A stretch of DNA of 64,000 nucleotides from Jiangella endophytica (GTDB lineage: Bacteria; Actinomycetota; Actinomycetes; Jiangellales; Jiangellaceae): the NCBI RefSeq assembly GCF_003427025.1, contig NZ_QVAI01000002.1:496001-560000 (forward strand), written 5' to 3'. The notes below the pieces were generated by a model. That model was not told the origin of the DNA. It saw only the letters and a list, made by a program, of their open reading frames with translations, and made no database searches. Below are positions 1 to 64,000 of the stretch, piece after piece (positions within the stretch are counted from its first letter, which is position 1; every line of letters starts with the position of its first letter). The position numbers and the translations under genes were made by a program.

Positions 1-357
1 GACGCGCTGACGGTGATCTTCCGGAAGGCCGAGGCGTCTCTCGGCACGCTGGAACGCTGGCCCATCTACGGCTGGCTGGTGCCGTTGGCGTACCTGCTGA
101 TCCTGTGGCTGGTCCGGCCCGACGGCGAGAACGCGGTGAGCCGCACGGTGCAGCACTGGTCGCTGTTCCGGTACCTCGTGTGGTCGGCGCTGCTCACCGG
201 CGCCGCCGGATTCGCCGCCAACGACTCCGGCATCATCGTGCCGGCGCTGCTGCTGACGGTCGGTGTGCCGCTGGGCATGGCGGCGGTCGCGGCGGCTCAG
301 GGGCAGGCTCCGGCCCCTTCGCGCGCCGAACGCGAGCTGCTGACGCCGTCGTCGTAG
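1..357 (+). CDS. C-terminal part of an integral membrane protein (5' end outside window)
   Basis: The reading frame is open from the first base, so the gene starts upstream; a GTG at 13 is internal. About 118 residues are visible. They hold hydrophobic segments around YGWLVPLAYLLILWLV, a stretch at the LVWSALLTGAAGFA region, and a last one at IIVPALLLTVGVPLGMAAVAA, then a short polar tail. The NDSGI(I/V)VPA signature between the last two segments recurs, as I recall it, in large actinobacterial membrane proteins, but I cannot name the family. The gene converges on the acetyltransferase gene 3 bp after its TAG stop. Confidence 0.6.
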   Translation, partial: DALTVIFRKAEASLGTLERWPIYGWLVPLAYLLILWLVRPDGENAVSRTVQHWSLFRYLVWSALLTGAAGFAANDSGIIVPALLLTVGVPLGMAAVAAAQGQAPAPSRAERELLTPSS

Positions 358-360
358 ACG

Positions 361-1185
361 TCAGCCGAGCGCCGCGACGCGCTCCAGCAGCCGAGCCTCC
401 TCGTCCGCGGTGAGCGGCACCTCGAGCACCCGCAGCCACTCGGCCAGCTCGCCGTCGCGCAGCGCCCGGTGCTCGGTCGGCTCGCCCGGACTGCGGACCG
501 TCACCGTCTGGTGCGTGACCATGACGTGCCGGCCGGGCAGGTGCTTGCCGACCATGAGGCCGGACCGGAAGTGGATGCCCGGGAACGTGCTGGTGTAGTG
601 GTGCGACATGACGATGTCGATGGGCTTGACCTCGAACTCGTCGGTCGTGTGGGCCAGCTCCCAGCCCGCCTCGCGGTAGCGCTGCAGGCCCCAGAGGCCG
701 TCGCCGGCGCTGACGACGCGATAGGGCCAGCCGTCCTGGTCGGACTCGGCGCCGTCGGTCAGCGGGGCCGGCCGCAGCAGGCCCATGCCGAATCCGGGGT
801 CGCAGAGCAGCCGCCGGCCGTCCAGCCGCACCTCGACGACCATGTGGCTGCGGCCCTGCTGGGTGCCGGCGGCGGGGTCGCCGACGCGGCCGAGGTGCCT
901 GACGACGTCGTAGCCGAGCCGCTGCAGCGCCGCGGCGACGATCGTGGCGTGCTCGAAGCAGTAGCCGCCCCGGCCGCGGCCGGCGAACTTCGCCTGCACG
1001 GCGTCGAGGCCGACGCCCGGATGCTGCTCGAGCAGCACGTCGATGTTGTCGAACGTGAACGTGCGGACGTGCGCCTCGTGCAGTTCGTCGAGCGCGTGAC
1101 GGCTGGGCTCGCGTGCCGGGATGCCGAGCCGCGCCAGGTAGCCGGTGAGGTCGAGCCGCTCGGTCTCCCAGGGGTCAGCCGCCAT
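361..1185 (-). CDS. arylamine N-acetyltransferase
   Basis: A 274-residue protein of the usual NAT length. It transfers acetyl from acetyl-CoA to arylamines or hydrazines by a Cys-His-Asp triad in the cytosol. The triad is visible: Cys76 in RGGYCFEHA, His114 in GRSHMVVEV and Asp129 in LLCDPGFG. The start was placed at the ATG at 1185 (MAADPWETERL) because the N-terminal helix and the HALDELHEAHV motif then match the family. The gene is convergent with the membrane protein gene and lies downstream of the glycosyltransferase on the same strand. In mycobacteria NAT sits in a steroid-degradation cluster; nothing of that kind is nearby, so the substrate is unknown. Confidence 0.93.
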   Translation of the reverse strand: MAADPWETERLDLTGYLARLGIPAREPSRHALDELHEAHVRTFTFDNIDVLLEQHPGVGLDAVQAKFAGRGRGGYCFEHATIVAAALQRLGYDVVRHLGRVGDPAAGTQQGRSHMVVEVRLDGRRLLCDPGFGMGLLRPAPLTDGAESDQDGWPYRVVSAGDGLWGLQRYREAGWELAHTTDEFEVKPIDIVMSHHYTSTFPGIHFRSGLMVGKHLPGRHVMVTHQTVTVRSPGEPTEHRALRDGELAEWLRVLEVPLTADEEARLLERVAALG

Positions 1186-1205
1186 TCCCCCACGGTAGTG
1201 CGTGG

Positions 1206-1961
1206 TCAGACGCGGCGGAACCGGGCCGGCGCCGACGGCCGGATGCCACGCGTGACCAGCGCCCGCATGACGTGTGCGTACTGCTTGCCTCGGTGCAACT
1301 GGGCCTTGAGGTCGGTGCCGGTGACCCGGTGGTGGAACTCGACGTCGACCTCGACGACACGGAAGCCGGCCCGCAGCAGGTCGATGGTGAGCCCGGTCTC
1401 GACGCCGAACCCCTCGGCCAGCGGCAGCGCGGCCTCGAACGCGGCCCTGGTGAGGCAGCGCTGCCCGGACAGCGGCTGCGTCGCGGTCCAGCCGGTGGCC
1501 CGTTCGATGCCGTTGCGGGCGAGGTCGACCACCAGCCCGCGGCCGCCGCCCTCGGTGCGCTGAGCGGGGAGCACACCGATGGTCATGTCGGCCTCGCCGG
1601 CCAGCACCGGGTCGACCAGCGGCCGGGCGTGGCCCGCCGTCGACTCCAGGTCGGCGTCGAGGAAGAGCAACGCGCGCGGCACGGTGCGCGACGCCTCGCG
1701 CGCCTCGATGGCGGCCAGCGCCGTGGCGCCGGTCTCCATGGCGGCGGCCTTGCCCCGGTTGCGGGCGTGCCCGACGACGACGGCGCCTGCCTCGGTGGCC
1801 GTCGTGGCGGTGCGGTCGGTGGAGCCGTCGTCGACCACGACGACGAGGTCGACCCCCGGGATGCTCTTCGTGGCCTCGACGGTGGCCGCGATGCGGTCCT
1901 GCTCGTCCTTGGCCGGGATGATCGCGGCGACGCCGTCGGCTCGGGGGTCCTCGGTGGTCAT
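1206..1961 (-). CDS. family 2 glycosyltransferase (glucosyl-3-phosphoglycerate synthase-like)
   Basis: A 251-residue GT-A fold enzyme transferring a sugar from a nucleotide sugar. The N-terminal AAIIPAKDEQDRIAATV and VVVVDDGSTDRTA are the canonical GT2 nucleotide-binding motifs, followed by ARNRGKAAAM and the DxD-type metal site in LLFLDADLE. A QRCLTRAAFEAA block and a C-terminal EFHHRVTGTD resemble the GpgS/dolichyl-phosphate-mannose branch, but the acceptor cannot be read from the sequence. The start was set at ATG 1961 (MTTEDPRADG) since the upstream in-frame extension has no family character. It is divergent from arcA across about 120 bp. Confidence 0.85.
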   Translation of the reverse strand: MTTEDPRADGVAAIIPAKDEQDRIAATVEATKSIPGVDLVVVVDDGSTDRTATTATEAGAVVVGHARNRGKAAAMETGATALAAIEAREASRTVPRALLFLDADLESTAGHARPLVDPVLAGEADMTIGVLPAQRTEGGGRGLVVDLARNGIERATGWTATQPLSGQRCLTRAAFEAALPLAEGFGVETGLTIDLLRAGFRVVEVDVEFHHRVTGTDLKAQLHRGKQYAHVMRALVTRGIRPSAPARFRRV

Positions 1962-2080
1962 GTGCGCCAAGAATAGAGGGTGGCAGCCGGTCGCGAGGTC
2001 TGACGTCGGACTCGACGAGATCGTGCCGGTGTCGTGGTAACGGGTCAACCCGCCTGTCGCTCGCGTAGCCTCTGATCTCG

Positions 2081-3304
2081 ATGACCACGCCCGCGTCCAC
2101 CGTCGACGCCGCCGACTCCGAGGTCGGGCGGCTGCGCACCGTCATGCTGCACCGGCCCGGTCCGGAGCTGAAGCGGCTCACGCCGCGCAACAACGACAAG
2201 CTGCTGTTCGACGGCATCCCGTGGGTCGGCCGCGCGCAGGACGAGCACGACGCCTTCGCCGACGTGCTGCGTGGCCGCGACGTCGAGGTGCTGTACCTCG
2301 CCGACCTGCTGGCGCAGACGCTGACAGGCGACGCCGCACGGCACGAGTGCATCGAGGCGGCGCTGGCCGATCCGCGCCACGGCGACACCCTGCGCGACGT
2401 TCTCCGGGCGCACCTCGGCGGGCTGCATCCGGACGACCTCGCGCAGGTGCTCGTGGCCGGGCTGGCGCACGACGAGCTGCGCGACGGCCGCGGGCTGACG
2501 TATCGGCTGATGAACCCGCACGACTTCGTCATCGACCCGCTGCCCAACCTGTTGTTCACCCGCGACTCCAGTGTCCGCATCGGCGACCACGTGGCGGTCA
2601 CCAGCCTCGCCATGGCCGCGCGGCGCCGCGAGACCAGCCTGACGTCGGCGATCTATCGGCACCACCCGCGCTTCGCCGGCGTGCCGGAGGTGTACGGGCC
2701 GGAGCTGGAGAACCTCGAAGGCGGCGACGTGCTGCTGCTCGCACCCGGTGTCGTGGCCGTCGGCACCGGCGAGCGGACCACCCCGGCCGGCGTCGAGCGG
2801 CTGGCCCGCAACGTGCTGGGCGCCGGGCTGGCGCACACCGTCCTGGCCGTGCCGATCGCGCAGGACCGCGCGACGATGCACCTCGACACCGTCATGACGA
2901 TGGTCGACCACGACGCGATCGTCATGTATCCGAACGTCGCCGACGAGCTGACGGCGGTCGCGCTGCGCTGGGCCGGCGGCGACCTCGTCATCGAGGCCGA
3001 GCCGGCGCCGTTCGTCGACGCGGCCGCGGTGGCCATGGGCATCGACGCGCTGCGCATCGTCGAGACCGGCCTCGACCCCGTCACCGCCGAGCGCGAGCAA
3101 TGGGACGACGGCAACAACACGCTCGCCGTCGGACCGCGGCTGGCCGTCGCCTACGAACGCAACACCGAGACCAACGCCCGGCTCGAGGACGCCGGCATCG
3201 AGGTGCTGCGCATCCCCGGCAGCGAACTCGGCTCCGGGCGGGGCGGGCCGCGCTGCATGTCGTGCCCGATCCGGCGCGACTCCGCGGCGCCGAGCGACCG
3301 TTGA
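2081..3304 (+). CDS. arcA: arginine deiminase
   Basis: A 407-residue enzyme converting L-arginine to citrulline and ammonia. Guanidine-modifying (pentein) landmarks are in order: an N-terminal [15 protein letters not shown], the [20 protein letters not shown] block, ENLEGGDV, the catalytic His in MHLDTVMTM, and the nucleophile Cys392 in RCMSCP near the C-terminus. It stands alone: no ornithine carbamoyltransferase, carbamate kinase or antiporter gene is nearby, so it probably does not form a classical ADI energy pathway here. No ribosome binding site precedes the ATG, but a TAGCCT box lies about 13 nt upstream, as in leaderless actinobacterial genes. Confidence 0.95.
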
Positions 3305-3435
3305 CGACGCCGCTACCTCGCGCCACGGCACCGTTTCTACATCGGCACAGACCAGTCGATACCAGACCGTAACGGAATGAATCCGAAGAAGTCGTCATAC
3401 GAGGGAACTTCTCCCCCGGAAAGGCGGTAAGCTGC

Positions 3436-3490
3436 GAAGAAGGCCCCGGTCGCTCGTGTTCCCCCGTCGTGAGCGGTCGGGGTCTTCTCC
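3436..3490. terminator. bidirectional terminator hairpin between arcA and DUF5926 gene
   Basis: Two 20-nt arms (3436-3455 and 3471-3490) pair almost completely, with G-U wobbles and one mismatch, around a 15-nt loop. It sits between two convergent genes, so it probably ends both transcripts. Confidence 0.7.
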
Positions 3491-3508
3491 TTGCCGCCGG
3501 TGCCCGCG

Positions 3509-4426
3509 TCAGCGAATTGTCACCTGACGGTTGGCCAGACCGGCTCGCGCGCGGCGCTGCTCGGACGTCAGCGGTGCCTTCTCGGCCACCGCCGCGGCGA
3601 GGCGTTCGCCCAGCGCGGCGGCGGGTTCCTCGACGGCTTCGGCGGGCGTGCCGTCGACCAGATCCCACACCGGCACGAGGAGTCCGGCGGCGCGGAACGT
3701 GCCGAGCAGCCGGGTGCCCTCGCCGAGGGTGTCGTCGCCGGCGGCATGCAGCCGGGCCAGGCCGTCGAGCAGCGGCTCCTCGTCGTACGGGAGCACCCAG
3801 CGGACCTGGTCGCGGTCGCCGAGGCTGCACCAGTAGGCCGCCTCGACCGATTCCAGCCTGGCCGCCGGAACGATGGCCGAATTGGCCTCCTCGAGCGCCG
3901 CCCGAGCCTCGGAACCGGTGTCCGACTCGGGATCCAACCAGTAGTCGAATCCGTCGTGAACCGTGACCCGGAATTCCGCGTCGGTGTCGATGAGGTCGTG
4001 CAGCCGCGGCGTGCCGGACGTCCGCGGAGCCGGGCTCACCGTCGAGCCGGGCTCGGTCTCGAGCGCCGCGGCCAGCGTGTGGCCGAGGTCGGCGGCGGGG
4101 TCGCCGGTGGACGTCATGGTCTGCAGGGCCAGCAGGACCTCGCCGTTCTCGCGCACCAGCGCCGGGAACGCGCCCGGCAGCAGCGTGCACACCACGACGG
4201 ACCGGTCGTCGCCGGAGGCCAGCCGCAGCGGCGCCGTCGCGGCCGAGACGATCTCGCGCATGGCCACCCAGTCGCACTCGCCCGGCAGGCCGGCGAACGG
4301 GCGGACGACGTACTGCCGCTCGGCCTCGCGGGCCTGCTTGCCGTGGCAGACCTTGTAGCGCTTGCCCGAGCCGCACGGGCAGGGCTGGCGGGGGCCGACG
4401 ACGGGAACTTCGGTAGTGGCACTCAC
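3509..4426 (-). CDS. DUF5926 family protein with N-terminal SEC-C motif
   Basis: A 305-residue cytosolic protein. Residues 15-30 form an SEC-C zinc-binding motif (PCPCGSGKRYKVCHG), the metal-binding tail known from SecA. It is followed by the conserved actinobacterial DUF5926 body (CDWVAMREIVSAATAPL, ALQTMTSTGDPAADLG, HDGFDYWLDP). The molecular role is not known; SEC-C motifs generally bind zinc and often contact ribosomes or RNA. The GTG at 4426 is preceded by a TACCCT box 8 nt upstream, which suggests a leaderless transcript. The gene converges on arcA. Confidence 0.85.
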   Translation of the reverse strand: MSATTEVPVVGPRQPCPCGSGKRYKVCHGKQAREAERQYVVRPFAGLPGECDWVAMREIVSAATAPLRLASGDDRSVVVCTLLPGAFPALVRENGEVLLALQTMTSTGDPAADLGHTLAAALETEPGSTVSPAPRTSGTPRLHDLIDTDAEFRVTVHDGFDYWLDPESDTGSEARAALEEANSAIVPAARLESVEAAYWCSLGDRDQVRWVLPYDEEPLLDGLARLHAAGDDTLGEGTRLLGTFRAAGLLVPVWDLVDGTPAEAVEEPAAALGERLAAAVAEKAPLTSEQRRARAGLANRQVTIR

Positions 4427-4483
4427 GACAGGCGAGGGTAGCCGGTTCCGGCTGCCGGGTGTGAGCCGGACGTCGTCATGACG

Positions 4484-4936
4484 TCAGACGGCGGGGTTCC
4501 ACGGGCCGACGACGGCGTGCACCGTCACCCGGCCGGGTTCGGAGCGCACTCGCCACTCGCGGGCGATGGCGTCGACGATGGACAGGCCGCGGCCTTGGTC
4601 CTCGGTGGACGTGGGCTGGCGCACCCGCGGGCGCTCGGAGCCGCCGCCGTCGCTGACCTCGATGAGGACGTCGTCGCCGAGGACCGCCCACTGCAGCACG
4701 ACCCCGGTGCGGGTGCCGCTGAGCGACAGCGGCTGCGCGTGCAGGATGGCGTTGGTGACCAGTTCGGTGACCACGACGAGTGCGTTCTCGATGACCGTGG
4801 GCGAGACGTTGGTGTTGCGGAGATCCTCCGCGACCAGATGGCGAGCGTGTGGGACGTTGCTGACCTCACCGGTCAGCTCGACGGCGCGTGCGCTGTTGGA
4901 TCGGGCCTCACGCCTCGTGGCCACGACTCGACCCAC
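4484..4936 (-). CDS. RsbW-like ATP-binding protein (anti-sigma-factor type HATPase)
   Basis: A GHKL-fold ATPase of about 150 residues. The N-box ENALVVVTELVTNAILHA, the G1 box LIEVSDGGG and the G2 box GRGLSIVDAIA are all present and there is no sensor or dimerisation domain, as in RsbW/SpoIIAB regulators or stand-alone HATPase_c_2 proteins. I chose the GTG at 4936 because GGGAG stands 8 nt upstream. A longer form from GTG 4993 is possible and adds 19 residues without family similarity. No sigma factor or STAS-domain partner is adjacent, so its target is unknown. Confidence 0.8.
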   Translation of the reverse strand: MGRVVATRREARSNSARAVELTGEVSNVPHARHLVAEDLRNTNVSPTVIENALVVVTELVTNAILHAQPLSLSGTRTGVVLQWAVLGDDVLIEVSDGGGSERPRVRQPTSTEDQGRGLSIVDAIAREWRVRSEPGRVTVHAVVGPWNPAV

Positions 4937-5089
4937 TGGTAGATCTCCCTTCACCGGACCCACGCCACCCGCATCCAGTGGTGCCCACTGCACGACTCTG
5001 CCAAACCTCCCGACAGTGAACCATTCGCCACGGGATCACGTCCATATGTTGAGATGAGAGTTCGCTGAATCTCCCGTTTCGGTGCAGAG

Positions 5090-5137
5090 TGCGCTGGTGA
5101 CCGGCCTGTGGCCGTCACACCGTTGATCACCAGCGCA
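5090..5137. promoter_or_regulatory. nested inverted repeat upstream of the flavohemoglobin-like gene
   Basis: Outer arms TGCGCTGGTGA (5090-5100) and TCACCAGCGCA (5127-5137) are perfect complements. Inside them CGGCC-tgt-GGCCG (5102-5114) forms a second tight hairpin. The structure lies in the 339-bp gap between the divergent ATPase and globin genes, about 140 bp before the globin start. It could be an operator or a structured 5' leader. Nothing else was recognised in this gap. Confidence 0.5.
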
Positions 5138-5275
5138 TTTGCCTGATCTTGCGGTGCCGGCGGGGTCGTGGCCCCTTGATCGGGATGCCCTCATCGCACG
5201 CATATGTCCGGCCGTGACTCTTCCTTCCGTGCCGAAGTTGCGGATCGACCGCTAGGTTAGAGCGGGGCGGAGAGG

Positions 5276-6730
5276 ATGACGATGTGGACTCACTCCCGGT
5301 CTTCGGGACAACGTGGGGCGGAAGGGGAGCGGACCGGGGGAGCGTCGGGCGACGCCATTGTCGACGCTACCGGTGCCGCCGTGCCCGGACGCGCCGACAC
5401 GCATGGCGGCGTGTCGTGGTTCGAACCCGGCGTTCCGCTGCCGCCGCTGCAGAACGGCGCGGCCACGGTTGCGGATACCGACGAGGCGAGTGACACTCTG
5501 TCGGGTCCGGCCGGTGAGGACACCCCGTCGCCCGACGGCGAGTCAGGGGCCGGTGCGGCAGCAGCAACCGAGGCAGAGCCGGAGCGAGCACTGGAACCTC
5601 AGCCAGTCAACAGCACGGGGCTCGACAGTGAGGCTCTGCGCCAGAGCATGGCCCTCGTCGAGGACCACCTCGACGCGATCGGTGCCGACTTCTACGCCCA
5701 GCTGTTCACCATCGCGCCCGAGTCACGCGACCTGTTCGGCGCCGGTATGGCGGTGCAGCGGTCGCGGCTGGTGGGCGCCCTGGTGCGCATCGTCGGCAAT
5801 GCCGACGACCGCGAGACCCTCGTGCCGTACCTCGAGGCGCTGGGCCGCGACCACCGCAAGTTCGGCGTCATCGACGAGCACTACGCCCCGGTCGGCACGG
5901 CGCTCGTGCTCGCCATCCGACGTGCGCTCGGCGACGATTGGACGCCGCGCTTCGAGTCGGCCTGGATCGAGGCCTACGACCGCATCGCGGCGGTCATGGT
6001 CGGCGCCGCCCGCCGCGACGCCGTCATCTCGCCGCCGTGGTGGGACGCCGAGGTCGTCTACCACCGGCGCATCCTCGACGATCTCGCGATCATGCAGGTC
6101 CGGCCGCATACGGACTATCCGTATCGGCCCGGCCAGTACGTCTACCTGACCACGCCGCGGCGGCCGAAGATCTGGCGTGCCTACTCCATGGCCTCCGCCC
6201 CGCGCGACGACGGCCTGCTCGAGTTCCACGTCCGCACCGTCGGCGCCGGCTGGGTCAGCAGCGCGCTGGTGTGGCGCACGGAGCCCGGCGACATCCTGCA
6301 CCTCGGCGCCCCGCAGGGGCACGACGTCGCGACACCGCGGTCCGAACACGACCTGCTCTGCATCACCGGCGGTACCGGCATCGCGCCGGTGCTGGCCACA
6401 CTGCAGGAACTCGAGCAGCGTCAGGACGGCCGGCGGGTGCACGTCTTCTATGCCGGCCGCGATCGCGACCACCTGTACGCGCTGCCGCACCTGGAGTCGA
6501 TCGGGGTCCGCTACCGGCGGCTGACCGTCGTGCCGGTGGTCTCGCCCGACGGGCCCACCGACCGCAGCCCCGACCTCATGGGCAACATCGTCTCCGCCTA
6601 CGGCGACTGGCGGAAGCACCGCGTCTACGTCGCCGGGCCCACCGGCATGGTGGCGACCAGTCTCGAGCGGCTGCGCGCGCAGGGCGTCCCCGACGAGCAG
6701 ATCGTCGTCGACGATTACGGTCTCTGGTGA
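5276..6730 (+). CDS. flavohemoglobin-like protein (globin + FAD/NAD reductase)
   Basis: A 484-residue three-part protein. Residues 1-115 are a low-complexity Ala/Gly/Asp-rich extension. Residues about 118-250 are a globin with proximal His193 in GRDHRKFGV. Residues about 255-360 are an FAD-binding domain (RPGQYVYLTTP, WRAYSMASAP) and 360-484 an NAD(P)-binding domain (CITGGTGIAPVL, VYVAGPTGMV). Proteins of this architecture reduce oxygen or detoxify nitric oxide at a flavin-supplied heme. GGAG lies before both an ATG at 5276 and one at 5282; either may start translation. No partner gene is adjacent. Confidence 0.9.
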   Translation: MTMWTHSRSSGQRGAEGERTGGASGDAIVDATGAAVPGRADTHGGVSWFEPGVPLPPLQNGAATVADTDEASDTLSGPAGEDTPSPDGESGAGAAAATEAEPERALEPQPVNSTGLDSEALRQSMALVEDHLDAIGADFYAQLFTIAPESRDLFGAGMAVQRSRLVGALVRIVGNADDRETLVPYLEALGRDHRKFGVIDEHYAPVGTALVLAIRRALGDDWTPRFESAWIEAYDRIAAVMVGAARRDAVISPPWWDAEVVYHRRILDDLAIMQVRPHTDYPYRPGQYVYLTTPRRPKIWRAYSMASAPRDDGLLEFHVRTVGAGWVSSALVWRTEPGDILHLGAPQGHDVATPRSEHDLLCITGGTGIAPVLATLQELEQRQDGRRVHVFYAGRDRDHLYALPHLESIGVRYRRLTVVPVVSPDGPTDRSPDLMGNIVSAYGDWRKHRVYVAGPTGMVATSLERLRAQGVPDEQIVVDDYGLW

Positions 6731-6732
6731 GG

Positions 6733-6760
6733 TCTAGCGTTCTCTAGTTCTCGCGCTAGA
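6733..6760. repeat. palindrome copy 1, TCTAGCG-N14-CGCTAGA
   Basis: Arms TCTAGCG (6733-6739) and CGCTAGA (6754-6760) are separated by exactly 14 nt. The same arms with the same 14-nt spacing recur on the other side of the AAA ATPase gene at 8003-8030. This copy lies in the 55-bp gap between the convergent globin and ATPase genes and is followed by TAGACGAC at 6767-6774, a string also present in copy 2. Confidence 0.7.
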
Positions 6761-6785
6761 CAGTCGTAGACGACCCGATGCACGG

Positions 6786-7982
6786 TCAGACGGCGGCGTG
6801 CTTGCGCAGGTAGATGCCGAAGTGCGGCACCGTGAACGCGATGGTGCCGCGCTCGGCGGAGTACACCAGCCCTTTCTTGATCAGCGAGTCGCGGGCCGGC
6901 GACAGCGACGACGGCTTGCGGCCGAGGTAGGTGGCGACGTCGGACGTGGGGACGACGCCGTGGGTGTGGTCGGAGAGCGCGGCCATGGCGCGCAGGTACT
7001 CGCGCTCGGCCGGCGTGGCCCGCTCGTAGCGCGAGCCGAAGAAGCCGACCGCCAGCTCGGCCTGGGCCTCCGGCGCGGCCATGCGGACGTCGTCGGCGCC
7101 GATCGGGTCGGTGGGCGCGTTGTCCCACGTGACCTTGCCGTAGGCCTGGACGAAGTACGGGTAGCCCTCGGTCGCCGCGTAGAGCGCGTCGAGGGCCGCC
7201 GGTTCGTACGTCACGCCCTCGTCCTCGGCCGGTGCGACCAGCGCGCGGTCGGCGGCCTCGCGGTCCAGCCGGTCGATGCGCACGTACCGGAACAGCCGCT
7301 CGGAGTAGGACTTCGACGCCGACAGGACGGCGGGCAGGTGCGGCAGTCCCGCGCCGACCACGACCAGCGGCAGCCCCTGCTGGGACAGTTCGTGGCAGGC
7401 CGCGCACAGCGCCGACACGTCCGGCGCGGGGATGTCCTGCATCTCGTCGACGAACAGCGCGATGCCCACCCCGACGTCGCGGGCCACTCCGGCCGCGTCG
7501 ACCAGCAGCTCGACGAGGTCGACCTCGATGTCGCCGGTGTCGGCGCGCCCCGTCGCCGCCGGCACGTCGATGCCCGGCTGCCAGCGGTCCCTCAGCTTGG
7601 CGTCGTCGCCGGCCGAGCGCAGCGCGAACGCCTTGAGCACGCCGAGGAAGCCGTCGACGCGGTCAGGGTCGCGGTGCCGCGGAGTCAGCTCGCGCACCGC
7701 CATGTGCAGCGCGCTGGCCAGCGGCCGGCGCAGCGACTGGTCGGGCCGCGCCTCGATCTTCCCGGTGCCCCACATGCGTCCGATCGCCTGCGACCGCAGT
7801 GCGTTCAGCAGCACCGTCTTGCCGACGCCGCGCAAGCCGGTGAGGACGAGCGAGCGCTCCGGCCGCCCCCGCGCGATCCGCTCCAGCACGACGTCGAACT
7901 GCTGCAGCTCGCGGTCGCGGCCGGCCAGCTCGGGCGGGCGCTGACCGGCGCCGGGAGCGTAGGGATTGCGCACCGGGTCCAT
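6786..7982 (-). CDS. AAA ATPase (Orc1/Cdc6-like ATP-binding protein)
   Basis: A 398-residue P-loop ATPase. Walker A is GLRGVGKT (near residue 50) and Walker B is ALFVDEMQDI (about 175). A sensor/arginine-finger region follows (LFRYVRIDRLDREAADRALV), then a C-terminal winged-helix-like segment (TSDVATYLGRKPSSLSPARDSLIKKGLV). Such proteins occur widely in actinobacteria as orphan ATPases; I know of no established function. The ATG at 7982 lies only 9 bp from an 18-bp inverted repeat, and both ends of the gene are bordered by the same palindrome, which may be an operator or an element boundary. Base composition matches the chromosome. Confidence 0.8.
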   Translation of the reverse strand: MDPVRNPYAPGAGQRPPELAGRDRELQQFDVVLERIARGRPERSLVLTGLRGVGKTVLLNALRSQAIGRMWGTGKIEARPDQSLRRPLASALHMAVRELTPRHRDPDRVDGFLGVLKAFALRSAGDDAKLRDRWQPGIDVPAATGRADTGDIEVDLVELLVDAAGVARDVGVGIALFVDEMQDIPAPDVSALCAACHELSQQGLPLVVVGAGLPHLPAVLSASKSYSERLFRYVRIDRLDREAADRALVAPAEDEGVTYEPAALDALYAATEGYPYFVQAYGKVTWDNAPTDPIGADDVRMAAPEAQAELAVGFFGSRYERATPAEREYLRAMAALSDHTHGVVPTSDVATYLGRKPSSLSPARDSLIKKGLVYSAERGTIAFTVPHFGIYLRKHAAV

Positions 7983-7991
7983 GATCGGACT

Positions 7992-8041
7992 CTATGGTGT
8001 CGTCTAGCGGGGGTCGTAGATTTCGCTAGACGACACCATAG
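7992..8041. repeat. 18-bp inverted repeat containing palindrome copy 2
   Basis: CTATGGTGTCGTCTAGCG (7992-8009) and CGCTAGACGACACCATAG (8024-8041) are perfect reverse complements around a 14-nt loop. The inner 7 bp of each arm give TCTAGCG-N14-CGCTAGA, identical in arms and spacing to copy 1. It lies between the YiaAB-like gene and the ATPase start codon on the same strand, so it could terminate the former, control the latter, or both. Confidence 0.75.
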
Positions 8042-8058
8042 GCGTGTCGCGAATCTGG

Positions 8059-8349
8059 TCAAACGGGCTCACGGAACGGATCGTGCTCGGCGATCAGCTT
8101 GTCGACCCGGGCCTGGTCCAGCCGCTTCACCAGCGCGGTGTCCTCCTGCTGGTCGCGGATGCACTTGGCCAGCGTGAACGCCGACGTCACGAGGTAGATG
8201 GTGCCGAGGCCGAGGAAGGCCCGCACCCAGGGGCCGATGTCGAGGTAGAGGATGCCGACGACGACCGTGACCAGCGCGATCGCGAACGATGCGATCGCCT
8301 GGACGTAGAACGCGGTGGTGTTCCTGGTGGAAGGCGGCGCGGTGGTCAT
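8059..8349 (-). CDS. YiaA/YiaB-type two-helix membrane protein
   Basis: A 96-residue small membrane protein. Two transmembrane helices are visible (TAFYVQAIASFAIALVTVVVGILYL and AFLGLGTIYLVTSAFTLAKCIRD) joined by a short turn, the layout of the YiaAB two-helix domain, with a charged cytosolic tail. Its role is unknown in any organism. ATG 8349 is the start that leaves the first helix intact. Two palindromes immediately upstream suggest regulated expression. Confidence 0.75.
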   Translation of the reverse strand: MTTAPPSTRNTTAFYVQAIASFAIALVTVVVGILYLDIGPWVRAFLGLGTIYLVTSAFTLAKCIRDQQEDTALVKRLDQARVDKLIAEHDPFREPV

Positions 8350-8383
8350 GTCAGCACTGCGCCGCTGCCATACCGGCCCGTCC

Positions 8384-8399
8384 TGAGCGCCGGCGCTCA
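8384..8399. promoter_or_regulatory. perfect 16-bp palindrome, probable operator
   Basis: TGAGCGCCGGCGCTCA is fully self-complementary with no loop, 35 bp upstream of the YiaAB-like start codon. It is 2 bp from a second palindrome. Confidence 0.55.
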
Positions 8400-8401
8400 A
8401 C

Positions 8402-8427
8402 CCGCCTGGGTACGCGTACTCAGGCGG
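8402..8427. promoter_or_regulatory. 26-bp palindrome (one mismatch) at the foreign-gene boundary
   Basis: Half-sites 8402-8413 (CCGCCTGGGTAC) and 8416-8427 (GTACTCAGGCGG) pair with a single mismatch around GC. It lies 42 bp beyond the stop codon of the AT-rich 801-residue gene and upstream of the YiaAB-like gene. It may be an operator for the latter or a terminator for the former. Confidence 0.5.
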
Positions 8428-8469
8428 ATTCTTGAGCATTGTGACGCCAAGAGATACCTCGCTCTCGGC

Positions 8470-10875
8470 TCAGCCGGCGCGAGACGTCGTGTGAGTGCCG
8501 GCTTCGAGCGGCGTGGCGAGCGATTCCGACTCGTTAGACCCAACCCTGCTTCCCGGTTGTGGGCGTCGCGGAAAGTACTGCCAGTACTCCTGAAACTCCG
8601 TCTCGAAGCCCTCCGAGAATCGCAACATCTCGTTCGGTGCCGCGAATAGAGCGCCGTGCACGAGATACTGCCTCCCCCTCAGGTCAGGCAACCCGAGCCA
8701 TTCATAGGAAGATGGCGAGGAAAACGAAATCGTCCTATCCCCAGAACGGAGCGTAGTGGTCGCATGTCCCCATCGGTCGACGCTGCTAGATGCCATAGAG
8801 AAGGTACTGCGAACACACCCGATTTTCTCGAGGCTGTCCAGCGCCTTCCGTGCTCTTGCGAGCAATTCAGTCACCTCGCCGATCGTGGGAACCCGCGTCT
8901 TGGCATGTAGCAGGCCGTTTCTCGCCGTCATAATCCCCGAGGCATTCAGGTCGCCCGCGACCTCGGAAAGCACTTCTATGAGTTGCACCTGGGACTCGGC
9001 AAGTAGGTCGAGGAATGGTTTGGTGTGTTGGAATGGAAACTTTTGCAACGAGGTCTTATCCGAGAACTTCGGTCGCTCGGCGCGATCGCGCACGTGTTGG
9101 GACTCTTCCTCACGCAACTTCTTTAGAAGCTTTGCGAGCCGACTAAACCCTTCGACGACCTGGCTCAGAACGGGTTCATCCGTTAATTCGCCAGTTGCTC
9201 CTTCGGGCATATCTCCGAGAGCGGTGATCGCAAATCGGCGCGCGGCCTGCGGGAGATATACATAAGGCTGATCGCTAGTGTAGTGATCATTCAAGAGTGC
9301 CCAGGCTGCGAAGACAAGGGAATCAAACAGGAATCGTTCTAAGCATACGAAATAGTCCGACGCGGCCGCTCGAAGGCCCTCGGCCGTTGCAGACAAATCT
9401 ACGTTTGCCGTTGTAGCAATGGCCTCAAGATCGTCATGGAGGCCCCAATACCTATCACGAAGATCGATTGTCTTAGGTAGGGGGAAGCCGAGTTTCCAGA
9501 GGATTCCATCACGGATATCGCTATCAGCCTGATGCACCGGCACGTTTAAGGCGGAGCATACGCGTATGGCGTTTGACCGCCTAGCAAAGATTAGAGCGTC
9601 TACCACCCGCGGTGGCTCCGCCGTCCTGAGAAATTCTTCCAACCTTCGGTACGGGGTGTCGCCGTCTACTTCGCGCAAGATCCAGGTGAGATCGTCCATA
9701 TCCTGTGCAGATTCAATATTGAAAAGCTCGCGTGCGTGCATCGAGAGGCGCAGCAATGGCAGGGCCGAGTCTGCCCCTACCTCCCGCATACCGAGGCGAC
9801 TCAATTGTGGGCGCAGATTCCAGGCCCCGGTCCTCGTGGAGGTGTTAACGCGTGGCCGACGAACCTCTCCGGCTGAGACGTTAATCACCGAATTGCGGAC
9901 GGCAGAGTCGACGATTTCCCGCAGGGTTGTATTATCCAGTAAGAATAACAGCTGAAGAAGTTGAGCCCGATCTAATGGTGCGGTGTAGTCCTCGGCTCGA
10001 CTCGAAAGCCCAAGCCTCCGTGCGGCCTGGGGGAGCGCTCCCCTAGACTCCTTCTCTGCATGACAAGTGAGAATTCTTAGCTCATTGTCACTGAACGCGT
10101 CCCCGAGGAGGTACGGGATTGTATTGCTACCGTCGAGTTCGTATGGGTTGCTTTCGCTGTCGATAATATCGGCAACAAAACCGCTCCACGCTGATGGTTC
10201 GGCACTTGTCTGATTCAGGACCTTATTCAGAGCTGGTCGAGATCGATTGACGCCGGCCTCAACGCTTGTGGATAGCTGGATTCGATGGACAGACTTACAG
10301 CTGCTGTCGGCGCAGTGCTGCAGCGGCGGAGCAGTGGTGGGATATAGGCTCCTGGAATGGTCACATCTGAACAGGCCGAATGGTCCCAGGACGTATCTTC
10401 CTGACTGAAACACGCCTTGGGGTGTCCCTTCAAGTAGTCGAATCGTGTCGTCGTGGCCGAGATACTCTCTTTCGTCAGGAAACAGCTCAGCAAAGCGGTC
10501 GTAGAGTTGACGGCCGAATCGAAGCGGGTATTTGAGTGAGCCAGCTCGTATCTCCTCAGAGATCGCATCGACTAGCCGCTCGATGTCGATCGCTTCGACA
10601 TCGACTAGCAGCTCTGCGTGTGCAAGCGCCAAGAAGGTTAGGACGTTTCCATCCTTGGCGTTAACGGATTCTTTCGTAGCCAGTTGAGAGCGTACTCGCT
10701 TACCTGCGGCGCTTAAGGCGATGGAATTATTGAGAGTTTCGGTGGGTTTGTACGCGCGCGTGATGATCGACTCGCGCAAAATGGTAACTATTGACAAAAG
10801 TTCAAGAAAGCGCTCACGCCAATCAGGGTCAGGAAACCTTTCGGAGAGCTCGGCGCGGTTGAGAGGTCGATCCAT
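8470..10875 (-). CDS. large protein of unknown family with HEPN-like R-x4-H motif; probably acquired
   Basis: An 801-residue protein I do not recognise. The coding strand is much richer in A+T than its neighbours and uses many codons that are rare in this window. It reads as mostly helical and soluble, with no signal peptide or clear transmembrane segment. Residues 171-197 hold a Cys/His cluster (C171, H173, H187, C188, C193, H197) that could bind zinc. Residues 652-657 read RNGLLH at the head of a long helix (TIGEVTELLARARKALDSLEKIG), matching the R-x4-6-H catalytic motif of HEPN ribonucleases. The ATG at 10875 has AGGGGG 5 nt upstream and was preferred to a TTG at 10899. No partner gene is obvious. 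A host-defence role is inference only. Confidence 0.7.
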   Translation of the reverse strand: MDRPLNRAELSERFPDPDWRERFLELLSIVTILRESIITRAYKPTETLNNSIALSAAGKRVRSQLATKESVNAKDGNVLTFLALAHAELLVDVEAIDIERLVDAISEEIRAGSLKYPLRFGRQLYDRFAELFPDEREYLGHDDTIRLLEGTPQGVFQSGRYVLGPFGLFRCDHSRSLYPTTAPPLQHCADSSCKSVHRIQLSTSVEAGVNRSRPALNKVLNQTSAEPSAWSGFVADIIDSESNPYELDGSNTIPYLLGDAFSDNELRILTCHAEKESRGALPQAARRLGLSSRAEDYTAPLDRAQLLQLLFLLDNTTLREIVDSAVRNSVINVSAGEVRRPRVNTSTRTGAWNLRPQLSRLGMREVGADSALPLLRLSMHARELFNIESAQDMDDLTWILREVDGDTPYRRLEEFLRTAEPPRVVDALIFARRSNAIRVCSALNVPVHQADSDIRDGILWKLGFPLPKTIDLRDRYWGLHDDLEAIATTANVDLSATAEGLRAAASDYFVCLERFLFDSLVFAAWALLNDHYTSDQPYVYLPQAARRFAITALGDMPEGATGELTDEPVLSQVVEGFSRLAKLLKKLREEESQHVRDRAERPKFSDKTSLQKFPFQHTKPFLDLLAESQVQLIEVLSEVAGDLNASGIMTARNGLLHAKTRVPTIGEVTELLARARKALDSLEKIGCVRSTFSMASSSVDRWGHATTTLRSGDRTISFSSPSSYEWLGLPDLRGRQYLVHGALFAAPNEMLRFSEGFETEFQEYWQYFPRRPQPGSRVGSNESESLATPLEAGTHTTSRAG

Positions 10876-10976
10876 CTTATACCCCCTGCATTCGACCAAT
10901 CTGGTCTATGCATCATGATCGATATCGATTAACATGTAAAGGGGCGTGTCGGGTCAGGGTCGAACCCGCACCGTTC

Positions 10977-12839
10977 TCAGAGCTCACCCACGGCGGGCAG
11001 CTCGATCGACGTCCGGGCGAGGTCGACGGTGACGGTGGGCAGCTGGCTGGGCGCCCCGGACCGCCAGTAGTCGGTGCCCGCGAGCACCAGCCCGATCCGG
11101 TGACCGGCCGGGACGACGTGGTCCATGGCGGTGAGGTCGAACGTGATCGTCTGCGCCCGCCCCGGCCGCAGCGGCAGCTGGCGCCACAGCGTCGCCCAGT
11201 GGCCGAGGTCGCCGGTGCCGCTGGCCACGACGTGGTGGTCGACGTCGTGCATGGAGAGGGCGGTGTCGAGGTAGCAGGCGCTGTCGGCCGGCGTGCTCTC
11301 ACCCCAGCAGGACCGGGTGCCGAGGTTCTCGATGCCCCAGCCCGGGTTCAGGTAGTCGTGGATCGTCGCCGGTCCGTAGTCGACGAGTGCCGCCGACACC
11401 ACCGCCTCGGACGTGGTCGACGACGCGCGCACGGTCACCGACGCGGTGCCGGACAGCCGCAGGTCCGACGCCAGCGGCTCGGTCCGGAACAGCACGCGGG
11501 CCGGTGACGGCTGGTCCGGGTGCTCGGCCCAGACCCAGCGGTCCTGCTCGGGGTCGTCCGTGTACGCCGCGGTGTCGCCTGGCGGTGCCGTCGCCGTCGA
11601 CAGCAGACCGGGCGACGACGGGCGCAGCGCCACGTCCCGCGTCCCGGCGGCCGGCCAGTCGGCCTCGTCGGTCCATGTGCCGGGCGCGTGTTCGATCGAC
11701 ACCATCGGCTCGTCGTCGATGCCGTTGTCGATGTCGAGCAGCCAGTGGTCGAACCAGCGGTGCAGGGTCTCGACCCAGCGTGCCCGGTCGACGTCGAACG
11801 GGTCGACGTGGCCGGCCTGCGTGAGCCACAGCTTGCGCGGCACGCCCGCCTCGGACAGGGCGTCCCACCAGCGGGCCAGGTGGTCCGACGGCACCGCCTG
11901 GTCGGTGAACCCGTGCACCAGGAAGACACTCGCCTCGACGCGGTCCGCGCGGCGGGTGTAGTCACGCTCGGCCCAGTAGCGCGTCCAGTTGCCCTCGTCG
12001 CCGAACCGGGTCTCCAGCTCCTGGAAGAACGGCTCGCACAGCTCGTAGGCCTGGGGCGTCAGCAGGTTGGGCGGCCCGCTGCGCAGCGGCGGGTAGCCGC
12101 CCCAGGCGCCGTTGGAGTTGTACTGGTGGTAGAAGGAGCTGACCGCGCCGATCGGCACGATCGTGCGGAGTCCGTCGACGCCCAGGGCGGCGACGCCGTT
12201 GGCGACGGTGCCGTCGGCCGACTTGCCGATCATGCCGACCGCGCCGGTCGACCAGGTCGCGTCGACGGTCTCGTCGCCGGTGGCCGACGTGTACGCGGTG
12301 GCGCGGCCGTTCAGCCAGTCGATGACGGTGGCGCTGGCGCCGGTCATGGCCGGGCCGCCGCCGTCCGGGCAGCTCGTCGACCGGTTCGTCCCGAGGTCGT
12401 CGACCAGAGCGACGGCGTAGCCGCGGGGCACGAAGTAGTTGTCGTAGTAGAGGGGGAAGCCGACGGGGTCGCCGTTCTCGTCGTACGTCTTGCGCTGCGC
12501 CTCGTTGCCGCGGCCGCAGCAGAGGTAGTACGGGCTGGTGTCCATGATGACGGGGACCCGCTGCCCGGCCGCCGCGGGCTCGGCCGGCCGGACGATGTCG
12601 ACGGCCATGCGGTCCGTCTCGCCGTCGTCGTCGAGATCGGTGCCGAGGTCGACCCAGACCGACTCGCGGATGGCGTCGGTGTACGAGTGGACCGGCTGTG
12701 TCACGCCGCCGGCGACCACGAATGCCGGGGCGTCGCCGGACGGTGCTGGCGGCGCGGCCGCTCCGGCGGCGGCGAACGCCGTCACGGCGGCGGCCGCCAT
12801 CAGGACGGACAGGGGCGTACGGCGCATTCGTCCCGTCAT
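10977..12839 (-). CDS. secreted S15-family X-Pro dipeptidyl-peptidase
   Basis: A 620-residue exported serine peptidase. An Ala-rich signal peptide (about residues 1-34, MRRT then a hydrophobic core) precedes an alpha/beta-hydrolase domain. The nucleophile is Ser207 in GMIGKSADGT, with the family's VANGVAA and TIVPIGAVSSFYHQY following. FLVHGFTDQAVPSDH and the GHVDPFD His block come later, then the C-terminal jelly-roll typical of S15 (from about residue 400, SIEHAPGTW to GLVLAGTDYW). It would release X-Pro dipeptides outside the cell. The foreign gene lies just downstream and two-component remnants just upstream. Confidence 0.88.
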   Translation of the reverse strand: MTGRMRRTPLSVLMAAAAVTAFAAAGAAAPPAPSGDAPAFVVAGGVTQPVHSYTDAIRESVWVDLGTDLDDDGETDRMAVDIVRPAEPAAAGQRVPVIMDTSPYYLCCGRGNEAQRKTYDENGDPVGFPLYYDNYFVPRGYAVALVDDLGTNRSTSCPDGGGPAMTGASATVIDWLNGRATAYTSATGDETVDATWSTGAVGMIGKSADGTVANGVAALGVDGLRTIVPIGAVSSFYHQYNSNGAWGGYPPLRSGPPNLLTPQAYELCEPFFQELETRFGDEGNWTRYWAERDYTRRADRVEASVFLVHGFTDQAVPSDHLARWWDALSEAGVPRKLWLTQAGHVDPFDVDRARWVETLHRWFDHWLLDIDNGIDDEPMVSIEHAPGTWTDEADWPAAGTRDVALRPSSPGLLSTATAPPGDTAAYTDDPEQDRWVWAEHPDQPSPARVLFRTEPLASDLRLSGTASVTVRASSTTSEAVVSAALVDYGPATIHDYLNPGWGIENLGTRSCWGESTPADSACYLDTALSMHDVDHHVVASGTGDLGHWATLWRQLPLRPGRAQTITFDLTAMDHVVPAGHRIGLVLAGTDYWRSGAPSQLPTVTVDLARTSIELPAVGEL

Positions 12840-12850
12840 GATCGAGGAAC

Positions 12851-13316
12851 CTATCGGAGATCGTCGAGACCGTGCTCGATCGCGTACCGGGTGAGCTGCA
12901 CGCGGTTGTTGAGATGCAGCTTGCCGAGGATGTTCTGCACGTGGTTCTGCACCGTGCGGTGCGACACGACCAGCTGATCGGCGATCTGCCGGTAGGACCG
13001 GCCGGTGGCGACCAGCCGCAGCACCTCGGTCTCGCGCGGCGTGAGGACGTCCTGGGTGGGCGCGGCGGACGCGAGCTGACGGAACTCGCCCAGCACGAGC
13101 CCGGCCAGCCCGGGCGTGAACACCGGCTCGCCGCGGCCGGCCCGCTCGACGGCGGCCAGCAGCTCCTCGCGGGTCGCCGACTTGGTGAGGTACCCGGTGG
13201 CGCCGGCCTTCATCGCGTCGAGCACGTCGCCCTGCTCGCCGCTGGCCGAGAGCACCAGCACGTACGGCACCGGCGGCGGCCCCGAGCAGAGCGTCCGGGT
13301 GACGTCGACGGTGCAG
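12851..13316 (-). pseudogene. response regulator remnant: half receiver plus LuxR HTH
   Basis: The C-terminal part of a NarL/LuxR response regulator. It opens inside the receiver domain at YVLVLSASGEQGDVLDAMKAGATGYLTKSA and continues to a complete HTH (LTPRETEVLRLVATGRSYRQIADQLVVSHRTVQNHVQNILGKL). The receiver's N-terminal half with the phospho-accepting Asp is absent. Immediately upstream, in another frame, is the N-terminal half of a sensor kinase. A single deletion that removed the kinase core and the start of the regulator explains both. A short protein from an internal start could still be made and bind DNA. Confidence 0.75.
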
Positions 13317-13775
13317 CCGCAGGGTGACCTCGACGCCGTCACCCGGCGTGACGGCGCCCCGCTCGGCCACGTTGGCCAGCCCGATGACGGCCGCCGCGGG
13401 CAACGCCGCGCCCCAGCCGTACACCAGCGCCCACGCGATGACCGGTGCCGTCACCCAGAAGACCGGCAGCGTCTGGGCGCCCCGCTCGACCGCGGACTCC
13501 AGTTGCAGCGGCCGGGTCGCCACGATGGCGGCCGCCGCGACGAGCAGGTCGACGGTGAGCAGCGGCCAGCGCCGGGCGGCCGGTCGCTGGTACCGGACGA
13601 AGGTCAGCGCCGTCCAGCCGCCGAGCCCGGCCAGCACCAGCCAGCCCGCCGCGACGTGCCGGTAGTCGTCCAGCGCGAACGCGTAGAGGACGGCCGCATA
13701 GAGGACGGAGAACGTGCGGAACACCGCGAGGGCACGCCACCACTGCTCCTCGTAGCCCGGCAGCGTGGCGTCCAC
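13317..13775 (-). pseudogene. sensor kinase remnant: membrane domain only
   Basis: From GTG 13775 about 150 residues read as the N-terminal membrane module of a MacS-type sensor kinase: EEQWWRALAVFRTFSVLYAAVLYAFAL, then hydrophobic helices at GWLVLAGLGGWTALTFV, WPLLTVDLLVAAAAIVAT, VFWVTAPVIAWALVYGWGAALPAAAVIGLANV. The family-like sequence stops at GDGVEVTL, where the dimerisation His box and ATPase domain should follow. Instead the DNA runs straight into the response regulator remnant in a different frame. Confidence 0.72.
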
Positions 13776-13844
13776 GGGGGTCAGCGTAGGGAGCGGTCCG
13801 GACGTTTCCCCAGGTCCGTCGGTGCCACGCCCTAGGCTGGCGCC

Positions 13845-14636
13845 ATGTCCTGGTACCGCCCCGTCGCCGTCGCGCCCGAGCTGCGCGATGCGCTCGTGTG
13901 CGGCTGGACGGCGCAGGTCGACGGCGTCGAACTGCTGGTGCCCGACGGGTGCATCGACGTCATGTGGCTGGCCGACGGGCGGGTCATCGTGTGCGGGCCC
14001 GAGACCGCGGCCTGGCCGGTCACGACGCCGCCGGGCACGGCGGCGGTGGGCGTGCGGTTCCGGCCCGGCGTCGCGCCGGGGCTGCTGGGCACGCCCGCGC
14101 ACGTGCTGCTCGACTCCCGGGTCGGGCTCGACGACCTGCTCGGGCCGAGCGCGAAGGAGCTGGCCACGCGGGTCACCGACGCCGGCACGGAGGAGGGGCG
14201 GCTGGCCCTGCTGACGACGGCCGCGCGGGGCTGGCTGGCCGGCGCCGACGGCCCCGACCCGCTGGCGTCGTGGACGGTGCGGGTGCTGAGCCGGCGGTCC
14301 AGCAGCATCGCCGAACTCGCCGACGCCGCGGGCCTGACCGACCGCCAGTTGCAGCGCCGCAGCCGCGCCGCGTTCGGCTACCCACCGTCCATGCTGCGCA
14401 TCATCCTGCGGCTGCAGCGGTTCATGGCGCTGGCCCGCGCACCCGGCAACGCCGCGCTCGGGCTGGCCGACCTCGCACACCTCGCGGGTTACAGCGACCA
14501 GGCGCACCTCTCGCACGACTGCCGGCGCATCGCCGCCAGCACGCCCAGCGAGCTGCTGCAGAGCCAGGCGCCCGACTGGCACGGCCCCGGCTCGGTGGTC
14601 GACGGCGTGCTTGAAGCCGGCGGCCGGGCGGCGTGA
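13845..14636 (+). CDS. AraC-family transcriptional regulator with DUF6597-type N-domain
   Basis: A 263-residue DNA-binding protein. Residues 1-110 form the sensor-like domain (VELLVPDGCIDVMWL, GVRFRPGVAPGLLG). Residues about 155-250 carry two helix-turn-helix units (IAELADAAGLTDRQLQRRSRAAFGYPPSMLRIILRLQRFM and LADLAHLAGYSDQAHLSHDCRRIAASTPSEL). A TAGGCT box 8 nt before the ATG suggests a leaderless message. The next gene in the same direction encodes a DinB-like enzyme; this regulator/DinB pairing recurs in actinobacteria, so it probably controls that gene. Confidence 0.88.
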   Translation: MSWYRPVAVAPELRDALVCGWTAQVDGVELLVPDGCIDVMWLADGRVIVCGPETAAWPVTTPPGTAAVGVRFRPGVAPGLLGTPAHVLLDSRVGLDDLLGPSAKELATRVTDAGTEEGRLALLTTAARGWLAGADGPDPLASWTVRVLSRRSSSIAELADAAGLTDRQLQRRSRAAFGYPPSMLRIILRLQRFMALARAPGNAALGLADLAHLAGYSDQAHLSHDCRRIAASTPSELLQSQAPDWHGPGSVVDGVLEAGGRAA

Positions 14637-14720
14637 CCTTCGGCCCACGCGGCGTGGTCCCGAGTGCCGATGTCGGATCCGTACAAGCCCACGCCGGCGC
14701 GGCCGCCGCAGGCTGGAGCC

Positions 14721-15269
14721 ATGACCGACATCGCTGACCGCTACCGCCGGCTGGCCGCCGTGCTGACCCGCCGCATCGAGTCCGTCCCGGCCGATCGCTG
14801 GGAGTCGCCGTCGCCGTGCGAGGGCTGGACCACCCGCGACGTTGTCGCGCACCTCGTCGACTGGCATGGCGAGCTGGCCCGGCTCGGCGGGCTGAGCCTG
14901 CCGGCGGGCCCGTCGGCCGCCGACGACCCGGTGGCCGCCTGGCGACACACCCGCGACGCCATGCAGGAGCTGCTCGACGACCCGGCGCGCGCCGACACCC
15001 CGTACGAGGGCATGTTCGGCCCCACGACGGTGGCCGCGACGGCGGACCGGTTCCTCGGCCTCGACCTCATCGTGCACGGCTGGGACATCGCTCGCGGCGC
15101 CGGCCTCGACGACGCCATCCCGGCCGAGGACGTCGCCGACCTGCTGCCGATGGTCGAGCAACTGGGCGACAACCTGCGCCGCCCGGGCGTCTGCGGTCCC
15201 GCCGTGCCGGTGCCCGACGACGCCGACGACCAGACGAGGCTGCTCGGCCTGCTCGGCCGCAGCCGCTGA
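14721..15269 (+). CDS. TIGR03086-type metal-binding protein (DinB / mycothiol maleylpyruvate isomerase fold)
   Basis: A 182-residue four-helix-bundle protein. The first motif is CEGWTTRDVVAHLVDWHGEL, with metal-binding His residues in HLVDWH, and a second His lies in DLIVHGWDIARGAG. These are features of the DinB_2/MDMPI_N fold that uses mycothiol in actinobacteria; the reaction is unknown for this branch. The start was set at ATG 14721 (MTDIADRYRRL), since the 19 residues upstream have no family character. It follows the AraC regulator by 84 bp. Confidence 0.82.
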   Translation: MTDIADRYRRLAAVLTRRIESVPADRWESPSPCEGWTTRDVVAHLVDWHGELARLGGLSLPAGPSAADDPVAAWRHTRDAMQELLDDPARADTPYEGMFGPTTVAATADRFLGLDLIVHGWDIARGAGLDDAIPAEDVADLLPMVEQLGDNLRRPGVCGPAVPVPDDADDQTRLLGLLGRSR

Positions 15270-15327
15270 GCGCATCCCCCACCCCCGCGGCCCATCGATA
15301 TCGGGCGCAGCAGGGGACAATGAACGC

Positions 15328-15732
15328 ATGATCTCCGTCGAGCTGGCCCGGAAGCTGCGCGAGGCGGGGCTGCGGTGGGAGCCCCGTCCGGGCGACCGGT
15401 TCGTCATCGCCGACCGCGGCATGGACGACGAGGTCTTCGTGGTCTCCCACATGGTGGTCGACATCCACGAGTTCCCGAGCGGCGGCCGCGTGCTCGGCTT
15501 CAACGGCACCGTCGAGTGGGCGCTGGACAGCGTCGAGCAGGAGGCCGCGCTGTGGCTGCCCGGTGAGGAGCGGCTGCGCGAGTTGCTCGGCGGCGCGTTC
15601 GTCCGCCTGGAGCGCACGGACGACGGGCACCGGGTGACGCTGGACGTCGCGGGGCGATTGGTCGAGGTCGACGACGACGAGGCCGAGGAGGCCTACGGGA
15701 AGGCGCTGCTACACCTCGCGACAGGCGACTGA
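15328..15732 (+). CDS. conserved hypothetical protein
   Basis: A 134-residue acidic, soluble protein (pI low from many Asp/Glu; C-terminal VEVDDDEAEEAYGKALL). It has no signal peptide or membrane segment. It begins MISVELARKLREAGLRWEPRPGDRF and contains HEFPSGGRVLGFNGTVEWALDSVEQEA. Close relatives in actinobacteria are, as I recall, often labelled pilus assembly protein CpaE, but it has none of the CpaE ATPase motifs and I do not support that name. It stands alone between the DinB-like gene and the PTS operon. A GGGGA lies upstream of the ATG. Confidence 0.7.
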   Translation: MISVELARKLREAGLRWEPRPGDRFVIADRGMDDEVFVVSHMVVDIHEFPSGGRVLGFNGTVEWALDSVEQEAALWLPGEERLRELLGGAFVRLERTDDGHRVTLDVAGRLVEVDDDEAEEAYGKALLHLATGD

Positions 15733-15834
15733 CGAGCCATTCACGGGCGGTTGCCGCGGATTGGTCTGGACCAGTAGGGTCTCGCGCAACGAAACGGGGG
15801 GTGTCCGAGCGCCGAGACCGAGGAGACCCGACCC

Positions 15835-17262
15835 GTGGACGTTCTCGAGTTCTTCGCCACCAACCTGTTCAACGAGGTGTCGATCCTCATCGGCCTGATC
15901 ACGGCCGTCGGCCTGCTGCTGCAGCGCAAGCCGGTCGAGGACGTCGTCGGCGGCGCCATCCGGGCGACGATCGGGATCATCATCCTGTTCATCGGCGTCG
16001 ACGTGTTCGTCGGCGGGCTGGCGTCGTTCCAGGCGATCGTCTCGAGCGCGGTCGGCCTGGACCCGCCGTCGTCGAGCAACACGCTGGACGAGTTCCTCGG
16101 CACGCACGGCAGCGACGTCGCGCTGGTGATCACGCTCGGCTTCGTGGTGCACCTGGTGCTGGTCCGGGCGCTGAAGACCCGCTACGTGTACCTCACGGGC
16201 CACCTCTTGTTCTGGATGGCCGTGGTCATCACCGCGTCGCTGGTGCAGGTCTTCGGCGAGCTGGACCGCTGGCAGCTGGTGCTCGTCGGGTCGGCGGTGG
16301 CCGGCTGCTACTGGACCGTCCAGCCGCTGTTCATCGCACCGATGATGCGCCGCGTCATCGGCTCCGACGACTGGGGCTACGGGCACACCAGCTCGTCGGT
16401 GGCGTGGCTGAGCGGCAAGCTGGCGCCGTTGGCCGGCGACCCGGTGAAGCACGACGTCGAACAGGTGCGGCTGCCGAAGCGCCTGTCGTTCTTCAAGGAC
16501 GTCACGGTGTCGACGGCGGTCGTGATCGGGCTGATCATGCTGGCCGGGCTGGCCTTCGCCGACGGCGGCGTGGTCGAGGCGCAGGCGGCGGCGTACGACC
16601 CGGAGATCAACCCGTGGGTGTGGGGGATCATCGCCGCGCTCCGGTTCGCCGCCGGCATCGCGATCCTGCTCTACGGCGTGCGGATGTTCCTGGCCGAGAT
16701 CGTGCCGGCGTTCACCGGCATCAGCGAGAAGGCGATCCCGGGCTCGCGGCCGGCACTGGACGCGCCGACGATCTTCCCGGTGGCGCCGACGGCGGTCATG
16801 GTCGGCTTCGTCTCGACGACGGCGACGTTCCTCGTGCTGATGGGCGTGTTCGCCGCGGCGGGCTGGTTCGTCCTGGTGCCGCCGATGATCATGCTGTTCT
16901 TCGTCGGCGCGGGCGCGGCGGTGTTCGGCAACGCGTTCGGCGGCTGGCGGGGCGCCGTGCTGGCCGGCGTCGTCACCGGTGTCTCGCTGGCGTTCGGCCA
17001 GTGGCTGGGCTGGAACCTGCTGTCCGACACCGCGCCGGAGCTGGCCACGTTGGCCGACCCGGACTGGTACCTGATGATCCTGCTGCTGCTCGGCCTGGGC
17101 GAGCTGTTCTCCGGGTTCGGCGACAACGGCGTGCTGCTGGCCGGGCTGGTCGTCGTGGCGGTGTTCGGGGTGTGGACATGGTTCCTCAAGCGTCTGCAGC
17201 GCCGCGACGACGCGACCCTGGCAGAGTCGGAGGAGCAGCCCGAAGCCTCGAGAGAACGGTGA
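15835..17262 (+). CDS. PTS ascorbate-type transporter subunit IIC
   Basis: A 475-residue polytopic membrane permease of the UlaA/SgaT family, with about ten hydrophobic segments (for example SILIGLITAVGLLL, TIGIIILFIGVDVFVGGL, ALVITLGFVVHLVLV, FPVAPTAVMVGFVSTTATFLVLMGVF). It moves the sugar acid while IIB phosphorylates it. GTG 15835 follows GAGGAG by about 10 nt. The downstream genes overlap by 4 bp each (GTGA), so IIC-IIB-IIA are translationally coupled. No ascorbate catabolic genes (UlaD, UlaE, UlaF, UlaG) are present, so the substrate is uncertain. Confidence 0.9.
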   Translation: MDVLEFFATNLFNEVSILIGLITAVGLLLQRKPVEDVVGGAIRATIGIIILFIGVDVFVGGLASFQAIVSSAVGLDPPSSSNTLDEFLGTHGSDVALVITLGFVVHLVLVRALKTRYVYLTGHLLFWMAVVITASLVQVFGELDRWQLVLVGSAVAGCYWTVQPLFIAPMMRRVIGSDDWGYGHTSSSVAWLSGKLAPLAGDPVKHDVEQVRLPKRLSFFKDVTVSTAVVIGLIMLAGLAFADGGVVEAQAAAYDPEINPWVWGIIAALRFAAGIAILLYGVRMFLAEIVPAFTGISEKAIPGSRPALDAPTIFPVAPTAVMVGFVSTTATFLVLMGVFAAAGWFVLVPPMIMLFFVGAGAAVFGNAFGGWRGAVLAGVVTGVSLAFGQWLGWNLLSDTAPELATLADPDWYLMILLLLGLGELFSGFGDNGVLLAGLVVVAVFGVWTWFLKRLQRRDDATLAESEEQPEASRER

Positions 17263-17579
17263 GCCACTCGATGTCGCCAGCACCGAACCGCCCGCTGACC
17301 GTCCTGACCGTCTGCGGGGTCGGCATGGGCAGCAGCCTGATCCTCAAGATGAACGCCGAGAAGGCGCTGGCGTCGCTCGGCGTCGAGGCGAAGGTCGAGC
17401 ACACCGACGTCTCGTCGGCGCGCGGCATGAAGGCCGACGTCGCCATCGCGCAGGGCCTGCACGCCGACGACCTCGGCTCGGTCGCGCCGGTGGTACTCGC
17501 CATCAGCAACTTCATGGACGTCGAGGGTTTGCGCCGGCAGCTGGAGGAGGCGCTGCGCGAGCAGGGCTGGCTGTCGTGA
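17259..17579 (+). CDS. PTS lactose/ascorbate-type subunit IIB
   Basis: A 106-residue cytosolic phosphocarrier. The phospho-accepting Cys19 is in the motif LTVCGVGMGSSLILKMN, matching the IIB signature C-G-x-G-x-G-S-S. The GTG at 17259 overlaps the IIC stop codon as GTGA; an ATG at 17271 is an alternative start. It passes phosphate from IIA to the sugar bound by IIC. Confidence 0.88.
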   Translation: MSHSMSPAPNRPLTVLTVCGVGMGSSLILKMNAEKALASLGVEAKVEHTDVSSARGMKADVAIAQGLHADDLGSVAPVVLAISNFMDVEGLRRQLEEALREQGWLS

Positions 17580-18010
17580 CCGAGCCGGTGATCGACGCCA
17601 TCGTCGACGTGCGCGCCGACGACTGGCGCGGCGCGGTGCACGCGGCCTGCGCGCCGCTGGTGGGCGTGGGCGCACTGGAGCCGCGCTACCCGGAGCGCTG
17701 CATCGCGATCGCCGAGGACCACGGCCCGTACATGGTGCTGGCGCCGGGCATCGCGCTGGCGCACGCCCGCCCGGAGGACGGCGCGCTGCGGCTGTGCCTG
17801 GCGGCGGCCGTCCTGGCGGCGCCGGTCGAGTTCGGCCACGACCAGAACGACCCGGTCGACGTCGTGCTGGCCTTCGCCTCGCCGGACGACGCCGCGCACC
17901 TGGTGCTGCTGCGGAACCTCGCCGAGCACCTGCTGGCCGGCCTCGCCGACCAGTTGCGCCTGGCGCCTGACCGCGCCACCGCGGTGCGCGCGCTGAGCGC
18001 CGTCCGCTAG
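17576..18010 (+). CDS. PTS mannitol/fructose-type subunit IIA
   Basis: A 144-residue cytosolic domain that accepts phosphate from HPr at His63 in MVLAPGIALAHARPEDGAL, the standard IIA active-site block. GTG 17576 overlaps the IIB stop as GTGA. It is the last gene of the operon; the 77-bp hairpin repeat follows 20 bp later and probably ends transcription. Confidence 0.88.
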   Translation: MTEPVIDAIVDVRADDWRGAVHAACAPLVGVGALEPRYPERCIAIAEDHGPYMVLAPGIALAHARPEDGALRLCLAAAVLAAPVEFGHDQNDPVDVVLAFASPDDAAHLVLLRNLAEHLLAGLADQLRLAPDRATAVRALSAVR

Positions 18011-18030
18011 CGCGTCCATCCCGCCTCGGC

Positions 18031-18107
18031 CCAGGCCTGCTCCTGCTTCAGCAGGCATCCATGCCGAGGGAAGCGGGAGCACGCATGCTCAACGTGATCA
18101 TTTCCGG
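18031..18107. repeat. 77-bp dispersed hairpin repeat, copy A
   Basis: The copy aligns without gaps to 57236-57312, with 60 of 77 positions identical by hand count, including AAGCGGGAGC (18071-18080) and AACGTGATCA (18091-18100). CTCCTGCTTC pairs with GAAGCGGGAG to form a hairpin. It lies between convergent genes, 19 bp past the stop codon of the minus-strand RraA gene. Confidence 0.75.
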
Positions 18108-18125
18108 CTCGGCGGGGCGGCGTCG

Positions 18126-18806
18126 TCACTCCTCGATCGCGCCGCCGATGGCGCGCAGATGGGCGCGGAAGGTGTGGTCCGGCTCGTCGCGGCGGCGGGC
18201 CAGGTAGTCGCCGAACCGGAGCTGGTCGCGCAGGGTCGTGCCGCCGCGGACGAGCTCGGCCTGCCGCCGCTCGGTGTCGCGGATCGCCGCGGCCAGGTCG
18301 GTCAGCTCGGCCGCTCGGTCGGCGGCCACCACGACCACGCCGTCGTCGTCGGCCAGAACGGCGTCGTCGCGGGTGACCTCGAAGCCGGCCGCCTCGGCGC
18401 GCGACAACCCGCCGTCGGCCGGGCGCGGGTCCAGCCGCCGCGGCCCGGTGGGCAGGGCTCCGAGGCTGAACACCGGCAGCCCGATGGCGCGGATGTCGGC
18501 GGTGTCGCGGTGCAGGCCCCAGATGACGACGCCGGACAGCCCGGCCGCCCGCGCCTCGAGCACCGCGAGGTCGCCGACGCACGCCTCGTCGCGGCGGCCG
18601 CCGTTGTCGACCACCAGCACGTCGCCCGGCCCGGCCGACTCGTACACCTCCAGGAACACGTCGACGCTGCCGACGTGGACGCACGGCAGCGCCCGCCCGG
18701 CCGCCCGCGTCCCCGCGACGACCGGCGGGAGCGCGGCGCATCGCACCGGCACGCCCGCCCGCAGGCAGGCGTCGGCCAGGTGCGCGGTGGTCAGGTTCTC
18801 GAACAT
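18126..18806 (-). CDS. RraA/HMG-CHA aldolase-like protein
   Basis: A 226-residue protein of the RraA fold. Family features are GDVLVVDNGGRRDEACVGDLAVLEARAAGLSGVVIWGLHRDTADI, where the final Arg-Asp pair binds substrate or metal in the aldolases. In this family members are either 4-hydroxy-4-methyl-2-oxoglutarate/oxaloacetate aldolases or RNase E inhibitors; in actinobacteria the aldolase type is more likely. ATG 18806 is preceded by TAGGGT 6 nt upstream, suggesting a leaderless start; a GTG at 18812 is possible. It lies downstream of the GH127 gene on the same strand. Confidence 0.8.
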   Translation of the reverse strand: MFENLTTAHLADACLRAGVPVRCAALPPVVAGTRAAGRALPCVHVGSVDVFLEVYESAGPGDVLVVDNGGRRDEACVGDLAVLEARAAGLSGVVIWGLHRDTADIRAIGLPVFSLGALPTGPRRLDPRPADGGLSRAEAAGFEVTRDDAVLADDDGVVVVAADRAAELTDLAAAIRDTERRQAELVRGGTTLRDQLRFGDYLARRRDEPDHTFRAHLRAIGGAIEE

Positions 18807-18815
18807 GGCCACACC

Positions 18816-18840
18816 CTAGGGGCTAGGGGGCTAGGGGCTA
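18816..18840. repeat. short G-rich tandem repeat (CTAGGGG)
   Basis: CTAGGGG occurs three times in 25 bp with 8-9 bp period. The array overlaps the GH127 stop codon (18838-18840) and includes the RraA -10-like box. It is probably fortuitous slippage DNA. Confidence 0.5.
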
Positions 18841-20778
18841 CTCGGTCGTGGGCAGCCAGACCCGCATTGTCGACGGGCCGCGGGACGCCCAGGAGTGGTA
18901 CGGCACGAGCCGGATGCGGGCCGGTGTCGTAGCCGTGCCGGCGTCGGCGTCGGGAGCGTACGGCCAGCCGCGGTCGTCGTCGGAGACCAGCGCCCCGGCG
19001 GCGAGGCTCGCGCCGTCGCCGCCGGGGGAGATCGGGGCCGACGGGTCCACCCGGACGGCGTCGACGTCGCGGCCGGCGGGCAGGTCGGTGGACTCCGCGC
19101 ACAGCACCAGCGGGCCGCGCTCGGCGGCGACGGTGCCGCGCAACGCGTCGATGCGCGGGTCGGCGCGCACCCACCGCGGCTGCATGGGCAGCTCCAGGCG
19201 CACCTCGTCGCCGACGGCGAACGCGCTGGTCACCGACGCGACGCCCGGACGGGCCGGTCGACGGGTGCCGTCCGGCCCGACCAGCACCGCGCCGTCGCCG
19301 GCCCACGCCGGCACTCGCACCGACAGCGTCCACGGCCGCGCCGAGGTCTCGGTGACCCGCAGGACGACGGCGCCGTCGTCGGGGTACCCGGTGCGCATCT
19401 CGAATCCCGCCGGCCGGTCGTCGGCCAGCCGCGTCGACACCTCGGCGTCGGCGTACTGGTGCACCTGCAGGCCGTCGTCGTCGGAGGTGACGAGGTACGC
19501 GGCCAGGCTGGCGAACGTGCGGGCCAGGTTGTTCGGGCAGCAGGACACGTCGAACCACGGCGCCCGGATGCTCGACTCCGCCCGCGGGTGGTGCCGGTCC
19601 GTCGCTGGGAGGGCGCCGACGCGGCGGCGGTGCAGCGTGTTGACGTAGAAGAAGGACCGGCCGTCGTCGGCGGGCGACGTGGCGACCACGTTGTACAGCG
19701 TCCGCTCGGCGAGGTCCGCGTACCGCACGTCGCCGGTGGCCAGCAGCAGCCGCCAGCTCAGCTGCACCGACGCCACCGCGGCGCACGTCTCGGAGTATGC
19801 GCGGTCCGGCGGTAGCACGAAGTCGTCGCCGAACGCCTCGTCCATGTGCCGCGCGCCCATGCCGCCGGTGACGTACGTGCGCCGCGCGACGGTCGCTGCC
19901 CACTGCCGTTCGATCGCCGCCAGCAGTTCGTCGTCGCCGGTCTCGACCGCGACGTCGACGGCGCCCGAGGCCAGGTACAGCGCCCGGACCGCGTGCCCGT
20001 GGAAGACCTCCGTGGCGCGGATCGGCACGTCGTCCTGGAAGTAGGCGCGGCCGAACTCGACGTCGGCGAGCGTGCCGTGGCCGCGGCGGTCGACGAACAG
20101 CTTCGCCTGGTCGAGGTAGCGCCGCTCGCCGGTGGCCCGGTACAGCTCGACCAGCGCCATCTCGATCACCGGGTGCCCGCAGACACCCTGGTTGCCGTCC
20201 GGTCCGAACGTCGCGCAGATGTGGTCGGCGGCCCGGATCGCGACGTCGGCCAGCGGGCCGTCCACGCCGGTGCGCAGCAGCGCGACGCCGGCCTGGATGA
20301 GATGGCCGTAGCAGTACAGCTCGTGGCCCCACTCGAGGTCGGAGTACCGCCCGCCCTGGCCGTCGTGGCCGAACGCGGTGCTGAGGTAGCCGTCGGGCTC
20401 CTGCGCCCGCTCGATCACCTTGGACAGCTCGTCGATCGACGCGGCGGCGAACTCGTCGCCGGTACGCGCGACCTCCCAGGCCATCCCCTCGATCAGCTTG
20501 TACACGTCGGAGTCGGAGAACTCGCGGCCGCGGCGGTCCCGGCCCACCCGGCCCTCGACGACGGCGGCGAAGTTGTCGATCCAGCCGACCCGACGCTCCC
20601 AGCTCAGGTTGTGCTCCAGCGTGGCGGCGGCGTTGACGGACTGCCGGTGGCCCCAGAAGCCCCCGGTGATGCGCACCTCGCGCAGTCCGAGCGGGCGCAG
20701 GCGGCCGATGCTCGGCACCACGGGCCGGCCGCCGGTGTCGTCGCGGGTTCCGGCATCGGCGGTCAGGTCGGCGGGCAC
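18838..20778 (-). CDS. cytosolic GH127 beta-L-arabinofuranosidase
   Basis: A 646-residue glycoside hydrolase without a signal peptide. It removes non-reducing beta-L-arabinofuranose. The zinc/cysteine active site of the family is complete: Glu330 and Cys332 in AYSETCAAVAS, and the Cys413-Cys414 pair in DVSCCPNNLAR. Cys413 corresponds to the nucleophile and Cys414 to the zinc ligand of HypBA1. An (alpha/alpha)6 catalytic part is followed by beta domains (from about residue 425). GTG 20778 has GGAGG 10 nt upstream. It is the last enzyme gene behind an ABC importer, so it probably acts on imported oligosaccharides. Confidence 0.92.
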   Translation of the reverse strand: MPADLTADAGTRDDTGGRPVVPSIGRLRPLGLREVRITGGFWGHRQSVNAAATLEHNLSWERRVGWIDNFAAVVEGRVGRDRRGREFSDSDVYKLIEGMAWEVARTGDEFAAASIDELSKVIERAQEPDGYLSTAFGHDGQGGRYSDLEWGHELYCYGHLIQAGVALLRTGVDGPLADVAIRAADHICATFGPDGNQGVCGHPVIEMALVELYRATGERRYLDQAKLFVDRRGHGTLADVEFGRAYFQDDVPIRATEVFHGHAVRALYLASGAVDVAVETGDDELLAAIERQWAATVARRTYVTGGMGARHMDEAFGDDFVLPPDRAYSETCAAVASVQLSWRLLLATGDVRYADLAERTLYNVVATSPADDGRSFFYVNTLHRRRVGALPATDRHHPRAESSIRAPWFDVSCCPNNLARTFASLAAYLVTSDDDGLQVHQYADAEVSTRLADDRPAGFEMRTGYPDDGAVVLRVTETSARPWTLSVRVPAWAGDGAVLVGPDGTRRPARPGVASVTSAFAVGDEVRLELPMQPRWVRADPRIDALRGTVAAERGPLVLCAESTDLPAGRDVDAVRVDPSAPISPGGDGASLAAGALVSDDDRGWPYAPDADAGTATTPARIRLVPYHSWASRGPSTMRVWLPTTE

Positions 20779-20844
20779 GATGCATTCACCTCCAGGAGGG
20801 GTCGGTGGGACGGCGGGACGGGGAGAGCGGCCGAGGTGCGCCGC

Positions 20845-21669
20845 TCATCCCTTCAGTGCTCCGGACATGAAGCCGCGCACGTAGTGCCGTTGCAGGAGGA
20901 CGAACAGGAGCAGGCAGGGCAGCGCCATGATCACGACGCCGGCCTGGGTGGCGCCGAAGTCGACGGCGCCCATGGTCTGCTGCCGCAGCGTGGCGATGGC
21001 CAGCGACAGCGGATAGCGCGAGCTGTCGTTGATCATGAACAGCGGCGCGATGAAGTCGTTCCAGGCGTGCAGGAACGCGAACAGCCCGACGGTGATCATG
21101 CCCGGCCACACCGCGAACACCAGCACCCGGCGCAGTACGCCGAACGTGCCGCAGCCGTCCACCAGCGCGGACTCCTCGATCTCGCGCGGCACGGCCTCGA
21201 ACGAGATACGCATCATGAACATCGAGAACGGCAGCTGGTACAGCGTCAGCACCAGCGCCAGGCCGAACAGCGAGTTCCGCAGCCCCAGCTCGCCCATCAG
21301 CACCCACAGCGGCACCAGCAGCGTCGCGTACGGGACCATGAGGATCGCGATGATCAGCAGGAACAGGAGGTCGCGGCCGGGGAACCGGAACCGGGCGAAC
21401 GCGTAACCGCCCAGCAGCGACAGTCCCAGCGTGAACACGACGGTGAGGATCGAGACGTACGCGCTGTTCCACAGGTACGTGGGCAGCCCGGCGTCGTACT
21501 CGGTCAGCGTCCGGTAGTTGTTGAGGCCGTAGCCGTCCTGCTGCGCCGTCGCGCCGTGCGGCGACACCGACGCGACCGTCGTCCAGATCAGCGGGACGAG
21601 GAACATGATCGCCAGCCCGCCGCCGAACACCCAGAACGACGTGCGGCCGATGGCCTGTCGCAGTCTCAT
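20845..21669 (-). CDS. carbohydrate ABC transporter permease (MalG type)
   Basis: A 274-residue inner-membrane permease with six hydrophobic segments (FGGGLAIMFLVPLIWTTVA first; AGVVIMALPCLLLFVLL last). The EAA loop that contacts the ATPase reads ESALVDGCGTFGVLRRVL. It pairs with the MalF-type permease 9 bp upstream and the lipoprotein gene before it. No ATPase gene is in the operon, so a shared MsiK-like ATPase elsewhere is likely, as is usual for CUT1 systems in actinobacteria. Confidence 0.93.
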   Translation of the reverse strand: MRLRQAIGRTSFWVFGGGLAIMFLVPLIWTTVASVSPHGATAQQDGYGLNNYRTLTEYDAGLPTYLWNSAYVSILTVVFTLGLSLLGGYAFARFRFPGRDLLFLLIIAILMVPYATLLVPLWVLMGELGLRNSLFGLALVLTLYQLPFSMFMMRISFEAVPREIEESALVDGCGTFGVLRRVLVFAVWPGMITVGLFAFLHAWNDFIAPLFMINDSSRYPLSLAIATLRQQTMGAVDFGATQAGVVIMALPCLLLFVLLQRHYVRGFMSGALKG

Positions 21670-21678
21670 CGTCGCCCC

Positions 21679-22620
21679 TCAGTCGTCCGCGCCACGGCGC
21701 AGGTAACGGAACTGGGCGATGTTGATGACCAGGAGGACGAGTAGCACGACGACGGACAGCGCGGCCGCCGAGCCGAGGTCGAACCGGCGGAACGCCTCCC
21801 GGTAGATCATCATCACCACGGTGGTGGTGGAGTTGTCCGGACCGCCGTTGGTCAGGATGAAGAACTGGTCGAACGCCAGCAGCGACCCGGTGATCGAGAT
21901 GATCAGGCACAGCGCGATCGACGGGCGCAGCAGCGGCAGCGTGATGCGGAAGAACGACTGCACCTTGCTGGCGCCGTCGACCCGGGCGGCCTCGTAGACC
22001 TCGGTCGGGATCGACTGCAGGCCGACCATCAGGATCAGCATGAAGAACCCGGCGAACTTCCAGACGACGAGGATGATCGACGAGAACAGCGCCATGTTCG
22101 GCGTCCCGATCCAGCGGATCGGCTCGTCGGTGATGCCCAGCCACTGCAGCAGCGGGTCGATCGGGCCGATCTGCGGGCTGTAGAAGCCCCAGAACAGCAG
22201 CGACGCCGACGCCAGGCCGAGCGACACCGGCAGGAAGTAGGCCGTGCGCAGGAACCCGACGCCGCGGCGGCGCTCCTGCACCAGCAGCGCCATCCCCATC
22301 GAGAGGACCAGCAGCACCACCACGACGATGACGGTGTACTTCAGCGTGAACCCGACCGCCGGCCAGAACAGCCGGTCGTCGGCGATGCCGGCGTAGTTGT
22401 CCGGCAGGTTGAGGCCCTGGCCGCCCTTGAGCAGCGGCCACTCGCTGGCCGACATCCGGCCCACCAGGAGCAGTGGCACCACGAACAGCAGCAAGACGAA
22501 GATCGCGGCGGGTGCGGCGTACATCGCTCCCTGGAAGGTCCGGGTGCGCCACCACGCCCGGGAGCTCGGGGGCTGGTGCGCCGGCGGAGCCGCGGGCTCG
22601 CGCAGGACTGGGCTGGCCAA
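21679..22620 (-). CDS. carbohydrate ABC transporter permease (MalF type)
   Basis: A 313-residue CUT1 permease with an N-terminal cytosolic stretch and six membrane segments (AAPAAIFVLLLFVVPLLLVG first). The EAA loop is EAARVDGASKVQSFFRITLPLLRP. I kept the TTG start at 22620 because GGAAGGA lies about 8 nt upstream. It is separated from the binding-protein gene by a strong hairpin that may reduce permease expression relative to the lipoprotein. Confidence 0.92.
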   Translation of the reverse strand: MASPVLREPAAPPAHQPPSSRAWWRTRTFQGAMYAAPAAIFVLLLFVVPLLLVGRMSASEWPLLKGGQGLNLPDNYAGIADDRLFWPAVGFTLKYTVIVVVVLLVLSMGMALLVQERRRGVGFLRTAYFLPVSLGLASASLLFWGFYSPQIGPIDPLLQWLGITDEPIRWIGTPNMALFSSIILVVWKFAGFFMLILMVGLQSIPTEVYEAARVDGASKVQSFFRITLPLLRPSIALCLIISITGSLLAFDQFFILTNGGPDNSTTTVVMMIYREAFRRFDLGSAAALSVVVLLVLLVINIAQFRYLRRGADD

Positions 22621-22662
22621 GCGTCGGGTCCTTCCTCTGGCCGGGTGCTGACGGGACGGGTG

Positions 22663-22693
22663 CCGGTGGGGCCGCGGGGTGCGACCCCACCGG
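22663..22693. terminator. intra-operon hairpin after the binding-protein gene
   Basis: CCGGTGGGG (22663-22671) and CCCCACCGG (22685-22693) pair perfectly around 13 nt, just past the stop codon at 22700. Such hairpins stabilise the upstream message or partly terminate it. Confidence 0.6.
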
Positions 22694-22699
22694 AGCCGG

Positions 22700-24013
22700 T
22701 CAGCTCTGCAACGACGCGTCGACCGCCTCGTTGTCCTGTTCCAGCGTCGAGCCGTCGCCGAAGACGTAGTTGCGCACCAGCGGCAGCCACGGGCCCTGCG
22801 GGTCGTTGAACGTCTCGCCGAAGCGCATCGAGTACGGCGTCCGGCCGACGCCCGCGACCTCGTTGATGGTCACCAGGCGCGGGTCCTGGTCGGAGTACTC
22901 GTTCGACGCGAGGTCGGTGCGGGCGACGACGTCGCGGTTCTGCGCCAGCACCTCGACCTGCGCCTCGTCGCCGAGCGTCCAGGCGATGAAGTTCCAGGCC
23001 GCGTCCGGGACCTCGCTGTTGCTGGAGATGCCCACGGCGTCGCCGCCGACGAACGTCGACTCGCCGCCGTCGACACCCGGGATCGGCGCGACGCCGGTCT
23101 CGAACGTGTCGGGCATGAGGCCGAGCGTCGTGGACGGCATCGGCATGACGCCGATGTTGCCCTCGGGGAAGACGCCGGTCCACGTCGGGCCGGCCTCGTC
23201 CTGGGTGCCAGGCGCGACGATGTCGTCGTCGACCAGGCCCTTCCACACGTCGTAGACGGCCTGCGCCTCGGGTTCGGCGAGGAACGACTCGGTGCCGTCC
23301 TCGTTCATCACGTCGGCGCCCGACGCCCAGATGCTCGGCCACCAGGTGAACACGAAGCAGCCGCCGCAGTTGCCGCCGAAGAACGTCCCGTTGACGTCGC
23401 CGCCGAGGGCGTCGATGGCCCGGGCGTGGTCGGCGAACTCCTGCAAGGTGGTGGGCGGCGCCTCGGGGTCGAGACCAGCCTGCTCGTAGAGGCTCTTGTT
23501 GTAGAAGAGCACCGACAGGTCCATTGTGTGCGGCACGACGTACTTGGCACCGTCGAGTGTGCCGACCTCGATGTGCGACTGCGCGAGGTCGTCGGCGAAC
23601 GGCAGCGCGTCGATGCGGTCGGTGATGTCGAGGTACGCGCCGGCGGTGGTGAACTGCGGCACGAACACCACGTCGAGGCTGAGCACGTCGGGCAGCTCGC
23701 CGGCGCCGGCCGCCGTGCCGACCCGCGGCAGGTAGTCGTCGGTCGGGATGACCGTCAGCTCGACCTGGTTCTCATGGCTGGCGTTGTAGGCGTCGACGAG
23801 GCGCTGGGACTGCGCCTCGGTGGCCGCCCGGGTCCACATGGTGATGGTGCTGCCGTCGTCGACGCCCTCGGCCAGCGATTCCGGCGAGGAGCTGCCGTCG
23901 CCGTCGCCGCCGGCGGTGCCGGTGTCATCGTCACCGCCGCAGGCGCTCATCACGAGCGCCAGCACAGCAGCGGTCACGGCCGTCGTCGCCCGTGTCCTGG
24001 TACTACGTCGCAT
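22700..24013 (-). CDS. sugar-binding lipoprotein of the ABC importer
   Basis: A 437-residue family 1 solute-binding protein. MRRSTRTR is followed by a hydrophobic core and the lipobox LVMSACGG, with Cys as the lipidated residue, then an Asp/Gly linker. The mature part has the SBP layout (TMWTRAATEAQSQRLVDAYN; SLDVVFVPQFTTAGAYLDITDRID; GGDAVGISSNSEVPDAAWNFIAWTL). ATG 24013 has GGGGAG 7 nt upstream. It is divergent from the LacI gene. The adjoining GH127 suggests arabino-oligosaccharides as ligand. Confidence 0.92.
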   Translation of the reverse strand: MRRSTRTRATTAVTAAVLALVMSACGGDDDTGTAGGDGDGSSSPESLAEGVDDGSTITMWTRAATEAQSQRLVDAYNASHENQVELTVIPTDDYLPRVGTAAGAGELPDVLSLDVVFVPQFTTAGAYLDITDRIDALPFADDLAQSHIEVGTLDGAKYVVPHTMDLSVLFYNKSLYEQAGLDPEAPPTTLQEFADHARAIDALGGDVNGTFFGGNCGGCFVFTWWPSIWASGADVMNEDGTESFLAEPEAQAVYDVWKGLVDDDIVAPGTQDEAGPTWTGVFPEGNIGVMPMPSTTLGLMPDTFETGVAPIPGVDGGESTFVGGDAVGISSNSEVPDAAWNFIAWTLGDEAQVEVLAQNRDVVARTDLASNEYSDQDPRLVTINEVAGVGRTPYSMRFGETFNDPQGPWLPLVRNYVFGDGSTLEQDNEAVDASLQS

Positions 24014-24225
24014 CGTCCGTCTCCCCGGTGGGACCGAATCTGGGTGGGATGCCTCCGTTGTCGGCACCGGGAACGAAAGTGCCGAAAAGGCTTTCTGTGA
24101 CCGTAGGAGGTCGATTCGGCGGCGTCAACCCTCTGTGGCGTGGGAATTCTCGAAACACGGCGAGACGAAGAAATCGATCACGAAAGTCGCTCTATCCGAT
24201 TTCGGGGTGCTCGGGTACAGTGAAC

Positions 24226-24236
24226 CGAAACGTTCG
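24226..24236. promoter_or_regulatory. possible LacI operator in the divergent promoter
   Basis: CGAAACGTTCG is an imperfect CG-centred palindrome of the LacI/GalR kind, 22 bp before the lacI-type gene and inside the 244-bp divergent promoter region. GAAA-AGGC-TTTC at about 24085-24095 is a second candidate. Both are weak. Confidence 0.35.
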
Positions 24237-24257
24237 TCTACGGAGGCTTCCCCCAGC

Positions 24258-25283
24258 ATGAACAACGCCGTGCCGTCGTCGGCCTCGCGCAAGGTGACGT
24301 TGAACGACGTCGCCCGCCTGGCCGGCGTCTCGGTCGCCACCGCGTCCAAGGCACTCAACGGTCGCAAGCAGGTGCGCGCCGAGACCCGCGCGCGTGTCGT
24401 CGAGGCGGCCGAGCAACTTTCGTTCTCACCGAACGAGCTGGCCCGCAGCCTGCTGGCCGACCGCACCGGCACGGTCGGGCTGCTCACGAACGACCTCGAG
24501 GGCCGGTTCTCCATCCCGATCCTCATGGGGGCCGAGGACGCTTTCGGCGCCGACAGCGTGGCGGTCTTCCTGTGCGACGCCCGGGGCGACGCCATCCGCG
24601 AGAAGCACCACGTCCATGCACTGCTCAGCCGTCGGGTCGACGGCCTCATCGTGGTGGGCAGCCGCACCGACCCGCGGCCGTCGCTGGGCCGCGAGCTGCC
24701 GGTCCCGGTCGTCTACGCCTACGCGCCGTCGGAGGACCCGGACGACCTCTCCATCGTGGTCGACAACGTCGGCGCCGGCCGCAGCGCCGTCGACCACCTC
24801 GTCTCCACCGGGCGCTCCCGCATCGCCCACATCAGCGGCGACCCCACCTACGGCGCCTCGCAGGAACGCGCCCAGGGCGCGCTCGCCGCGCTCGCCGATC
24901 ACGGTCTCGAGCTGGTCGGCGAGGCCAGGTTCGGGTCGTGGACCGAGAGCTGGGGCCGCGCGGCGGCGTCCATGCTGCTCGGCCAGCACCCCGAGCTCGA
25001 CGCGATCCTCTGCGGCAGCGACCAGGTGGCCCGCGGCGTCATGGACGCGCTGCGGGAACACGGCCGCACCGTGCCCGACGACGTCGCGGTCATGGGCTTC
25101 GACAACTGGGAGATCTTCACCAGTGGCGCCCGTCCGGCCCTGACCAGCGTCGACATGAACTTCGAACGGCTCGGACGGGTGGCGGCGCAACGTCTGTTCG
25201 CCGCCATCGACGGCGAGCCACGGTCCGGGGTCGAGGCGCTGGACACCCGGGTGGTGATCCGCGGCTCGACCGTCCCCGGGTGA
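24258..25283 (+). CDS. LacI-family transcriptional regulator of the GH127/ABC operon
   Basis: A 341-residue repressor. The HTH is VTLNDVARLAGVSVATASKALNGRKQVRAETRARVVEAAEQL and the hinge follows at SPNELARSLLADRTGTVGLL. The periplasmic-binding-like sugar sensor runs to the C-terminus (DAILCGSDQVARGVMDAL, DDVAVMGFDNWEIFTSGARPALTSVDMN). The ATG at 24258 lies after a GGAGG 11 nt upstream. Divergent orientation to the importer operon suggests that it controls that operon and itself. Confidence 0.92.
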   Translation: MNNAVPSSASRKVTLNDVARLAGVSVATASKALNGRKQVRAETRARVVEAAEQLSFSPNELARSLLADRTGTVGLLTNDLEGRFSIPILMGAEDAFGADSVAVFLCDARGDAIREKHHVHALLSRRVDGLIVVGSRTDPRPSLGRELPVPVVYAYAPSEDPDDLSIVVDNVGAGRSAVDHLVSTGRSRIAHISGDPTYGASQERAQGALAALADHGLELVGEARFGSWTESWGRAAASMLLGQHPELDAILCGSDQVARGVMDALREHGRTVPDDVAVMGFDNWEIFTSGARPALTSVDMNFERLGRVAAQRLFAAIDGEPRSGVEALDTRVVIRGSTVPG

Positions 25284-25323
25284 GCTCGTGCGGCGCCCGG
25301 TCCGGATGTCCGCCCGGCGGAAG

Positions 25324-25341
25324 TGTGAACGCTAACAACGC
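25324..25341. promoter_or_regulatory. arabinose-regulon operator, site 1
   Basis: TGTGAACGCTAACA (25324-25337) with a 4-bp extension is the exact reverse complement of 27156-27173. It lies about 80 bp before the WxL-like gene and matches the TGTnAnCGnTnACA pattern seen five times in this locus. Confidence 0.65.
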
Positions 25342-25420
25342 CTCCGCCGGTGTCACGCAGTGTTCGTTCCAGGGCCGGCCACTCGGCCGGCTCCAGGCTC
25401 CAACGACGGAGAGGTTCGAC

Positions 25421-26041
25421 ATGAGCACACGACACGTCAGACCGCGGCTCGTCCTGGCCGCCCTCGGCCTGGTGGCCCTCGGCCTCGCCGGCTCGGCCAC
25501 GGCCGCGGTGGCCGACGAGGAGGAGGGTGTCGACCTGTCGGTCGTCATCGACGACCTGACGCCGCCCGGCCAGCTCACCCTCACGGTCGCGCCGAACGAC
25601 GGCGTCGTCCTGACCGAGGACGGCTCCGACGACACCGCCCGGCAGTTCACCGGCACGCTCCCGACGGTGACGGTGAGCGACACCCGCACGCCCGAGGAGA
25701 TCCCGGACGGGGCGTTCTGGGCCGTCGTCGGCCAGGCCGGCGACTTCGCCGGCGGCGACAACACCATCGGTGCGGACCACCTCGGCTGGCGGCCGGAGCT
25801 GCTGACGCCGTCGCCCACCGGCAACGTCGCCGAGGGCGAGCCGGTCTCCGGCGTCATCCCCGACGGCAGCGGCGCACCCGCGGTCGGCCTCGTCGGCCAG
25901 GAGCTGCTGATCTCGACGTTCAGCGCCGAGGAGGAGACCGGTAGCTGGGACGTCACCGCCGAGCTGGCCCTGCGCACGCCGACGGACGTCGAGCCGGGCG
26001 AGTACCACTCGGTGCTGACCCTGTCGCTGTTCGACCAGTAG
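25421..26041 (+). CDS. secreted WxL-like protein
   Basis: A 206-residue exported protein. A signal peptide is clear (MSTRHVRPR, hydrophobic LVLAALGLVALGLAGSATA, cleavage near AVADE). The mature part is beta-rich, and its end (TGSWDVTAELALRTPTDVEPGEYHSVLTLSLFDQ) resembles the C-terminal strand pattern of WxL domains, although the exact W-x-L motif is not intact. The next gene, 4 bp downstream, encodes a DUF916/WxL-interacting-type protein, which supports the assignment. Such pairs attach to peptidoglycan in Firmicutes. GGAGAGG precedes the ATG by 7 nt. Confidence 0.6.
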   Translation: MSTRHVRPRLVLAALGLVALGLAGSATAAVADEEEGVDLSVVIDDLTPPGQLTLTVAPNDGVVLTEDGSDDTARQFTGTLPTVTVSDTRTPEEIPDGAFWAVVGQAGDFAGGDNTIGADHLGWRPELLTPSPTGNVAEGEPVSGVIPDGSGAPAVGLVGQELLISTFSAEEETGSWDVTAELALRTPTDVEPGEYHSVLTLSLFDQ

Positions 26042-26045
26042 CGCC

Positions 26046-27104
26046 ATGAGCGGCCTCTCCCGCGTGGTGCCGCTGACGCTCGTGGCCGCGGTGCTCGCCG
26101 TGGCCGGGCAGCTCGCCCCGGCGATCGCCGCCGACGCCCCGGTCACCTGGTCGGTGCGGCCGGCGGACGAGACCGGCCCGGACGGCCGGCGGATCATCGA
26201 CGTCGTGCTCGAGCCGGGCCGGCGGGCCGTCGAGCACGTCGCGGTGACCAATCACTCGGCGGTCGCGGTGACGTTCTCGATCAGCGCCAACGACGGTTAC
26301 CTCACCGAGCGCGGCAGTTTCGACATGCTGCCGTCCGGCACACCGCCGACGGACGGTGGCGCGTGGCTCGCGGTCCCGGAGCAGGCCACGGTCGGCGCCG
26401 GTGAGTCGGTCGTCCTGCCGGTGGAGGTCGCCGTGCCGGAGACCGCCGAGCCAGGCGACCACCCGGCCGGCATCGCGGCGTCGATCCTGTCCGCCGGGTC
26501 CGAGGTGGCGGTCGAGAGCCGGGTCGGCGTGCGGGTGAACCTCACCGTCGCGGGCGAGGCCGTGGCCGCGCTGGACGCGCACATCACCGACGTCTCGTAC
26601 GAGCCGTCGTGGAACCCGTTCGCGCCGGGAGACCTGGTCGTGCACTACGAGGCGGTCAACACCGGCACGGTCGGCCTCACCGCGGCCGGCAGTGCCGCCG
26701 CGGGCACCGTCCTGGGTGACACCCCGGCGACGGACGGCGGCGAGCCGCGCGAGCTGCTGCCCGGCGGGCGCATCGAGCAGACGGTGCGGGTGCCCGGTGT
26801 CTGGCCGCTCGGGCCGGTGCGGGCGGACCTCACCGTCGAGCCGCGGGTGCGTGACGGGTCGTCGGTGCTCGTGCCACCCGCGGTGGTGGCCCTGAGCGCC
26901 ACCGCGTGGGCGCTGCCGCTGGCTCAGCTGCTCCTGGTGCTGCTCGTCGTCCTGCTCGTGCTCGTCCTGCGGCGGCTGTCGCGGCAGCGACGGGACCGGC
27001 TGCGGCGGCTGCTGGACCAGGCCCGGGCCGAAGGCGCCGCCGAGGCCCGGACGCAGGACCGGCAGTCCGTGACCGACGTCCACCGACACCCCGTGAAGAG
27101 GTGA
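26046..27104 (+). CDS. DUF916-type (WxL-interacting) membrane-anchored surface protein
   Basis: A 352-residue protein with a signal peptide (RVVPLTLVAAVLAVAGQLAPAIAA). The extracellular region begins VTWSVRPADETGPDGRRIIDVVLEPGRRAVEHVAVTNHS and includes DGGAWLAVPEQATVGAGESVVLPVEVAVPETAEPGDHPAGIAASI, the pattern of the DUF916 peptidoglycan-binding domain. A single transmembrane helix near residues 285-315 (ALPLAQLLLVLLVVLLVLVL) is followed by a basic cytosolic tail. It is coupled to the WxL-like gene and followed by the giant secreted enzyme, so it may help to display enzymes at the surface. Confidence 0.7.
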   Translation: MSGLSRVVPLTLVAAVLAVAGQLAPAIAADAPVTWSVRPADETGPDGRRIIDVVLEPGRRAVEHVAVTNHSAVAVTFSISANDGYLTERGSFDMLPSGTPPTDGGAWLAVPEQATVGAGESVVLPVEVAVPETAEPGDHPAGIAASILSAGSEVAVESRVGVRVNLTVAGEAVAALDAHITDVSYEPSWNPFAPGDLVVHYEAVNTGTVGLTAAGSAAAGTVLGDTPATDGGEPRELLPGGRIEQTVRVPGVWPLGPVRADLTVEPRVRDGSSVLVPPAVVALSATAWALPLAQLLLVLLVVLLVLVLRRLSRQRRDRLRRLLDQARAEGAAEARTQDRQSVTDVHRHPVKR

Positions 27105-27155
27105 TCCGCTGACCCTTGCCGACCGCCGCGCTGCGGCTCGAAACGTGACCGGGAC

Positions 27156-27173
27156 GCGTTGTTAGCGTTCACA
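27156..27173. promoter_or_regulatory. arabinose-regulon operator, site 2
   Basis: GCGTTGTTAGCGTTCACA is identical over 18 bp to site 1 in inverted orientation. Core TGTTAGCGTTCACA at 27160-27173, 33 bp before the start of the giant enzyme. Confidence 0.65.
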
Positions 27174-27205
27174 TTTCCTGGTTCCCCGATGGAGAGGACA
27201 CGGTG

Positions 27206-30200
27206 ATGTCGGGACGAACATTCAGACGAGCCATCGCGACCGCGACCAGCGGCGTGATGGCCTGCGGCGGCCTGGTGCTGTTACCGGGCGCCGCCTACGC
27301 GGATACGCACGTACTGCCGGGCAACGAGAGCGATGTCGGCCTCTACACGGACGGCCTGACCGACACGATGGACATCGGCGACCCCACGTTCCTCAATGCC
27401 GACCAGGTGGAGGCCGCGCTCGAGCCCGGCGTGCCGTACACCGCGGGCAACATGCACCAGTCGATCTTCGAGAAGGACCTCGCGGCCGGCGGGACCGACT
27501 ACTACCTCGACCGGATCCTCGGCGTCCGCGGGACCAGCGGCAACAACGTCCTGCAGACCCGAGGCCGCACGTTGTACATGCGCGGCAACAGCAACTTCGG
27601 CGTCATGGGGTTCGCCGGCAGCGCGTACGCCGGCGGTCCGAACAACCTGGGCAACTTCTACACCGTCACGGTGCCCGGCCAGACCGTCGCCGAGGTGGGC
27701 GCCGAGCGGTTCAACGCGCCCAGCCACGCACGCGGCCAGTACACCGTCGGCACGACCGGGGTCGTCGCCGAGCAGACCAGACTGATCACCTACGACAACG
27801 TCGCGGTCACCGCCCTCAGATTCCGCAACCCGGGCGCCGCTCCCGTCACGTTCACCGTCCGCGCCGCCGCACCGCTCGCGACCACGTCGACCGACGCTCC
27901 CGACGAGCTGACCGGCACCCGGACGCTGACCAGCGGCGCCAACAACGGCCTGATCGACACCCCGTGGTCGCGGGTGACCGTCGGGCTCAAGGCCGCTGGT
28001 TTCACGCGAAACGGCACCAACCTCGATCGCGAGGTGACCGTTCCCGCGGGCGGGTCGGTCGACCTGTCCGTGGTCGGCGTGCTCTACTCCGCCAGCCTTA
28101 CTGACTCGCTGACCAGCTTCCGCGAGTACGCGGAGCAGGCGCCGACCGAGGCCACCCGCAGCGCGATCACCGAGTTCAACCGGCGCTGGGCGGCCGACAT
28201 CCCCTACATCGACGTGCCGAACGCGGCCGTCGAGAAGGCGATCGTCTACCGCTGGTGGGGCGAGCGCTACAACAGCCTCGACGCGAACGAGCCGGGCTAC
28301 GTCTATCAGTACCCGACCACGATCGAGGGCGTGAACCTGTACCAGAACGCCGTCGCGCTCACGCAGCCGATGCACCTGCAGGACACGAAGTGGATCCGCA
28401 ACCCGTACCTCGCCTACGGGCAGATCATGAACATCGGCGAGCTGTCCGGCTCGTCGGCGTTCCTCGACAGCCCCGGCCACACCAGCTGGAACAACCACTA
28501 CTCGCAGTACCTCGGCACCGCGGGCCTGGAGGCGTACAACGTCCACGGCGGCGGTGCGGCCGTCGCGGAGCGGTTCGCCCGTTACTTCGAGGGTGACGGC
28601 GTCGGCCAACTGGAGCACTACGACGGCAACGGTGACGGGCTGATCGCCTACGACACCAACTACATGCCGGGCAACGACGCCGACGCGATCAGCTTCGGCT
28701 ACCCGAAGACGAACGCCGGGGCGCCGGGCGCGCGGACGATCGAGCGGCCGGAGTCGGCGTACGTGTGGGGCGCGTTCGACGCGGCGCGGCAGCTGTACGA
28801 GCTGGCCGGCGTCGACCCGGCGAAGGTCGCGGAGGTCGGCGAGCAGGCCGACGAGATCCGTGCCGCGATCCTCGGCCGGCTGTGGAGCGAGGAGACGCGG
28901 ATGTTCCTCGCCGGCACCTCGCACGGCGCGCGCTCGGGCGGCACGCAGAACCCGTTGACCGAGGCCGAGCGGGACCTCATCCCGGCGAAGGAGTCGAACC
29001 TCTACGACGTGTACGCGGAGAACCTCATCCCGTTCGAGGACCACGAGACCTACGTCGACGGCTTCCGGTTCCTGCGCTACGGCGACAACTTCCCGATCTT
29101 CCCGTTCTACACGGCCAACCAGTACGACCGGTCGAAGTTCGCGATCGGCGGCTCGAACAACTTCTCCAACATCAACTTCACCGTGCAGTACCGCGCCGTC
29201 CGCTCGGCGCTGCGGCACTACGACCCGGAGCAGAAGTACGTCACGCCGGAGTACGCCGCGCGGCTGCTGGACTGGATGGCGTGGAGCATCTACCCCGGCG
29301 GCGACGTGAGGGTCGCCAACCAGGCCGAGTACTACTCGAACTGGAACCCGGCCACGCGCACGTACAACCGCAACAACCCGAACCACGTGATGCTCGGCAA
29401 CATGAACTACATCTACGTCGAGGACATGGGCGGCATCCAGCCGCGCTCCGACGACGTGATCGAGCTGTGGCCGGTCGACCTCGGCTACGACCACTTCATG
29501 GTCGACAACCTGCGTTACCACGGCAAGGACGTCACGATCGTGTGGGACGAGGACGGTTCGTCCTACGGTCTCGGCGCGGGCTACAGCCTGTTCGTCGACG
29601 GCGAGCGGAAGGCCACCGCCGACGCTCTCGGCCGGTTCGTCTACGACCCGAACACCAACGAGGTCGTGGAGGCCGACGAAGGCCTGGACGTCACGGTCGT
29701 CGCCGAGGAGGGCAGCGCGCTGCCCTCCGCCGTCGACACCGTGATCGACGACGAGCGGGTCGCGTCGTACCTGCGCACCGCCGGCATCGACCTCGACGAG
29801 GACGCGCCGAACCTGGCCGTCGGCGCCGAGCTGTCGTCGTCGTTCACCCAGCAGGGCGCCCGGCCGACGCCGTGGCGGCAGTTCCACACGCCCGGCTGGA
29901 GCACCGGTTCGATGAACTACACGCCGGGCGCGATCACCACGACGGAGCGCCCGGTCGCGCTGGCCGCGGTCACCGACGGCAGCACCGTCAACGAGCCGTA
30001 CTGGGGCAACTACGGCACCACCGAGCCCGGCGGCTACGTCGAGCTGGACCTGGGCGAGCCGGTGCGGTTCGACAACGTCAAGGTGTGGTTCGTCAGCGAC
30101 CGCCAGGCCGGCGGCTACCGCGAGCCGCAGCGTTACACGATCCAAGTGCCCGACGGCGACGGCGGCTGGGTCACCGTCCCGGACACGTTCAAGTCGCCGA

Positions 30201-31921
30201 AGATCCCCGGCGCCAAGTTCAACGAGGCGCTGTTCGACACCGTCACGACCGACCGCGTGCGAGTGGCGTTCACCAACACGCCGTCGTTCGCCACGGCCAT
30301 CTCGGAGATCCAGGTCTTCGACTCCGGTCGCGAGGTGCCCGACGTCGTCAACGACCCGCCGTCGGTGACCGTCACCGTCGACCGGTCCCGTGACGGCAAC
30401 CTGTCCACGACGCTGGCCGGCGCGATCACCGACGACGGCATCCCGGACACCGGCGAGCTCACCTACGGCTGGTCGGCGGTGTCGAAGCCGGACGGCGCGG
30501 GCGTCATCTTCGCGGCGCCGAATGCCCTGACCACACAGGTCACCGGCACTGTCGCAGGAACCTACGTCTTCCGGCTGACGGCGTCGGACGGTGAGCTGAC
30601 CACGCAGCGCGACGTCGAGGTGGCGCTCACCGAGAAGGCCTCGTCGGCCGAGTTCGGCGCGCTGGCGGCCATCACCACCAGCGGCAGCGCGTCGTGGGAG
30701 AACCCGCTGCGCGTCAACGAGCCCACCACGCCGGCCAGCTCCAATCCCGGCGCCGGCAACGGCTGGGGCACCTGGGGCCAGCCGAACAACGGCACGTCCC
30801 CGTCGACCGCGGCCTGGCTGCGGTACTCGTGGGACTCGCCGGTGCTGATCGGGTCGACCGACATCTACTGGTACGACGACAACGGGGGCACCCGCATGCC
30901 GCGGGCCGACACCTACGTCGTCGAGCAGTCGGCGGACGGCCAGACGTGGACACCCGTCACGCTCACCGGCGGCTCCACGTACGCCGGCGCGCTCACCCGC
31001 AACGCGTACAACCGCCTCGACTTCGAGCCGGTGACCACCAGCCACCTGCGCATCCGCATCACCGGCGTGCAGGGCACCGGCGCCGGGACGGGCGTGCTGC
31101 GGTGGCGGGTCAACGGCGACACCGTGAGCCAGGTGGCCAGCCCGGTCATCATGCGCACGGTGGTCGGCGAGGTGCCGGAGCTGCCGGCCCGGCTGGACGT
31201 CGAGTACGCCAGCGGGCCACGCGGCACGCTGCCGTTCACCTGGCAGCCGATCACGGCGGACATGGTCGACGAGACCAACGTCGAGCCGTTCGTCGTCTAC
31301 GGCACGAACACGACGTACGGCCTGATCGCCGAGGCACGGATCTACGTGCGGCCGGAGAACTCGCAGGGCGGCATCTCGATCCAGGGCGCCCAGCACTTCG
31401 AGCAGTCCGTCGCCGTGGGCGAACTGCCGCACCTGCCGACTCGCGTCGAGGTGTCGTACAACGACGGCTCGCGCGACAACCAGGCGATCGGCGTCGACTG
31501 GGACTTCGACGAGTCCGTCGTGGACACCCCCGGCGTCTACGTGATCCAGGGCGACCTGATCCTGCCCGACTACGTGAGCGAGGCGGGCACCACGTCCACG
31601 ACGCTCACGCTGACGGTCGGCGACGGTGTGGCCCCGGTGGACGTGTCGGTGACGACCGAGGTGCGCTGCCTCGGACGGCGGGCGTTCATCGCCGTGCGGG
31701 CGACGAACGACGACACCGTCCCGCTCGACATCACCCTCGCGACGGCGTACGGGTCGCGGTCGCTGTCCGGCATCCAGCCGGGCGCCGCCGCGTACCAGAT
31801 GTTCGCCACCCGGGTGGGCGACCTGCCCGCCGGCGAGGTGACGGTCACCGCCGCCACCGCCGACGACAGCCGGCGGTCGCAGACCGTGGACGACTACCCG
31901 GCACTCGCCTGCGGGTCGTAG
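27206..31921 (+). CDS. giant secreted multidomain glycosidase-like protein
   Basis: A 1571-residue exported protein. A signal peptide (MSGRTFRRAIATATSGVMACGGLVLLPGAAYA) leads to an N-terminal beta domain. Residues about 330-810 then look like an (alpha/alpha)6 toroid with many aromatic residues (VEKAIVYRWWGERYNSLDAN, MHLQDTKWIRNPYLAYGQ, NHVMLGNMNYIYVEDMGG). Two discoidin-like carbohydrate-binding domains follow (about 870-1040 and 1145-1310), with a PKD-like stretch between, two Ig-like/Big_4-like units (VGEVPELPARLDVEYASGP and VGELPHLPTRVEVSYNDGS), and a Cys-bracketed C-terminal module shared with the GH43 protein. The glycoside hydrolase family was not identified. GGAGAGG precedes the ATG at 27206 by 8 nt; GTG 27203 is an alternative. 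Confidence 0.8.
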   Translation: MSGRTFRRAIATATSGVMACGGLVLLPGAAYADTHVLPGNESDVGLYTDGLTDTMDIGDPTFLNADQVEAALEPGVPYTAGNMHQSIFEKDLAAGGTDYYLDRILGVRGTSGNNVLQTRGRTLYMRGNSNFGVMGFAGSAYAGGPNNLGNFYTVTVPGQTVAEVGAERFNAPSHARGQYTVGTTGVVAEQTRLITYDNVAVTALRFRNPGAAPVTFTVRAAAPLATTSTDAPDELTGTRTLTSGANNGLIDTPWSRVTVGLKAAGFTRNGTNLDREVTVPAGGSVDLSVVGVLYSASLTDSLTSFREYAEQAPTEATRSAITEFNRRWAADIPYIDVPNAAVEKAIVYRWWGERYNSLDANEPGYVYQYPTTIEGVNLYQNAVALTQPMHLQDTKWIRNPYLAYGQIMNIGELSGSSAFLDSPGHTSWNNHYSQYLGTAGLEAYNVHGGGAAVAERFARYFEGDGVGQLEHYDGNGDGLIAYDTNYMPGNDADAISFGYPKTNAGAPGARTIERPESAYVWGAFDAARQLYELAGVDPAKVAEVGEQADEIRAAILGRLWSEETRMFLAGTSHGARSGGTQNPLTEAERDLIPAKESNLYDVYAENLIPFEDHETYVDGFRFLRYGDNFPIFPFYTANQYDRSKFAIGGSNNFSNINFTVQYRAVRSALRHYDPEQKYVTPEYAARLLDWMAWSIYPGGDVRVANQAEYYSNWNPATRTYNRNNPNHVMLGNMNYIYVEDMGGIQPRSDDVIELWPVDLGYDHFMVDNLRYHGKDVTIVWDEDGSSYGLGAGYSLFVDGERKATADALGRFVYDPNTNEVVEADEGLDVTVVAEEGSALPSAVDTVIDDERVASYLRTAGIDLDEDAPNLAVGAELSSSFTQQGARPTPWRQFHTPGWSTGSMNYTPGAITTTERPVALAAVTDGSTVNEPYWGNYGTTEPGGYVELDLGEPVRFDNVKVWFVSDRQAGGYREPQRYTIQVPDGDGGWVTVPDTFKSPKIPGAKFNEALFDTVTTDRVRVAFTNTPSFATAISEIQVFDSGREVPDVVNDPPSVTVTVDRSRDGNLSTTLAGAITDDGIPDTGELTYGWSAVSKPDGAGVIFAAPNALTTQVTGTVAGTYVFRLTASDGELTTQRDVEVALTEKASSAEFGALAAITTSGSASWENPLRVNEPTTPASSNPGAGNGWGTWGQPNNGTSPSTAAWLRYSWDSPVLIGSTDIYWYDDNGGTRMPRADTYVVEQSADGQTWTPVTLTGGSTYAGALTRNAYNRLDFEPVTTSHLRIRITGVQGTGAGTGVLRWRVNGDTVSQVASPVIMRTVVGEVPELPARLDVEYASGPRGTLPFTWQPITADMVDETNVEPFVVYGTNTTYGLIAEARIYVRPENSQGGISIQGAQHFEQSVAVGELPHLPTRVEVSYNDGSRDNQAIGVDWDFDESVVDTPGVYVIQGDLILPDYVSEAGTTSTTLTLTVGDGVAPVDVSVTTEVRCLGRRAFIAVRATNDDTVPLDITLATAYGSRSLSGIQPGAAAYQMFATRVGDLPAGEVTVTAATADDSRRSQTVDDYPALACGS

Positions 31922-31942
31922 CCGCACGCGGGCACGGCTGAG

Positions 31943-32034
31943 GAGGGGTGGTGGGTGCGGAGCCGGCGTCAAGAGCGCCCGCGGCATGCTTCACCGCCGC
32001 GTAGCGGAGCCGGCGCAGTACCCACCACCCCCTC
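31943..32034. terminator. long-range inverted repeat between the two secreted enzymes
   Basis: GAGGGGTGGTGGGT (31943-31956) pairs with ACCCACCACCCCCTC (32020-32034) apart from one bulged C. The loop holds a direct repeat, GCGGAGCCGGCG, at 31957-31968 and 32004-32015. It is probably a terminator or processing site between the two plus-strand genes. Confidence 0.5.
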
Positions 32035-32076
32035 CGCTCCCCAGGGACCCGGAAAGCTCGACGTCAGGAGACTCCC

Positions 32077-35000
32077 ATGACCACGATCAGACGCGGCGGG
32101 CCGGCCGCCGTCGCCGCCGTGCTCGCCGCCGGCCTGCTCGGCCCGGTCGCCCCGGCGGCCGCCGCGGACCCCGTCACGATCACCAGCACCGAGAACCCGA
32201 TCCTCGGTGACGGCAGCTACTACTCGGCCGACCCCGCACCCCTGGTGGTGCCGGCCGGGACGCCGGGCAACGACACCGGCGCGGACCAGCTCTACATCTA
32301 CACCGGCCACGACGAGGCCGGACCCACCCGCAACGACTTCATCATGAACGAGTGGGGCGCGTTCGTGACGTCGGACGTCGACGCCGGCGAGTGGACCCAC
32401 CACCCGTCGCTCATGCGCCCGGAGCAGGTCTTCACCTGGGCGACGCCCGGCCGCGCCTATGCCGGGCAGGTCGTGCGCGGCGTCGACGGCCGCTACTACT
32501 GGTACGTCCCGGTGAACGAGGCGGCCAGCCCGGCCAGCGACAAGTTCGGCATCGGCGTCGCCGTCTCGGACACGCCGACCGGGCCGTGGACCGACCACGT
32601 CGGCGCACCGATCATCTCGCAGCGGGTGCCGGCGGCGAACACCATCCACAACATCGACCCGACGATCCTCATCGACGGCGAGGCGCCGAACCAGCGCGTC
32701 TACGTCTACTGGGGCAGCTTCGGCAACCTGCGCATGCTGGAGCTGGCGCAGGACATGAAGACGCCGATCGGCTCGGTGCGCACCGTCACCGGCCTGACCG
32801 GCTTCTTCGAGGCCGCGTGGATCTTCGAGCGGGGCGGCACCTACTACCTCGCCTATGCCGGCAACAACGCCGGGCCGACGTCGGCCTGCACGCCGGCGAA
32901 CTACCATGCGTGCATCGCCTACGGCACCGCGACGTCGCCGGCCGGGCCGTGGACGTACCGCGGCACGATCCTGCCGCCGGTGTCGTCGACGACCAGCCAC
33001 CCGGGCATCGTCGAGTTCGACGGGGAATGGTGGCTGGCCTACCACACCGCCGACGCCGTGGGCGGCAACCACTTCCGCCGCTCGGTGGCCATCGACCGGG
33101 TCGAGTGGGACGACACGCAGTCGCCGCCGCGGATCAAGCCGGTCGTGACGACGCCGCCGAAGGTCGAGGACGTCACGCCGCGGGCCAACGTCGCCCAGGA
33201 GGCCACCGTCACGGTCTCGAACACCCCGGTGCCGACGCAGTACTGGGTGAAGGCGCTCAACGACGAGATCGTCCGGCCCAACCCGCTGCCGCCGGACATG
33301 TGGGGCACGTGGACCGGCAACAACCCGCCGCAGCAGTGGGTCCAGTACACCTGGGACCGGCCGATGCGGCTGGCCGGTTCGCAGATCGAGTTCTGGAACG
33401 ACCAACCACAGGGCACCGGCGTCGGTGTCGCGGCGCCCGCGTCGTGGCGGATCCAGTACTGGGACGGCGGCGCCTGGCGCGACGTGCCGAATCCCAGCGG
33501 CTACGGCACCGCCACGAACGGCTTCCAGGACACCACGTTCGACCCGGTCACGACGACGCAGGTGCGGGCGGTCCTCGACGCCTCGACCAACGGCAGCACG
33601 TACTCGGCCGTCGCGGTCGAGGAGTGGAAGATGCTGGCGGAGCAGCCGGCGTCCGTCGCGCCGCCGCCGATCACCGTCGAGACCGGTGAGACGGAGCTGC
33701 CCGGCACCGTGCCGGTGACGTTCCGGTCGTCCGGCGAGACGCTGCAGATCCCGGCGTTCTGGGACGCGCTGGGCCCCGAGGACGTCGCGGCGCCGGGCAC
33801 CCTCACCGTCGAGGGCTCGGTGCTCGGCTACGCCGGTGGGCGCGTCACGGCCCAGGTGACCGTCATCGACCCCGGCGACACCGAGGGCGACGAGACCGCG
33901 CCGTCGGTCACCCTGACCCCGAGCGGCAGCGCCGGCAGTGCCGGGTGGTTCCGCTCCGACGTGCGGGTGCGGATCGCCGGCGCCGACGACCGCGGCGGCC
34001 GGGTCACCATCGAGTCGGCGGTCGACGGCGGCGCACCCGTGGTCGCGGAGCCGGTGCGCTACACCGACATCACGGTGACCGGCGACGGCGAGCACACCGT
34101 CGTCGCGCGCGTCACCGACCGGGCCGGCAACACGTCGCAGGACGCGCGCCTCGCGGTCCGGATCGACCGCGCCGCCCCGGTCAGCACCGGCACCGTCGAC
34201 GAGGCGGCCCGGACGGTGACGGTCACCGCGGCCGACGCGACGTCCGGCGTCGCGGAGGTCGAGTACGCCATCGGCGCGGGCGGGGAGTGGCGGCCGTACG
34301 ACGGTCCCGTCGCCGCCCCTGACACGCAGCGGCACCAGGTGTTCTTCCGGGCCACCGACGCCGCGGGCAACGTCGAGACGGCGAAGTCCGCCGTCATCGC
34401 GGCGGACATCTCCGGGCCGCTGACCGGCAACGTCGCGCCGCTCGGCACGGCGACCGCGTCGTACACGGCCGGCTGGAACGCCGTCACCGCGCTCAACGAC
34501 GGCCTCGACCCGGCCGGCCCGAGCCAGGCACAGATCTGGGGCACGTGGTCGGGCACGCGGCCGGCCGGCCAGTGGATCCAGTACACGTGGTCGCGGCCGA
34601 TCCGGCTCACCGGTGCCGAGATCAAGTTCTGGCGCGACCAGCCGAAGGGGACCGGCGACGGCGTGGCCGAGCCGGACGCATGGGTGCTGCAGTACTGGGA
34701 CGGCGCGGCCTGGCGCGACGTCGCGGACCCGTCCGGCTACGGCACGAGCTCGACGGCGTTCAACACCGTCACGTTCGCGCCGGTCACCACCGACCGGCTG
34801 CGCGCGACCATCGCCGCGAACGGCAACGGCACGACGTTCTCCGCGGTCGCGGCGACGGAGTGGCGGGTGTTCGCCGACGACCCGGGCGTGCGCCCCGCGG
34901 TTCCGGTGACGGTCGAGGCCGAGCCCCGCTGCCTGGGCCGCACGGGCTTCGTCGCCGTGCGCGTGACCAACGACCACGACGGTCCCGTCGACGTGCGCGT

Positions 35001-35187
35001 CGAGACCGCTTACGGCACCCGCACGTTCCGCGACGTCGCACCGGGACAGGCCGCCTACCAGTCGTTCGCCGCGCGCACGGCCCAGGTTCCCGCGGGCGAG
35101 GTCACGGTGCGGACCACCGGAACCGTCGACGGTGAGGAGGTGACGTCGGAGGCCGTCGCCGCGTACCAGGCCGCGACCTGCGGCTGA
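32077..35187 (+). CDS. secreted GH43 family glycosidase with discoidin-like and Ig-like domains
   Basis: A 1036-residue exported enzyme, probably an arabinofuranosidase or arabinanase. A signal peptide (residues 1-30) precedes a five-bladed GH43 propeller whose acidic triad is visible: Asp52 in YYSADPAPLVV, Asp194 in HNIDPTILID and Glu245 in TGFFEAAWIF. Two near-identical discoidin-like domains follow (about 370-515 and 785-935, both with WGTW.G..P..QW.QYTW), separated by a Big_4-like unit and two chromosome-borne Ig/OmpL47-like units (AGNTSQDARLAVRIDRAAP). The C-terminal Cys-bracketed module matches the preceding giant protein. Confidence 0.88.
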   Translation: MTTIRRGGPAAVAAVLAAGLLGPVAPAAAADPVTITSTENPILGDGSYYSADPAPLVVPAGTPGNDTGADQLYIYTGHDEAGPTRNDFIMNEWGAFVTSDVDAGEWTHHPSLMRPEQVFTWATPGRAYAGQVVRGVDGRYYWYVPVNEAASPASDKFGIGVAVSDTPTGPWTDHVGAPIISQRVPAANTIHNIDPTILIDGEAPNQRVYVYWGSFGNLRMLELAQDMKTPIGSVRTVTGLTGFFEAAWIFERGGTYYLAYAGNNAGPTSACTPANYHACIAYGTATSPAGPWTYRGTILPPVSSTTSHPGIVEFDGEWWLAYHTADAVGGNHFRRSVAIDRVEWDDTQSPPRIKPVVTTPPKVEDVTPRANVAQEATVTVSNTPVPTQYWVKALNDEIVRPNPLPPDMWGTWTGNNPPQQWVQYTWDRPMRLAGSQIEFWNDQPQGTGVGVAAPASWRIQYWDGGAWRDVPNPSGYGTATNGFQDTTFDPVTTTQVRAVLDASTNGSTYSAVAVEEWKMLAEQPASVAPPPITVETGETELPGTVPVTFRSSGETLQIPAFWDALGPEDVAAPGTLTVEGSVLGYAGGRVTAQVTVIDPGDTEGDETAPSVTLTPSGSAGSAGWFRSDVRVRIAGADDRGGRVTIESAVDGGAPVVAEPVRYTDITVTGDGEHTVVARVTDRAGNTSQDARLAVRIDRAAPVSTGTVDEAARTVTVTAADATSGVAEVEYAIGAGGEWRPYDGPVAAPDTQRHQVFFRATDAAGNVETAKSAVIAADISGPLTGNVAPLGTATASYTAGWNAVTALNDGLDPAGPSQAQIWGTWSGTRPAGQWIQYTWSRPIRLTGAEIKFWRDQPKGTGDGVAEPDAWVLQYWDGAAWRDVADPSGYGTSSTAFNTVTFAPVTTDRLRATIAANGNGTTFSAVAATEWRVFADDPGVRPAVPVTVEAEPRCLGRTGFVAVRVTNDHDGPVDVRVETAYGTRTFRDVAPGQAAYQSFAARTAQVPAGEVTVRTTGTVDGEEVTSEAVAAYQAATCG

Positions 35188-35198
35188 CATCCCACCAA

Positions 35199-35287
35199 CC
35201 CCACCCAGTTGATCTTGGAGTTCTGCGGGTATCTATCGGACATTTCGCCCCGCAAGGGCGAACAACTCCAAGATCAACTGGGTGGGG
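35199..35287. repeat. perfect 24-bp inverted repeat with inner hairpin, overlapping the P450 stop
   Basis: Arms 35199-35222 and 35264-35287 are perfect reverse complements. The 41-nt interior holds CGCCC-CGCAA-GGGCG (35246-35260). The right arm runs through the last four codons of the P450 gene. It lies between two convergent genes, so it can act as a bidirectional terminator; its size suggests a MITE-like or REP-like origin. Confidence 0.75.
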
Positions 35288-36479
35288 GCGGGCCGACGGT
35301 GAGGGGGAGCGCGCCGCCGTGGTGGAGGCGGACGTCGTCGGGGGCGCCGTCGGCGAGCCGCAGGTCCGGCAGCTCGCGGGCGACGGCCTCGAGCATGAGT
35401 CGGGCCTCCAGGCGGCCCAGGGAGGCGCCCAGGCAGAAGTGGCTCCCGTAGCCGAACGCGATGTGGCCGGCGACGTCGGTGCGGTGGACGTCGAACGCGT
35501 CGGGGTGGGAGAAGACCTCGGGGTCGCGGTTCGCGCCCCACAGCGACAGGCCGACCCGCTCGAACGCGGGGATCGTGCCGCCGGCGAGGTCGAGCTCGCG
35601 GAACGTGAACCGGGGCGGCACGATCTCGACCGGCCCGCGGTAGCGCAGCGTCTCCTCGACGACCGCGCTCGCCAGCGACGGGTCGCCGCGTAGGTCGCGC
35701 CACTGCTCCGGATGTGTGAGCAGCAGGCGCAGCGCGTTGGTGATGACGTCGACGGTGGTCTCCTGGCCGGCGATCAGCAGCAGCTGCACCATCGCGACCA
35801 GTTCGTCGCGGTCCAGCGCGTCGCCGTCGGCCTCCAGCGCGACGAGCCCCGACAGCAGGTCGTCGCGTGGCTCGGCTCGGCGCCTGGCCGCCAGCTCGTC
35901 GATGTACGCGGCGAACGCCAGCGTGGCCGAGCCGTCGTAGTCCGACGCGGAGACGATCGTCGCCGACCAGTCGCGGAACCGCGCGCGGTCCTCGTCCGGG
36001 ACGCCGACCAGCTGGGCGATGACGTTGACCGGCAACGGGTCGGCCAGGTCGGTGACGGCGTCGAACCGGCCCAGCCGGCGGACGTGCGCGACGAGGTCGG
36101 CCGCGACGCCGGCGATCCAGCCCTCCAGCCGGGCCACCGTGCGGGCCGTGAACGCGGTGCTGACCAGCCGCCGCAGCCGGGTGTGGTCGGGCGGGTCCAG
36201 CGCGATGAGCTGGCGCGACGAGATCCGCTCGGTCTCGCTCGGCGGGTACGGCGACGGCGAGAGGTCCGGCTCCTGGTGCCGGTGCACCTCGTGGCCGATG
36301 TCCGGATGCTGCAGGCCCTCGAGCACGTCGGCGTGCCGCGCGACGATCCAGAACCGGTTGCCGGCGGGGTCGTACTGCGGGACGGGGCCGCCGGCCGCCC
36401 GCACCCGCGCGTAGAACGCGTACGGGTCGCGCCGGGTCTCGGGCTCCCACAGCTCCATCGGCCTGAAGTCGTCGGTCAA
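35274..36479 (-). CDS. cytochrome P450
   Basis: A 401-residue soluble bacterial P450. The I-helix oxygen-binding motif is LLLIAGQETT, the ExxR motif is EETLRYRG, and the heme-binding loop is FGYGSHFCLGASLGRLE with Cys349 as the thiolate ligand. I used the TTG at 36479, which has GGAGGG about 8 nt upstream. No ferredoxin gene is adjacent. It sits among arabinan genes, downstream of the GH127/146 enzyme with a strong terminator between, so a shared function is unlikely. The substrate cannot be inferred. Confidence 0.93.
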   Translation of the reverse strand: MTDDFRPMELWEPETRRDPYAFYARVRAAGGPVPQYDPAGNRFWIVARHADVLEGLQHPDIGHEVHRHQEPDLSPSPYPPSETERISSRQLIALDPPDHTRLRRLVSTAFTARTVARLEGWIAGVAADLVAHVRRLGRFDAVTDLADPLPVNVIAQLVGVPDEDRARFRDWSATIVSASDYDGSATLAFAAYIDELAARRRAEPRDDLLSGLVALEADGDALDRDELVAMVQLLLIAGQETTVDVITNALRLLLTHPEQWRDLRGDPSLASAVVEETLRYRGPVEIVPPRFTFRELDLAGGTIPAFERVGLSLWGANRDPEVFSHPDAFDVHRTDVAGHIAFGYGSHFCLGASLGRLEARLMLEAVARELPDLRLADGAPDDVRLHHGGALPLTVGPPPPS

Positions 36480-36504
36480 GAGTCCCGCCCTCCGGTGCGG
36501 TGGT

Positions 36505-36539
36505 GACCCGCCGGCCGGCCCAGGACCGGCCGGCGGGTC
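36505..36539. terminator. terminator hairpin after the LamG-GH127/146 gene
   Basis: GACCCGCCGGCCGG (36505-36518) and CCGGCCGGCGGGTC (36526-36539) form a perfect 14-bp stem with a 7-nt loop, 10 bp past the minus-strand stop codon. Confidence 0.75.
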
Positions 36540-36549
36540 GCGTCGAACG

Positions 36550-39500
36550 TCAGACTGCCAGCTCGGTCCGCGCGTTCGCGGCGGCCGAGACGACCGTGTC
36601 CTTCTGCTCGTCGGTCAATAGGCCCTTCGCGACGAAGTCCTCGGCGGTCCGGGCGACCGTCGAGACGAACGCGCCGTGGTTCTTGAACGGCGCGTTGTCC
36701 CACACGACGTCCAGGAAGGTCAGGCCGTCGGTGCCCGGCTGCGGGATGCCGGTGACCGGGACGTCATAGCTCGGCAGGCCGTCGTTGCGCTTCACGTTCG
36801 GGACGCCGGTGTCGACACCGCCGAACACGATCGACGGCTCCACCCGGCGGAAGTACGCCGAGTGCGCCTGGGTGTCGCCGACGTACCACGGGCGCAGGTT
36901 GAACCCCTGCGTCGTGAACAGCTGGTCGCCCGCCGGGCTGGTGCCCGCCGCGGTGATCGCCGTGCGCGAGTAGTCGCCGTCCAGCTTGAGGTGCGAGTAC
37001 AGCGTCAGCTCGCGGTACGTGCCGCCGCCGGGGTTGCCGAGGATCGGCAGGAGCAGCGGGCCCCACATGATCGACTGGGTGTCCGGCCGGTCGATGGCCC
37101 GCTCGACCCGGATCCCGAACGGCATCGCGATGTCGACGACGTCGCCCGGCCGCCAGGTGCGGCGCAGCGTCGCGTAGGTGCCCGGGACCGGCGGCTGCAT
37201 CGGCGCCGGCCGGCCGTTGACGCGGACCGTGAAGCCGTTCGTCGCCCAGTCCGGGACGCGCAGCTTCAGGTCGAACAGGCCGCCGCCGCTCTGGATCGTG
37301 ATCCGGGTGCCCTGCTCGCGCGGGAACGCCGTCTCCTGCGAGACCACCAGGCCCTTGTCGGCCCACGTCAGCGTCGACGGCACGAACAGGTTGACCCACA
37401 GCGCCGAGCCGTCGGCGGACTTGAAGTACACCGTGTCCTGGTACTTCGTGTGGTTCTCCACGCCGGTGCCGCCGCAGCAGGTGCCCGAGTTGCCGTACGA
37501 GCGGTTCGCGCCCGGCGTCAGCGGCTGGAAGTAGGTGACCTGCGGGTTGCTCGTCGTGGTCGTGTCGGCCCGCGAGCCGGCGATCTGGTTGAAGATCGCC
37601 CGCTCGTAGTAGTCCATGTACTTCGGGTCCTGCGTGTGGAAGAACAGGTTCCGGGCCAGCTTCGACACGTTGTAGATCGAGCAGGTCTCGGCGCCGCCCT
37701 GGGCGATCGCGTTGGCGATGTTGTCCCGGTTCTGGAACATCTCGATGTTGTTGTTCGAGCCCGGGTAGTTGCCGCCGGTGCCGCCGTGGCTGAACATGCG
37801 ATGCGGGACGATCCAGCCGAAGAAGTGCTCCGCCGCGTCGAAGTAGTCCTGATCGCCGGTCTGCTCGAAGATCCGCAGGTAGCCGGTGAAGTTCGGCACG
37901 TGCATGTTGACGTGCAGCCGCGCCGGCCGGCGGCGGCCGATCTCGCCGGGGTTGGTCACCACCAGGATGTCGCGGTCCTCGACGGCCGCGTCGAAGAGCG
38001 ACTCGCGGTTGTCGAAGCACTTGGCGGTCTCGAGGTGCTTGGAGTCGCCGGTCAGCGCGTAGAGCTCCGGGAAGATCTCGTTGGCGCCGCCGAACTCGCC
38101 GGCGATGTAGGTGTCCCACATGTAATTCAGGTCGCTGCGGGTGATCGGACCGGTGTACTGCGGGTGGTTCTTGTCGCCGACGGTCAGCGCGAGGTGCGCC
38201 CAGTTCGCCATCTTCGTGACGACGTCGAGCGCGGTCTGGTTGCCGGCCAGGTAGTAGGCGTCCAGCAGGCCGCGCATGATCTTGTGCTGGGTGTACCAGG
38301 GCGCCCAGACGTTGGTCTCGAGGTTGCTGCCGTAGACGGCGAAGCGCGGCGGCGCCAGGCGGATGACGGCGTCCTCCGGGATCGCGCCCAGGTAACCGGG
38401 GTAGACCGGCTTCCAGAGCGGCTGGTCGCCACTGGGCACCGGCACGATGCCCGCGGCGCGGCCGTTCGGCGAGGCGTCGAGCAGCGAGGCGCCGTCGGCC
38501 TCGTCGGCCCGGTACCAGGCGATGTTGCCGCCGCCGGTGGTGCCCGCCGCGGAGCTCTGCAGCGACTGGAGCTCGGCCACGCTCAGCGCGCGGTCGAAGA
38601 TGTGGAACTCGTCGATGCTGCCGTTGAGCATCGGGTCGCCGTACTGCGAGCGGCCGATCCAGACGTTGCCGGGCACGCCCAGGGACGTCGGGTTGAGCGT
38701 CATGGTGGTGTTCGTGCCGGCCACGGCTCCGTTGACGTACAGCGTGCCGACGGTGCCGGCGAGGGTCACGGCGAGGTGCACCCACTGGCCGGTCGGGATC
38801 TGGGCCGTGCCGTTGATCTGCTGCTCGCCGCCGCTGCCGCTCACCGTGATGGCGAAACGGGGCAGGTTGCCGCTGGCGCGGGCGGTCAGGAACATGTTGG
38901 CGGTGGTGCCGGTGCCGAAGTCGAAGACCCGGCTCCAGCTCTGCGCCGCGGCGAGGTTGACCCAGGTCGCGACTGTGAAGTCGGTGAGCTGCGAGACCGC
39001 CTCCTGGGGCAGCCGCACGTACTGGGCGTTGCTGTCGCCGTTGAGCCGCAGGGCGTTGCCGAAGCGGCCCGGCACGCGGCCGATGACCGGCTCCTCGGGC
39101 TCCTCCGGCTCCTCGCCCGGGTCGCCCATGCGCGCGGTGATGGCGGCCTGGCACGCGGCGAGCTCGGTGACCATCCAGTCCAGCTTGGTCTTGAAGACCT
39201 GCTCGCCGCCGTCGGCGTAGGCCTGGGCGAGGGCGCTCAGATAGTGGCCGGCCCAGTGCCCGCTCAGCAGGCCGCCGTTCTCCCAGCCGCCGGGGTTGGA
39301 CACGCCGGCGGGGTTCGGCCGGCCGGCCTGGTTGTTGAAGAGCACGAGGAAGCGCCGCTCGTCGAACGTCTGCAGGAACGCCTTCATCCGGTCGCGCTTC
39401 TCCTGCAGCAGACCCGATCCCAGGTGGACGTCGTTCGGACTGAACGGCCGCACCGGGGTGTTGCTGCCGGCGCCGACGTACGGCGCCCCGCCCGTCGCGG

Positions 39501-39633
39501 CGGCGGCCGCGCCGTTGGACTGGGTCGCCGCGGCGGCAGCGGGGACGGCCGTCGGTGCGGCGACCATGGCCGCGCCGATGGCGGAGGCGCGCACGAACGT
39601 GCGGCGGCTCAGGCCTGGCTTCTCGATTGTCAT
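36550..39633 (-). CDS. Tat-exported GH127/GH146-type beta-L-arabinofuranosidase interrupted by a LamG domain
   Basis: A 1027-residue enzyme. A twin-arginine signal (SRRTFVRAS, residues 9-17) implies folded export. The catalytic barrel starts at about residue 63 (RPFSPNDVHLGSGLLQEKRDRMKAFLQ). It is interrupted after about 168 by an acidic linker and a LamG/concanavalin-like domain (about 183-400: FGNALRLNGD, DFTVATWVNLA, GSIDEFHIFDRALS), and resumes at YPGYLGAIPEDAVIRL. Zinc-site residues are Glu649-x-Cys651 and the Cys719-Cys720 pair. ATG 39633 was preferred to ATG 39651, since AAGGGA lies upstream of it. A LacI-type operator sits 66 bp upstream. Confidence 0.88.
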   Translation of the reverse strand: MTIEKPGLSRRTFVRASAIGAAMVAAPTAVPAAAAATQSNGAAAAATGGAPYVGAGSNTPVRPFSPNDVHLGSGLLQEKRDRMKAFLQTFDERRFLVLFNNQAGRPNPAGVSNPGGWENGGLLSGHWAGHYLSALAQAYADGGEQVFKTKLDWMVTELAACQAAITARMGDPGEEPEEPEEPVIGRVPGRFGNALRLNGDSNAQYVRLPQEAVSQLTDFTVATWVNLAAAQSWSRVFDFGTGTTANMFLTARASGNLPRFAITVSGSGGEQQINGTAQIPTGQWVHLAVTLAGTVGTLYVNGAVAGTNTTMTLNPTSLGVPGNVWIGRSQYGDPMLNGSIDEFHIFDRALSVAELQSLQSSAAGTTGGGNIAWYRADEADGASLLDASPNGRAAGIVPVPSGDQPLWKPVYPGYLGAIPEDAVIRLAPPRFAVYGSNLETNVWAPWYTQHKIMRGLLDAYYLAGNQTALDVVTKMANWAHLALTVGDKNHPQYTGPITRSDLNYMWDTYIAGEFGGANEIFPELYALTGDSKHLETAKCFDNRESLFDAAVEDRDILVVTNPGEIGRRRPARLHVNMHVPNFTGYLRIFEQTGDQDYFDAAEHFFGWIVPHRMFSHGGTGGNYPGSNNNIEMFQNRDNIANAIAQGGAETCSIYNVSKLARNLFFHTQDPKYMDYYERAIFNQIAGSRADTTTTSNPQVTYFQPLTPGANRSYGNSGTCCGGTGVENHTKYQDTVYFKSADGSALWVNLFVPSTLTWADKGLVVSQETAFPREQGTRITIQSGGGLFDLKLRVPDWATNGFTVRVNGRPAPMQPPVPGTYATLRRTWRPGDVVDIAMPFGIRVERAIDRPDTQSIMWGPLLLPILGNPGGGTYRELTLYSHLKLDGDYSRTAITAAGTSPAGDQLFTTQGFNLRPWYVGDTQAHSAYFRRVEPSIVFGGVDTGVPNVKRNDGLPSYDVPVTGIPQPGTDGLTFLDVVWDNAPFKNHGAFVSTVARTAEDFVAKGLLTDEQKDTVVSAAANARTELAV

Positions 39634-39698
39634 GCTCGGTCTTCCCTTCATTGCGAGATCGGCAGTGGACGGGATCCGTGAACACCCTGGTCAGCGGG

Positions 39699-39712
39699 TG
39701 TTAACGGTAACA
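39699..39712. promoter_or_regulatory. arabinose-regulon operator, site 3
   Basis: TGTTAACGGTAACA, near-perfect palindrome, 66 bp upstream of the LamG-GH127/146 start codon. Confidence 0.65.
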
Positions 39713-39828
39713 ATGTGCGGCGGTCGTCCCCCTGTCTCGCACCGTTGCCCGGGTGCGGCGGGTGGATGGTGGTGGGTGCCCGATGCGACGGCCGCTGCGG
39801 CAGGCGTCGATGAGTCGGTAAGTACTAT

Positions 39829-39852
39829 GCCACATTTGACATGAAATGTGGC
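39829..39852. promoter_or_regulatory. short hairpin in the 358-bp gap upstream of the exported enzyme
   Basis: GCCACATTT (39829-39837) and AAATGTGGC (39844-39852) are perfect complements around 6 nt. The segment is AT-rich compared with its surroundings. With operator site 3 and the terminator at 39926 it accounts for the recognisable content of 39634-39991. Confidence 0.45.
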
Positions 39853-39925
39853 GGGTGTCTCAGTGGTGGGGGCGATCGGTCGGCCGGCCGCGGGTCAGCG
39901 CGGCCCCGCCGCCCCGTCGATCATG

Positions 39926-39965
39926 GAGAAACGCCCCTTCAAGGCGCTGGACAGGGGCGTCTCTC
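39926..39965. terminator. terminator of the ara operon
   Basis: GAGAAACGCCCCT (39926-39938) pairs with AGGGGCGTCTCTC (39953-39965) except for one mismatch, 26 bp past the araA stop codon. Confidence 0.7.
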
Positions 39966-39991
39966 CGTGGTCGACCGCGGTGCGGGGAGGG

Positions 39992-41500
39992 TCAGAAGCC
40001 CTGGGCCAGGCGGTGGTATGCCTGGTTCCAGCGCAGCTCCTTGGCGAACTGACGAGTCGTGGTGTCGGCGTCGATGACCAGCAGCTCGGTGCGGACCATG
40101 TCGGAGAACAGCGACAGCACGTCCGACCCGACCGACTGCGACAGCACGGTGTGGTGCGGGCCGCCGGCGGTCAGCCAGGCCTCGGCCGACGTCGACAGGC
40201 TCGGCCGCGGCTTCCACACGGCCCGGGCCACGGGCAGGTTCGGCAGCGGCTCGTCCGGCGCCACGACGTCGATCTCGTTGGCCACCAGCCGGAGCCGCTC
40301 GCCGACGTCGGCCAGCCCGACCACGACGGCCGGTCCGGGCGCCGCGTCGAACACCAGCCGCACCGGGTCCTCACGGTCGCCGATGCCCAGCGGGTGGATC
40401 TCGCACGACGGCGTCGTCGCCGCGATGGACGGGCAGACCTCCAGCATGTGCGCGCCGAGGATCTTCGGCTCGCCGGGCCCGAAGTGGTACGTGTAGTCCT
40501 CCATGAACGACGTGCCGCCCGGCAGCCCGGCCGCCATCGTCTTGACGGTCCGCAGCAGCACCGAGGTCTTCCAGTCGCCCTCGCCGCCGAAGCCGTAGCC
40601 GTCGGCCATCAGCCGCTGCACCGCCAGGCCCGGCAGTTGGCGCAGCCCGCCGAGGTCCTCGAAGTTCGTGGTGAACGCGCGGAACCCGCCGTCGGTGAGG
40701 AACGTGCGCAGGCCGGCCTCGATGCGGGCGGCGTAGCGCAGCGACTCGCGCCGGTCGCCGTCCTTGCGCAGCTCAGGCACCAGGTCGTAGGCGTCGTCGT
40801 ACTCCGCCACCAGCGCGTCGACCTCCGCGTCACCGGCGGCGTCGACGACCGCGACCAGGTCGTTGACGCCGTAGGTGTTGACCGAGACGCCCAGCCGCAG
40901 CTGCGCCTCGACCTTGTCGCCCTCGGTGACCGCGACGTCGCGCATGTTGTCGCCGAACCGGGCCAGCCGCAGCGAGTGCACCTCCGCGTAGCCGATCGCG
41001 GCGCGCACCCAGTCGGCCACCCGGCTCACGACGACGGGGTCGCTGACGTGCCCGGCGACGGTCGAGCGGGAGACGCCGAGCCGGGACTGGATGTAGCCGA
41101 ACTCGCGGTCGCCGTGCGCGGCCTGGTTGAGGTTCATGAAGTCCATGTCGAGCTCGGCCCACGGCAGTGACCGGTTCGCCTGGGTGTGCAGGTGCAGCAG
41201 CGGCGTGCGCAGCGCGTCCAAGCCGGCGATCCACATCTTCGCCGGCGAGAACGTGTGCATCCACGCGATCAGGCCCACGCAGGCGTCGTCGGCGTTCGCC
41301 TCGAGGGCGACGCGGCGGATCGCGTCGGACGAGGTGAGCACCGGCTTCCACACCACGCGCACCGGGATGCCGCCGGCCTCGTCGAGCGCACGGGCGACCG
41401 CCTGGGACTGCTCGGCCACCTGCCGCAGCGCGTCGTCGCCGTACAGCCCCTGGCTCCCGGTCAGGAACCAGATCTCGCGCTGACCGAACACGTCGTCCAT
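39992..41500 (-). CDS. araA: L-arabinose isomerase
   Basis: A 502-residue enzyme interconverting L-arabinose and L-ribulose in the cytosol with a divalent metal. The N-terminus [26 protein letters not shown] and the conserved [17 protein letters not shown] and [27 protein letters not shown] blocks identify it without ambiguity. ATG 41500 has GGAG 6 nt upstream; ATG 41506 would abut the ribosome binding site. It is the last gene of lacI-araB-araD-araA, 13 bp after araD. Confidence 0.97.
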
Positions 41501-41513
41501 CGTCATCTCCTCA

Positions 41514-42167
41514 TCACTGCCCGTAGACGTTCTGGTACCGGTGGTAGAGCCGGTCGATGTCCTCCGCCGGGATCGGCACCGGCGCGCCGAGCTGCCGGGT
41601 GATGTGCACCGTCCTGGCGACGTCCTCGCACATCACCGCGGCCTTGACGGCGGCGCGGGCGTCCTTGCCGATGGTGAACACGCCGTGGTTCTGCATCAGC
41701 ACGGCCGGCGAGCGGTGCCCGGTCAGCGTCTCGACGATGCCGCGGCCGATCGACTCGTCGCCGATCAGCGCGAACGGGCCGACCGGGATCTCGCCGCCGA
41801 ACTCGTCGGCCATCGCCGTGAGGACGCACGGGATCGGCTCGGCCCGCGCGGCCCACGCCGTCGCGTACGTCGAGTGCGTGTGCACCTGACCGCCGACCTC
41901 GGGCATGTTCCGGTAGACGTAGGCGTGCGCGTCGGTGTCGCTGGACGGCGAGAACTCGCCGTCGACCAGCTTGCCGTCGAGGTCGCAGACGACCATCGAC
42001 TCCGGTGTCAGGTTCTCGTAGGACACCCCGGACGGCTTGATGACGAACAGGTCCTCGCCCGGCACCCGGCCGGACACGTTGCCCGACGTCCAGGTGACCA
42101 GGTGGTTGCGGGTCAGCTCGGCGTGCAGGTCGCAGACCGCGCGCCGCAGCGCGTCGATGGTGGTCAT
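41514..42167 (-). CDS. araD: L-ribulose-5-phosphate 4-epimerase
   Basis: A 217-residue class II aldolase-fold enzyme making D-xylulose 5-phosphate. Zinc ligands lie in [12 protein letters not shown] and in QNHGVFTIG, and the phosphate-binding TSGNVSGRV and [11 protein letters not shown] are present. The ATG at 42167 overlaps the araB stop as ATGA, indicating translational coupling. Confidence 0.95.
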
Positions 42168-43834
42168 CGGGTCACCGCCGCGCGCTTGATCGCCCGGAGC
42201 CGGTGCATGACGTCGTTGCCGCCGCGGCCGAAGTGGTCGTGCAGCGTGACGTACTCGGCGTAGAGCGCGTCGTAGGCCTTCGCGTTGTCCGGGTCGGGCC
42301 GGTAGACGCCGCGTTCGACGTTGCCCATCGCGGCCGCGCCCGCTCGCACGTCGGCGTAGGCGCCGGCGGCGACCGCGGCGTGGATGGCCGAGCCGAGCGC
42401 CGGGCCCTGCTCGGACCCGATGACGCTCAACGGAAGCCCGGTGACGTCCGCGTAGATCTGCATGATCAGGCGGTTCTTCAGCAGCCCGCCGGCGATGATC
42501 AGCTCGGTGACCGGCACGCCGGAGCTGTTGAAGGTGTCGATGATGGTGCGGGTGCCGAACGCCGTCGCCTCGATCAGCGCGCGGTAGACGTCCTCGGGCT
42601 TCGTCGCGAGCGTCTGGCCGACGACGACGCCGGACAGCTCGTGGTCGACCAGCACCGAGCGGTTGCCGCTGTGCCAGTCGAGTGCGACCAGCCCGTGCTC
42701 GCCGACGCGCTGGGCGGCGGCCAGCTCGGTCAGGTACTCGTGGACGCTCTGGCCGCGCTGGGCGGCCTCGGCGGCGTAGTTCGCGGGGACCGAGCTGTCG
42801 ACGAACCAGCCGAAGATGTCGCCGACGCCGCTCTGCCCGGCCTCGTAGCCCTGCAGGCCGGCGATGATGCCGCCGTCGACGACGCCGCACATGCCCGGCA
42901 CCTCGCGCAGCACGTCGCCGTTCATGACGTGGCAGGTGGACGTGCCCATGATCGCGACCATCTGACCCGGCTCGACCGCCTGCGCGGCCGGCGCCGTCAC
43001 GTGCGCGTCGACGTTGCCGACCGCGACCGCGATGCCCTCGGGCAGCCCCGTCCAGGCCGCCGCCCGCGCCGTCAGCCCGCCGGCGCGGTCGCCGAGCTGG
43101 CCGATCGGCTGGTCCAGCTTGTCGTCGACGAACCCGGCGAACTCCGGGTTCAGCGCCGCCAGGAACTCGCGCGACGGATAGCCGCCGTCCTGGCGGATGC
43201 CCTTGTAGCCCGCGGTGCAGGCGTTGCGGACGTAGCTGCCGCAGAGCTGCCAGACGATCCAGTCGGCGGCCTCGACCCAGCGCTCGGTGGCCGCGTAGAG
43301 CTCCGGGTCCTCCTCGAGCAGCTGCAGGCCCTTGGCGAACTCCCACTCCGAGGAGATCAGCCCGCCGTAGCGCGGCAGCCACGCCTCGCCGCGCTCGGCC
43401 GCCAGCGCGTTGATGCGGTCGGCGTGCGGCTGGGCGGCGTGGTGCTTCCACAGCTTCACGTAGGCGTGCCTGCGCCCGGCGAACTGCGGCAGCTCGTTGA
43501 GCGGCGTGCCGTCGGCCAGCGTCGGGACCATCGTGCACGCGGTGAAGTCGGTGGCGATGCCGATGACGTTCGCGGGATCGACGCCGGCCTCGGCGAGCGC
43601 CTGCGGCACCGCGGTCCTCAGTACGTCGATGTAGTCGGACGGGACCTGCAGCGCCCAGTCCGGCGGCAGCTTCTCGCCGGTGCCGGGCAGCTCGCCGTCG
43701 ACGACGCCGTGCGTGTACGCGTGGACGGCGCTGCCGAGCTCCGCGCCGTCGGAGACGCGGACCACGACGGCCCGGCCGGACAGCGTTCCGTAGTCGACGC
43801 CGACGACGACGGCGTCGTCGTTGTTATCGCTCAC
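42164..43834 (-). CDS. araB: ribulokinase
   Basis: A 556-residue FGGY-family kinase that phosphorylates L-ribulose. The N-terminal ATPase-fold block is VVGVDYGTLSGRAVVVRV, followed by the substrate loop NVIGIATDFTACTMVP, and the C-terminal FGGY signature appears at ATAFGTRTIIDTFNSSGVPVTELIIAGGLLKN. It starts with GTG 43834. An operator-like palindrome covers this start codon, so repressor binding could block transcription or early elongation. Confidence 0.96.
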   Translation of the reverse strand: MSDNNDDAVVVGVDYGTLSGRAVVVRVSDGAELGSAVHAYTHGVVDGELPGTGEKLPPDWALQVPSDYIDVLRTAVPQALAEAGVDPANVIGIATDFTACTMVPTLADGTPLNELPQFAGRRHAYVKLWKHHAAQPHADRINALAAERGEAWLPRYGGLISSEWEFAKGLQLLEEDPELYAATERWVEAADWIVWQLCGSYVRNACTAGYKGIRQDGGYPSREFLAALNPEFAGFVDDKLDQPIGQLGDRAGGLTARAAAWTGLPEGIAVAVGNVDAHVTAPAAQAVEPGQMVAIMGTSTCHVMNGDVLREVPGMCGVVDGGIIAGLQGYEAGQSGVGDIFGWFVDSSVPANYAAEAAQRGQSVHEYLTELAAAQRVGEHGLVALDWHSGNRSVLVDHELSGVVVGQTLATKPEDVYRALIEATAFGTRTIIDTFNSSGVPVTELIIAGGLLKNRLIMQIYADVTGLPLSVIGSEQGPALGSAIHAAVAAGAYADVRAGAAAMGNVERGVYRPDPDNAKAYDALYAEYVTLHDHFGRGGNDVMHRLRAIKRAAVTR

Positions 43835-43835
43835 A
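43822..43835. promoter_or_regulatory. arabinose-regulon operator, site 4, covering the araB start codon
   Basis: On the minus strand TGTGAGCGATAACA fits the TGTnAnCGnTnACA pattern and includes the GTG start of araB (43832-43834). It lies 42 bp after the stop of the lacI-type gene. Confidence 0.5.
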
Positions 43836-43876
43836 AGTGACTCCCTGGTGCGGTATGGGGCGGCGGATCGGCCTGA

Positions 43877-44911
43877 TCAGGTGCTGGCGGGTGGGGCGGT
43901 GCTGGCGCGGGCGACGAGGACCGGAGACACGACGATGCGCTCGGTCTCCGGCCGCGGCCCGGTCTCGATGAGGTCGAGCAGCAGCGCGATGCTCTTGCGG
44001 CCGACCTCGGCGAAATCCTGCCGGACGGTGGTCAGCGGCGGGGTCAGGAACTCCGCCTCAGGGATGTCGTCGAACCCGACGATGCTGACGTCCTGCGGCA
44101 CCCGGACGCCGGCCTCGTGCAGCGCGCGGAGCAGGCCGAGCGCCATCTGGTCGTTCGAGACGAAGATCGCGCTCGCCCGGCCCGAGCGGGCGTCGTCGGC
44201 GATACGCAGGCCCGCCTCGTAACCCGACCGCGGGCTCCAGTCGCCCTCGACGACCGGCGGGATTTCGACGCCGGCCGCCTCGAGGGTGGCGCGCCAGCCG
44301 CGCTTGCGGCCCTCGGCCTCCAGCCAGTCGACCGGCCCCGCGACGTGCCAGACCGTGCGGTGCCCGAGGTCGAGCAGGTGCCGCGTCGCGAGTTCGGCGC
44401 CATGGACCTGGTCGACGGCGACCACCGGCATGCCGTCGGCCTCGCCGCCCTCGACCGCCACCACCGGCACGTTGCCCTGCAGTGCGGAGACGGCGGCCGC
44501 GGCCTCGACCTGCGGCGCGATGGCGATCAACCCGTCGACCGCCTGCGCGGCGAGGTAGTCCAGCGCCTCACCGACCGTCTTGCGGTTGATGGTCTTCAGG
44601 CTGACGATGCTGATGAAGTACCCGGCGTCGCGGGCCGCCTGCTCGAGGCCGAACAGCGTGCTGGCCGGGCCGTACAGCGTGGTGTCGAACGCGACCACGC
44701 CGAGCGTGTTGGTGCGCCGGGTGACGAGCGCGCGGGCGGACAGGTTGCGGCGGTAGCCGAGCTCCTCGATGGCCGCGAGGACGCGGTCGCGGGTGGCCGG
44801 GCGGACGTTGGGGTGGTGGTTCAGGACGCGGGACACCGTCTGGTGCGAGACGCCCGCGATGCGCGCGACGTCGGCCATGACCGGGCTCCGGCCGGCCGCT
44901 CCATGCGTCAT
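43877..44911 (-). CDS. LacI-family repressor of the arabinose genes
   Basis: A 344-residue regulator. The HTH is VMADVARIAGVSHQTVSRVLNHHPNVRPATRDRVLAAIEELGYRRN with the hinge at SARALVTRRTNTLGVV. The sugar-binding part ends SIVGFDDIPEAEFLTPPLTTVRQDFAEVGRKSIALLLD. GAGGT lies just before the ATG at 44911. It is the first gene of the araBDA transcription unit and has an operator 34 bp upstream, implying autoregulation. It is the most likely protein to bind the five related palindromes. Confidence 0.92.
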   Translation of the reverse strand: MTHGAAGRSPVMADVARIAGVSHQTVSRVLNHHPNVRPATRDRVLAAIEELGYRRNLSARALVTRRTNTLGVVAFDTTLYGPASTLFGLEQAARDAGYFISIVSLKTINRKTVGEALDYLAAQAVDGLIAIAPQVEAAAAVSALQGNVPVVAVEGGEADGMPVVAVDQVHGAELATRHLLDLGHRTVWHVAGPVDWLEAEGRKRGWRATLEAAGVEIPPVVEGDWSPRSGYEAGLRIADDARSGRASAIFVSNDQMALGLLRALHEAGVRVPQDVSIVGFDDIPEAEFLTPPLTTVRQDFAEVGRKSIALLLDLIETGPRPETERIVVSPVLVARASTAPPAST

Positions 44912-44944
44912 GCTCACCTCGCCCCCACTTGGTCGGCAGTGTGC

Positions 44945-44958
44945 TGTGAACGTTAACA
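44945..44958. promoter_or_regulatory. arabinose-regulon operator, site 5
   Basis: TGTGAACGTTAACA, upstream of the lacI-araBDA unit; differs from site 1 at one position. Confidence 0.65.
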
Positions 44959-44985
44959 AACCCGCCGGAGGTGCGCCAGGCAAGG

Positions 44986-45621
44986 TCAGGACGCGGCGTC
45001 GTGGACGCCATACCGGGCCACCATCGTCGCGACCGCCTCGTCGACGACGTGGCTCGTGGCGTCGTCGTCGGGCTCCCACCCGACCAGCAGCATCCGGGGC
45101 CAGAAGACGTAGTTGGAGATCATGCCGAGGAACTGGGTCGCGGCCAGCTCGGTGTCGTCGAACCGGGCCGTCCCCGCTGCGGACTCGGCGTCGAGGTAGC
45201 GGCGGACGGAGTCGAAGTACGGCATCTTGCCCCGGGTGAACTGGGCGTCGCCCAGCTCCGGGAAGCGCGGCAGCTCGGCGATGACGATGCGGAACAGCGC
45301 GGCCATGCCGGGGCGGGTGAGCAGTGCGACGTAGCGCCGGCCGATGGTCGTCAGGCCGGTGCGCAGGTCGCCGGCGGGCGGGCCGGCGTCGACGTCGTCC
45401 TCGACCGTCCACGACTCGGTGACGATGGCGTCGAACAGTGCCGCCTTGGTGGGGAACTGCTTGAACAGGGTCGCGCGCGACACCCCGGCCGCCTCGGCGA
45501 TCTTCGCCAGCGAGGTGCCGTCGTAGCCGGCGTCGAGGAACAGCCGGGCGGCGGCCTCGAGGATGGCCGTGCGCTTCTGTTCGGTGACGCGCTGGTGGTA
45601 GGTCGGCTGCTGCGCGGTCAT
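44986..45621 (-). CDS. TetR-family regulator
   Basis: A 211-residue repressor with an N-terminal HTH (ILEAAARLFLDAGYDGTSLAKIAEAAGVSRATLFKQFPTKAALFDAIV) and a ligand-binding helical domain. TAGACT lies 6 nt before the ATG, so the message may be leaderless. Two identical-type palindromes fill the gap to the divergent SDR gene, which strongly suggests control of both promoters. Confidence 0.92.
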   Translation of the reverse strand: MTAQQPTYHQRVTEQKRTAILEAAARLFLDAGYDGTSLAKIAEAAGVSRATLFKQFPTKAALFDAIVTESWTVEDDVDAGPPAGDLRTGLTTIGRRYVALLTRPGMAALFRIVIAELPRFPELGDAQFTRGKMPYFDSVRRYLDAESAAGTARFDDTELAATQFLGMISNYVFWPRMLLVGWEPDDDATSHVVDEAVATMVARYGVHDAAS

Positions 45622-45638
45622 GCCTCCAGTCTATGCGA

Positions 45639-45658
45639 GGTGAGTCACTTGACTCACC
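45639..45658. promoter_or_regulatory. TetR operator 1
   Basis: GGTGAGTC-ACTT-GACTCACC, a perfect palindrome placed just upstream of the tetR -10 box (45628-45634). Confidence 0.8.
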
Positions 45659-45687
45659 TCCTCGCCCGTGCCTAACCTGGATCGTGA

Positions 45688-45707
45688 GGTGAGTCGCTCG
45701 ACTCACC
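45688..45707. promoter_or_regulatory. TetR operator 2
   Basis: GGTGAGTC-GCTC-GACTCACC, same half-sites, 49 bp from operator 1 and 10 bp downstream of a TAACCT box (45673-45678) that would serve the SDR gene. Confidence 0.8.
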
Positions 45708-45732
45708 ACCTCATTCAGGGAGAGATCGCATC

Positions 45733-46515
45733 ATGGGACGTTTCGAGAACCAGACCGTCGTGGTCACCGGCGGCAGTGGCGGCCAAGGCGCCAGCCACGT
45801 CCGCGCCTACCACCGCGAGGGCGCGAAGGTCGTCATCGCCGGCATCACCCAGGAGGCGGGCGCCGCACTGGCCGAGGAGCTGGGCGAGCGAGCGCTGGCC
45901 GTCCGGCTCGACGTCACCGACGAGCACGAGTGGACGTCGGTCGTCGCCACGGTCGAGCGTCGGTTCGGCCCGATCGCGGTCCTGGTCAACAACGCCGGGG
46001 TGCAGAACGCCGCGGCGCCCATCGAGGCCACCGGCCAGGACGTCTGGGAGCGCACCCTCGCCGTCAACCTCACCGGCACGTTCCTCGGCATCAAGGCCGT
46101 GGTGCCGTCGATGCGCCGCAACGGCGGCGGGGTGATCGTCAATATCGCCTCGACCATGGCCCACGGCGGGACCGCGCTCTATGCGCCGTACGTCGCCAGC
46201 AAGTGGGCGCTGCGCGGACTGACCCGGACCGCCGCGCTCGAGCTGGGCAAGGACCACATCCGGGTCAACTCGATCAACCCCGGCGTCATCTCGACGCCGC
46301 TCATCAACGAGCCGCGGGCCGCGGGTGCGCCCGCCATCGCGGAGTTCTTCTCGCCGGAGCCGTTCGCCGTGCCACGGATCGGCGACCCGGACGACGTCAC
46401 CCGGCTGCTGCTGTTCGTGAGTTCGCCCGACGCGTCCTTCATGACCGGGTCGGAGATCGTCGTCGACGGCGGTCTGCTGCTCGGGCCGGCGCTGCGCGAA
46501 GACGCCGCGGCCTGA
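45733..46515 (+). CDS. SDR-family oxidoreductase
   Basis: A 260-residue classical short-chain dehydrogenase. The cofactor loop is VVVTGGSGGQGASH, NNAG is at 86-89, and the catalytic set is Ser140 (NIAST), Tyr153 and Lys157 (YVASK). The C-terminal MTGSEIVVDGGLL is typical. Asp60 in VRLDVTD contacts adenine. It acts on an unknown alcohol or ketone. A TetR operator lies between its -10 box and the GGGAGAG ribosome binding site. The deazaflavin oxidoreductase gene follows 25 bp later, so both are likely induced by the same compound. Confidence 0.93.
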   Translation: MGRFENQTVVVTGGSGGQGASHVRAYHREGAKVVIAGITQEAGAALAEELGERALAVRLDVTDEHEWTSVVATVERRFGPIAVLVNNAGVQNAAAPIEATGQDVWERTLAVNLTGTFLGIKAVVPSMRRNGGGVIVNIASTMAHGGTALYAPYVASKWALRGLTRTAALELGKDHIRVNSINPGVISTPLINEPRAAGAPAIAEFFSPEPFAVPRIGDPDDVTRLLLFVSSPDASFMTGSEIVVDGGLLLGPALREDAAA

Positions 46516-46540
46516 CCACGTACGCCACGAAGGAGTACAT

Positions 46541-46954
46541 ATGGACGACGCCGTACGCCGCGCGATCGAGCTCACGCCCGCCGCTTCGACCAGCGAACGC
46601 GTCATCGACATCACCACGACCGGCCGGCGCACCGGCCGGGCCCGTCGCATCGAGATCTTCTTCTACCGGGTCGGCGGCGAGACCTACCTGTGCAGCGGCA
46701 CGGTGCCCTCGCCCAGCTGGTACGTCAATCTGGTCGCGAACCCGGAGTTCACGGTGCACCTCAAGCACGGGGTGCGGGCGGACCTCGCGGCGCGGGCCAC
46801 TCCGGTGACCGACCCGGCCGTGCGTCGCGCCGTCCTCACGGAGATCGTCGCCGACCTCAACCAGCCGAGCAACCCGGGTCACCTCGCCCAGCCGGTCATG
46901 CTGGAGGACTGGCTGGGCTGCCGGCTGGTGCGGGTCGACTTCGCCGCGGCCTGA
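46541..46954 (+). CDS. deazaflavin (F420)-dependent nitroreductase-family protein
   Basis: A 137-residue split-beta-barrel protein of the DDN/FDOR-B type. Signatures are TTTGRRTGRARRIEIFFYRVGGETYLCSG, WYVNLVANPEFTVHLKHG and the C-terminal WLGCRLVRVDF. Family members use reduced F420, or bind flavins. It follows the SDR gene with GGAG 6 nt before the ATG, so it is probably part of that TetR-controlled operon. It converges on the Fpg gene with 1 bp between stop codons. Confidence 0.85.
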   Translation: MDDAVRRAIELTPAASTSERVIDITTTGRRTGRARRIEIFFYRVGGETYLCSGTVPSPSWYVNLVANPEFTVHLKHGVRADLAARATPVTDPAVRRAVLTEIVADLNQPSNPGHLAQPVMLEDWLGCRLVRVDFAAA

Positions 46955-46955
46955 G

Positions 46956-47819
46956 CTACTTGAGCAGCTTGGACATGCGCCGGTCGGCGAGGATCTTGCC
47001 ACCGGTCTGGCAGGTGGCGCAGTACTGCAGCGAGGAGTCGGCGAACGACACCTCGCGGACGACGTCGCCGCAGACCGGGCAGGTCTCGCCGGCGCGGCCG
47101 TGCACCCGCATGTGGGTGCGCTTGCTGTCTTTGAGGTCCTTCGCGGCCAGTCCTTCGGCCCGCTTCAGCGCCGTCGTCAGCTCGTCGACGATGACGGCGT
47201 GCAGGTTCGCGACGCCGTCGGCGTCGAGCGCCGACGAGGGCTGGAACGGTGAGAGCTTGGCGGCGTGCAGCACCTCGTCGGAGTAGGCGTTGCCGATGCC
47301 GGCGATGACGGCCTGGTCGCGCAGCACGCCCTTGATCTGGGCCCGGCCGGCGCCGGTGAGGATCTGCTGCAGCTTGTCGACGGTGAACTCGTCGGACAGC
47401 GGGTCGACGCCGAGCCGCGAGACGCCGGGCACGTCGGCGGGATCGCGGACGACGTAGACGGCCAGCCGCTTGCGGGTGCCGGCCTCGGTGAGGTCGAAGC
47501 CGGTCTCGTCGTTCAGGTGGACGCGCAGCGCGAGCGGCCCGCTGCCGGGCTTCGGCGGCTTCGGCGACAGCGCGTCGCTCCAGCGCAGCCAGCCGGCGCG
47601 GGCCAGGTGGATGACGAGGTGGACGCCGTCGCAGTCGAGGTCGACGAACTTGCCGTGCCGGCTGATGCCGGTGACGGTGAGTCCGCCGAGTGCCGTGACC
47701 GGCGGGTCGAACGTCTTGAGCACGCTGATGGCGGCGACGTCGACGCGCGTGACGACCTTGCCCACGGCCTTCTCTCGAAGGAAGGCCGCGAGCGCTTCGA
47801 CCTCGGGCAGCTCGGGCAT
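46956..47819 (-). CDS. Fpg/Nei-family DNA glycosylase
   Basis: A 287-residue bifunctional glycosylase/AP lyase for oxidised bases. It begins PELPEVE, with the catalytic Pro and Glu after Met removal. The H2TH region contains KGVLRDQAVIAGIGNAYSDEVLHAAKLSP, and the C-terminal zinc finger is CPVCGDVVREV...YCATCQTGGK. An insert-free length and the KPPKPGSGPL loop resemble actinobacterial Fpg paralogues. It starts 4 bp after the aat stop codon, so the two are co-transcribed. Confidence 0.92.
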   Translation of the reverse strand: MPELPEVEALAAFLREKAVGKVVTRVDVAAISVLKTFDPPVTALGGLTVTGISRHGKFVDLDCDGVHLVIHLARAGWLRWSDALSPKPPKPGSGPLALRVHLNDETGFDLTEAGTRKRLAVYVVRDPADVPGVSRLGVDPLSDEFTVDKLQQILTGAGRAQIKGVLRDQAVIAGIGNAYSDEVLHAAKLSPFQPSSALDADGVANLHAVIVDELTTALKRAEGLAAKDLKDSKRTHMRVHGRAGETCPVCGDVVREVSFADSSLQYCATCQTGGKILADRRMSKLLK

Positions 47820-47823
47820 GCGT

Positions 47824-48537
47824 TCATTTTGCCTTGTGCGCGGAGCGTTCGGCGAACGCCGGCGGCAGCGGGAGCTCCAGCGCCCGGCGCAGCCGGCTGA
47901 GGTACTCCGGCCGCGGGATCTCGACGACGCCCAGGCTGGCCAGGTGCCGGGTGCCCCACTGGACGTCGAGCAGCCGGCCGACGGGGTGCTCGACGCGCAT
48001 CATCTCGACCAGTGCGACGAGCGCGACCTTGGACGCGTCGCGGCCCCACCGCTGCCGGGCGTGGAACATCGACTCGCCGGCGAACAGGCCGCCGATGGCG
48101 ACGCCGTACAGCCCGCCGGCCAGCCGCCCGTCCGGCGTCCACGCCTCGATCGAGTGCGCCCAGCCCAGGCGGTGCAGGCGTTCGTAGGCGCGGCGGATGT
48201 CGTCGCTGATCCAGGCCCCGGGCCGGGACGGATCGGCGCACGCCTCGATGACCTCGGCGAACGCCGTGTCGACCCGGACCTCGAACTTGTGCGTCGACTG
48301 CTTCAGCGACCGCGAGACCTTGAGCCCGCCGATCGGCATGACGCCGCGCGGGTTCGGCGACCACCACGCGAGGTCGGTGGCCCGGCCGAGCAGTTGGTCG
48401 ACCGGCATCGGGAACAGGCCGTTGCGGTAAGCCGCGAGCAGCGTCCCCGGCTCGAGGTCGGCGCCGAAAGCGACGAGGTCGTCGTCGCTGGACGTGCTGG
48501 GCAGCTCCCATCGGGTCGGGGGTGGCTCGACGGGCAC
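47824..48537 (-). CDS. aat: leucyl/phenylalanyl-tRNA-protein transferase
   Basis: A 237-residue enzyme that adds Leu or Phe to N-terminal Lys/Arg of proteins and feeds the N-end rule pathway. Conserved blocks are AAYRNGLFPMP, WWSPNPRGVMP, SRSLKQSTHKFEVRVDTAFAEVI, AHSIEAW..DGRLAGGLYGVAIGGLFAGESMF and LLDVQWGTRHLASLGVVEIPRPEYL. The GTG at 48537 has GGGAGGT 5 nt upstream. It is first of the two-gene operon with the Fpg-like glycosylase. Confidence 0.95.
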   Translation of the reverse strand: MPVEPPPTRWELPSTSSDDDLVAFGADLEPGTLLAAYRNGLFPMPVDQLLGRATDLAWWSPNPRGVMPIGGLKVSRSLKQSTHKFEVRVDTAFAEVIEACADPSRPGAWISDDIRRAYERLHRLGWAHSIEAWTPDGRLAGGLYGVAIGGLFAGESMFHARQRWGRDASKVALVALVEMMRVEHPVGRLLDVQWGTRHLASLGVVEIPRPEYLSRLRRALELPLPPAFAERSAHKAK

Positions 48538-48621
48538 ATGACCTCCCTGGGCGCCGGCAGTGCTGTTGCGGTCCTTCGTCAGCGTAATCCGCTCCAGGCC
48601 CCGCGCACGTACAGTGGTGAC

Positions 48622-49317
48622 ATGGGTGTGCGACGGACCATCGGGACCTGGGCGGGTACCACCGCGGCGCGCCGGGCCGCGCCCATGGTCGCCGCTCGTG
48701 GCGCGAACCAGTTCATGTCCAAGGCCATCGAGGGCTTCCCGGGCTTCCCGGGCGCCCGCGAGGTGGCCCGGCGTCATCTCGACAAACGCGGCGACGTCGA
48801 GCGCGCCATTCGCGACGTCGTCGAGCAGCACGTCCGGCTGGCCGGCGTGCAGGGCTTCGTCACCAACATCGGCGGCATCGTCACCATGCCGGTGACCATC
48901 CCGGCCAACATCGCCGGCATCGCCGTCCTGCACCTGCGCATGGCCGCGGCCATCGCTCACCTGCGCGGCTACGACATCGCCGACCCTCGGGTCCGCACGG
49001 CGGCGCTGGTGACGCTGCTCGGTCGCGACGGCATCGAGGAGGCACTGCGCGGGCGCGACCTTCCGGGTCGTCCGTTCGACATCGCCACCGGCCTCAACGA
49101 GCCCGACCCCGCGGTCACCGAGCGCGCGGTGGCCGCCGTCACGTCGCAGCTGGTCGCCCGCATCGGCGGCAAGCACGCCACGCTGGCCATCGTGCGCCGG
49201 GTGCCACTGGTCGGCGGCGCGGTCAGCGCGGGCATCGACGCGTTCTCGACCTACGCCATCGGCAGGTTCGCCGACCGCGAGTTCCCCGCCAACGTCGTCA
49301 CCGTCGAACGGGTCTGA
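48622..49317 (+). CDS. EcsC-family protein
   Basis: A 231-residue protein with the EcsC-type amphipathic/hydrophobic pattern: GVQGFVTNIGGIVTMPVTIPANIAGIAVLHLRMAAAIAHLRGYD in the middle, then VPLVGGAVSAGIDAFSTYAIGRFADREF near the end. Function is unknown; the name derives from the Bacillus ecs locus. A TACAGT box 6 nt before the ATG suggests a leaderless transcript. Its last 67 bp overlap the end of the convergent membrane protein gene. Confidence 0.8.
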   Translation: MGVRRTIGTWAGTTAARRAAPMVAARGANQFMSKAIEGFPGFPGAREVARRHLDKRGDVERAIRDVVEQHVRLAGVQGFVTNIGGIVTMPVTIPANIAGIAVLHLRMAAAIAHLRGYDIADPRVRTAALVTLLGRDGIEEALRGRDLPGRPFDIATGLNEPDPAVTERAVAAVTSQLVARIGGKHATLAIVRRVPLVGGAVSAGIDAFSTYAIGRFADREFPANVVTVERV

Positions 49318-49952
49318 CCCTCGGCGGCGCGCCACAGCACGGCCGCCAGCAGCACGCTTCCGGCCGCGAGCAGCACGCCGTGGCCGATCCGGCTCGCCGC
49401 CGGGGTGAAGAACTGCGGCAGGAACAGCGCGAAGCCGGCGCCGAACAGCACACCGCTCCACCGCGGCAGCACCCCGGACCGCCAGACGGCGACCGCCGCC
49501 AGCACGCCGGCCACGCCCAGCAGCACGAGCCCGATCGCGAACGTCGTGGTCGCCACCGGTCCGTTGCGCACCGCGTCGGTCAGTTCCAGCAGGTCGAACC
49601 CGGCGCCGTTCGCGGCCTCGCGGGCGATCGCGTGCAGCGCGAAGTCCTCGGCGCCGTAGTACGGCAGCGTCAGCCCGGCGCCGATCCAGAACACGACGAC
49701 GGCCGCGGCGGCCGCCCGCTCCGCCCGGGTCTCGCGCACGACGTCACGTAGCGCGAGCAGGCCGAACGGCACCAGGACGAAGCCGATCATCGCGAACAGG
49801 TGCGACGCGACCCAGGCGTTCGACCCCAGCGACGCCAGAGCGCCGTCGACGGTGTCCTCGTCGTGCCAGGGGCGGAACGCGGGGTAGAGCAGGAACAGCA
49901 GGCCGGCGACGGCGAGCGCGGCGGCTGCGAGCCGGTTTCTCGTCGGTGTCAT
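49251..49952 (-). CDS. predicted multi-pass membrane protein
   Basis: A 233-residue protein with about six hydrophobic helices (AAAALAVAGLLFLLYPAFRP, ASHLFAMIGFVLVPFGLLAL, AAAAAVVVFWIGAGLTLPYY, TTTFAIGLVLLGVAGVLAAVAVW, LFGAGFALFLPQFF, GVLLAAGSVLLAAVLW). I do not recognise the family. GGAGAG precedes the ATG by 5 nt. It follows the TetR gene by 11 bp and is likely co-transcribed with it. Its 3' end overlaps the EcsC gene on the other strand, so the true C-terminus may be a little shorter. Confidence 0.75.
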   Translation of the reverse strand: MTPTRNRLAAAALAVAGLLFLLYPAFRPWHDEDTVDGALASLGSNAWVASHLFAMIGFVLVPFGLLALRDVVRETRAERAAAAAVVVFWIGAGLTLPYYGAEDFALHAIAREAANGAGFDLLELTDAVRNGPVATTTFAIGLVLLGVAGVLAAVAVWRSGVLPRWSGVLFGAGFALFLPQFFTPAASRIGHGVLLAAGSVLLAAVLWRAAEGQTRSTVTTLAGNSRSANLPMA

Positions 49953-49963
49953 GGGACTCTCCT

Positions 49964-50521
49964 TCAGTCGCGGGGGAGGCTGGCGAGGTACATGGCGATG
50001 AGCTGCGCGTACGTGACGTCGGTGTCCTCGGCCATGCCGAACCCGCCGGTCGCCTCGATCGAGGCGAACCCGTGCACGACGGCGCGCAGCCGGCGCACCG
50101 CGTGGACGGCGTCGGAGCCCTCCAGCCCGTAGTGGCTCAGCACCGCGAGGAACACCTCGAGCAGCTTCGTTCCGGCGGCGACGTAGGCGGGTTCGTGCAA
50201 TGGGTCCGGCACCATCGCGGCGTACCGCGCGGGGTGCTCGAGAACATAGCCGCGGTAGGCGTGCATCAGCGCCGCGACGGCGTCGTCGCGGCTGCGCCCG
50301 ATGGCGACCGCGGCCAGCCGCTCGGCGGTCTCCTCGAAGACGCGCACCCCGATGAGGACGCGCAGTTCGCCGAGGCTGCCGACGTGCTTGTACAGCGATG
50401 GGACGGCGACCCCGGTGCGTGCGGCGACCGCGGTCAGCGTCAACGCCTCCAGCCCCTGCTCGTCGACCACCGCCAGTGCGGCATCGACGACGGCCGTGGT
50501 CGACAAACCGGCCCTAGGCAT
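49964..50521 (-). CDS. TetR-family regulator with WHG-type C-terminal domain
   Basis: A 185-residue regulator. The HTH is VVDAALAVVDEQGLEALTLTAVAARTGVAVPSLYKHVGSLGELRVLI. The C-terminal half (AYRGYVLEHPARYAAMV, RRLRAVVHGFASIEATGGFGM) matches the WHG/TetR_C_33 domain. A palindrome lies 24 bp upstream between it and a divergent deaminase-like gene. It probably controls itself, the membrane protein downstream and perhaps the deaminase-like gene. Confidence 0.9.
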   Translation of the reverse strand: MPRAGLSTTAVVDAALAVVDEQGLEALTLTAVAARTGVAVPSLYKHVGSLGELRVLIGVRVFEETAERLAAVAIGRSRDDAVAALMHAYRGYVLEHPARYAAMVPDPLHEPAYVAAGTKLLEVFLAVLSHYGLEGSDAVHAVRRLRAVVHGFASIEATGGFGMAEDTDVTYAQLIAMYLASLPRD

Positions 50522-50544
50522 GGTGGCGAATCTCCATAGCCAAA

Positions 50545-50563
50545 AAGCTAATCGCTTTAGCTT
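50545..50563. promoter_or_regulatory. TetR operator candidate
   Basis: AAGCTAA-TCGCT-TTAGCTT, a perfect 7-bp inverted repeat in an AT-rich patch of the divergent promoter. Confidence 0.65.
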
Positions 50564-50593
50564 GGGGAGTCAAGTGAGCCTAGGGTTCGACCC

Positions 50594-51058
50594 ATGACGA
50601 GTGCGCTGCACGCCTTGACCGATGCCGATCGCGAGCTGATCGACGCAGCCAGAGCCACCATCGATGCCGGTACCGACGCGGCCACCGCGGAGGCGCCGGG
50701 TGTCCACACGATGGGCGCGGCCGTCCGCGACGCGAGCGGCCGGATCCATGTCGGCGTCAACCTCGCGCACTTCACCGGCGGCCCCTGTGCGGAGTTGGTC
50801 GCGCTCGGCGCCGCACGGGCGAACGGCGCCCGCCGGATCGAGTCGATCGTCGCCGTCGGCAACCACGGTCGCGGGGTCGTCGGGCCCTGCGGCCGCGACC
50901 GCCAGATCCTGTTCGACCACCACCCCGGGATCCGGGTGCTGCTCCCGACGGCCGACGGCGTCCGCGCGGCACCGATCGAAGCGCTGCTGCCGCTGGCCGC
51001 CGTGTGGACCGTCGACGGCGGGACGCAGCCCTACGACCCCGCGCGGGTCACAAGCTGA
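50594..51058 (+). CDS. cytidine/blasticidin deaminase-like protein with altered zinc site
   Basis: A 154-residue protein with the cytidine deaminase fold. The first motif is normal (GGPCAELVALGAA; Cys65 with the proton-shuttling Glu67). The second is PCGRDRQ, so Asp102 stands where the third zinc ligand Cys would be (PCxxC). N-terminal VHTMGAAVRDASGRIHVGVN is typical. It may deaminate a nucleoside-like compound with Asp in the metal shell, or have lost activity. A TAGGGT box about 8 nt before the ATG suggests a leaderless message. Divergent from the TetR gene. Confidence 0.8.
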   Translation: MTSALHALTDADRELIDAARATIDAGTDAATAEAPGVHTMGAAVRDASGRIHVGVNLAHFTGGPCAELVALGAARANGARRIESIVAVGNHGRGVVGPCGRDRQILFDHHPGIRVLLPTADGVRAAPIEALLPLAAVWTVDGGTQPYDPARVTS

Positions 51059-51198
51059 CCGGCCGCCGCCAGTGCCACGACTCGGCGTCGATCGTCCAGA
51101 GGTCCGTAGAGTCGCAGTTCACGCCCTGCTGGTTGGCCGGGCGTGGCCCACGGCGGTATTCTCTCTCCAGCCGGTCCATCGCGGTGGATCCGGAAGTG

Positions 51199-51236
51199 AA
51201 CCCGGGAAGGTCCCGCTCGGAGTGGGGTCCCGGGTT
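51199..51236. terminator. bidirectional terminator hairpin
   Basis: AACCCGGGA (51199-51207) and TCCCGGGTT (51228-51236) pair perfectly, with an inner CCCGCT/AGTGGG stem. It lies between convergent genes. Confidence 0.75.
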
Positions 51237-51250
51237 TCGCGCTCCCAGGA

Positions 51251-51889
51251 TCAGACCACCAGCTCGATGATCTTGTCGTCGAGAATCTTCCGGTAGCTGG
51301 CCTCACCCGCGTACGCCGCCATGACGGCACCAACCGCGATGTCTGCGACCGCCAGGAGCGGAGTCGACGGTCCCGGCACGTGGTCCAGACGGAGCGGTCC
51401 TTGGATCAGCTTCTGATTGCGCAGCGCCAGCAGCAGTTCCACGTCGCGCGCGTTCTGCTTGGCCTCTCGTGCCTCCGCCACAACCTGCGCGACGCCGCGA
51501 TCGTGCAACTCAGGGAGCAGGCGCGTCAGACAGTGCCGCCGACGCCGCTCCGGGCGAGTTCCGTCCGGGGCTGTGGCCAGAACCACGACGATGTGCTCGA
51601 TGCCGGCCAGTTCGGCGACGGTCATCGCCAGCAGCGTGCGGCGTGCAGTCTTGTGCTCGTCATACCAGTGCAGCTTCCTCGAGCGGGGAAGCACCAGTGC
51701 CCGGATCGCGTCGGCAACCTCTTCGGCGGAGTCATCCTCGATCATCGACGCGGCGATGCTGTAGGCGTGGCCAGGGTGGACGGCCTCGCACTCGTCGACG
51801 TAGGCCACCGCGGTCACGGACGACGCTCCGTGCGGGTCCGCTCGGCTGCACGGGCGGCATCGGACATGGGGCAGCACTCTCTCGCTCAC
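51251..51889 (-). CDS. DUF3800-like protein (putative RNase H-fold)
   Basis: Up to 212 residues; the N-terminal 27 from GTG 51889 have no family character and the true start may be an internal GTG near AVTAVAYVDE. The core reads AYVDECEAVHPGHAYSIAASM, RKLHWYDEHKTARRTLL and PLLAVADIAVGAVMAAYAG. The spaced acidic residues (Asp in YVDE, Asp in ADIAVGA) fit the DUF3800 pattern, thought to adopt an RNase H-like fold. The function is not known; DUF3800 genes are frequent in defence-rich regions, but there is no other such gene beside it. Confidence 0.6.
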   Translation of the reverse strand: MSERVLPHVRCRPCSRADPHGASSVTAVAYVDECEAVHPGHAYSIAASMIEDDSAEEVADAIRALVLPRSRKLHWYDEHKTARRTLLAMTVAELAGIEHIVVVLATAPDGTRPERRRRHCLTRLLPELHDRGVAQVVAEAREAKQNARDVELLLALRNQKLIQGPLRLDHVPGPSTPLLAVADIAVGAVMAAYAGEASYRKILDDKIIELVV

Positions 51890-51947
51890 GTGATCAGGTG
51901 CCCCACCGACCTCCGAAGGTTACGGCGTGGGGTGCCACCTTTGCATC

Positions 51948-52745
51948 TCAGCCGCTGGCCGGACCGGGCTGGCAGCGTGGGCACCAAAAGGTCACCCGGT
52001 CCTGCGGCGCGGCGCCGATCGAACCGGTGCGGATCGGGGTGCCGCACCTCCAGCACGGACGGCGGGCGCGGCGGTAGACCCAGTGCTGCCGCCCCGGTCG
52101 CGGATCGCCGGTGGTGATCTGGCGGCCGGTCTCGATGCCCAGGTGCAGCAGCCGGTGTGCCTCGTCGACGACGAAGCGGAGGTCGGGCACGGCGGACACC
52201 GGCGCGTAGGGCGACGACCCGGCCAGGAAGCACAGCTCGGCCATGTACAGGTTGCCGATCCCGGCGAGCACCCGCTGGTCCAGCAGCGCCTCCCCGAGCG
52301 GCCGCGACGGGTCGAGCGTCAGTCGCGAGACGGCGTCCGGCGCGGACCAGTCGTCGCCCAGGAGGTCGGGGCCGAGATGGCCGAGCACGGTGTCTTCATC
52401 GGTCGTCCGGACCAGTTCGACGACGGGCAGCCGGTAGCCGACCGCCTCCGCCCGCGCCGTCGCCAGCACCACCCGGATCTGGAACGCCGGCCCGCCGCGC
52501 CACGGCCGGCCGGCGGCGAACACCCGCCACGCCCCGTCCATGCGCAGGTGCGTGTGCAGGGTCAGCCCGCCCTCGATCCGGGTCAGCAGGTGCTTTCCGC
52601 GCGCCACCGACTCGACCACCGTCCGTCCGGAGAGATCGGTCGTCGCCAGACGCGGAACGCGGAAGTCGGTGCGCACCAGGACGTCGCCGGCCAGCGCGTC
52701 GTGCAGCCGCCGGGTGGCCAGCCAGACGGTGTCGCCTTCGGGCAT
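51948..52745 (-). CDS. Nei-type endonuclease VIII / DNA glycosylase
   Basis: A 265-residue Fpg/Nei enzyme. The MPEGDTVW start gives the catalytic Pro-Glu of the Nei2 type. HLRMDGAWRVF, the H2TH segment LDQRVLAGIGNLYMAELCFLAG and a C-terminal zinc finger (CWRCGTPI...FWCPRCQ) follow. It excises oxidised bases and cleaves the AP site. AAGGTGG lies before the ATG. It is the first member of a short repair cluster with Ogt and Ada-AlkA. Confidence 0.92.
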   Translation of the reverse strand: MPEGDTVWLATRRLHDALAGDVLVRTDFRVPRLATTDLSGRTVVESVARGKHLLTRIEGGLTLHTHLRMDGAWRVFAAGRPWRGGPAFQIRVVLATARAEAVGYRLPVVELVRTTDEDTVLGHLGPDLLGDDWSAPDAVSRLTLDPSRPLGEALLDQRVLAGIGNLYMAELCFLAGSSPYAPVSAVPDLRFVVDEAHRLLHLGIETGRQITTGDPRPGRQHWVYRRARRPCWRCGTPIRTGSIGAAPQDRVTFWCPRCQPGPASG

Positions 52746-52824
52746 GCCCCACCTTCGCACACGGGGCCAGAATCCCCTCGTCAACCGCCGTCCAGCTGAT
52801 TACCATGCTGGTGAGGAGCCCACG

Positions 52825-53148
52825 ATGGAATCGCCTTTCCACGACCTCACCCGGGCACTGCGCCGACGCTGGCCCGGCGGCAAGGCCGCGCCGTGCGTCG
52901 TCGCCGATCCGTTCGAGACGCTGACGGTGCAGCTGCGGCTGACCCGCGTCGTCGGCGAGATCCGCCGGCTGGAATGCGACCAGGGCCGGTGGGCCCGCGC
53001 CCACCACCTGGCCGCGGCCACCCGCGCGTACGACGACCTGCTGGCCGACGCCGCGCGGCTGGCCGGGCTGCCGGTGCCGGACGCCCCGCCGCCGGTGCGC
53101 CGCATGATGATCGAGAGCGCCCTCCGGCACGACGGCTGGAGCTGGTGA
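52825..53148 (+). CDS. small conserved hypothetical protein
   Basis: A 107-residue basic, helical, soluble protein (MESPFHDLTRALRRRWPGG; LTRVVGEIRRLECDQGRWARAHHLAAATRAYDDLLADAARLAG). No motif or membrane segment. GGAG sits 7 nt before the ATG, and base composition and codon use look coding. It is convergent with ogt, 4 bp between stop codons, and divergent from nei. I cannot propose a function; the location inside the repair cluster may be coincidence. Confidence 0.7.
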   Translation: MESPFHDLTRALRRRWPGGKAAPCVVADPFETLTVQLRLTRVVGEIRRLECDQGRWARAHHLAAATRAYDDLLADAARLAGLPVPDAPPPVRRMMIESALRHDGWSW

Positions 53149-53152
53149 CCGC

Positions 53153-53620
53153 CTACCGGCCGGCCGTCTCCAGGTCGAGCAGCGCCCGCTTGCGCTCCAG
53201 CCCCCACGCGTACCCGGTCAGGACGCCGGACGAGCCGACCACGCGGTGGCACGGGACGATGACGGAGATGGGGTTGCGGCCGTTCGCGGCACCCACCGCA
53301 CGCGACGCCGTCGGGCGGCCCAGCTGCTCGGCGATCTCGCGGTAGCTGCGGGTCTCGCCGTACGGGATCGCCCGCAGTGCCGCCCATACCTGCTGCTGGA
53401 ACGGGGTGCCGACGGGGTCCAACGGCAGGTCGAAGTCCTGCCGGTCGCCGGCGAAGTACGCGGTCAGCTGCTCGCGCGCCACGGCGAAGGGCGCGTCGTC
53501 CTCGATCCAGCCGGGCTGGTCGAGCGTGGCCGGGCGCTCCATGTAGAGGCCGGTCAGCGAGGTGCCGTCGCCGGTCACCCAGAGCGTGCCGAGGGGGCTG
53601 TCGATGGTGGTCCAGTACAT
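53153..53620 (-). CDS. ogt: methylated-DNA-[protein]-cysteine S-methyltransferase
   Basis: A 155-residue suicide repair protein that takes the methyl from O6-methylguanine. The acceptor Cys124 is in ISVIVPCHRVVGSSG, with the DNA-binding helix GETRSYREIAEQLGRPTASRAVGAANGRNP before it and GYAWGLERKRALLDLE after it. It lies 15 bp downstream of the Ada-AlkA fusion gene on the same strand and is surely co-transcribed, giving a complete alkylation-damage module. Confidence 0.95.
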   Translation of the reverse strand: MYWTTIDSPLGTLWVTGDGTSLTGLYMERPATLDQPGWIEDDAPFAVAREQLTAYFAGDRQDFDLPLDPVGTPFQQQVWAALRAIPYGETRSYREIAEQLGRPTASRAVGAANGRNPISVIVPCHRVVGSSGVLTGYAWGLERKRALLDLETAGR

Positions 53621-53635
53621 GGTCAGTTCTGCCTT

Positions 53636-55075
53636 TCAGAGAGTCGACCAGGCGTGCAGCAGCGCGTACGAGCGCCACGGCCGCCAGTTCTCGGCCAGCT
53701 CGGCCACCGCCCGCGGTTCGGACGGCAGCCCCAGCACGGCCATGGCGTGCTTCACGCCGAGGTCGGTGGGAAGGAACACGTCGGGGTCGGCGAGCGCGCG
53801 CATGCGCACGTACCTCGCCGTCCAGGGGCCGATGCCGGGCACGTCGAGCAGCCGCCGTTCGGCCTCGTCGCGGTCGACGCCGGGGTCGAGACAGAGCGTG
53901 CCCTCGGCCAGCCGGGTGGTCAGCTCGTGCAGCGTGCGCTGCCGGCTGCTCGGCATCGGGAACGTTGACGGATCGACGGCGGCCAGGACGGCCGCCGCCG
54001 GGAACGCGTGGGTGACGGTGCCGACCGGGGCATCCAGTGGCTTGCCGTGTTCGGCGACCAACCGGCCGGCGACGGTGCGCGCGGCGGCCACGGACACCTG
54101 CTGGCCCAGCACGCCGCGGACCGCGAGCTCGTCGCCGTCGACCGTGCCCGGCACGCGGGTCCCCGGGCGCGCGACCACCAGCGGGCCGAGCGCGGGGTCC
54201 GCCCCGAGCAGGTCGTCGACGGCTCGCGGGTCGGCGTCGAGGTCGAACACGCGCCGGCAGCGCGCCACCGCCGCCGTCAGGTCGCGCGGGTCGGCCAGCC
54301 GCAGCGTCGCCTGTACCCAGCCGTCGCGCGGCGTCAGCTCGGCGACGCCGGTGCCGTGCGGCAGCGTGAGGCTGCGCCGGTACGTGTCGCCGTCGACCTC
54401 CTCGATGCCCGGCACCGCACGCAGCGCCAGGAAGTCCAGCACGCCGCGGAAGTCGGCCGGCTGCCGGTACGCCAGCCGCAGTTCGACCGTGCCGGCCGTG
54501 GCGGTGCGGCCACGCCGGCGGGCCTTGCCGCGCAGCTCGCTCGGCGTCAGCGCGTAGACCTCGCGGATGGTGTCGTTGAACTGACGGATGCTGGCGAACC
54601 CGGCCGCGAACGCGATCTCGGTGACCGGCAGCTCCGTGGTCTCCAGCAGCGTCCGCGCGGTGTGCGCCCGCTGCGACCGGGCCAGCCGCAGCGGGCCGGC
54701 GCCGACCTCCTCGACCAGCGTCCGGTGGACCTGGCGCTCGCTGTAGCCCAGCCGGCCGGCCAGCCCGGCGACGCCGTCGCGGTCGACGACGCCGTCCGCG
54801 ATCAGCCGCATCGCCCGTCCGACGACGTCGGCGCGGACGTTCCACTCCGCCGAGCCGGGCGTCGCGTCCGGCCGGCAGCGGCGGCAGGCGCGGAAGCCGG
54901 CCGTCTGCGCCTCGGCCGCGGTGCGGTAGAACCGCACGTTCTGGCGCTTCGGCGTCATGGCCGGGCAGCTCGGGCGGCAGTAGATGCCGGTGGACGTGAC
55001 GCCGATGTAGAAGACGCCGTCGAACCGGGCGTCGCGGCCCTGAACTGCTCGGTAGCACGCCTCTTCGTCCAACAT
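53636..55075 (-). CDS. Ada-AlkA fusion: methyl-phosphotriester sensor, AraC HTH and 3-methyladenine glycosylase
   Basis: A 479-residue three-part protein. Residues 1-75 form the Ada N-domain with four zinc Cys (C33, C37, C64, C67). Residues about 80-185 are an AraC-type double HTH (GVAGLAGRLGYSERQVHRTLVEEVGAGPLRLARSQRAHTARTLL; EIAFAAGFASIRQFNDTIREVYALTPSELR). Residues about 195-479 are an AlkA glycosylase with the helix-hairpin-helix VPGIGPWTARYVRMR and the catalytic Asp in VFLPTDLG. The methylated sensor would activate this operon. The O6-methylguanine activity is supplied by the ogt gene downstream. Confidence 0.95.
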   Translation of the reverse strand: MLDEEACYRAVQGRDARFDGVFYIGVTSTGIYCRPSCPAMTPKRQNVRFYRTAAEAQTAGFRACRRCRPDATPGSAEWNVRADVVGRAMRLIADGVVDRDGVAGLAGRLGYSERQVHRTLVEEVGAGPLRLARSQRAHTARTLLETTELPVTEIAFAAGFASIRQFNDTIREVYALTPSELRGKARRRGRTATAGTVELRLAYRQPADFRGVLDFLALRAVPGIEEVDGDTYRRSLTLPHGTGVAELTPRDGWVQATLRLADPRDLTAAVARCRRVFDLDADPRAVDDLLGADPALGPLVVARPGTRVPGTVDGDELAVRGVLGQQVSVAAARTVAGRLVAEHGKPLDAPVGTVTHAFPAAAVLAAVDPSTFPMPSSRQRTLHELTTRLAEGTLCLDPGVDRDEAERRLLDVPGIGPWTARYVRMRALADPDVFLPTDLGVKHAMAVLGLPSEPRAVAELAENWRPWRSYALLHAWSTL

Positions 55076-55429
55076 GCTTACCAGTCTCGCCCGCGGGCGG
55101 CCCGGTGACTAGCGGGAATCGGACATGGCCGTGAGCGGCCGGGGTCAGGGCGTGACGGCACCCTGACCCAGCGCGGCGCCGGCGTCGAGGATGTGCGACC
55201 AGCCAGGCGACGAGCCCTCGACGTCGGTGGTTCCGGCCGGCGCACCTTGCCGTGTCGAGGTGCACAGTCCAGGCGGGCCAGATGGAGATGGATCCCGCCC
55301 TGGGCCTGTCGAGCCACCGTGCCGCGCCGCGCCCTCACCCCGCCCCGTGGACGTGGTGAGGCGGCACGTCACATGGGGGTAGGTGCCCGTTGCCCCCGCG
55401 CTGTGACACGCGAATCGGAAGAACCTCGA
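55076..55429. other. 354-bp intergenic region without recognisable features
   Basis: Between the Ada-AlkA start and the murA-like stop. No convincing coding sequence, palindrome or RNA was seen. Short open frames exist but lack ribosome binding sites and codon bias. The promoter of the alkylation operon should be at the left end. Confidence 0.5.
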
Positions 55430-56959
55430 CTAAACGTCGCGGAACGCCTCGATGCGCGCGCCGAGCACGGACAGCCGGGCGGCGAGGTCCTCGTAGCCGC
55501 GGTTGATCACGTACACGTTGCGCAGCACCGACGTGCCCTTCGCGGCCATCATCGCCAGCAGCACGACGACTGCCGGCCGCAGCGCCGGCGGGCAGATGAT
55601 CTCCGTCCCGGACCACCGCGTCGGGCCTTCCACCAGCACGCGGTGCGGGTCGAGCAGCGTCACGTTGCCGCCGAGCTTCGTCAGCTCGGTCAGGTAGATC
55701 GCGCGGTTCTCGTACACCCAGTCATGGATCATCGTCTGGCCGTTGGCCGTGGCCGCGATCAGCGCGAAGAACGGCAGGTTGTCGATGTTCATGCCGGGGA
55801 ACGGCATCGGGTGGATCTTGTCGTGCGGCGCGCGCAGCTGCGACGGCCGCACCGTCAGGTCGACCAGGCGGGTCTCGCCGTTCGCCGCGACGTACTCGCC
55901 GCTGCGGTCGTAGTCGAGGCCCATCTCCTCCAGCAGCGCGAGCTCGATCTCGAGGAACTCGATCGGCGCGCGCCGGACCGTGATCTCCGAGCCGGTGACG
56001 ATCGCGGCGGCCAGCAGGCTCATCGCCTCGATCGGGTCCTCGGACGGCGCGTAGTCGACGTCGACGTCGATGTCCGGGATGCCGTGCACCGTCAGCGTCG
56101 TCGTGCCGATACCGTCGATCCGGACGCCGAGCCGGGTCAGGAAGAAGCACAGGTCCTGGACCATGTAGTTCGAGCTGGCGTTGCGGATGACGGTGATGCC
56201 GTCGTTGCGGGCGGCCGCCATCAGCGCGTTCTCGGTGACGGTGTCGCCGCGCTCGATCAGCACGATCGGCCGGCCCGGCGACATCGAGCGGTCCACCTCG
56301 GCGTGGTAGTACCCGCCGGTGGCCTTCAGCTCCAGGCCGAACGGACGCAGCGCGGCCATGTGCGGCTCGACGGTGCGGGTGCCGAGGTTGCAGCCACCGG
56401 CGTACGGCAGCTTGAAACGGACCTCGCGGTGCAGCAGCGGGCCGAGGAACATGATGACGCTGCGGGTACGCCGCGCCGCCTCGACGTCCATGCTGTCGAG
56501 GTCCAGCCGCTCCGGCGGGGTGATCTCGAGGTCGCGGCCCTCGCCCAGCCAGCGGGTGCCGATGCCGATGCTCTCGAGCACCTCGATGATGCGGTTGACC
56601 TCCTCGATGCGCGCGATGCCGCGCAGGGTGGTCTTCCCCTTGTTCAGCAGGCTGGCGCACAGCAGCGCGACGCTGGCGTTCTTGCTGGACCGCACCTCGA
56701 TGCTGCCGGAGAGCTGCTGTCCACCGCTGACCCGCAGATGCACGGGTCCCTGCGGCGCCAGCGACACGATCTGCTTGTCCAGCGCCTCACCGATGCGGGC
56801 GATCATCTCGAGACTGAGGTTCTGCTGCCCGTGCTCGATGCGATGGATCGCGCTCTGACTGGTGCCGAGTGCGTCGGCCAGCTGGCTCTGGGTCCAGCCC
56901 CGGTGCTGCCGCGAGTCGCGGATCAGCCGGCCGATCTGGCCGCGGTAGTCGTCTGCCAC
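55430..56959 (-). CDS. HTH-fused UDP-GlcNAc 1-carboxyvinyltransferase (MurA paralogue)
   Basis: A 509-residue protein. Residues 5-65 are a Cro/XRE helix-turn-helix (IRDSRQHRGWTQSQLADALGTSQSAIHRIEHGQQNLS). Residues about 72-509 are an EPSP-synthase-like MurA. SSKNAS (Lys93, Asn94) corresponds to the UDP-GlcNAc/PEP-binding pair, Cys190 in YAGGCNLGTRTVEPH to the PEP-adduct Cys of MurA, and PFPGMNIDNLPFFALIA and NVYVINRGYEDLAARLSVLGA to the closing loops. It may add enolpyruvate to UDP-GlcNAc and also bind DNA. GTG 56959 has TATCGT 7 nt upstream (leaderless). Confidence 0.85.
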   Translation of the reverse strand: MADDYRGQIGRLIRDSRQHRGWTQSQLADALGTSQSAIHRIEHGQQNLSLEMIARIGEALDKQIVSLAPQGPVHLRVSGGQQLSGSIEVRSSKNASVALLCASLLNKGKTTLRGIARIEEVNRIIEVLESIGIGTRWLGEGRDLEITPPERLDLDSMDVEAARRTRSVIMFLGPLLHREVRFKLPYAGGCNLGTRTVEPHMAALRPFGLELKATGGYYHAEVDRSMSPGRPIVLIERGDTVTENALMAAARNDGITVIRNASSNYMVQDLCFFLTRLGVRIDGIGTTTLTVHGIPDIDVDVDYAPSEDPIEAMSLLAAAIVTGSEITVRRAPIEFLEIELALLEEMGLDYDRSGEYVAANGETRLVDLTVRPSQLRAPHDKIHPMPFPGMNIDNLPFFALIAATANGQTMIHDWVYENRAIYLTELTKLGGNVTLLDPHRVLVEGPTRWSGTEIICPPALRPAVVVLLAMMAAKGTSVLRNVYVINRGYEDLAARLSVLGARIEAFRDV

Positions 56960-56973
56960 GAGCCGAACGATAT

Positions 56974-56985
56974 CTCAGCTATGAG
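56974..56985. promoter_or_regulatory. possible autoregulatory site of the HTH-MurA gene
   Basis: CTCA-GCTA-TGAG, a perfect 4-bp-arm palindrome next to the leaderless -10 box. Such short dyads are typical of XRE-family sites. The rest of 56986-57235 shows only CACATT twice (56996 and 57007 area) and no gene. Confidence 0.35.
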
Positions 56986-57235
56986 TTAACGGTCGCCACA
57001 TTCGTCACATTGGTATCCAGAAATTGCGACGTGAGGGAACTCTCATCCGCGCCATGAGGTCTCGGCGCCGCGTCGAGCTGCCGCCGGGAGCCTAGTCGAC
57101 GACCGGGGCGTCGTCGTCCCGGGTGCGCGCGAATCACACATCCGGTGCGACTCGCCCATCCGGACGGACGAGCCCGCGTACTTCATCCGGTTCTGGGACG
57201 GTGCGCGCGGCCGCCCGGTTCCCCGATGAGCATGA

Positions 57236-57312
57236 CCAGGCGTACTCCCGCTTCACGCGGCCCGCATGCCTGGTGAAGCGGGAGCAGCCCTACTCAACGT
57301 GATCATTCCCGG
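57236..57312. repeat. 77-bp dispersed hairpin repeat, copy B
   Basis: Gap-free homologue of 18031-18107. Here CTCCCGCTTCAC and GTGAAGCGGGAG form a perfect 12-bp stem. Its right end lies 5 bp from the stop codon of the minus-strand serine hydrolase gene. Confidence 0.75.
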
Positions 57313-57316
57313 GCGG

Positions 57317-58357
57317 TCAGAGGTCGAACGCGTACCGGCAGAACGCCTTGCGCACGTCGAGGATCGGCCCGCTGTCGCGGGTGTAGTAGAGCTTGTTCGT
57401 CAGCAGGACCGCCCATCTCCGCCGCCGCACCGAGACCCACATCGCCGTCCCGGTGAAGCCGAAGTGCGCCCACACATCCCGCCCGCCCACGCCCTCGGGC
57501 GTCGGCGCGGGATGCCAGAACAAGCCGCGGGCCGGCTGCAGCGCACCGGTCTGGACCTTCAGCGACTCCTTGATCCACGCCGGTCCGAAGCCGGGCCGCC
57601 GCGGCGCCTGGTCGGGCGCCAGCAGGTAGCGCAGGAATGCCCCGAGGTCGGCGGCGACGGAGAACACGCCGGCGCTGCCGCAGGCGCCGAGCAGCCGGGC
57701 GGAGAAGTCGTGCGGCGTGCCCTTGAGATGCCGGCCGGCCGGCTCGTCCCACTCGGTCGGCGCGCACCGAGCGACGTCCTCGGCGGGGACCGGGCCGAAC
57801 CGGGTCGACCCCATGTGCAGCGCGTCCCAGGCGCAGGCCCGGCTCAGCTCGTCCAGGCGCAGGCCGGTGAGCCGCTCGGCGACGATGCCGAGGATCAGCG
57901 CCGCGCGGTCGGTGTACTCGACGACCTCGCCGGGGCGGTGGGTGAGCGGCTCGTGCAGGATGCCGCGTTCGACGGCCTCGCGGTCGGTGCCGTAGAGCGC
58001 CTCGAGGTTGGCCCGCGGCGGGACGCCGGCGGTATGGGTGAGCAGCTGCTGGGCGGTGACGTCGGCGAGGTCGTGGCCGGCGAGGTCGGGGAGGTAGTCG
58101 GCGAGCCGCCGGTCGAGATTGAGGGTGCCGTCCTCCCAGAGCGTGCCGACGCACGACCAGACGGCGACGATCTTGGTGAGACTGGCGAGGTCGAAGAGGG
58201 TGTCCGGACGCATCGGATCGTCGGGCACGGCCGGATCGAGCAGCCCGCAGGCGCCCTGAGCGCGTAGTCCGTCGGGATCGCCGACGGCCCAGACGGCGCC
58301 GGGCAGGACCGCTGTGTCCACGGCGTGAGTCAACAACTGGTCGATGGCTCTCGTCAT
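57317..58357 (-). CDS. serine hydrolase of the class C beta-lactamase / penicillin-binding fold
   Basis: A 346-residue protein. The nucleophile motif S-x-x-K is Ser59-Lys62 (DLASLTKIVA). The second motif is Tyr in VVEYTDRAALILG, in place of Y-x-N. The C-terminal part has WAHFGFTGTAMWVS, where HxG-like FGFTG fills the third motif. No signal peptide is seen, so it is cytosolic; such proteins are often esterases or peptidases rather than true beta-lactamases. ATG 58357 is preceded by a weak AGGCGG. Confidence 0.88.
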   Translation of the reverse strand: MTRAIDQLLTHAVDTAVLPGAVWAVGDPDGLRAQGACGLLDPAVPDDPMRPDTLFDLASLTKIVAVWSCVGTLWEDGTLNLDRRLADYLPDLAGHDLADVTAQQLLTHTAGVPPRANLEALYGTDREAVERGILHEPLTHRPGEVVEYTDRAALILGIVAERLTGLRLDELSRACAWDALHMGSTRFGPVPAEDVARCAPTEWDEPAGRHLKGTPHDFSARLLGACGSAGVFSVAADLGAFLRYLLAPDQAPRRPGFGPAWIKESLKVQTGALQPARGLFWHPAPTPEGVGGRDVWAHFGFTGTAMWVSVRRRRWAVLLTNKLYYTRDSGPILDVRKAFCRYAFDL

Positions 58358-58556
58358 GATCGCCGCCTATTCGGTTGTGATGGCGCCCGGGGGTTTGCGC
58401 CACTGCTTTCATGATCGGCCGGAAGCAGACGATTCCGGGAGCGTTGTCTCATCTGCTGAACATCGTGAGACCGTGCTGCGCGCACCCCGTCGTGCGGGAC
58501 CGGTCGAGGCGCGGGAGACTGGAGGCTGGGACCGTCAGCCGACTCGAGGAGATCCC

Positions 58557-59177
58557 GTGCGCGACGAGACCATCGGCGCCTTCCTGGACAGCCTGGCCGC
58601 CCGGGTTCCGGCCCCCGGCGGCGGCGCCGTCGCGGCCCTGCATGCCGCCCAGGCGGCGGCGCTTCTGGGCATGGTGGCGCGCTACAGCACCGGCCCCAAG
58701 TACGAGGAGCACGCCGACGTCGTCGAGCGGGTGCTGGTGAAGGCCGACGCGCTGCGCACCGACGCGCTCGAGCTGGCCGAGGACGACGCCGAGGCGTTCT
58801 TCGCCGTCACCGAGACCTACCAGCTGCCGCAGGAGACCGACGAGCAGAAGGCGGCCCGGTCCGAGGCCATCGCCACGGCATTGGCGGCGGCCGCCGAGCC
58901 GCCGGCGGCCGTCATCATCGCGGCGACGCACCTGGTCTCGATGGCCGAGGAACTGCTGCCGGTCGGCAACGCGAACGTCATCACCGATGTCGCGGCCGCC
59001 GCCGAGGCCGCCCGCGCCGCCGCCACGACCGCCCGGCTGAACGTCGAGATCAACCTCTCCGGCGTCACCGACCAGGCGGTCCGCGACCGCCTGACGGCCA
59101 CCACGGGCGAGGTCGACGATCTCGCCGCCCGGGCCGACCAGGTCACCGCCGCGGTGCGTCAGCGAGCCGGCGCGTGA
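58557..59177 (+). CDS. cyclodeaminase/cyclohydrolase family protein (FTCD C-domain-like)
   Basis: A 206-residue all-helical protein of the formiminotransferase-cyclodeaminase family, which handles one-carbon tetrahydrofolate derivatives. Key segments are GAFLDSLAARVPAPGGGAVAALHAAQAAALLGMVARYS, the ELAEDDAEAFFAV block and VGNANVITDVAAAAEAARAAATTARLNVEINL. GTG 58557 has GAGGAG 5-6 nt upstream. Its stop overlaps the GTG of folD (GTGA), so the two products are made together and presumably act on the same folate pool. Confidence 0.9.
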   Translation: MRDETIGAFLDSLAARVPAPGGGAVAALHAAQAAALLGMVARYSTGPKYEEHADVVERVLVKADALRTDALELAEDDAEAFFAVTETYQLPQETDEQKAARSEAIATALAAAAEPPAAVIIAATHLVSMAEELLPVGNANVITDVAAAAEAARAAATTARLNVEINLSGVTDQAVRDRLTATTGEVDDLAARADQVTAAVRQRAGA

Positions 59178-60001
59178 CGGCGCGGCCGCTCACCGGGAAG
59201 GACCTCGCCGCCCGCATCCGGGCCCGGGTCGCCGACAGCGCCGGATCCCGGCGCGACTCCGGACGGCCGGCCCGGCTGGTCATCGTCACCGCGACCGACG
59301 ACGAGGCCAGCGCCTGGTACGTCCGGTCCATCGCGTCGGCCGCGGGCAAGGCCGGCCTCGACTGCGACGTCGCCGACCTCGGGACGGCCGCGACGGCCGG
59401 CGATATCGCGGGCCGGCTGGCGGCCCTCAGCGAGGACGCGGCCGTCGACGGCGTCATGCTGCAGACGCCGTTGCCGCCGGGCATCGCGCTCGCGGACGTG
59501 TCCGGCGCGATCGACCCGGCCAAGGACGTCGACGGCGCCAACCCGCTCTCGCTCGGCCGGCTGGCGGCCGGGCTGCCCGCCTACGCTCCGGCCACGGCGG
59601 CCGCAGTGGTCGCGCTGCTGGACGAGTACGCCGTCGACCTCGCCGGCGCCCGGGCGGTGGTCGTCGGACGGTCCGCGGTCGTCGGCAAGCCGCTGGCGCA
59701 CCTGCTGCTGGACCGCGACGCCACGGTGACGGTGTGCCACTCGCGCACCCGCGACCTCGCCGCCGTGACGTCGACGGCGGACGTGCTGGTCGCGGCCGTC
59801 GGCCGGACGCACCTCGTGACGCCTGAGCACGTCCGGGCGGGAGCCGTGGTCGTCGACGTCGGCACGAACCCGACGGCCGACGGCGGCCTCGCGGGTGACG
59901 TCGACCCGGCCGTCGCGCAGATCGCGGCCGCGCTGACGCCGGTGCCCGGCGGCGTCGGCCCGGTGACGACGGCACTGCTGCTCCAGAATGTTGTTGACTG
60001 A
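59174..60001 (+). CDS. folD: FolD-like methylenetetrahydrofolate dehydrogenase, atypical active site
   Basis: A 275-residue FolD homologue. The Rossmann part is intact (AVVVGRSAVVGKPLAHLLL, VDVGTNPTADGGLAGDVD, TPVPGGVGPVTTALLLQN). The folate site has DGVMLQTPLP and KDVDG. The Lys that follows Tyr in the Y-V-x-x-K motif is Ile53 (YVRSI), and the usual PCTP motif reads PATA (139-142). In characterised FolD that Lys drives the cyclohydrolase step, so this copy may be a dehydrogenase only. The start GTG overlaps the cyclodeaminase stop. Confidence 0.85.
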   Translation: MTARPLTGKDLAARIRARVADSAGSRRDSGRPARLVIVTATDDEASAWYVRSIASAAGKAGLDCDVADLGTAATAGDIAGRLAALSEDAAVDGVMLQTPLPPGIALADVSGAIDPAKDVDGANPLSLGRLAAGLPAYAPATAAAVVALLDEYAVDLAGARAVVVGRSAVVGKPLAHLLLDRDATVTVCHSRTRDLAAVTSTADVLVAAVGRTHLVTPEHVRAGAVVVDVGTNPTADGGLAGDVDPAVAQIAAALTPVPGGVGPVTTALLLQNVVD

Positions 60002-60028
60002 GTCAAGGGATTTATTGATACAGTCAAC
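59994..60028. promoter_or_regulatory. MarR-type operator overlapping the folD stop codon
   Basis: TTGACTGAGTCAA (59994-60006) is a near-perfect palindrome that contains the folD stop. CAGTCAAC (60021-60028) pairs with GTTGACTG (59993-60000). The start of the MarR-GNAT gene is 3 bp further. Confidence 0.6.
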
Positions 60029-60031
60029 GGT

Positions 60032-60958
60032 ATGACCGAGGTGCAACGCGACCAGGTGGCCGCGGTCCGTCAGTTCAATCGCTTCTACACCCGCGTCATG
60101 GGCTTCCTCGACCAGGAGCTGCTGCGGTCGGGGTTCTCGCTCACCGAGGCGCGCATCGTCTTCGAGCTGGGCCGGCGCGACGTCACCGAGGTCGGTGAGC
60201 TGCGCGAGGCGCTCGACGTCGACGCCGCTCAACTCAGCCGCACGCTGGCCCGGTTCGAGGCGGCCGGGCTGATCGAACGCACCCGCTCGGCGGCCGACGG
60301 GCGCAAGCTGCTGGCCGCGCTGACCGACGCCGGCCGCGCGGCGCGAGAAGACCTCCAGAACCGATCCGACCGGCAGGCCGAGCAGTTGCTCGACGCGCTG
60401 CCCGACGCCGACCGGCGCCGGCTGGTCGCCGACCTCGACTCCGTGCGGCGGCTCCTGGGCGAGTCCGAGCGGCCGCACACCGTCGTCGTCCGCGGGCTGC
60501 GTCCCGGCGACCTCGGGTGGGTCGTCCAGCGCAACGCCGTCGCCTACACCCGCGAGTACGGCTGGGACCGCAGCTACGAGGCGCTGGTCGCGCGCATCGT
60601 CGCCGACTACGCCGAACACCTCGACCCCGCCCGCGAGAGTGCCTGGGTCGCCGAGCTCGACGGCCGCCCCGTCGGCGCCGTGTTCTGCGTGCGCAAGGAC
60701 GACACCACGGCGCAGCTGCGGCTGCTGCTGGTCGAGCCGGAGGCTCGTGGCACCGGCATCGGCAGCCGGCTGGTCGCCGAGTGCCTCGAGTTCGCCCGGG
60801 CGGCCGGCTACACGTCGATGATCCTGTGGACCAACGACGTGCTCGTGGCCGCCCGGCGCATCTACCAGAAGGCCGGCTTCGAGCTGGTCGAGGAGAACCG
60901 GCACCACAGCTTCGGCCGCGACCTGGTCGGCCAGACCTGGCGGCGCGAGCTGTCGTGA
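60032..60958 (+). CDS. MarR-GNAT fusion protein
   Basis: A 308-residue bifunctional protein. Residues 1-145 form a MarR winged helix (LRSGFSLTEARIVFELGRRDVTEVGELREALDVDAAQLSRTLARFEAAGLIERTRSAADGRKLLAALT). Residues 150-308 form a GNAT acetyltransferase with the acetyl-CoA loop LRLLLVEPEARGTGIGSRLVAECLEFARAAGY and the end motif YQKAGFELVEENRHHSFG. It probably represses itself through the palindromes upstream. The acetylation substrate is unknown. Confidence 0.92.
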   Translation: MTEVQRDQVAAVRQFNRFYTRVMGFLDQELLRSGFSLTEARIVFELGRRDVTEVGELREALDVDAAQLSRTLARFEAAGLIERTRSAADGRKLLAALTDAGRAAREDLQNRSDRQAEQLLDALPDADRRRLVADLDSVRRLLGESERPHTVVVRGLRPGDLGWVVQRNAVAYTREYGWDRSYEALVARIVADYAEHLDPARESAWVAELDGRPVGAVFCVRKDDTTAQLRLLLVEPEARGTGIGSRLVAECLEFARAAGYTSMILWTNDVLVAARRIYQKAGFELVEENRHHSFGRDLVGQTWRRELS

Positions 60959-61037
60959 GGCCGGCCCGAATCTCGGTAGGGTCACCGCCGGTCGAGTCGT
61001 CACCCCGCCGGCGTCGGAGTTCCGCCCGGCTGAGTGA

Positions 61038-61082
61038 GGTGCCCGCCCGGCTGGGAGGGTGCCCACCCTAGGGGCGGGCACC
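61038..61082. terminator. bidirectional terminator with nested hairpin
   Basis: GGTGCCCGCCC (61038-61048) and GGGCGGGCACC (61072-61082) are perfect complements. GGGTG-CC-CACCC forms an inner stem. It lies between the convergent MarR-GNAT and E2 genes. Confidence 0.8.
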
Positions 61083-61097
61083 GACAGCGTCAGCCGA

Positions 61098-62387
61098 CTA
61101 CGCGACCGCCAGCCACGGGTCCTCGAGCACGGCGGCGAGGTCGCGGACGAACTCCGCGGCCTGCGCGCCGTCGATGACCCGGTGGTCCGACGACAGCGTC
61201 ATCGTCATCTTCTGCACGACCGCCAGCTCGCCGTCCTTCACACCCGGCTCGGACCGCACCGCGCCGACCGCGAGGATCGCCGCCTCCGGTGGGTTGATCA
61301 CGGCGGTGAAGTGGTCGATGCCGTACATGCCGAGGTTGCTGACCGTGAACGTGCCGCCGCTCATCTCGTCCAGGCCGAGCTTGCGGTCGCGGGCCTTGCC
61401 GGCCATCGCGCGGGTCTCGGCGGAGATGCTGGTCAGGCTCTTCGTGTCGGCGTCGCGGATGACCGGCACGACCAGCCCGGTCTCCGTCGCCACCGCGATG
61501 CCGACGTGGATGCGCCCGTGCTGCACGATCGCCTCGGGCGTGAACGAGGAGTTCACCACCGGGTGGTCGCGCAGCACGACCGCGACGGCCCGCACGATGA
61601 TGTCGTTGACGCTGACCTTCTTCTTGCCGGCCGCGACCAGCCGGTCGTTCAGCTCCGCCCGCAACCCCGACAGCGGGCCGGCGTCGACCGTCTTCGTGAC
61701 GTAGAAGTGCGGCGACGACTGCATGCTCTCGGTGAGCCGCCGGGCGATCGTCTTGCGGATCGACGTCAGCGGGATCAGCTCGTCGGTCTCCTCGACGGCC
61801 GGTGCGGCGACGGCGGCAGCCGCCGGCGTCGCGGGCGTGCTCGCGGGGGCGGCCGGAGCCGAGGCCGCAGCCTTCGCGACGTCGGCCCGGATGATCCGCC
61901 CGCCGGGGCCGGAACCCGCCACGGCCGCGAGGTCGACGCCCAGGTCGCGGGCGTCGCGCCGGGCCAGCGGCGAGGACAGGATGCGGTCGCCGTCGGCCCG
62001 GGTCGTGGCCGCCGGCGCCGGGGCGGCCGACTCGGGCTGGGCGGCGGGCACCGCCGGCTCGGCCGCAGGCGTGGGAGCGGGAGCCGGCTCGGCGGCGGGT
62101 GCCGACGCGGGTGCCGGCGCAGGCGCCGGTGCGGACCCGCCGACCGGCTCACCGGCACCGACGAGCCTGGCGATCGGCGCGCCGATCGGGGCGGTGTCGC
62201 CCTCCTTCACCAGGATCTCGCCGAGCACGCCGTCCTCGTAGGCCTCGTGCTCCATGACGGCCTTGTCGGTCTCGATCTCGACCAGGACGTCGCCGGCATG
62301 GACCTCGTCGCCGACCTGCTTGCGCCAGGCGCTGACGACCCCCTCCTCCATCGTGTCGGAGAGGCGGGGCATCAGGATGTCAGTCAT
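61098..62387 (-). CDS. dihydrolipoamide acyltransferase (E2) of a pyruvate dehydrogenase-type complex
   Basis: A 429-residue core subunit. One lipoyl domain lies at residues 1-76, with the lipoylated Lys in EIETDKAVMEHEA. An Ala/Pro-rich flexible linker, a peripheral-subunit-binding domain (ILSSPLARRDARDLGVDLAAVAGSGPGGRIIRADV), a second linker and the catalytic acyltransferase follow, ending in the active-site LSSDHRVIDGAQAAEFVRDL. GGAG lies 6 nt before the ATG. It is 10 bp downstream of the E1-beta gene. Confidence 0.94.
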   Translation of the reverse strand: MTDILMPRLSDTMEEGVVSAWRKQVGDEVHAGDVLVEIETDKAVMEHEAYEDGVLGEILVKEGDTAPIGAPIARLVGAGEPVGGSAPAPAPAPASAPAAEPAPAPTPAAEPAVPAAQPESAAPAPAATTRADGDRILSSPLARRDARDLGVDLAAVAGSGPGGRIIRADVAKAAASAPAAPASTPATPAAAAVAAPAVEETDELIPLTSIRKTIARRLTESMQSSPHFYVTKTVDAGPLSGLRAELNDRLVAAGKKKVSVNDIIVRAVAVVLRDHPVVNSSFTPEAIVQHGRIHVGIAVATETGLVVPVIRDADTKSLTSISAETRAMAGKARDRKLGLDEMSGGTFTVSNLGMYGIDHFTAVINPPEAAILAVGAVRSEPGVKDGELAVVQKMTMTLSSDHRVIDGAQAAEFVRDLAAVLEDPWLAVA

Positions 62388-62397
62388 CAGAATCTCC

Positions 62398-63405
62398 TCA
62401 GTGCGCGCCGACGGACCGGCGGCCGACGGCGTCGAGGGTCTGGTGGACGGCGGTCACGACGTCGTTCGCCGACGGCAGCGCCGCCAGCTCGAGCGACTTC
62501 GCGTAGGGCAGCGGCACCTCGGCCATCGCCACGCGCCGCACCGGGGCGTCGAGGTAGTCGAACGCGCCGTCGGAGATCGACGCGGCGACCTCCGCGCCGA
62601 TGCCGTACGTCAGCCAGTCGTCCTCCAGCACCACGGCGCAGGACGTCTTCTTGACCGATTCGATGATCGTCGGCCGGTCCAGCGGGCGCAGGCTGCGCAG
62701 GTCGACGACCTCGGCGGAGATGCCCTCCTCAGACGCCAGCTTCTCCGCGACCTGCAGCGCGACGTGCGCCATGCGCGAGTACGCGACCAGCGTGATGTCG
62801 CTGCCCTCGCGGGTGACGGCGGCCCGCCCGATCTCGCCCGCGACGTCGCCGTCGGGGACCTCGCCCTTGGTGTTGTAGAGCGCGAGGTTCTCCAGGAACA
62901 GCACCGGGTCGTTGTCGCGGATGGACGCCAGCAGCAGCGCCTTCGCATCGGCCGGCGACGACGGCGCCACCACCTTGAGGCCGGGGGTGAACGCGTAGAA
63001 CAGCTCGACGTTCTGCGAGTGCGTGGCCGCGAGTTGCTGGCCGCCGCCACCCGGCGTGCGGATGACCATCGGCACCGACTTCTGGCCGCCGAACATGCCG
63101 TAGATCTTCGCGGCGTGGTTGACGATCTGGTCCAGCGCGAGCAGCGAGAAGTTGATCGTCATGATCTCGACGACCGGGCGCAGGCCGAGCATGGCCGCGC
63201 CGACGGCGGCGCCGGTGAAGCCCTCCTCGGCGATGGGGGTGTCGCGTACGCGTTTGGGGCCGAACTCGTCCAGCAGTCCCGCGGTGATCTTGTACGACCC
63301 CTCGAAGCGGCCGATCTCCTCGCCCATCAGGAAGACGTCCGGGTCGCGGAGCATCTCGGCGCGCAAGGTGTCGTGCAGCGCCTGGCGATAACTCATGACG
63401 GCCAT
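62398..63405 (-). CDS. alpha-ketoacid dehydrogenase E1 component, beta subunit
   Basis: A 335-residue TPP enzyme subunit. Signature blocks are DVFLMGEEIGRFEGSYKITAGLLDEFGPKRVRDTPIAEEGFTGAAVGAAMLGLRPVVEIMTINF, VIRTPGGGGQQLAATHSQNVELFYAFTPGLKVVAPSSPADAKALL, and EVVDLRSLRPLDRPTIIESVKKT. Close matching to the pyruvate group (AEEGFTGAA, HSQN) favours pyruvate as substrate. It is coupled to E1-alpha: the start lies 1 bp after that stop codon. Confidence 0.94.
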   Translation of the reverse strand: MAVMSYRQALHDTLRAEMLRDPDVFLMGEEIGRFEGSYKITAGLLDEFGPKRVRDTPIAEEGFTGAAVGAAMLGLRPVVEIMTINFSLLALDQIVNHAAKIYGMFGGQKSVPMVIRTPGGGGQQLAATHSQNVELFYAFTPGLKVVAPSSPADAKALLLASIRDNDPVLFLENLALYNTKGEVPDGDVAGEIGRAAVTREGSDITLVAYSRMAHVALQVAEKLASEEGISAEVVDLRSLRPLDRPTIIESVKKTSCAVVLEDDWLTYGIGAEVAASISDGAFDYLDAPVRRVAMAEVPLPYAKSLELAALPSANDVVTAVHQTLDAVGRRSVGAH

Positions 63406-63406
63406 G

Positions 63407-64000
63407 TCAGGCTCCTACCGGGAACAGCGGGTCAGCGGGAAGGCGGCGCGAGTCGTTCGGCACCGGGCTGGCATAGGTGTAGTCGAACAGCGACGACACC
63501 TCGGGCGCGGGGCTCTTCTCGGCGAACTCGACGGCGGCCTTGACGATGCGGTGGACGTCGGCGTCGACCTCGGCCAGCTGGTCGGCGTCGGCGGCCTTGG
63601 CGGCGATCAGCTGGTCGTGCAGGCCGGCGACGGGGTCCTGGGCGCGGACCGCCTCGACCTCCTCCTTGCTGCGGTACGCGGCGGGGTCGACGACGGAGTG
63701 CCCGCGCAGACGACCGCTCACGGTCTCCAGCAGGTACGGCTTCTGCTCCTTGCGGGCCCGCTCGACGGCGATCTTCGCCGCGTCGCGGACGGCGACGACG
63801 TCGTTGCCGTCGACCCGCGCGGACTCCATGCGATACGACGCCGCGCGCTTGTACAGCTCGGGCTCGGCCGAGGACATCTCGACCGTCGTGCCCATGCCGA
63901 GGTGGTTGTTCACGACGACGAACACGATCGGCAGGTCCCAGAGCGTCGCGATGTTCAGCGTCTCGTGGAACGCGCCGATGTTCGTGGTGCCGTCGCCCAT
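63407..64000 (-). CDS. pyruvate dehydrogenase E1 component, alpha subunit (5' end outside window)
   Basis: The visible 197 residues are the C-terminal part; the frame runs off the window end. It starts inside the TPP-binding motif (GDGTTNIGAFHETLNIATLWDLPIVFVVVNN). The phosphorylation-loop-like region LRGHSVVDPAAYRSKEEVEAVRAQDPV follows, typical of the two-chain pyruvate dehydrogenases. The gene order E1-alpha, E1-beta, E2 on the minus strand indicates one operon; no E3 gene is present within the window. Confidence 0.92.
   Translation of the reverse strand: MGDGTTNIGAFHETLNIATLWDLPIVFVVVNNHLGMGTTVEMSSAEPELYKRAASYRMESARVDGNDVVAVRDAAKIAVERARKEQKPYLLETVSGRLRGHSVVDPAAYRSKEEVEAVRAQDPVAGLHDQLIAAKAADADQLAEVDADVHRIVKAAVEFAEKSPAPEVSSLFDYTYASPVPNDSRRLPADPLFPVGA

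Follow-up and report, generated by a model that had tools for sequence, protein, structure and literature searches.

Phased half-site arrays at the locus of an AAA+ ATPase gene in Jiangella and related actinobacteria: candidate autoregulatory operators of a protein with a predicted Orc1/Cdc6-like architecture

In Jiangella endophytica, a gene for a 398-residue AAA+ ATPase (positions 6786–7982, minus strand; Pfam AAA_16, E 2e-20) is bracketed by two copies of the palindrome TCTAGCG-N14-CGCTAGA, one just past its 3′ end and one just before its start. Positions refer throughout to the window, the 64-kb stretch of DNA that was analysed. The locus raises the question of what these copies do: the initial annotation proposed that the gene carries its own operator pair or that the whole is a small mobile or site-specifically inserted element.

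The palindromes flanking the ATPase gene

Both copies are exact (6733–6760 and 8003–8030), whereas the pattern did not occur in exact form in any of 100 dinucleotide shuffles of the window; with three mismatches allowed, the shuffles averaged 2.7 matches to the 7-bp-arm pattern. A search of the 7.85-Mb genome with up to one mismatch returned just the two copies beside the ATPase gene, but the reversed control pattern gave three matches, so that the genome count of the 7-bp-arm pattern taken alone discriminates poorly and is weak evidence. That the copies are not due to chance follows rather from their being exact, only 1.25 kb apart and conserved than from their rarity in the genome. Around the upstream copy the symmetry extends to a perfect 18-bp inverted repeat with a 14-nt loop (7992–8009/8024–8041), as had been noticed from the start; the repeat is imperfect in some Jiangella genomes. 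It had also been remarked that GGTG-nn-GTCTAGCG stands before both copies, and it does, but downstream the GGTGA belongs to the last codons of the neighbouring flavohaemoprotein gene (TGG TGA, Trp-stop; stop codon at 6728–6730), conserved as coding sequence in relatives too, and the likeness is therefore probably accidental.

Comparison of the flanks in relatives revealed that the actual unit is TCTA-N6-TCTA-N10-TAGA-N6-TAGA, 38 bp with four half-sites, one per turn of approximately 10 bp on each arm and with the arms mirrored; the 7-bp arms separated by N14 are a by-product of this larger unit. The four-half-site scheme accounts in part for the equal N14 spacing, rightly held to be no accident: in the downstream copy, offsets 1 and 11 carry TCTA and offsets 25 and 35 carry TAGA. 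The downstream array (TCTAGCGTTCTCTAGTTCTCGCGCTAGACAGTCGTAGA, 6733–6770) lies between convergent 3′ ends and agrees with the pattern at 16/16 half-site bases. The promoter array (7993–8030, minus strand) agrees at 14/16 and, read toward the gene, consists of TCTA-N6-TCTA-N10-TAGA followed by a degenerate fourth half-site, CATA. With up to three mismatches, the 38-bp site was found at two places in the genome, both at the ATPase gene, and its reversed control likewise at two places. An earlier tally of relatives lacking sites, made by counting the literal TCTAGCG-N14-CGCTAGA, was dropped once the flanks had revealed the four-half-site scheme. Relatives with the gene and neither palindrome, which the initial annotation had named as telling against its proposal, thus exist when the 7-bp arms are taken literally, but not when the half-site array is counted.

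Promoter and neighbours of the ATPase gene

The outer half-site of the promoter array runs into a −10-like hexamer, TAGAGT (7989–7994, minus strand), a putative −10 element that ends 6 nt before the start codon and shares its first two bases with the end of the array. A TANNNT sequence ends 6–8 nt before the start codon in all of the 80 named loci described below, and the ATPase mRNA is likely leaderless, judging from this spacing. An alternative promoter would be a sigma-70-like TTGACC/TATGGT pair at 8062–8035. Upstream of the array there is a GACACGC box (8042–8048, minus strand), which is seen across the named loci (within 90 nt upstream of the gene in 73 of the 80, and at −66/−67 in 71 of those) and is perhaps the −35 region or the site of another protein.

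The ATPase gene is alone between the two arrays of the window. Its convergent neighbour encodes a flavohaemoprotein (5276–6730, plus strand; globin, FAD and NAD domains by Pfam), with the stop codon 2 nt from the downstream array, and all 12 Jiangella genomes have it at most about 3 kb away from the ATPase gene. The upstream neighbour, a YiaA/B family gene (8059–8439, minus strand; Pfam), is inconstant, with a match in six of the 12, two of them partial. An 809-aa ORF (8470–10899) lies where the G+C content falls to about 55%, the flanks being above 70%; it had no match in Pfam, NCBIfam or PADLOC and looks like a recently acquired gene.

Conservation of the arrays in actinobacteria

Each of the 12 Jiangella genomes contains one ATPase ortholog, the 11 others being 95–99% identical to that of the window (G011 has an extra, weak match, E 5.6e-4), and all 10 other genomes of the same family in our sample also contain one (79–91% identity; split into two matches in G020). 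We then compared 80 named loci from Jiangella, Blastococcus, Geodermatophilus, Modestobacter, Actinomadura, Streptosporangium, Nonomuraea and others, with ATPases 75–98% identical; these loci are related, so the counts that follow are not independent. A site over the inferred promoter of the gene and at a fixed place, as an autoregulatory operator should be, occurs in 79 of the 80 (at least 12/16 half-site bases; L100 has 11), spanning about −50 to −13 and beginning at −49/−50 in most. A further array with at least 13/16 is present in 72 loci, whereas no array of this quality was found in any of the 80 loci after triplet shuffling or in one dinucleotide shuffle per locus. Among the eight loci without a second array at 13/16, two (L038 and L059) end soon after the gene.

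The position of the further array varies among families. In Streptosporangiales there are often two or three, just downstream of the ATPase gene and 64–68 bp apart, and in Geodermatophilaceae the further array lies upstream, by the start of a divergent gene for a holin-family protein with four transmembrane segments. Further arrays are kept even with 0.5–2 kb of other DNA intervening. In five Jiangella genomes the downstream array lies 0.5–3 kb off, beside the flavohaemoprotein gene and with 16/16, with other genes in between. Over 13 downstream sites from the 12 Jiangella genomes, the half-site columns are invariant in 16/16 cases vs. 2/22 for the spacer columns; these sites were selected by pattern, yet none of the 12 genomes lacks one. 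In one Jiangella genome (G005; L160, 47–700), a gene for an AbiEi-type antitoxin lies between the ATPase gene and the downstream array. In Phytoactinopolyspora limicola (L037), another long inverted repeat (CATGAACACTTTGCCGTGTC...), unlike the half-site arrays, flanks the ATPase gene on both sides (approximately 4880–4930 and 6220–6280).

Restriction of the arrays to the ATPase locus

The 38-bp site was searched for, with up to two mismatches, in 35 genomes, 31 of which carry the ATPase gene and 25 of which have a match. The ATPase gene is no more than about 3 kb away from 52 of the 55 places retrieved and no more than 8 kb from the other three (in G018, G334 and G271); with the reversed control, three of the 35 genomes had a single match each. 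No site was found at this threshold in any of the four genomes without a detected ATPase gene (G023, G024, G039 and G143), nor in six that bear it (G033, G314, G098, G086, G121 and G175). The suggestion that the gene carries its own operator pair is thus borne out as an inference, with sites only at or near the gene, one at the promoter in 79 of the 80 named loci and a further one in 72, and the four genomes with neither a detected gene nor a site fit it as well.

The linked extra sites, 5–8 kb from the gene, have no target gene in common. One array is near a large ORF (L270, 10133–10170), another near a DEAD-box-helicase-like gene (L268, 9200–9237) and the third near a kinase-like gene (L269, 3382–3419), the last two as judged by eye from their translations; each is a possible extra target.

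Phasing upstream of distant homologs

Distant homologs of the ATPase, with about 25–48% identity, were found on plasmids, on viral contigs, on scattered chromosomes and in other phyla. Matches occurred in 118 of 72,556 plasmid records (two, at about 75%, on records as large as 2.7 and 11.9 Mb), in 38 loci from viral collections, in one of 50,697 phage records (at 72%) and in 33 of the 296 genomes sampled from the phylum. On the Rhodococcus opacus plasmid pROB01 (L118, 1–6173) the homolog and a TnsA/integrase/TniB/TniQ-type transposition cluster are divergently oriented; on a plasmid of Mycobacterium gordonae (L116, 1–2205) an AAA_5 gene and a McrBC-type restriction gene form a pair about 3 kb upstream of the homolog; and on two Clavibacter plasmids (L117, 3593–6170; L274, 3624–6170) it follows a small ATPase gene and a short gene, in the manner of a partition pair.

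Many promoters of the distant homologs use other words, such as CTTA/TAAG, TTTA/TAAA or CTA/TAG, with the spacing unchanged. A palindrome search with 25 viral homologs exceeded their own shuffles in seven cases, two of them identical, and was replaced by an autocorrelation test because arrays can be direct repeats, as in L171. The test counts identical 4-mers at a fixed lag against dinucleotide shuffles and was applied to the fetched distant homologs with 100 bp of upstream sequence, 57 regions that became 41 after dereplication; L180, with no upstream sequence, and L207, a fragment, were left out, and from the phylum sample it covers only fetched places (20 of 41, 13 of them distant). In the 41 promoters there were 100 repeats at lag 10 vs. 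17.5 expected (z 16.1; reached in 0/300 shuffles), 52 at lag 20 vs. 15.5 (z 7.7) and 41 at lag 9 vs. 17.8 (z 4.2). The control stretch from −300 to −201 showed no excess at lags 10, 11 and 20, and an excess at lag 9 (z 3.4), and 80 regions upstream of other genes in those loci gave z values of 1.6, 3.6 and 0 at lags 10, 9 and 20. Two or more lag-10 repeats were present in 25 of the 41 homologs; the other 16 had fewer, ten of these none. Earlier runs without the most distant viral homologs (36 homologs; 31 kept of 35) had the same outcome. Phasing by 10 bp is thus family-wide, while the word changes.

The type of half-site correlates with the recognition helix of the homolog: nine homologs with an S[VL]APxR helix are richer in CTTA/TAAG than 22 others (Mann–Whitney P 4.5e-4, a value that ignores kinship among the homologs). 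The pattern as first defined, without L126 and L179, gave P 2.5e-4, with P 0.34 in its control stretch.

Predicted fold of the ATPase

The ATPase comprises an AAA_16 domain, a lid and a C-terminal winged helix (approximately residues 318–398, from the predicted model). The model built from 41 sequences reached a pLDDT of 90.7 and a pTM of 0.88, as against a pLDDT of 73.5 for an earlier one from 26 close sequences. The top four Foldseek matches include archaeal Cdc6/Orc1 proteins (1fnn, 2v1u, 2qby), followed by many RuvB chains. A second structural aligner retrieved 2qen (Z 23.6, 322 residues, rmsd 4.7), 2fna (Z 22.1, 325 residues, rmsd 4.5) and Aeropyrum Orc2 1w5t (Z 20.5, 340 residues, rmsd 6.3), with NLR/apoptosome, TnsC and ORC chains ranking lower, at Z values of about 18 and less. 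We therefore predict an AAA+/winged-helix protein with an Orc1/Cdc6-like architecture (AAA+, lid and C-terminal winged helix), matched over nearly the full length but in an unspecific way, since 2qen, 2fna, NLR, apoptosome, TnsC and RuvB proteins match too. There was no family-level match to Orc1/Cdc6 in sequence, with TIGR02928 scoring 19.5 bits against a cut-off of 181.3, and scans against PADLOC and PHROG gave only weak matches or matches of unknown function. The family has no curated name in the libraries scanned.

Autoregulation and its alternatives

We consider it probable, at roughly 0.65, that the arrays are phased operators of the ATPase encoded between them, through which the protein would bind its own locus cooperatively and repress its own gene, the second array being auxiliary. 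The winged helix of each protomer would read one half-site (TCTA in the Jiangella lineage) per helical turn, and two protomers per arm, with the arms facing each other, would form a tetramer-like complex on the 38 bp. Because the promoter array meets the −10-like hexamer before the start codon, binding there, from −50 to −13, should block transcription and so shut off the ATPase gene. The ATP/ADP state probably tunes assembly of the complex, and the second array, upstream or downstream and up to about 3 kb off, may act by looping or as a local reservoir. Members of the family would thus label their own promoters by a simple rule, a half-site at every turn and usually a mirrored order; from promoter phasing the DNA word of each member could be predicted, and the array offers a cheap test of sequence-specific multimer formation on DNA by an Orc-like ATPase. 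Autoregulation alone leaves the job of the ATPase in the cell unexplained, and the retention of a second array at a variable distance calls for looping or for a role beyond repression.

The binder is assigned to the ATPase through locus restriction, phasing and the helix correlation, and the arrays could instead be operators of another DNA-binding protein that controls the ATPase gene; this is decidedly unlikely, as such a regulator would need targets at this single locus in each genome and would also have to accompany the gene on plasmids and viral contigs, with the word changing and the phasing constant. Inverted similar sequences around one gene, with homologs on plasmids and viral contigs, could also be the ends of a mobile or site-specifically inserted unit, the other proposal of the initial annotation. 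We regard this as extremely improbable: neighbours are constant within each family and differ between families, there is no transposase between the arrays of the window, and it is other genes that enter next to or within the unit, not the unit that moves. Location did not vary among the 12 Jiangella genomes as that of a transposon does among close relatives, each having a single ortholog with the flavohaemoprotein gene nearby. Movement of the gene within Jiangella, considered on account of differing downstream flanks, was discarded for the same constancy, five of the genomes having intervening genes. Very improbable, too, are RNA hairpins, terminating transcription in both directions at the downstream copy and forming a leader hairpin at the upstream one. 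They would agree with the downstream copy lying between convergent genes, with the long perfect arms of the promoter copy in the window and of the downstream sites in Streptosporangiales, and with the complementarity of the N6 spacers in 422 of 804 positions over 134 sites; but the N6 spacers of the Jiangella downstream sites pair in only 25 of 78 positions (28% expected from composition) while the sequence of their half-sites does not vary, neither a terminator-like site nor an Rfam match was found, and the promoter array precedes the probable start of transcription.

A different question is whether the same binder has as its main job a nucleoprotein platform of the replicon (centromere- or origin-like, or for replication control), autoregulation being a side effect as in plasmid partition loci. 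The predicted Orc1/Cdc6-like fold, arrays on both sides of the gene and the retention of sites at a distance from it would suit such a platform, which we hold to be unlikely. The gene lies 42–273 kb from dnaA in all of the 37 genomes with both on one contig (137 kb in the genome of the window; they are on different contigs in four genomes), but in draft genomes the requirement of a shared contig biases the sample towards short distances. In a synteny control with three closed genomes, origin regions of about 400 kb shared 42–53 reciprocal best pairs per pair of genomes, of which many, with the ATPase gene included, keep a similar distance; proximity may therefore be plain vertical inheritance, and we have toned it down as functional evidence. 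In some actinobacterial lineages the ATPase is 75–77% identical between families, placing it among the top three of 46 and of 53 origin-region pairs. We also inspected nine annotated plasmid regions for rep and par neighbours within 5 kb. The small ATPase and short genes just upstream of the homolog on the two Clavibacter plasmids (the ATPase being ParA/MinD-like by Pfam in L117, and an 'AAA family ATPase' of equal length in L274), together with a replication initiation gene about 2.6 kb from the homolog on one plasmid, speak for a replicon role; against it, the other six regions contain no rep/par annotation within this distance, and only 33 of the 296 sampled genomes of the phylum match the ATPase. 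That an Orc-like filament or ring, with one subunit per turn on the origin-near mirrored arrays to both sides of the gene, itself serves the replicon besides repressing the gene, as an anchor, a dosage sensor or a replication control, with the plasmid and prophage homologs as its mobile form, seems to us quite unlikely.

Comparison with known systems

We found no description of these arrays or of this ATPase family in the PMC literature, outside of which most subscription journals lie, and comparisons were made with systems that share some of their features. Archaeal Orc1/Cdc6 proteins (2v1u, 2qby, 1w5t, 1fnn) share the AAA+ domain, the helical lid, the C-terminal winged helix and a length of about 370–400 residues, but are only 12–17% identical to the ATPase, which has half-sites every 10 bp over its promoter and a bacterial host with DnaA; the likeness to these initiators is one of predicted fold. 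Archaeal orc1/cdc6 genes often adjoin their repeated sites. The best full-length structural matches, the archaeal AAA+/winged-helix ATPases 2qen and 2fna (SSO1545), are 15–18% identical.

MalT and IniR likewise join an SSO1545-like ATPase to a DNA-binding domain; IniR differs in its 818 residues, its MalT-like middle domain, its SdiA-like DNA-binding domain and its action on iniBAC (PMC5760070). BREX ATPases of the BrxC type also have an ORC/Cdc6-clade ATPase followed by a winged helix, but with more domains past it and as part of a defence operon (PMC12839542). No BREX model was among the PADLOC matches for the ATPase loci.

In plasmid pB171, parC1 and parC2 are made of 10-bp repeats and are placed flanking the par2 locus. 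The loci are alike in that short-repeat arrays flank an NTPase locus that regulates itself, par2 containing parC1 and parC2 (PMC4270457); they differ in that par2 has two proteins, ParA and ParB, and demonstrated partition, neither of which holds for the ATPase locus. A constant pair of genes for an NTPase and a centromere-binding protein, typical of par2, was not seen here, as the chromosomal neighbours vary by family.

The arrangement of half-sites resembles that of the winged-helix proteins BldC and RdfS, whose repeats about one helical turn apart hold cooperative multimers at promoters: BldC multimerises on DNA (PMC5859096), RdfS occupies about 10 bp per molecule and BldC molecules are one turn apart (PMC11963761). 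These proteins are small (68 residues in BldC), with neither an ATPase nor mirrored arrays in the descriptions cited, and BldC controls a regulon, whereas the arrays of the ATPase sit at its own locus. Half-sites one turn apart, a feature of such systems, are also those of the ATPase family (z 16.1 at lag 10 and 7.7 at lag 20).
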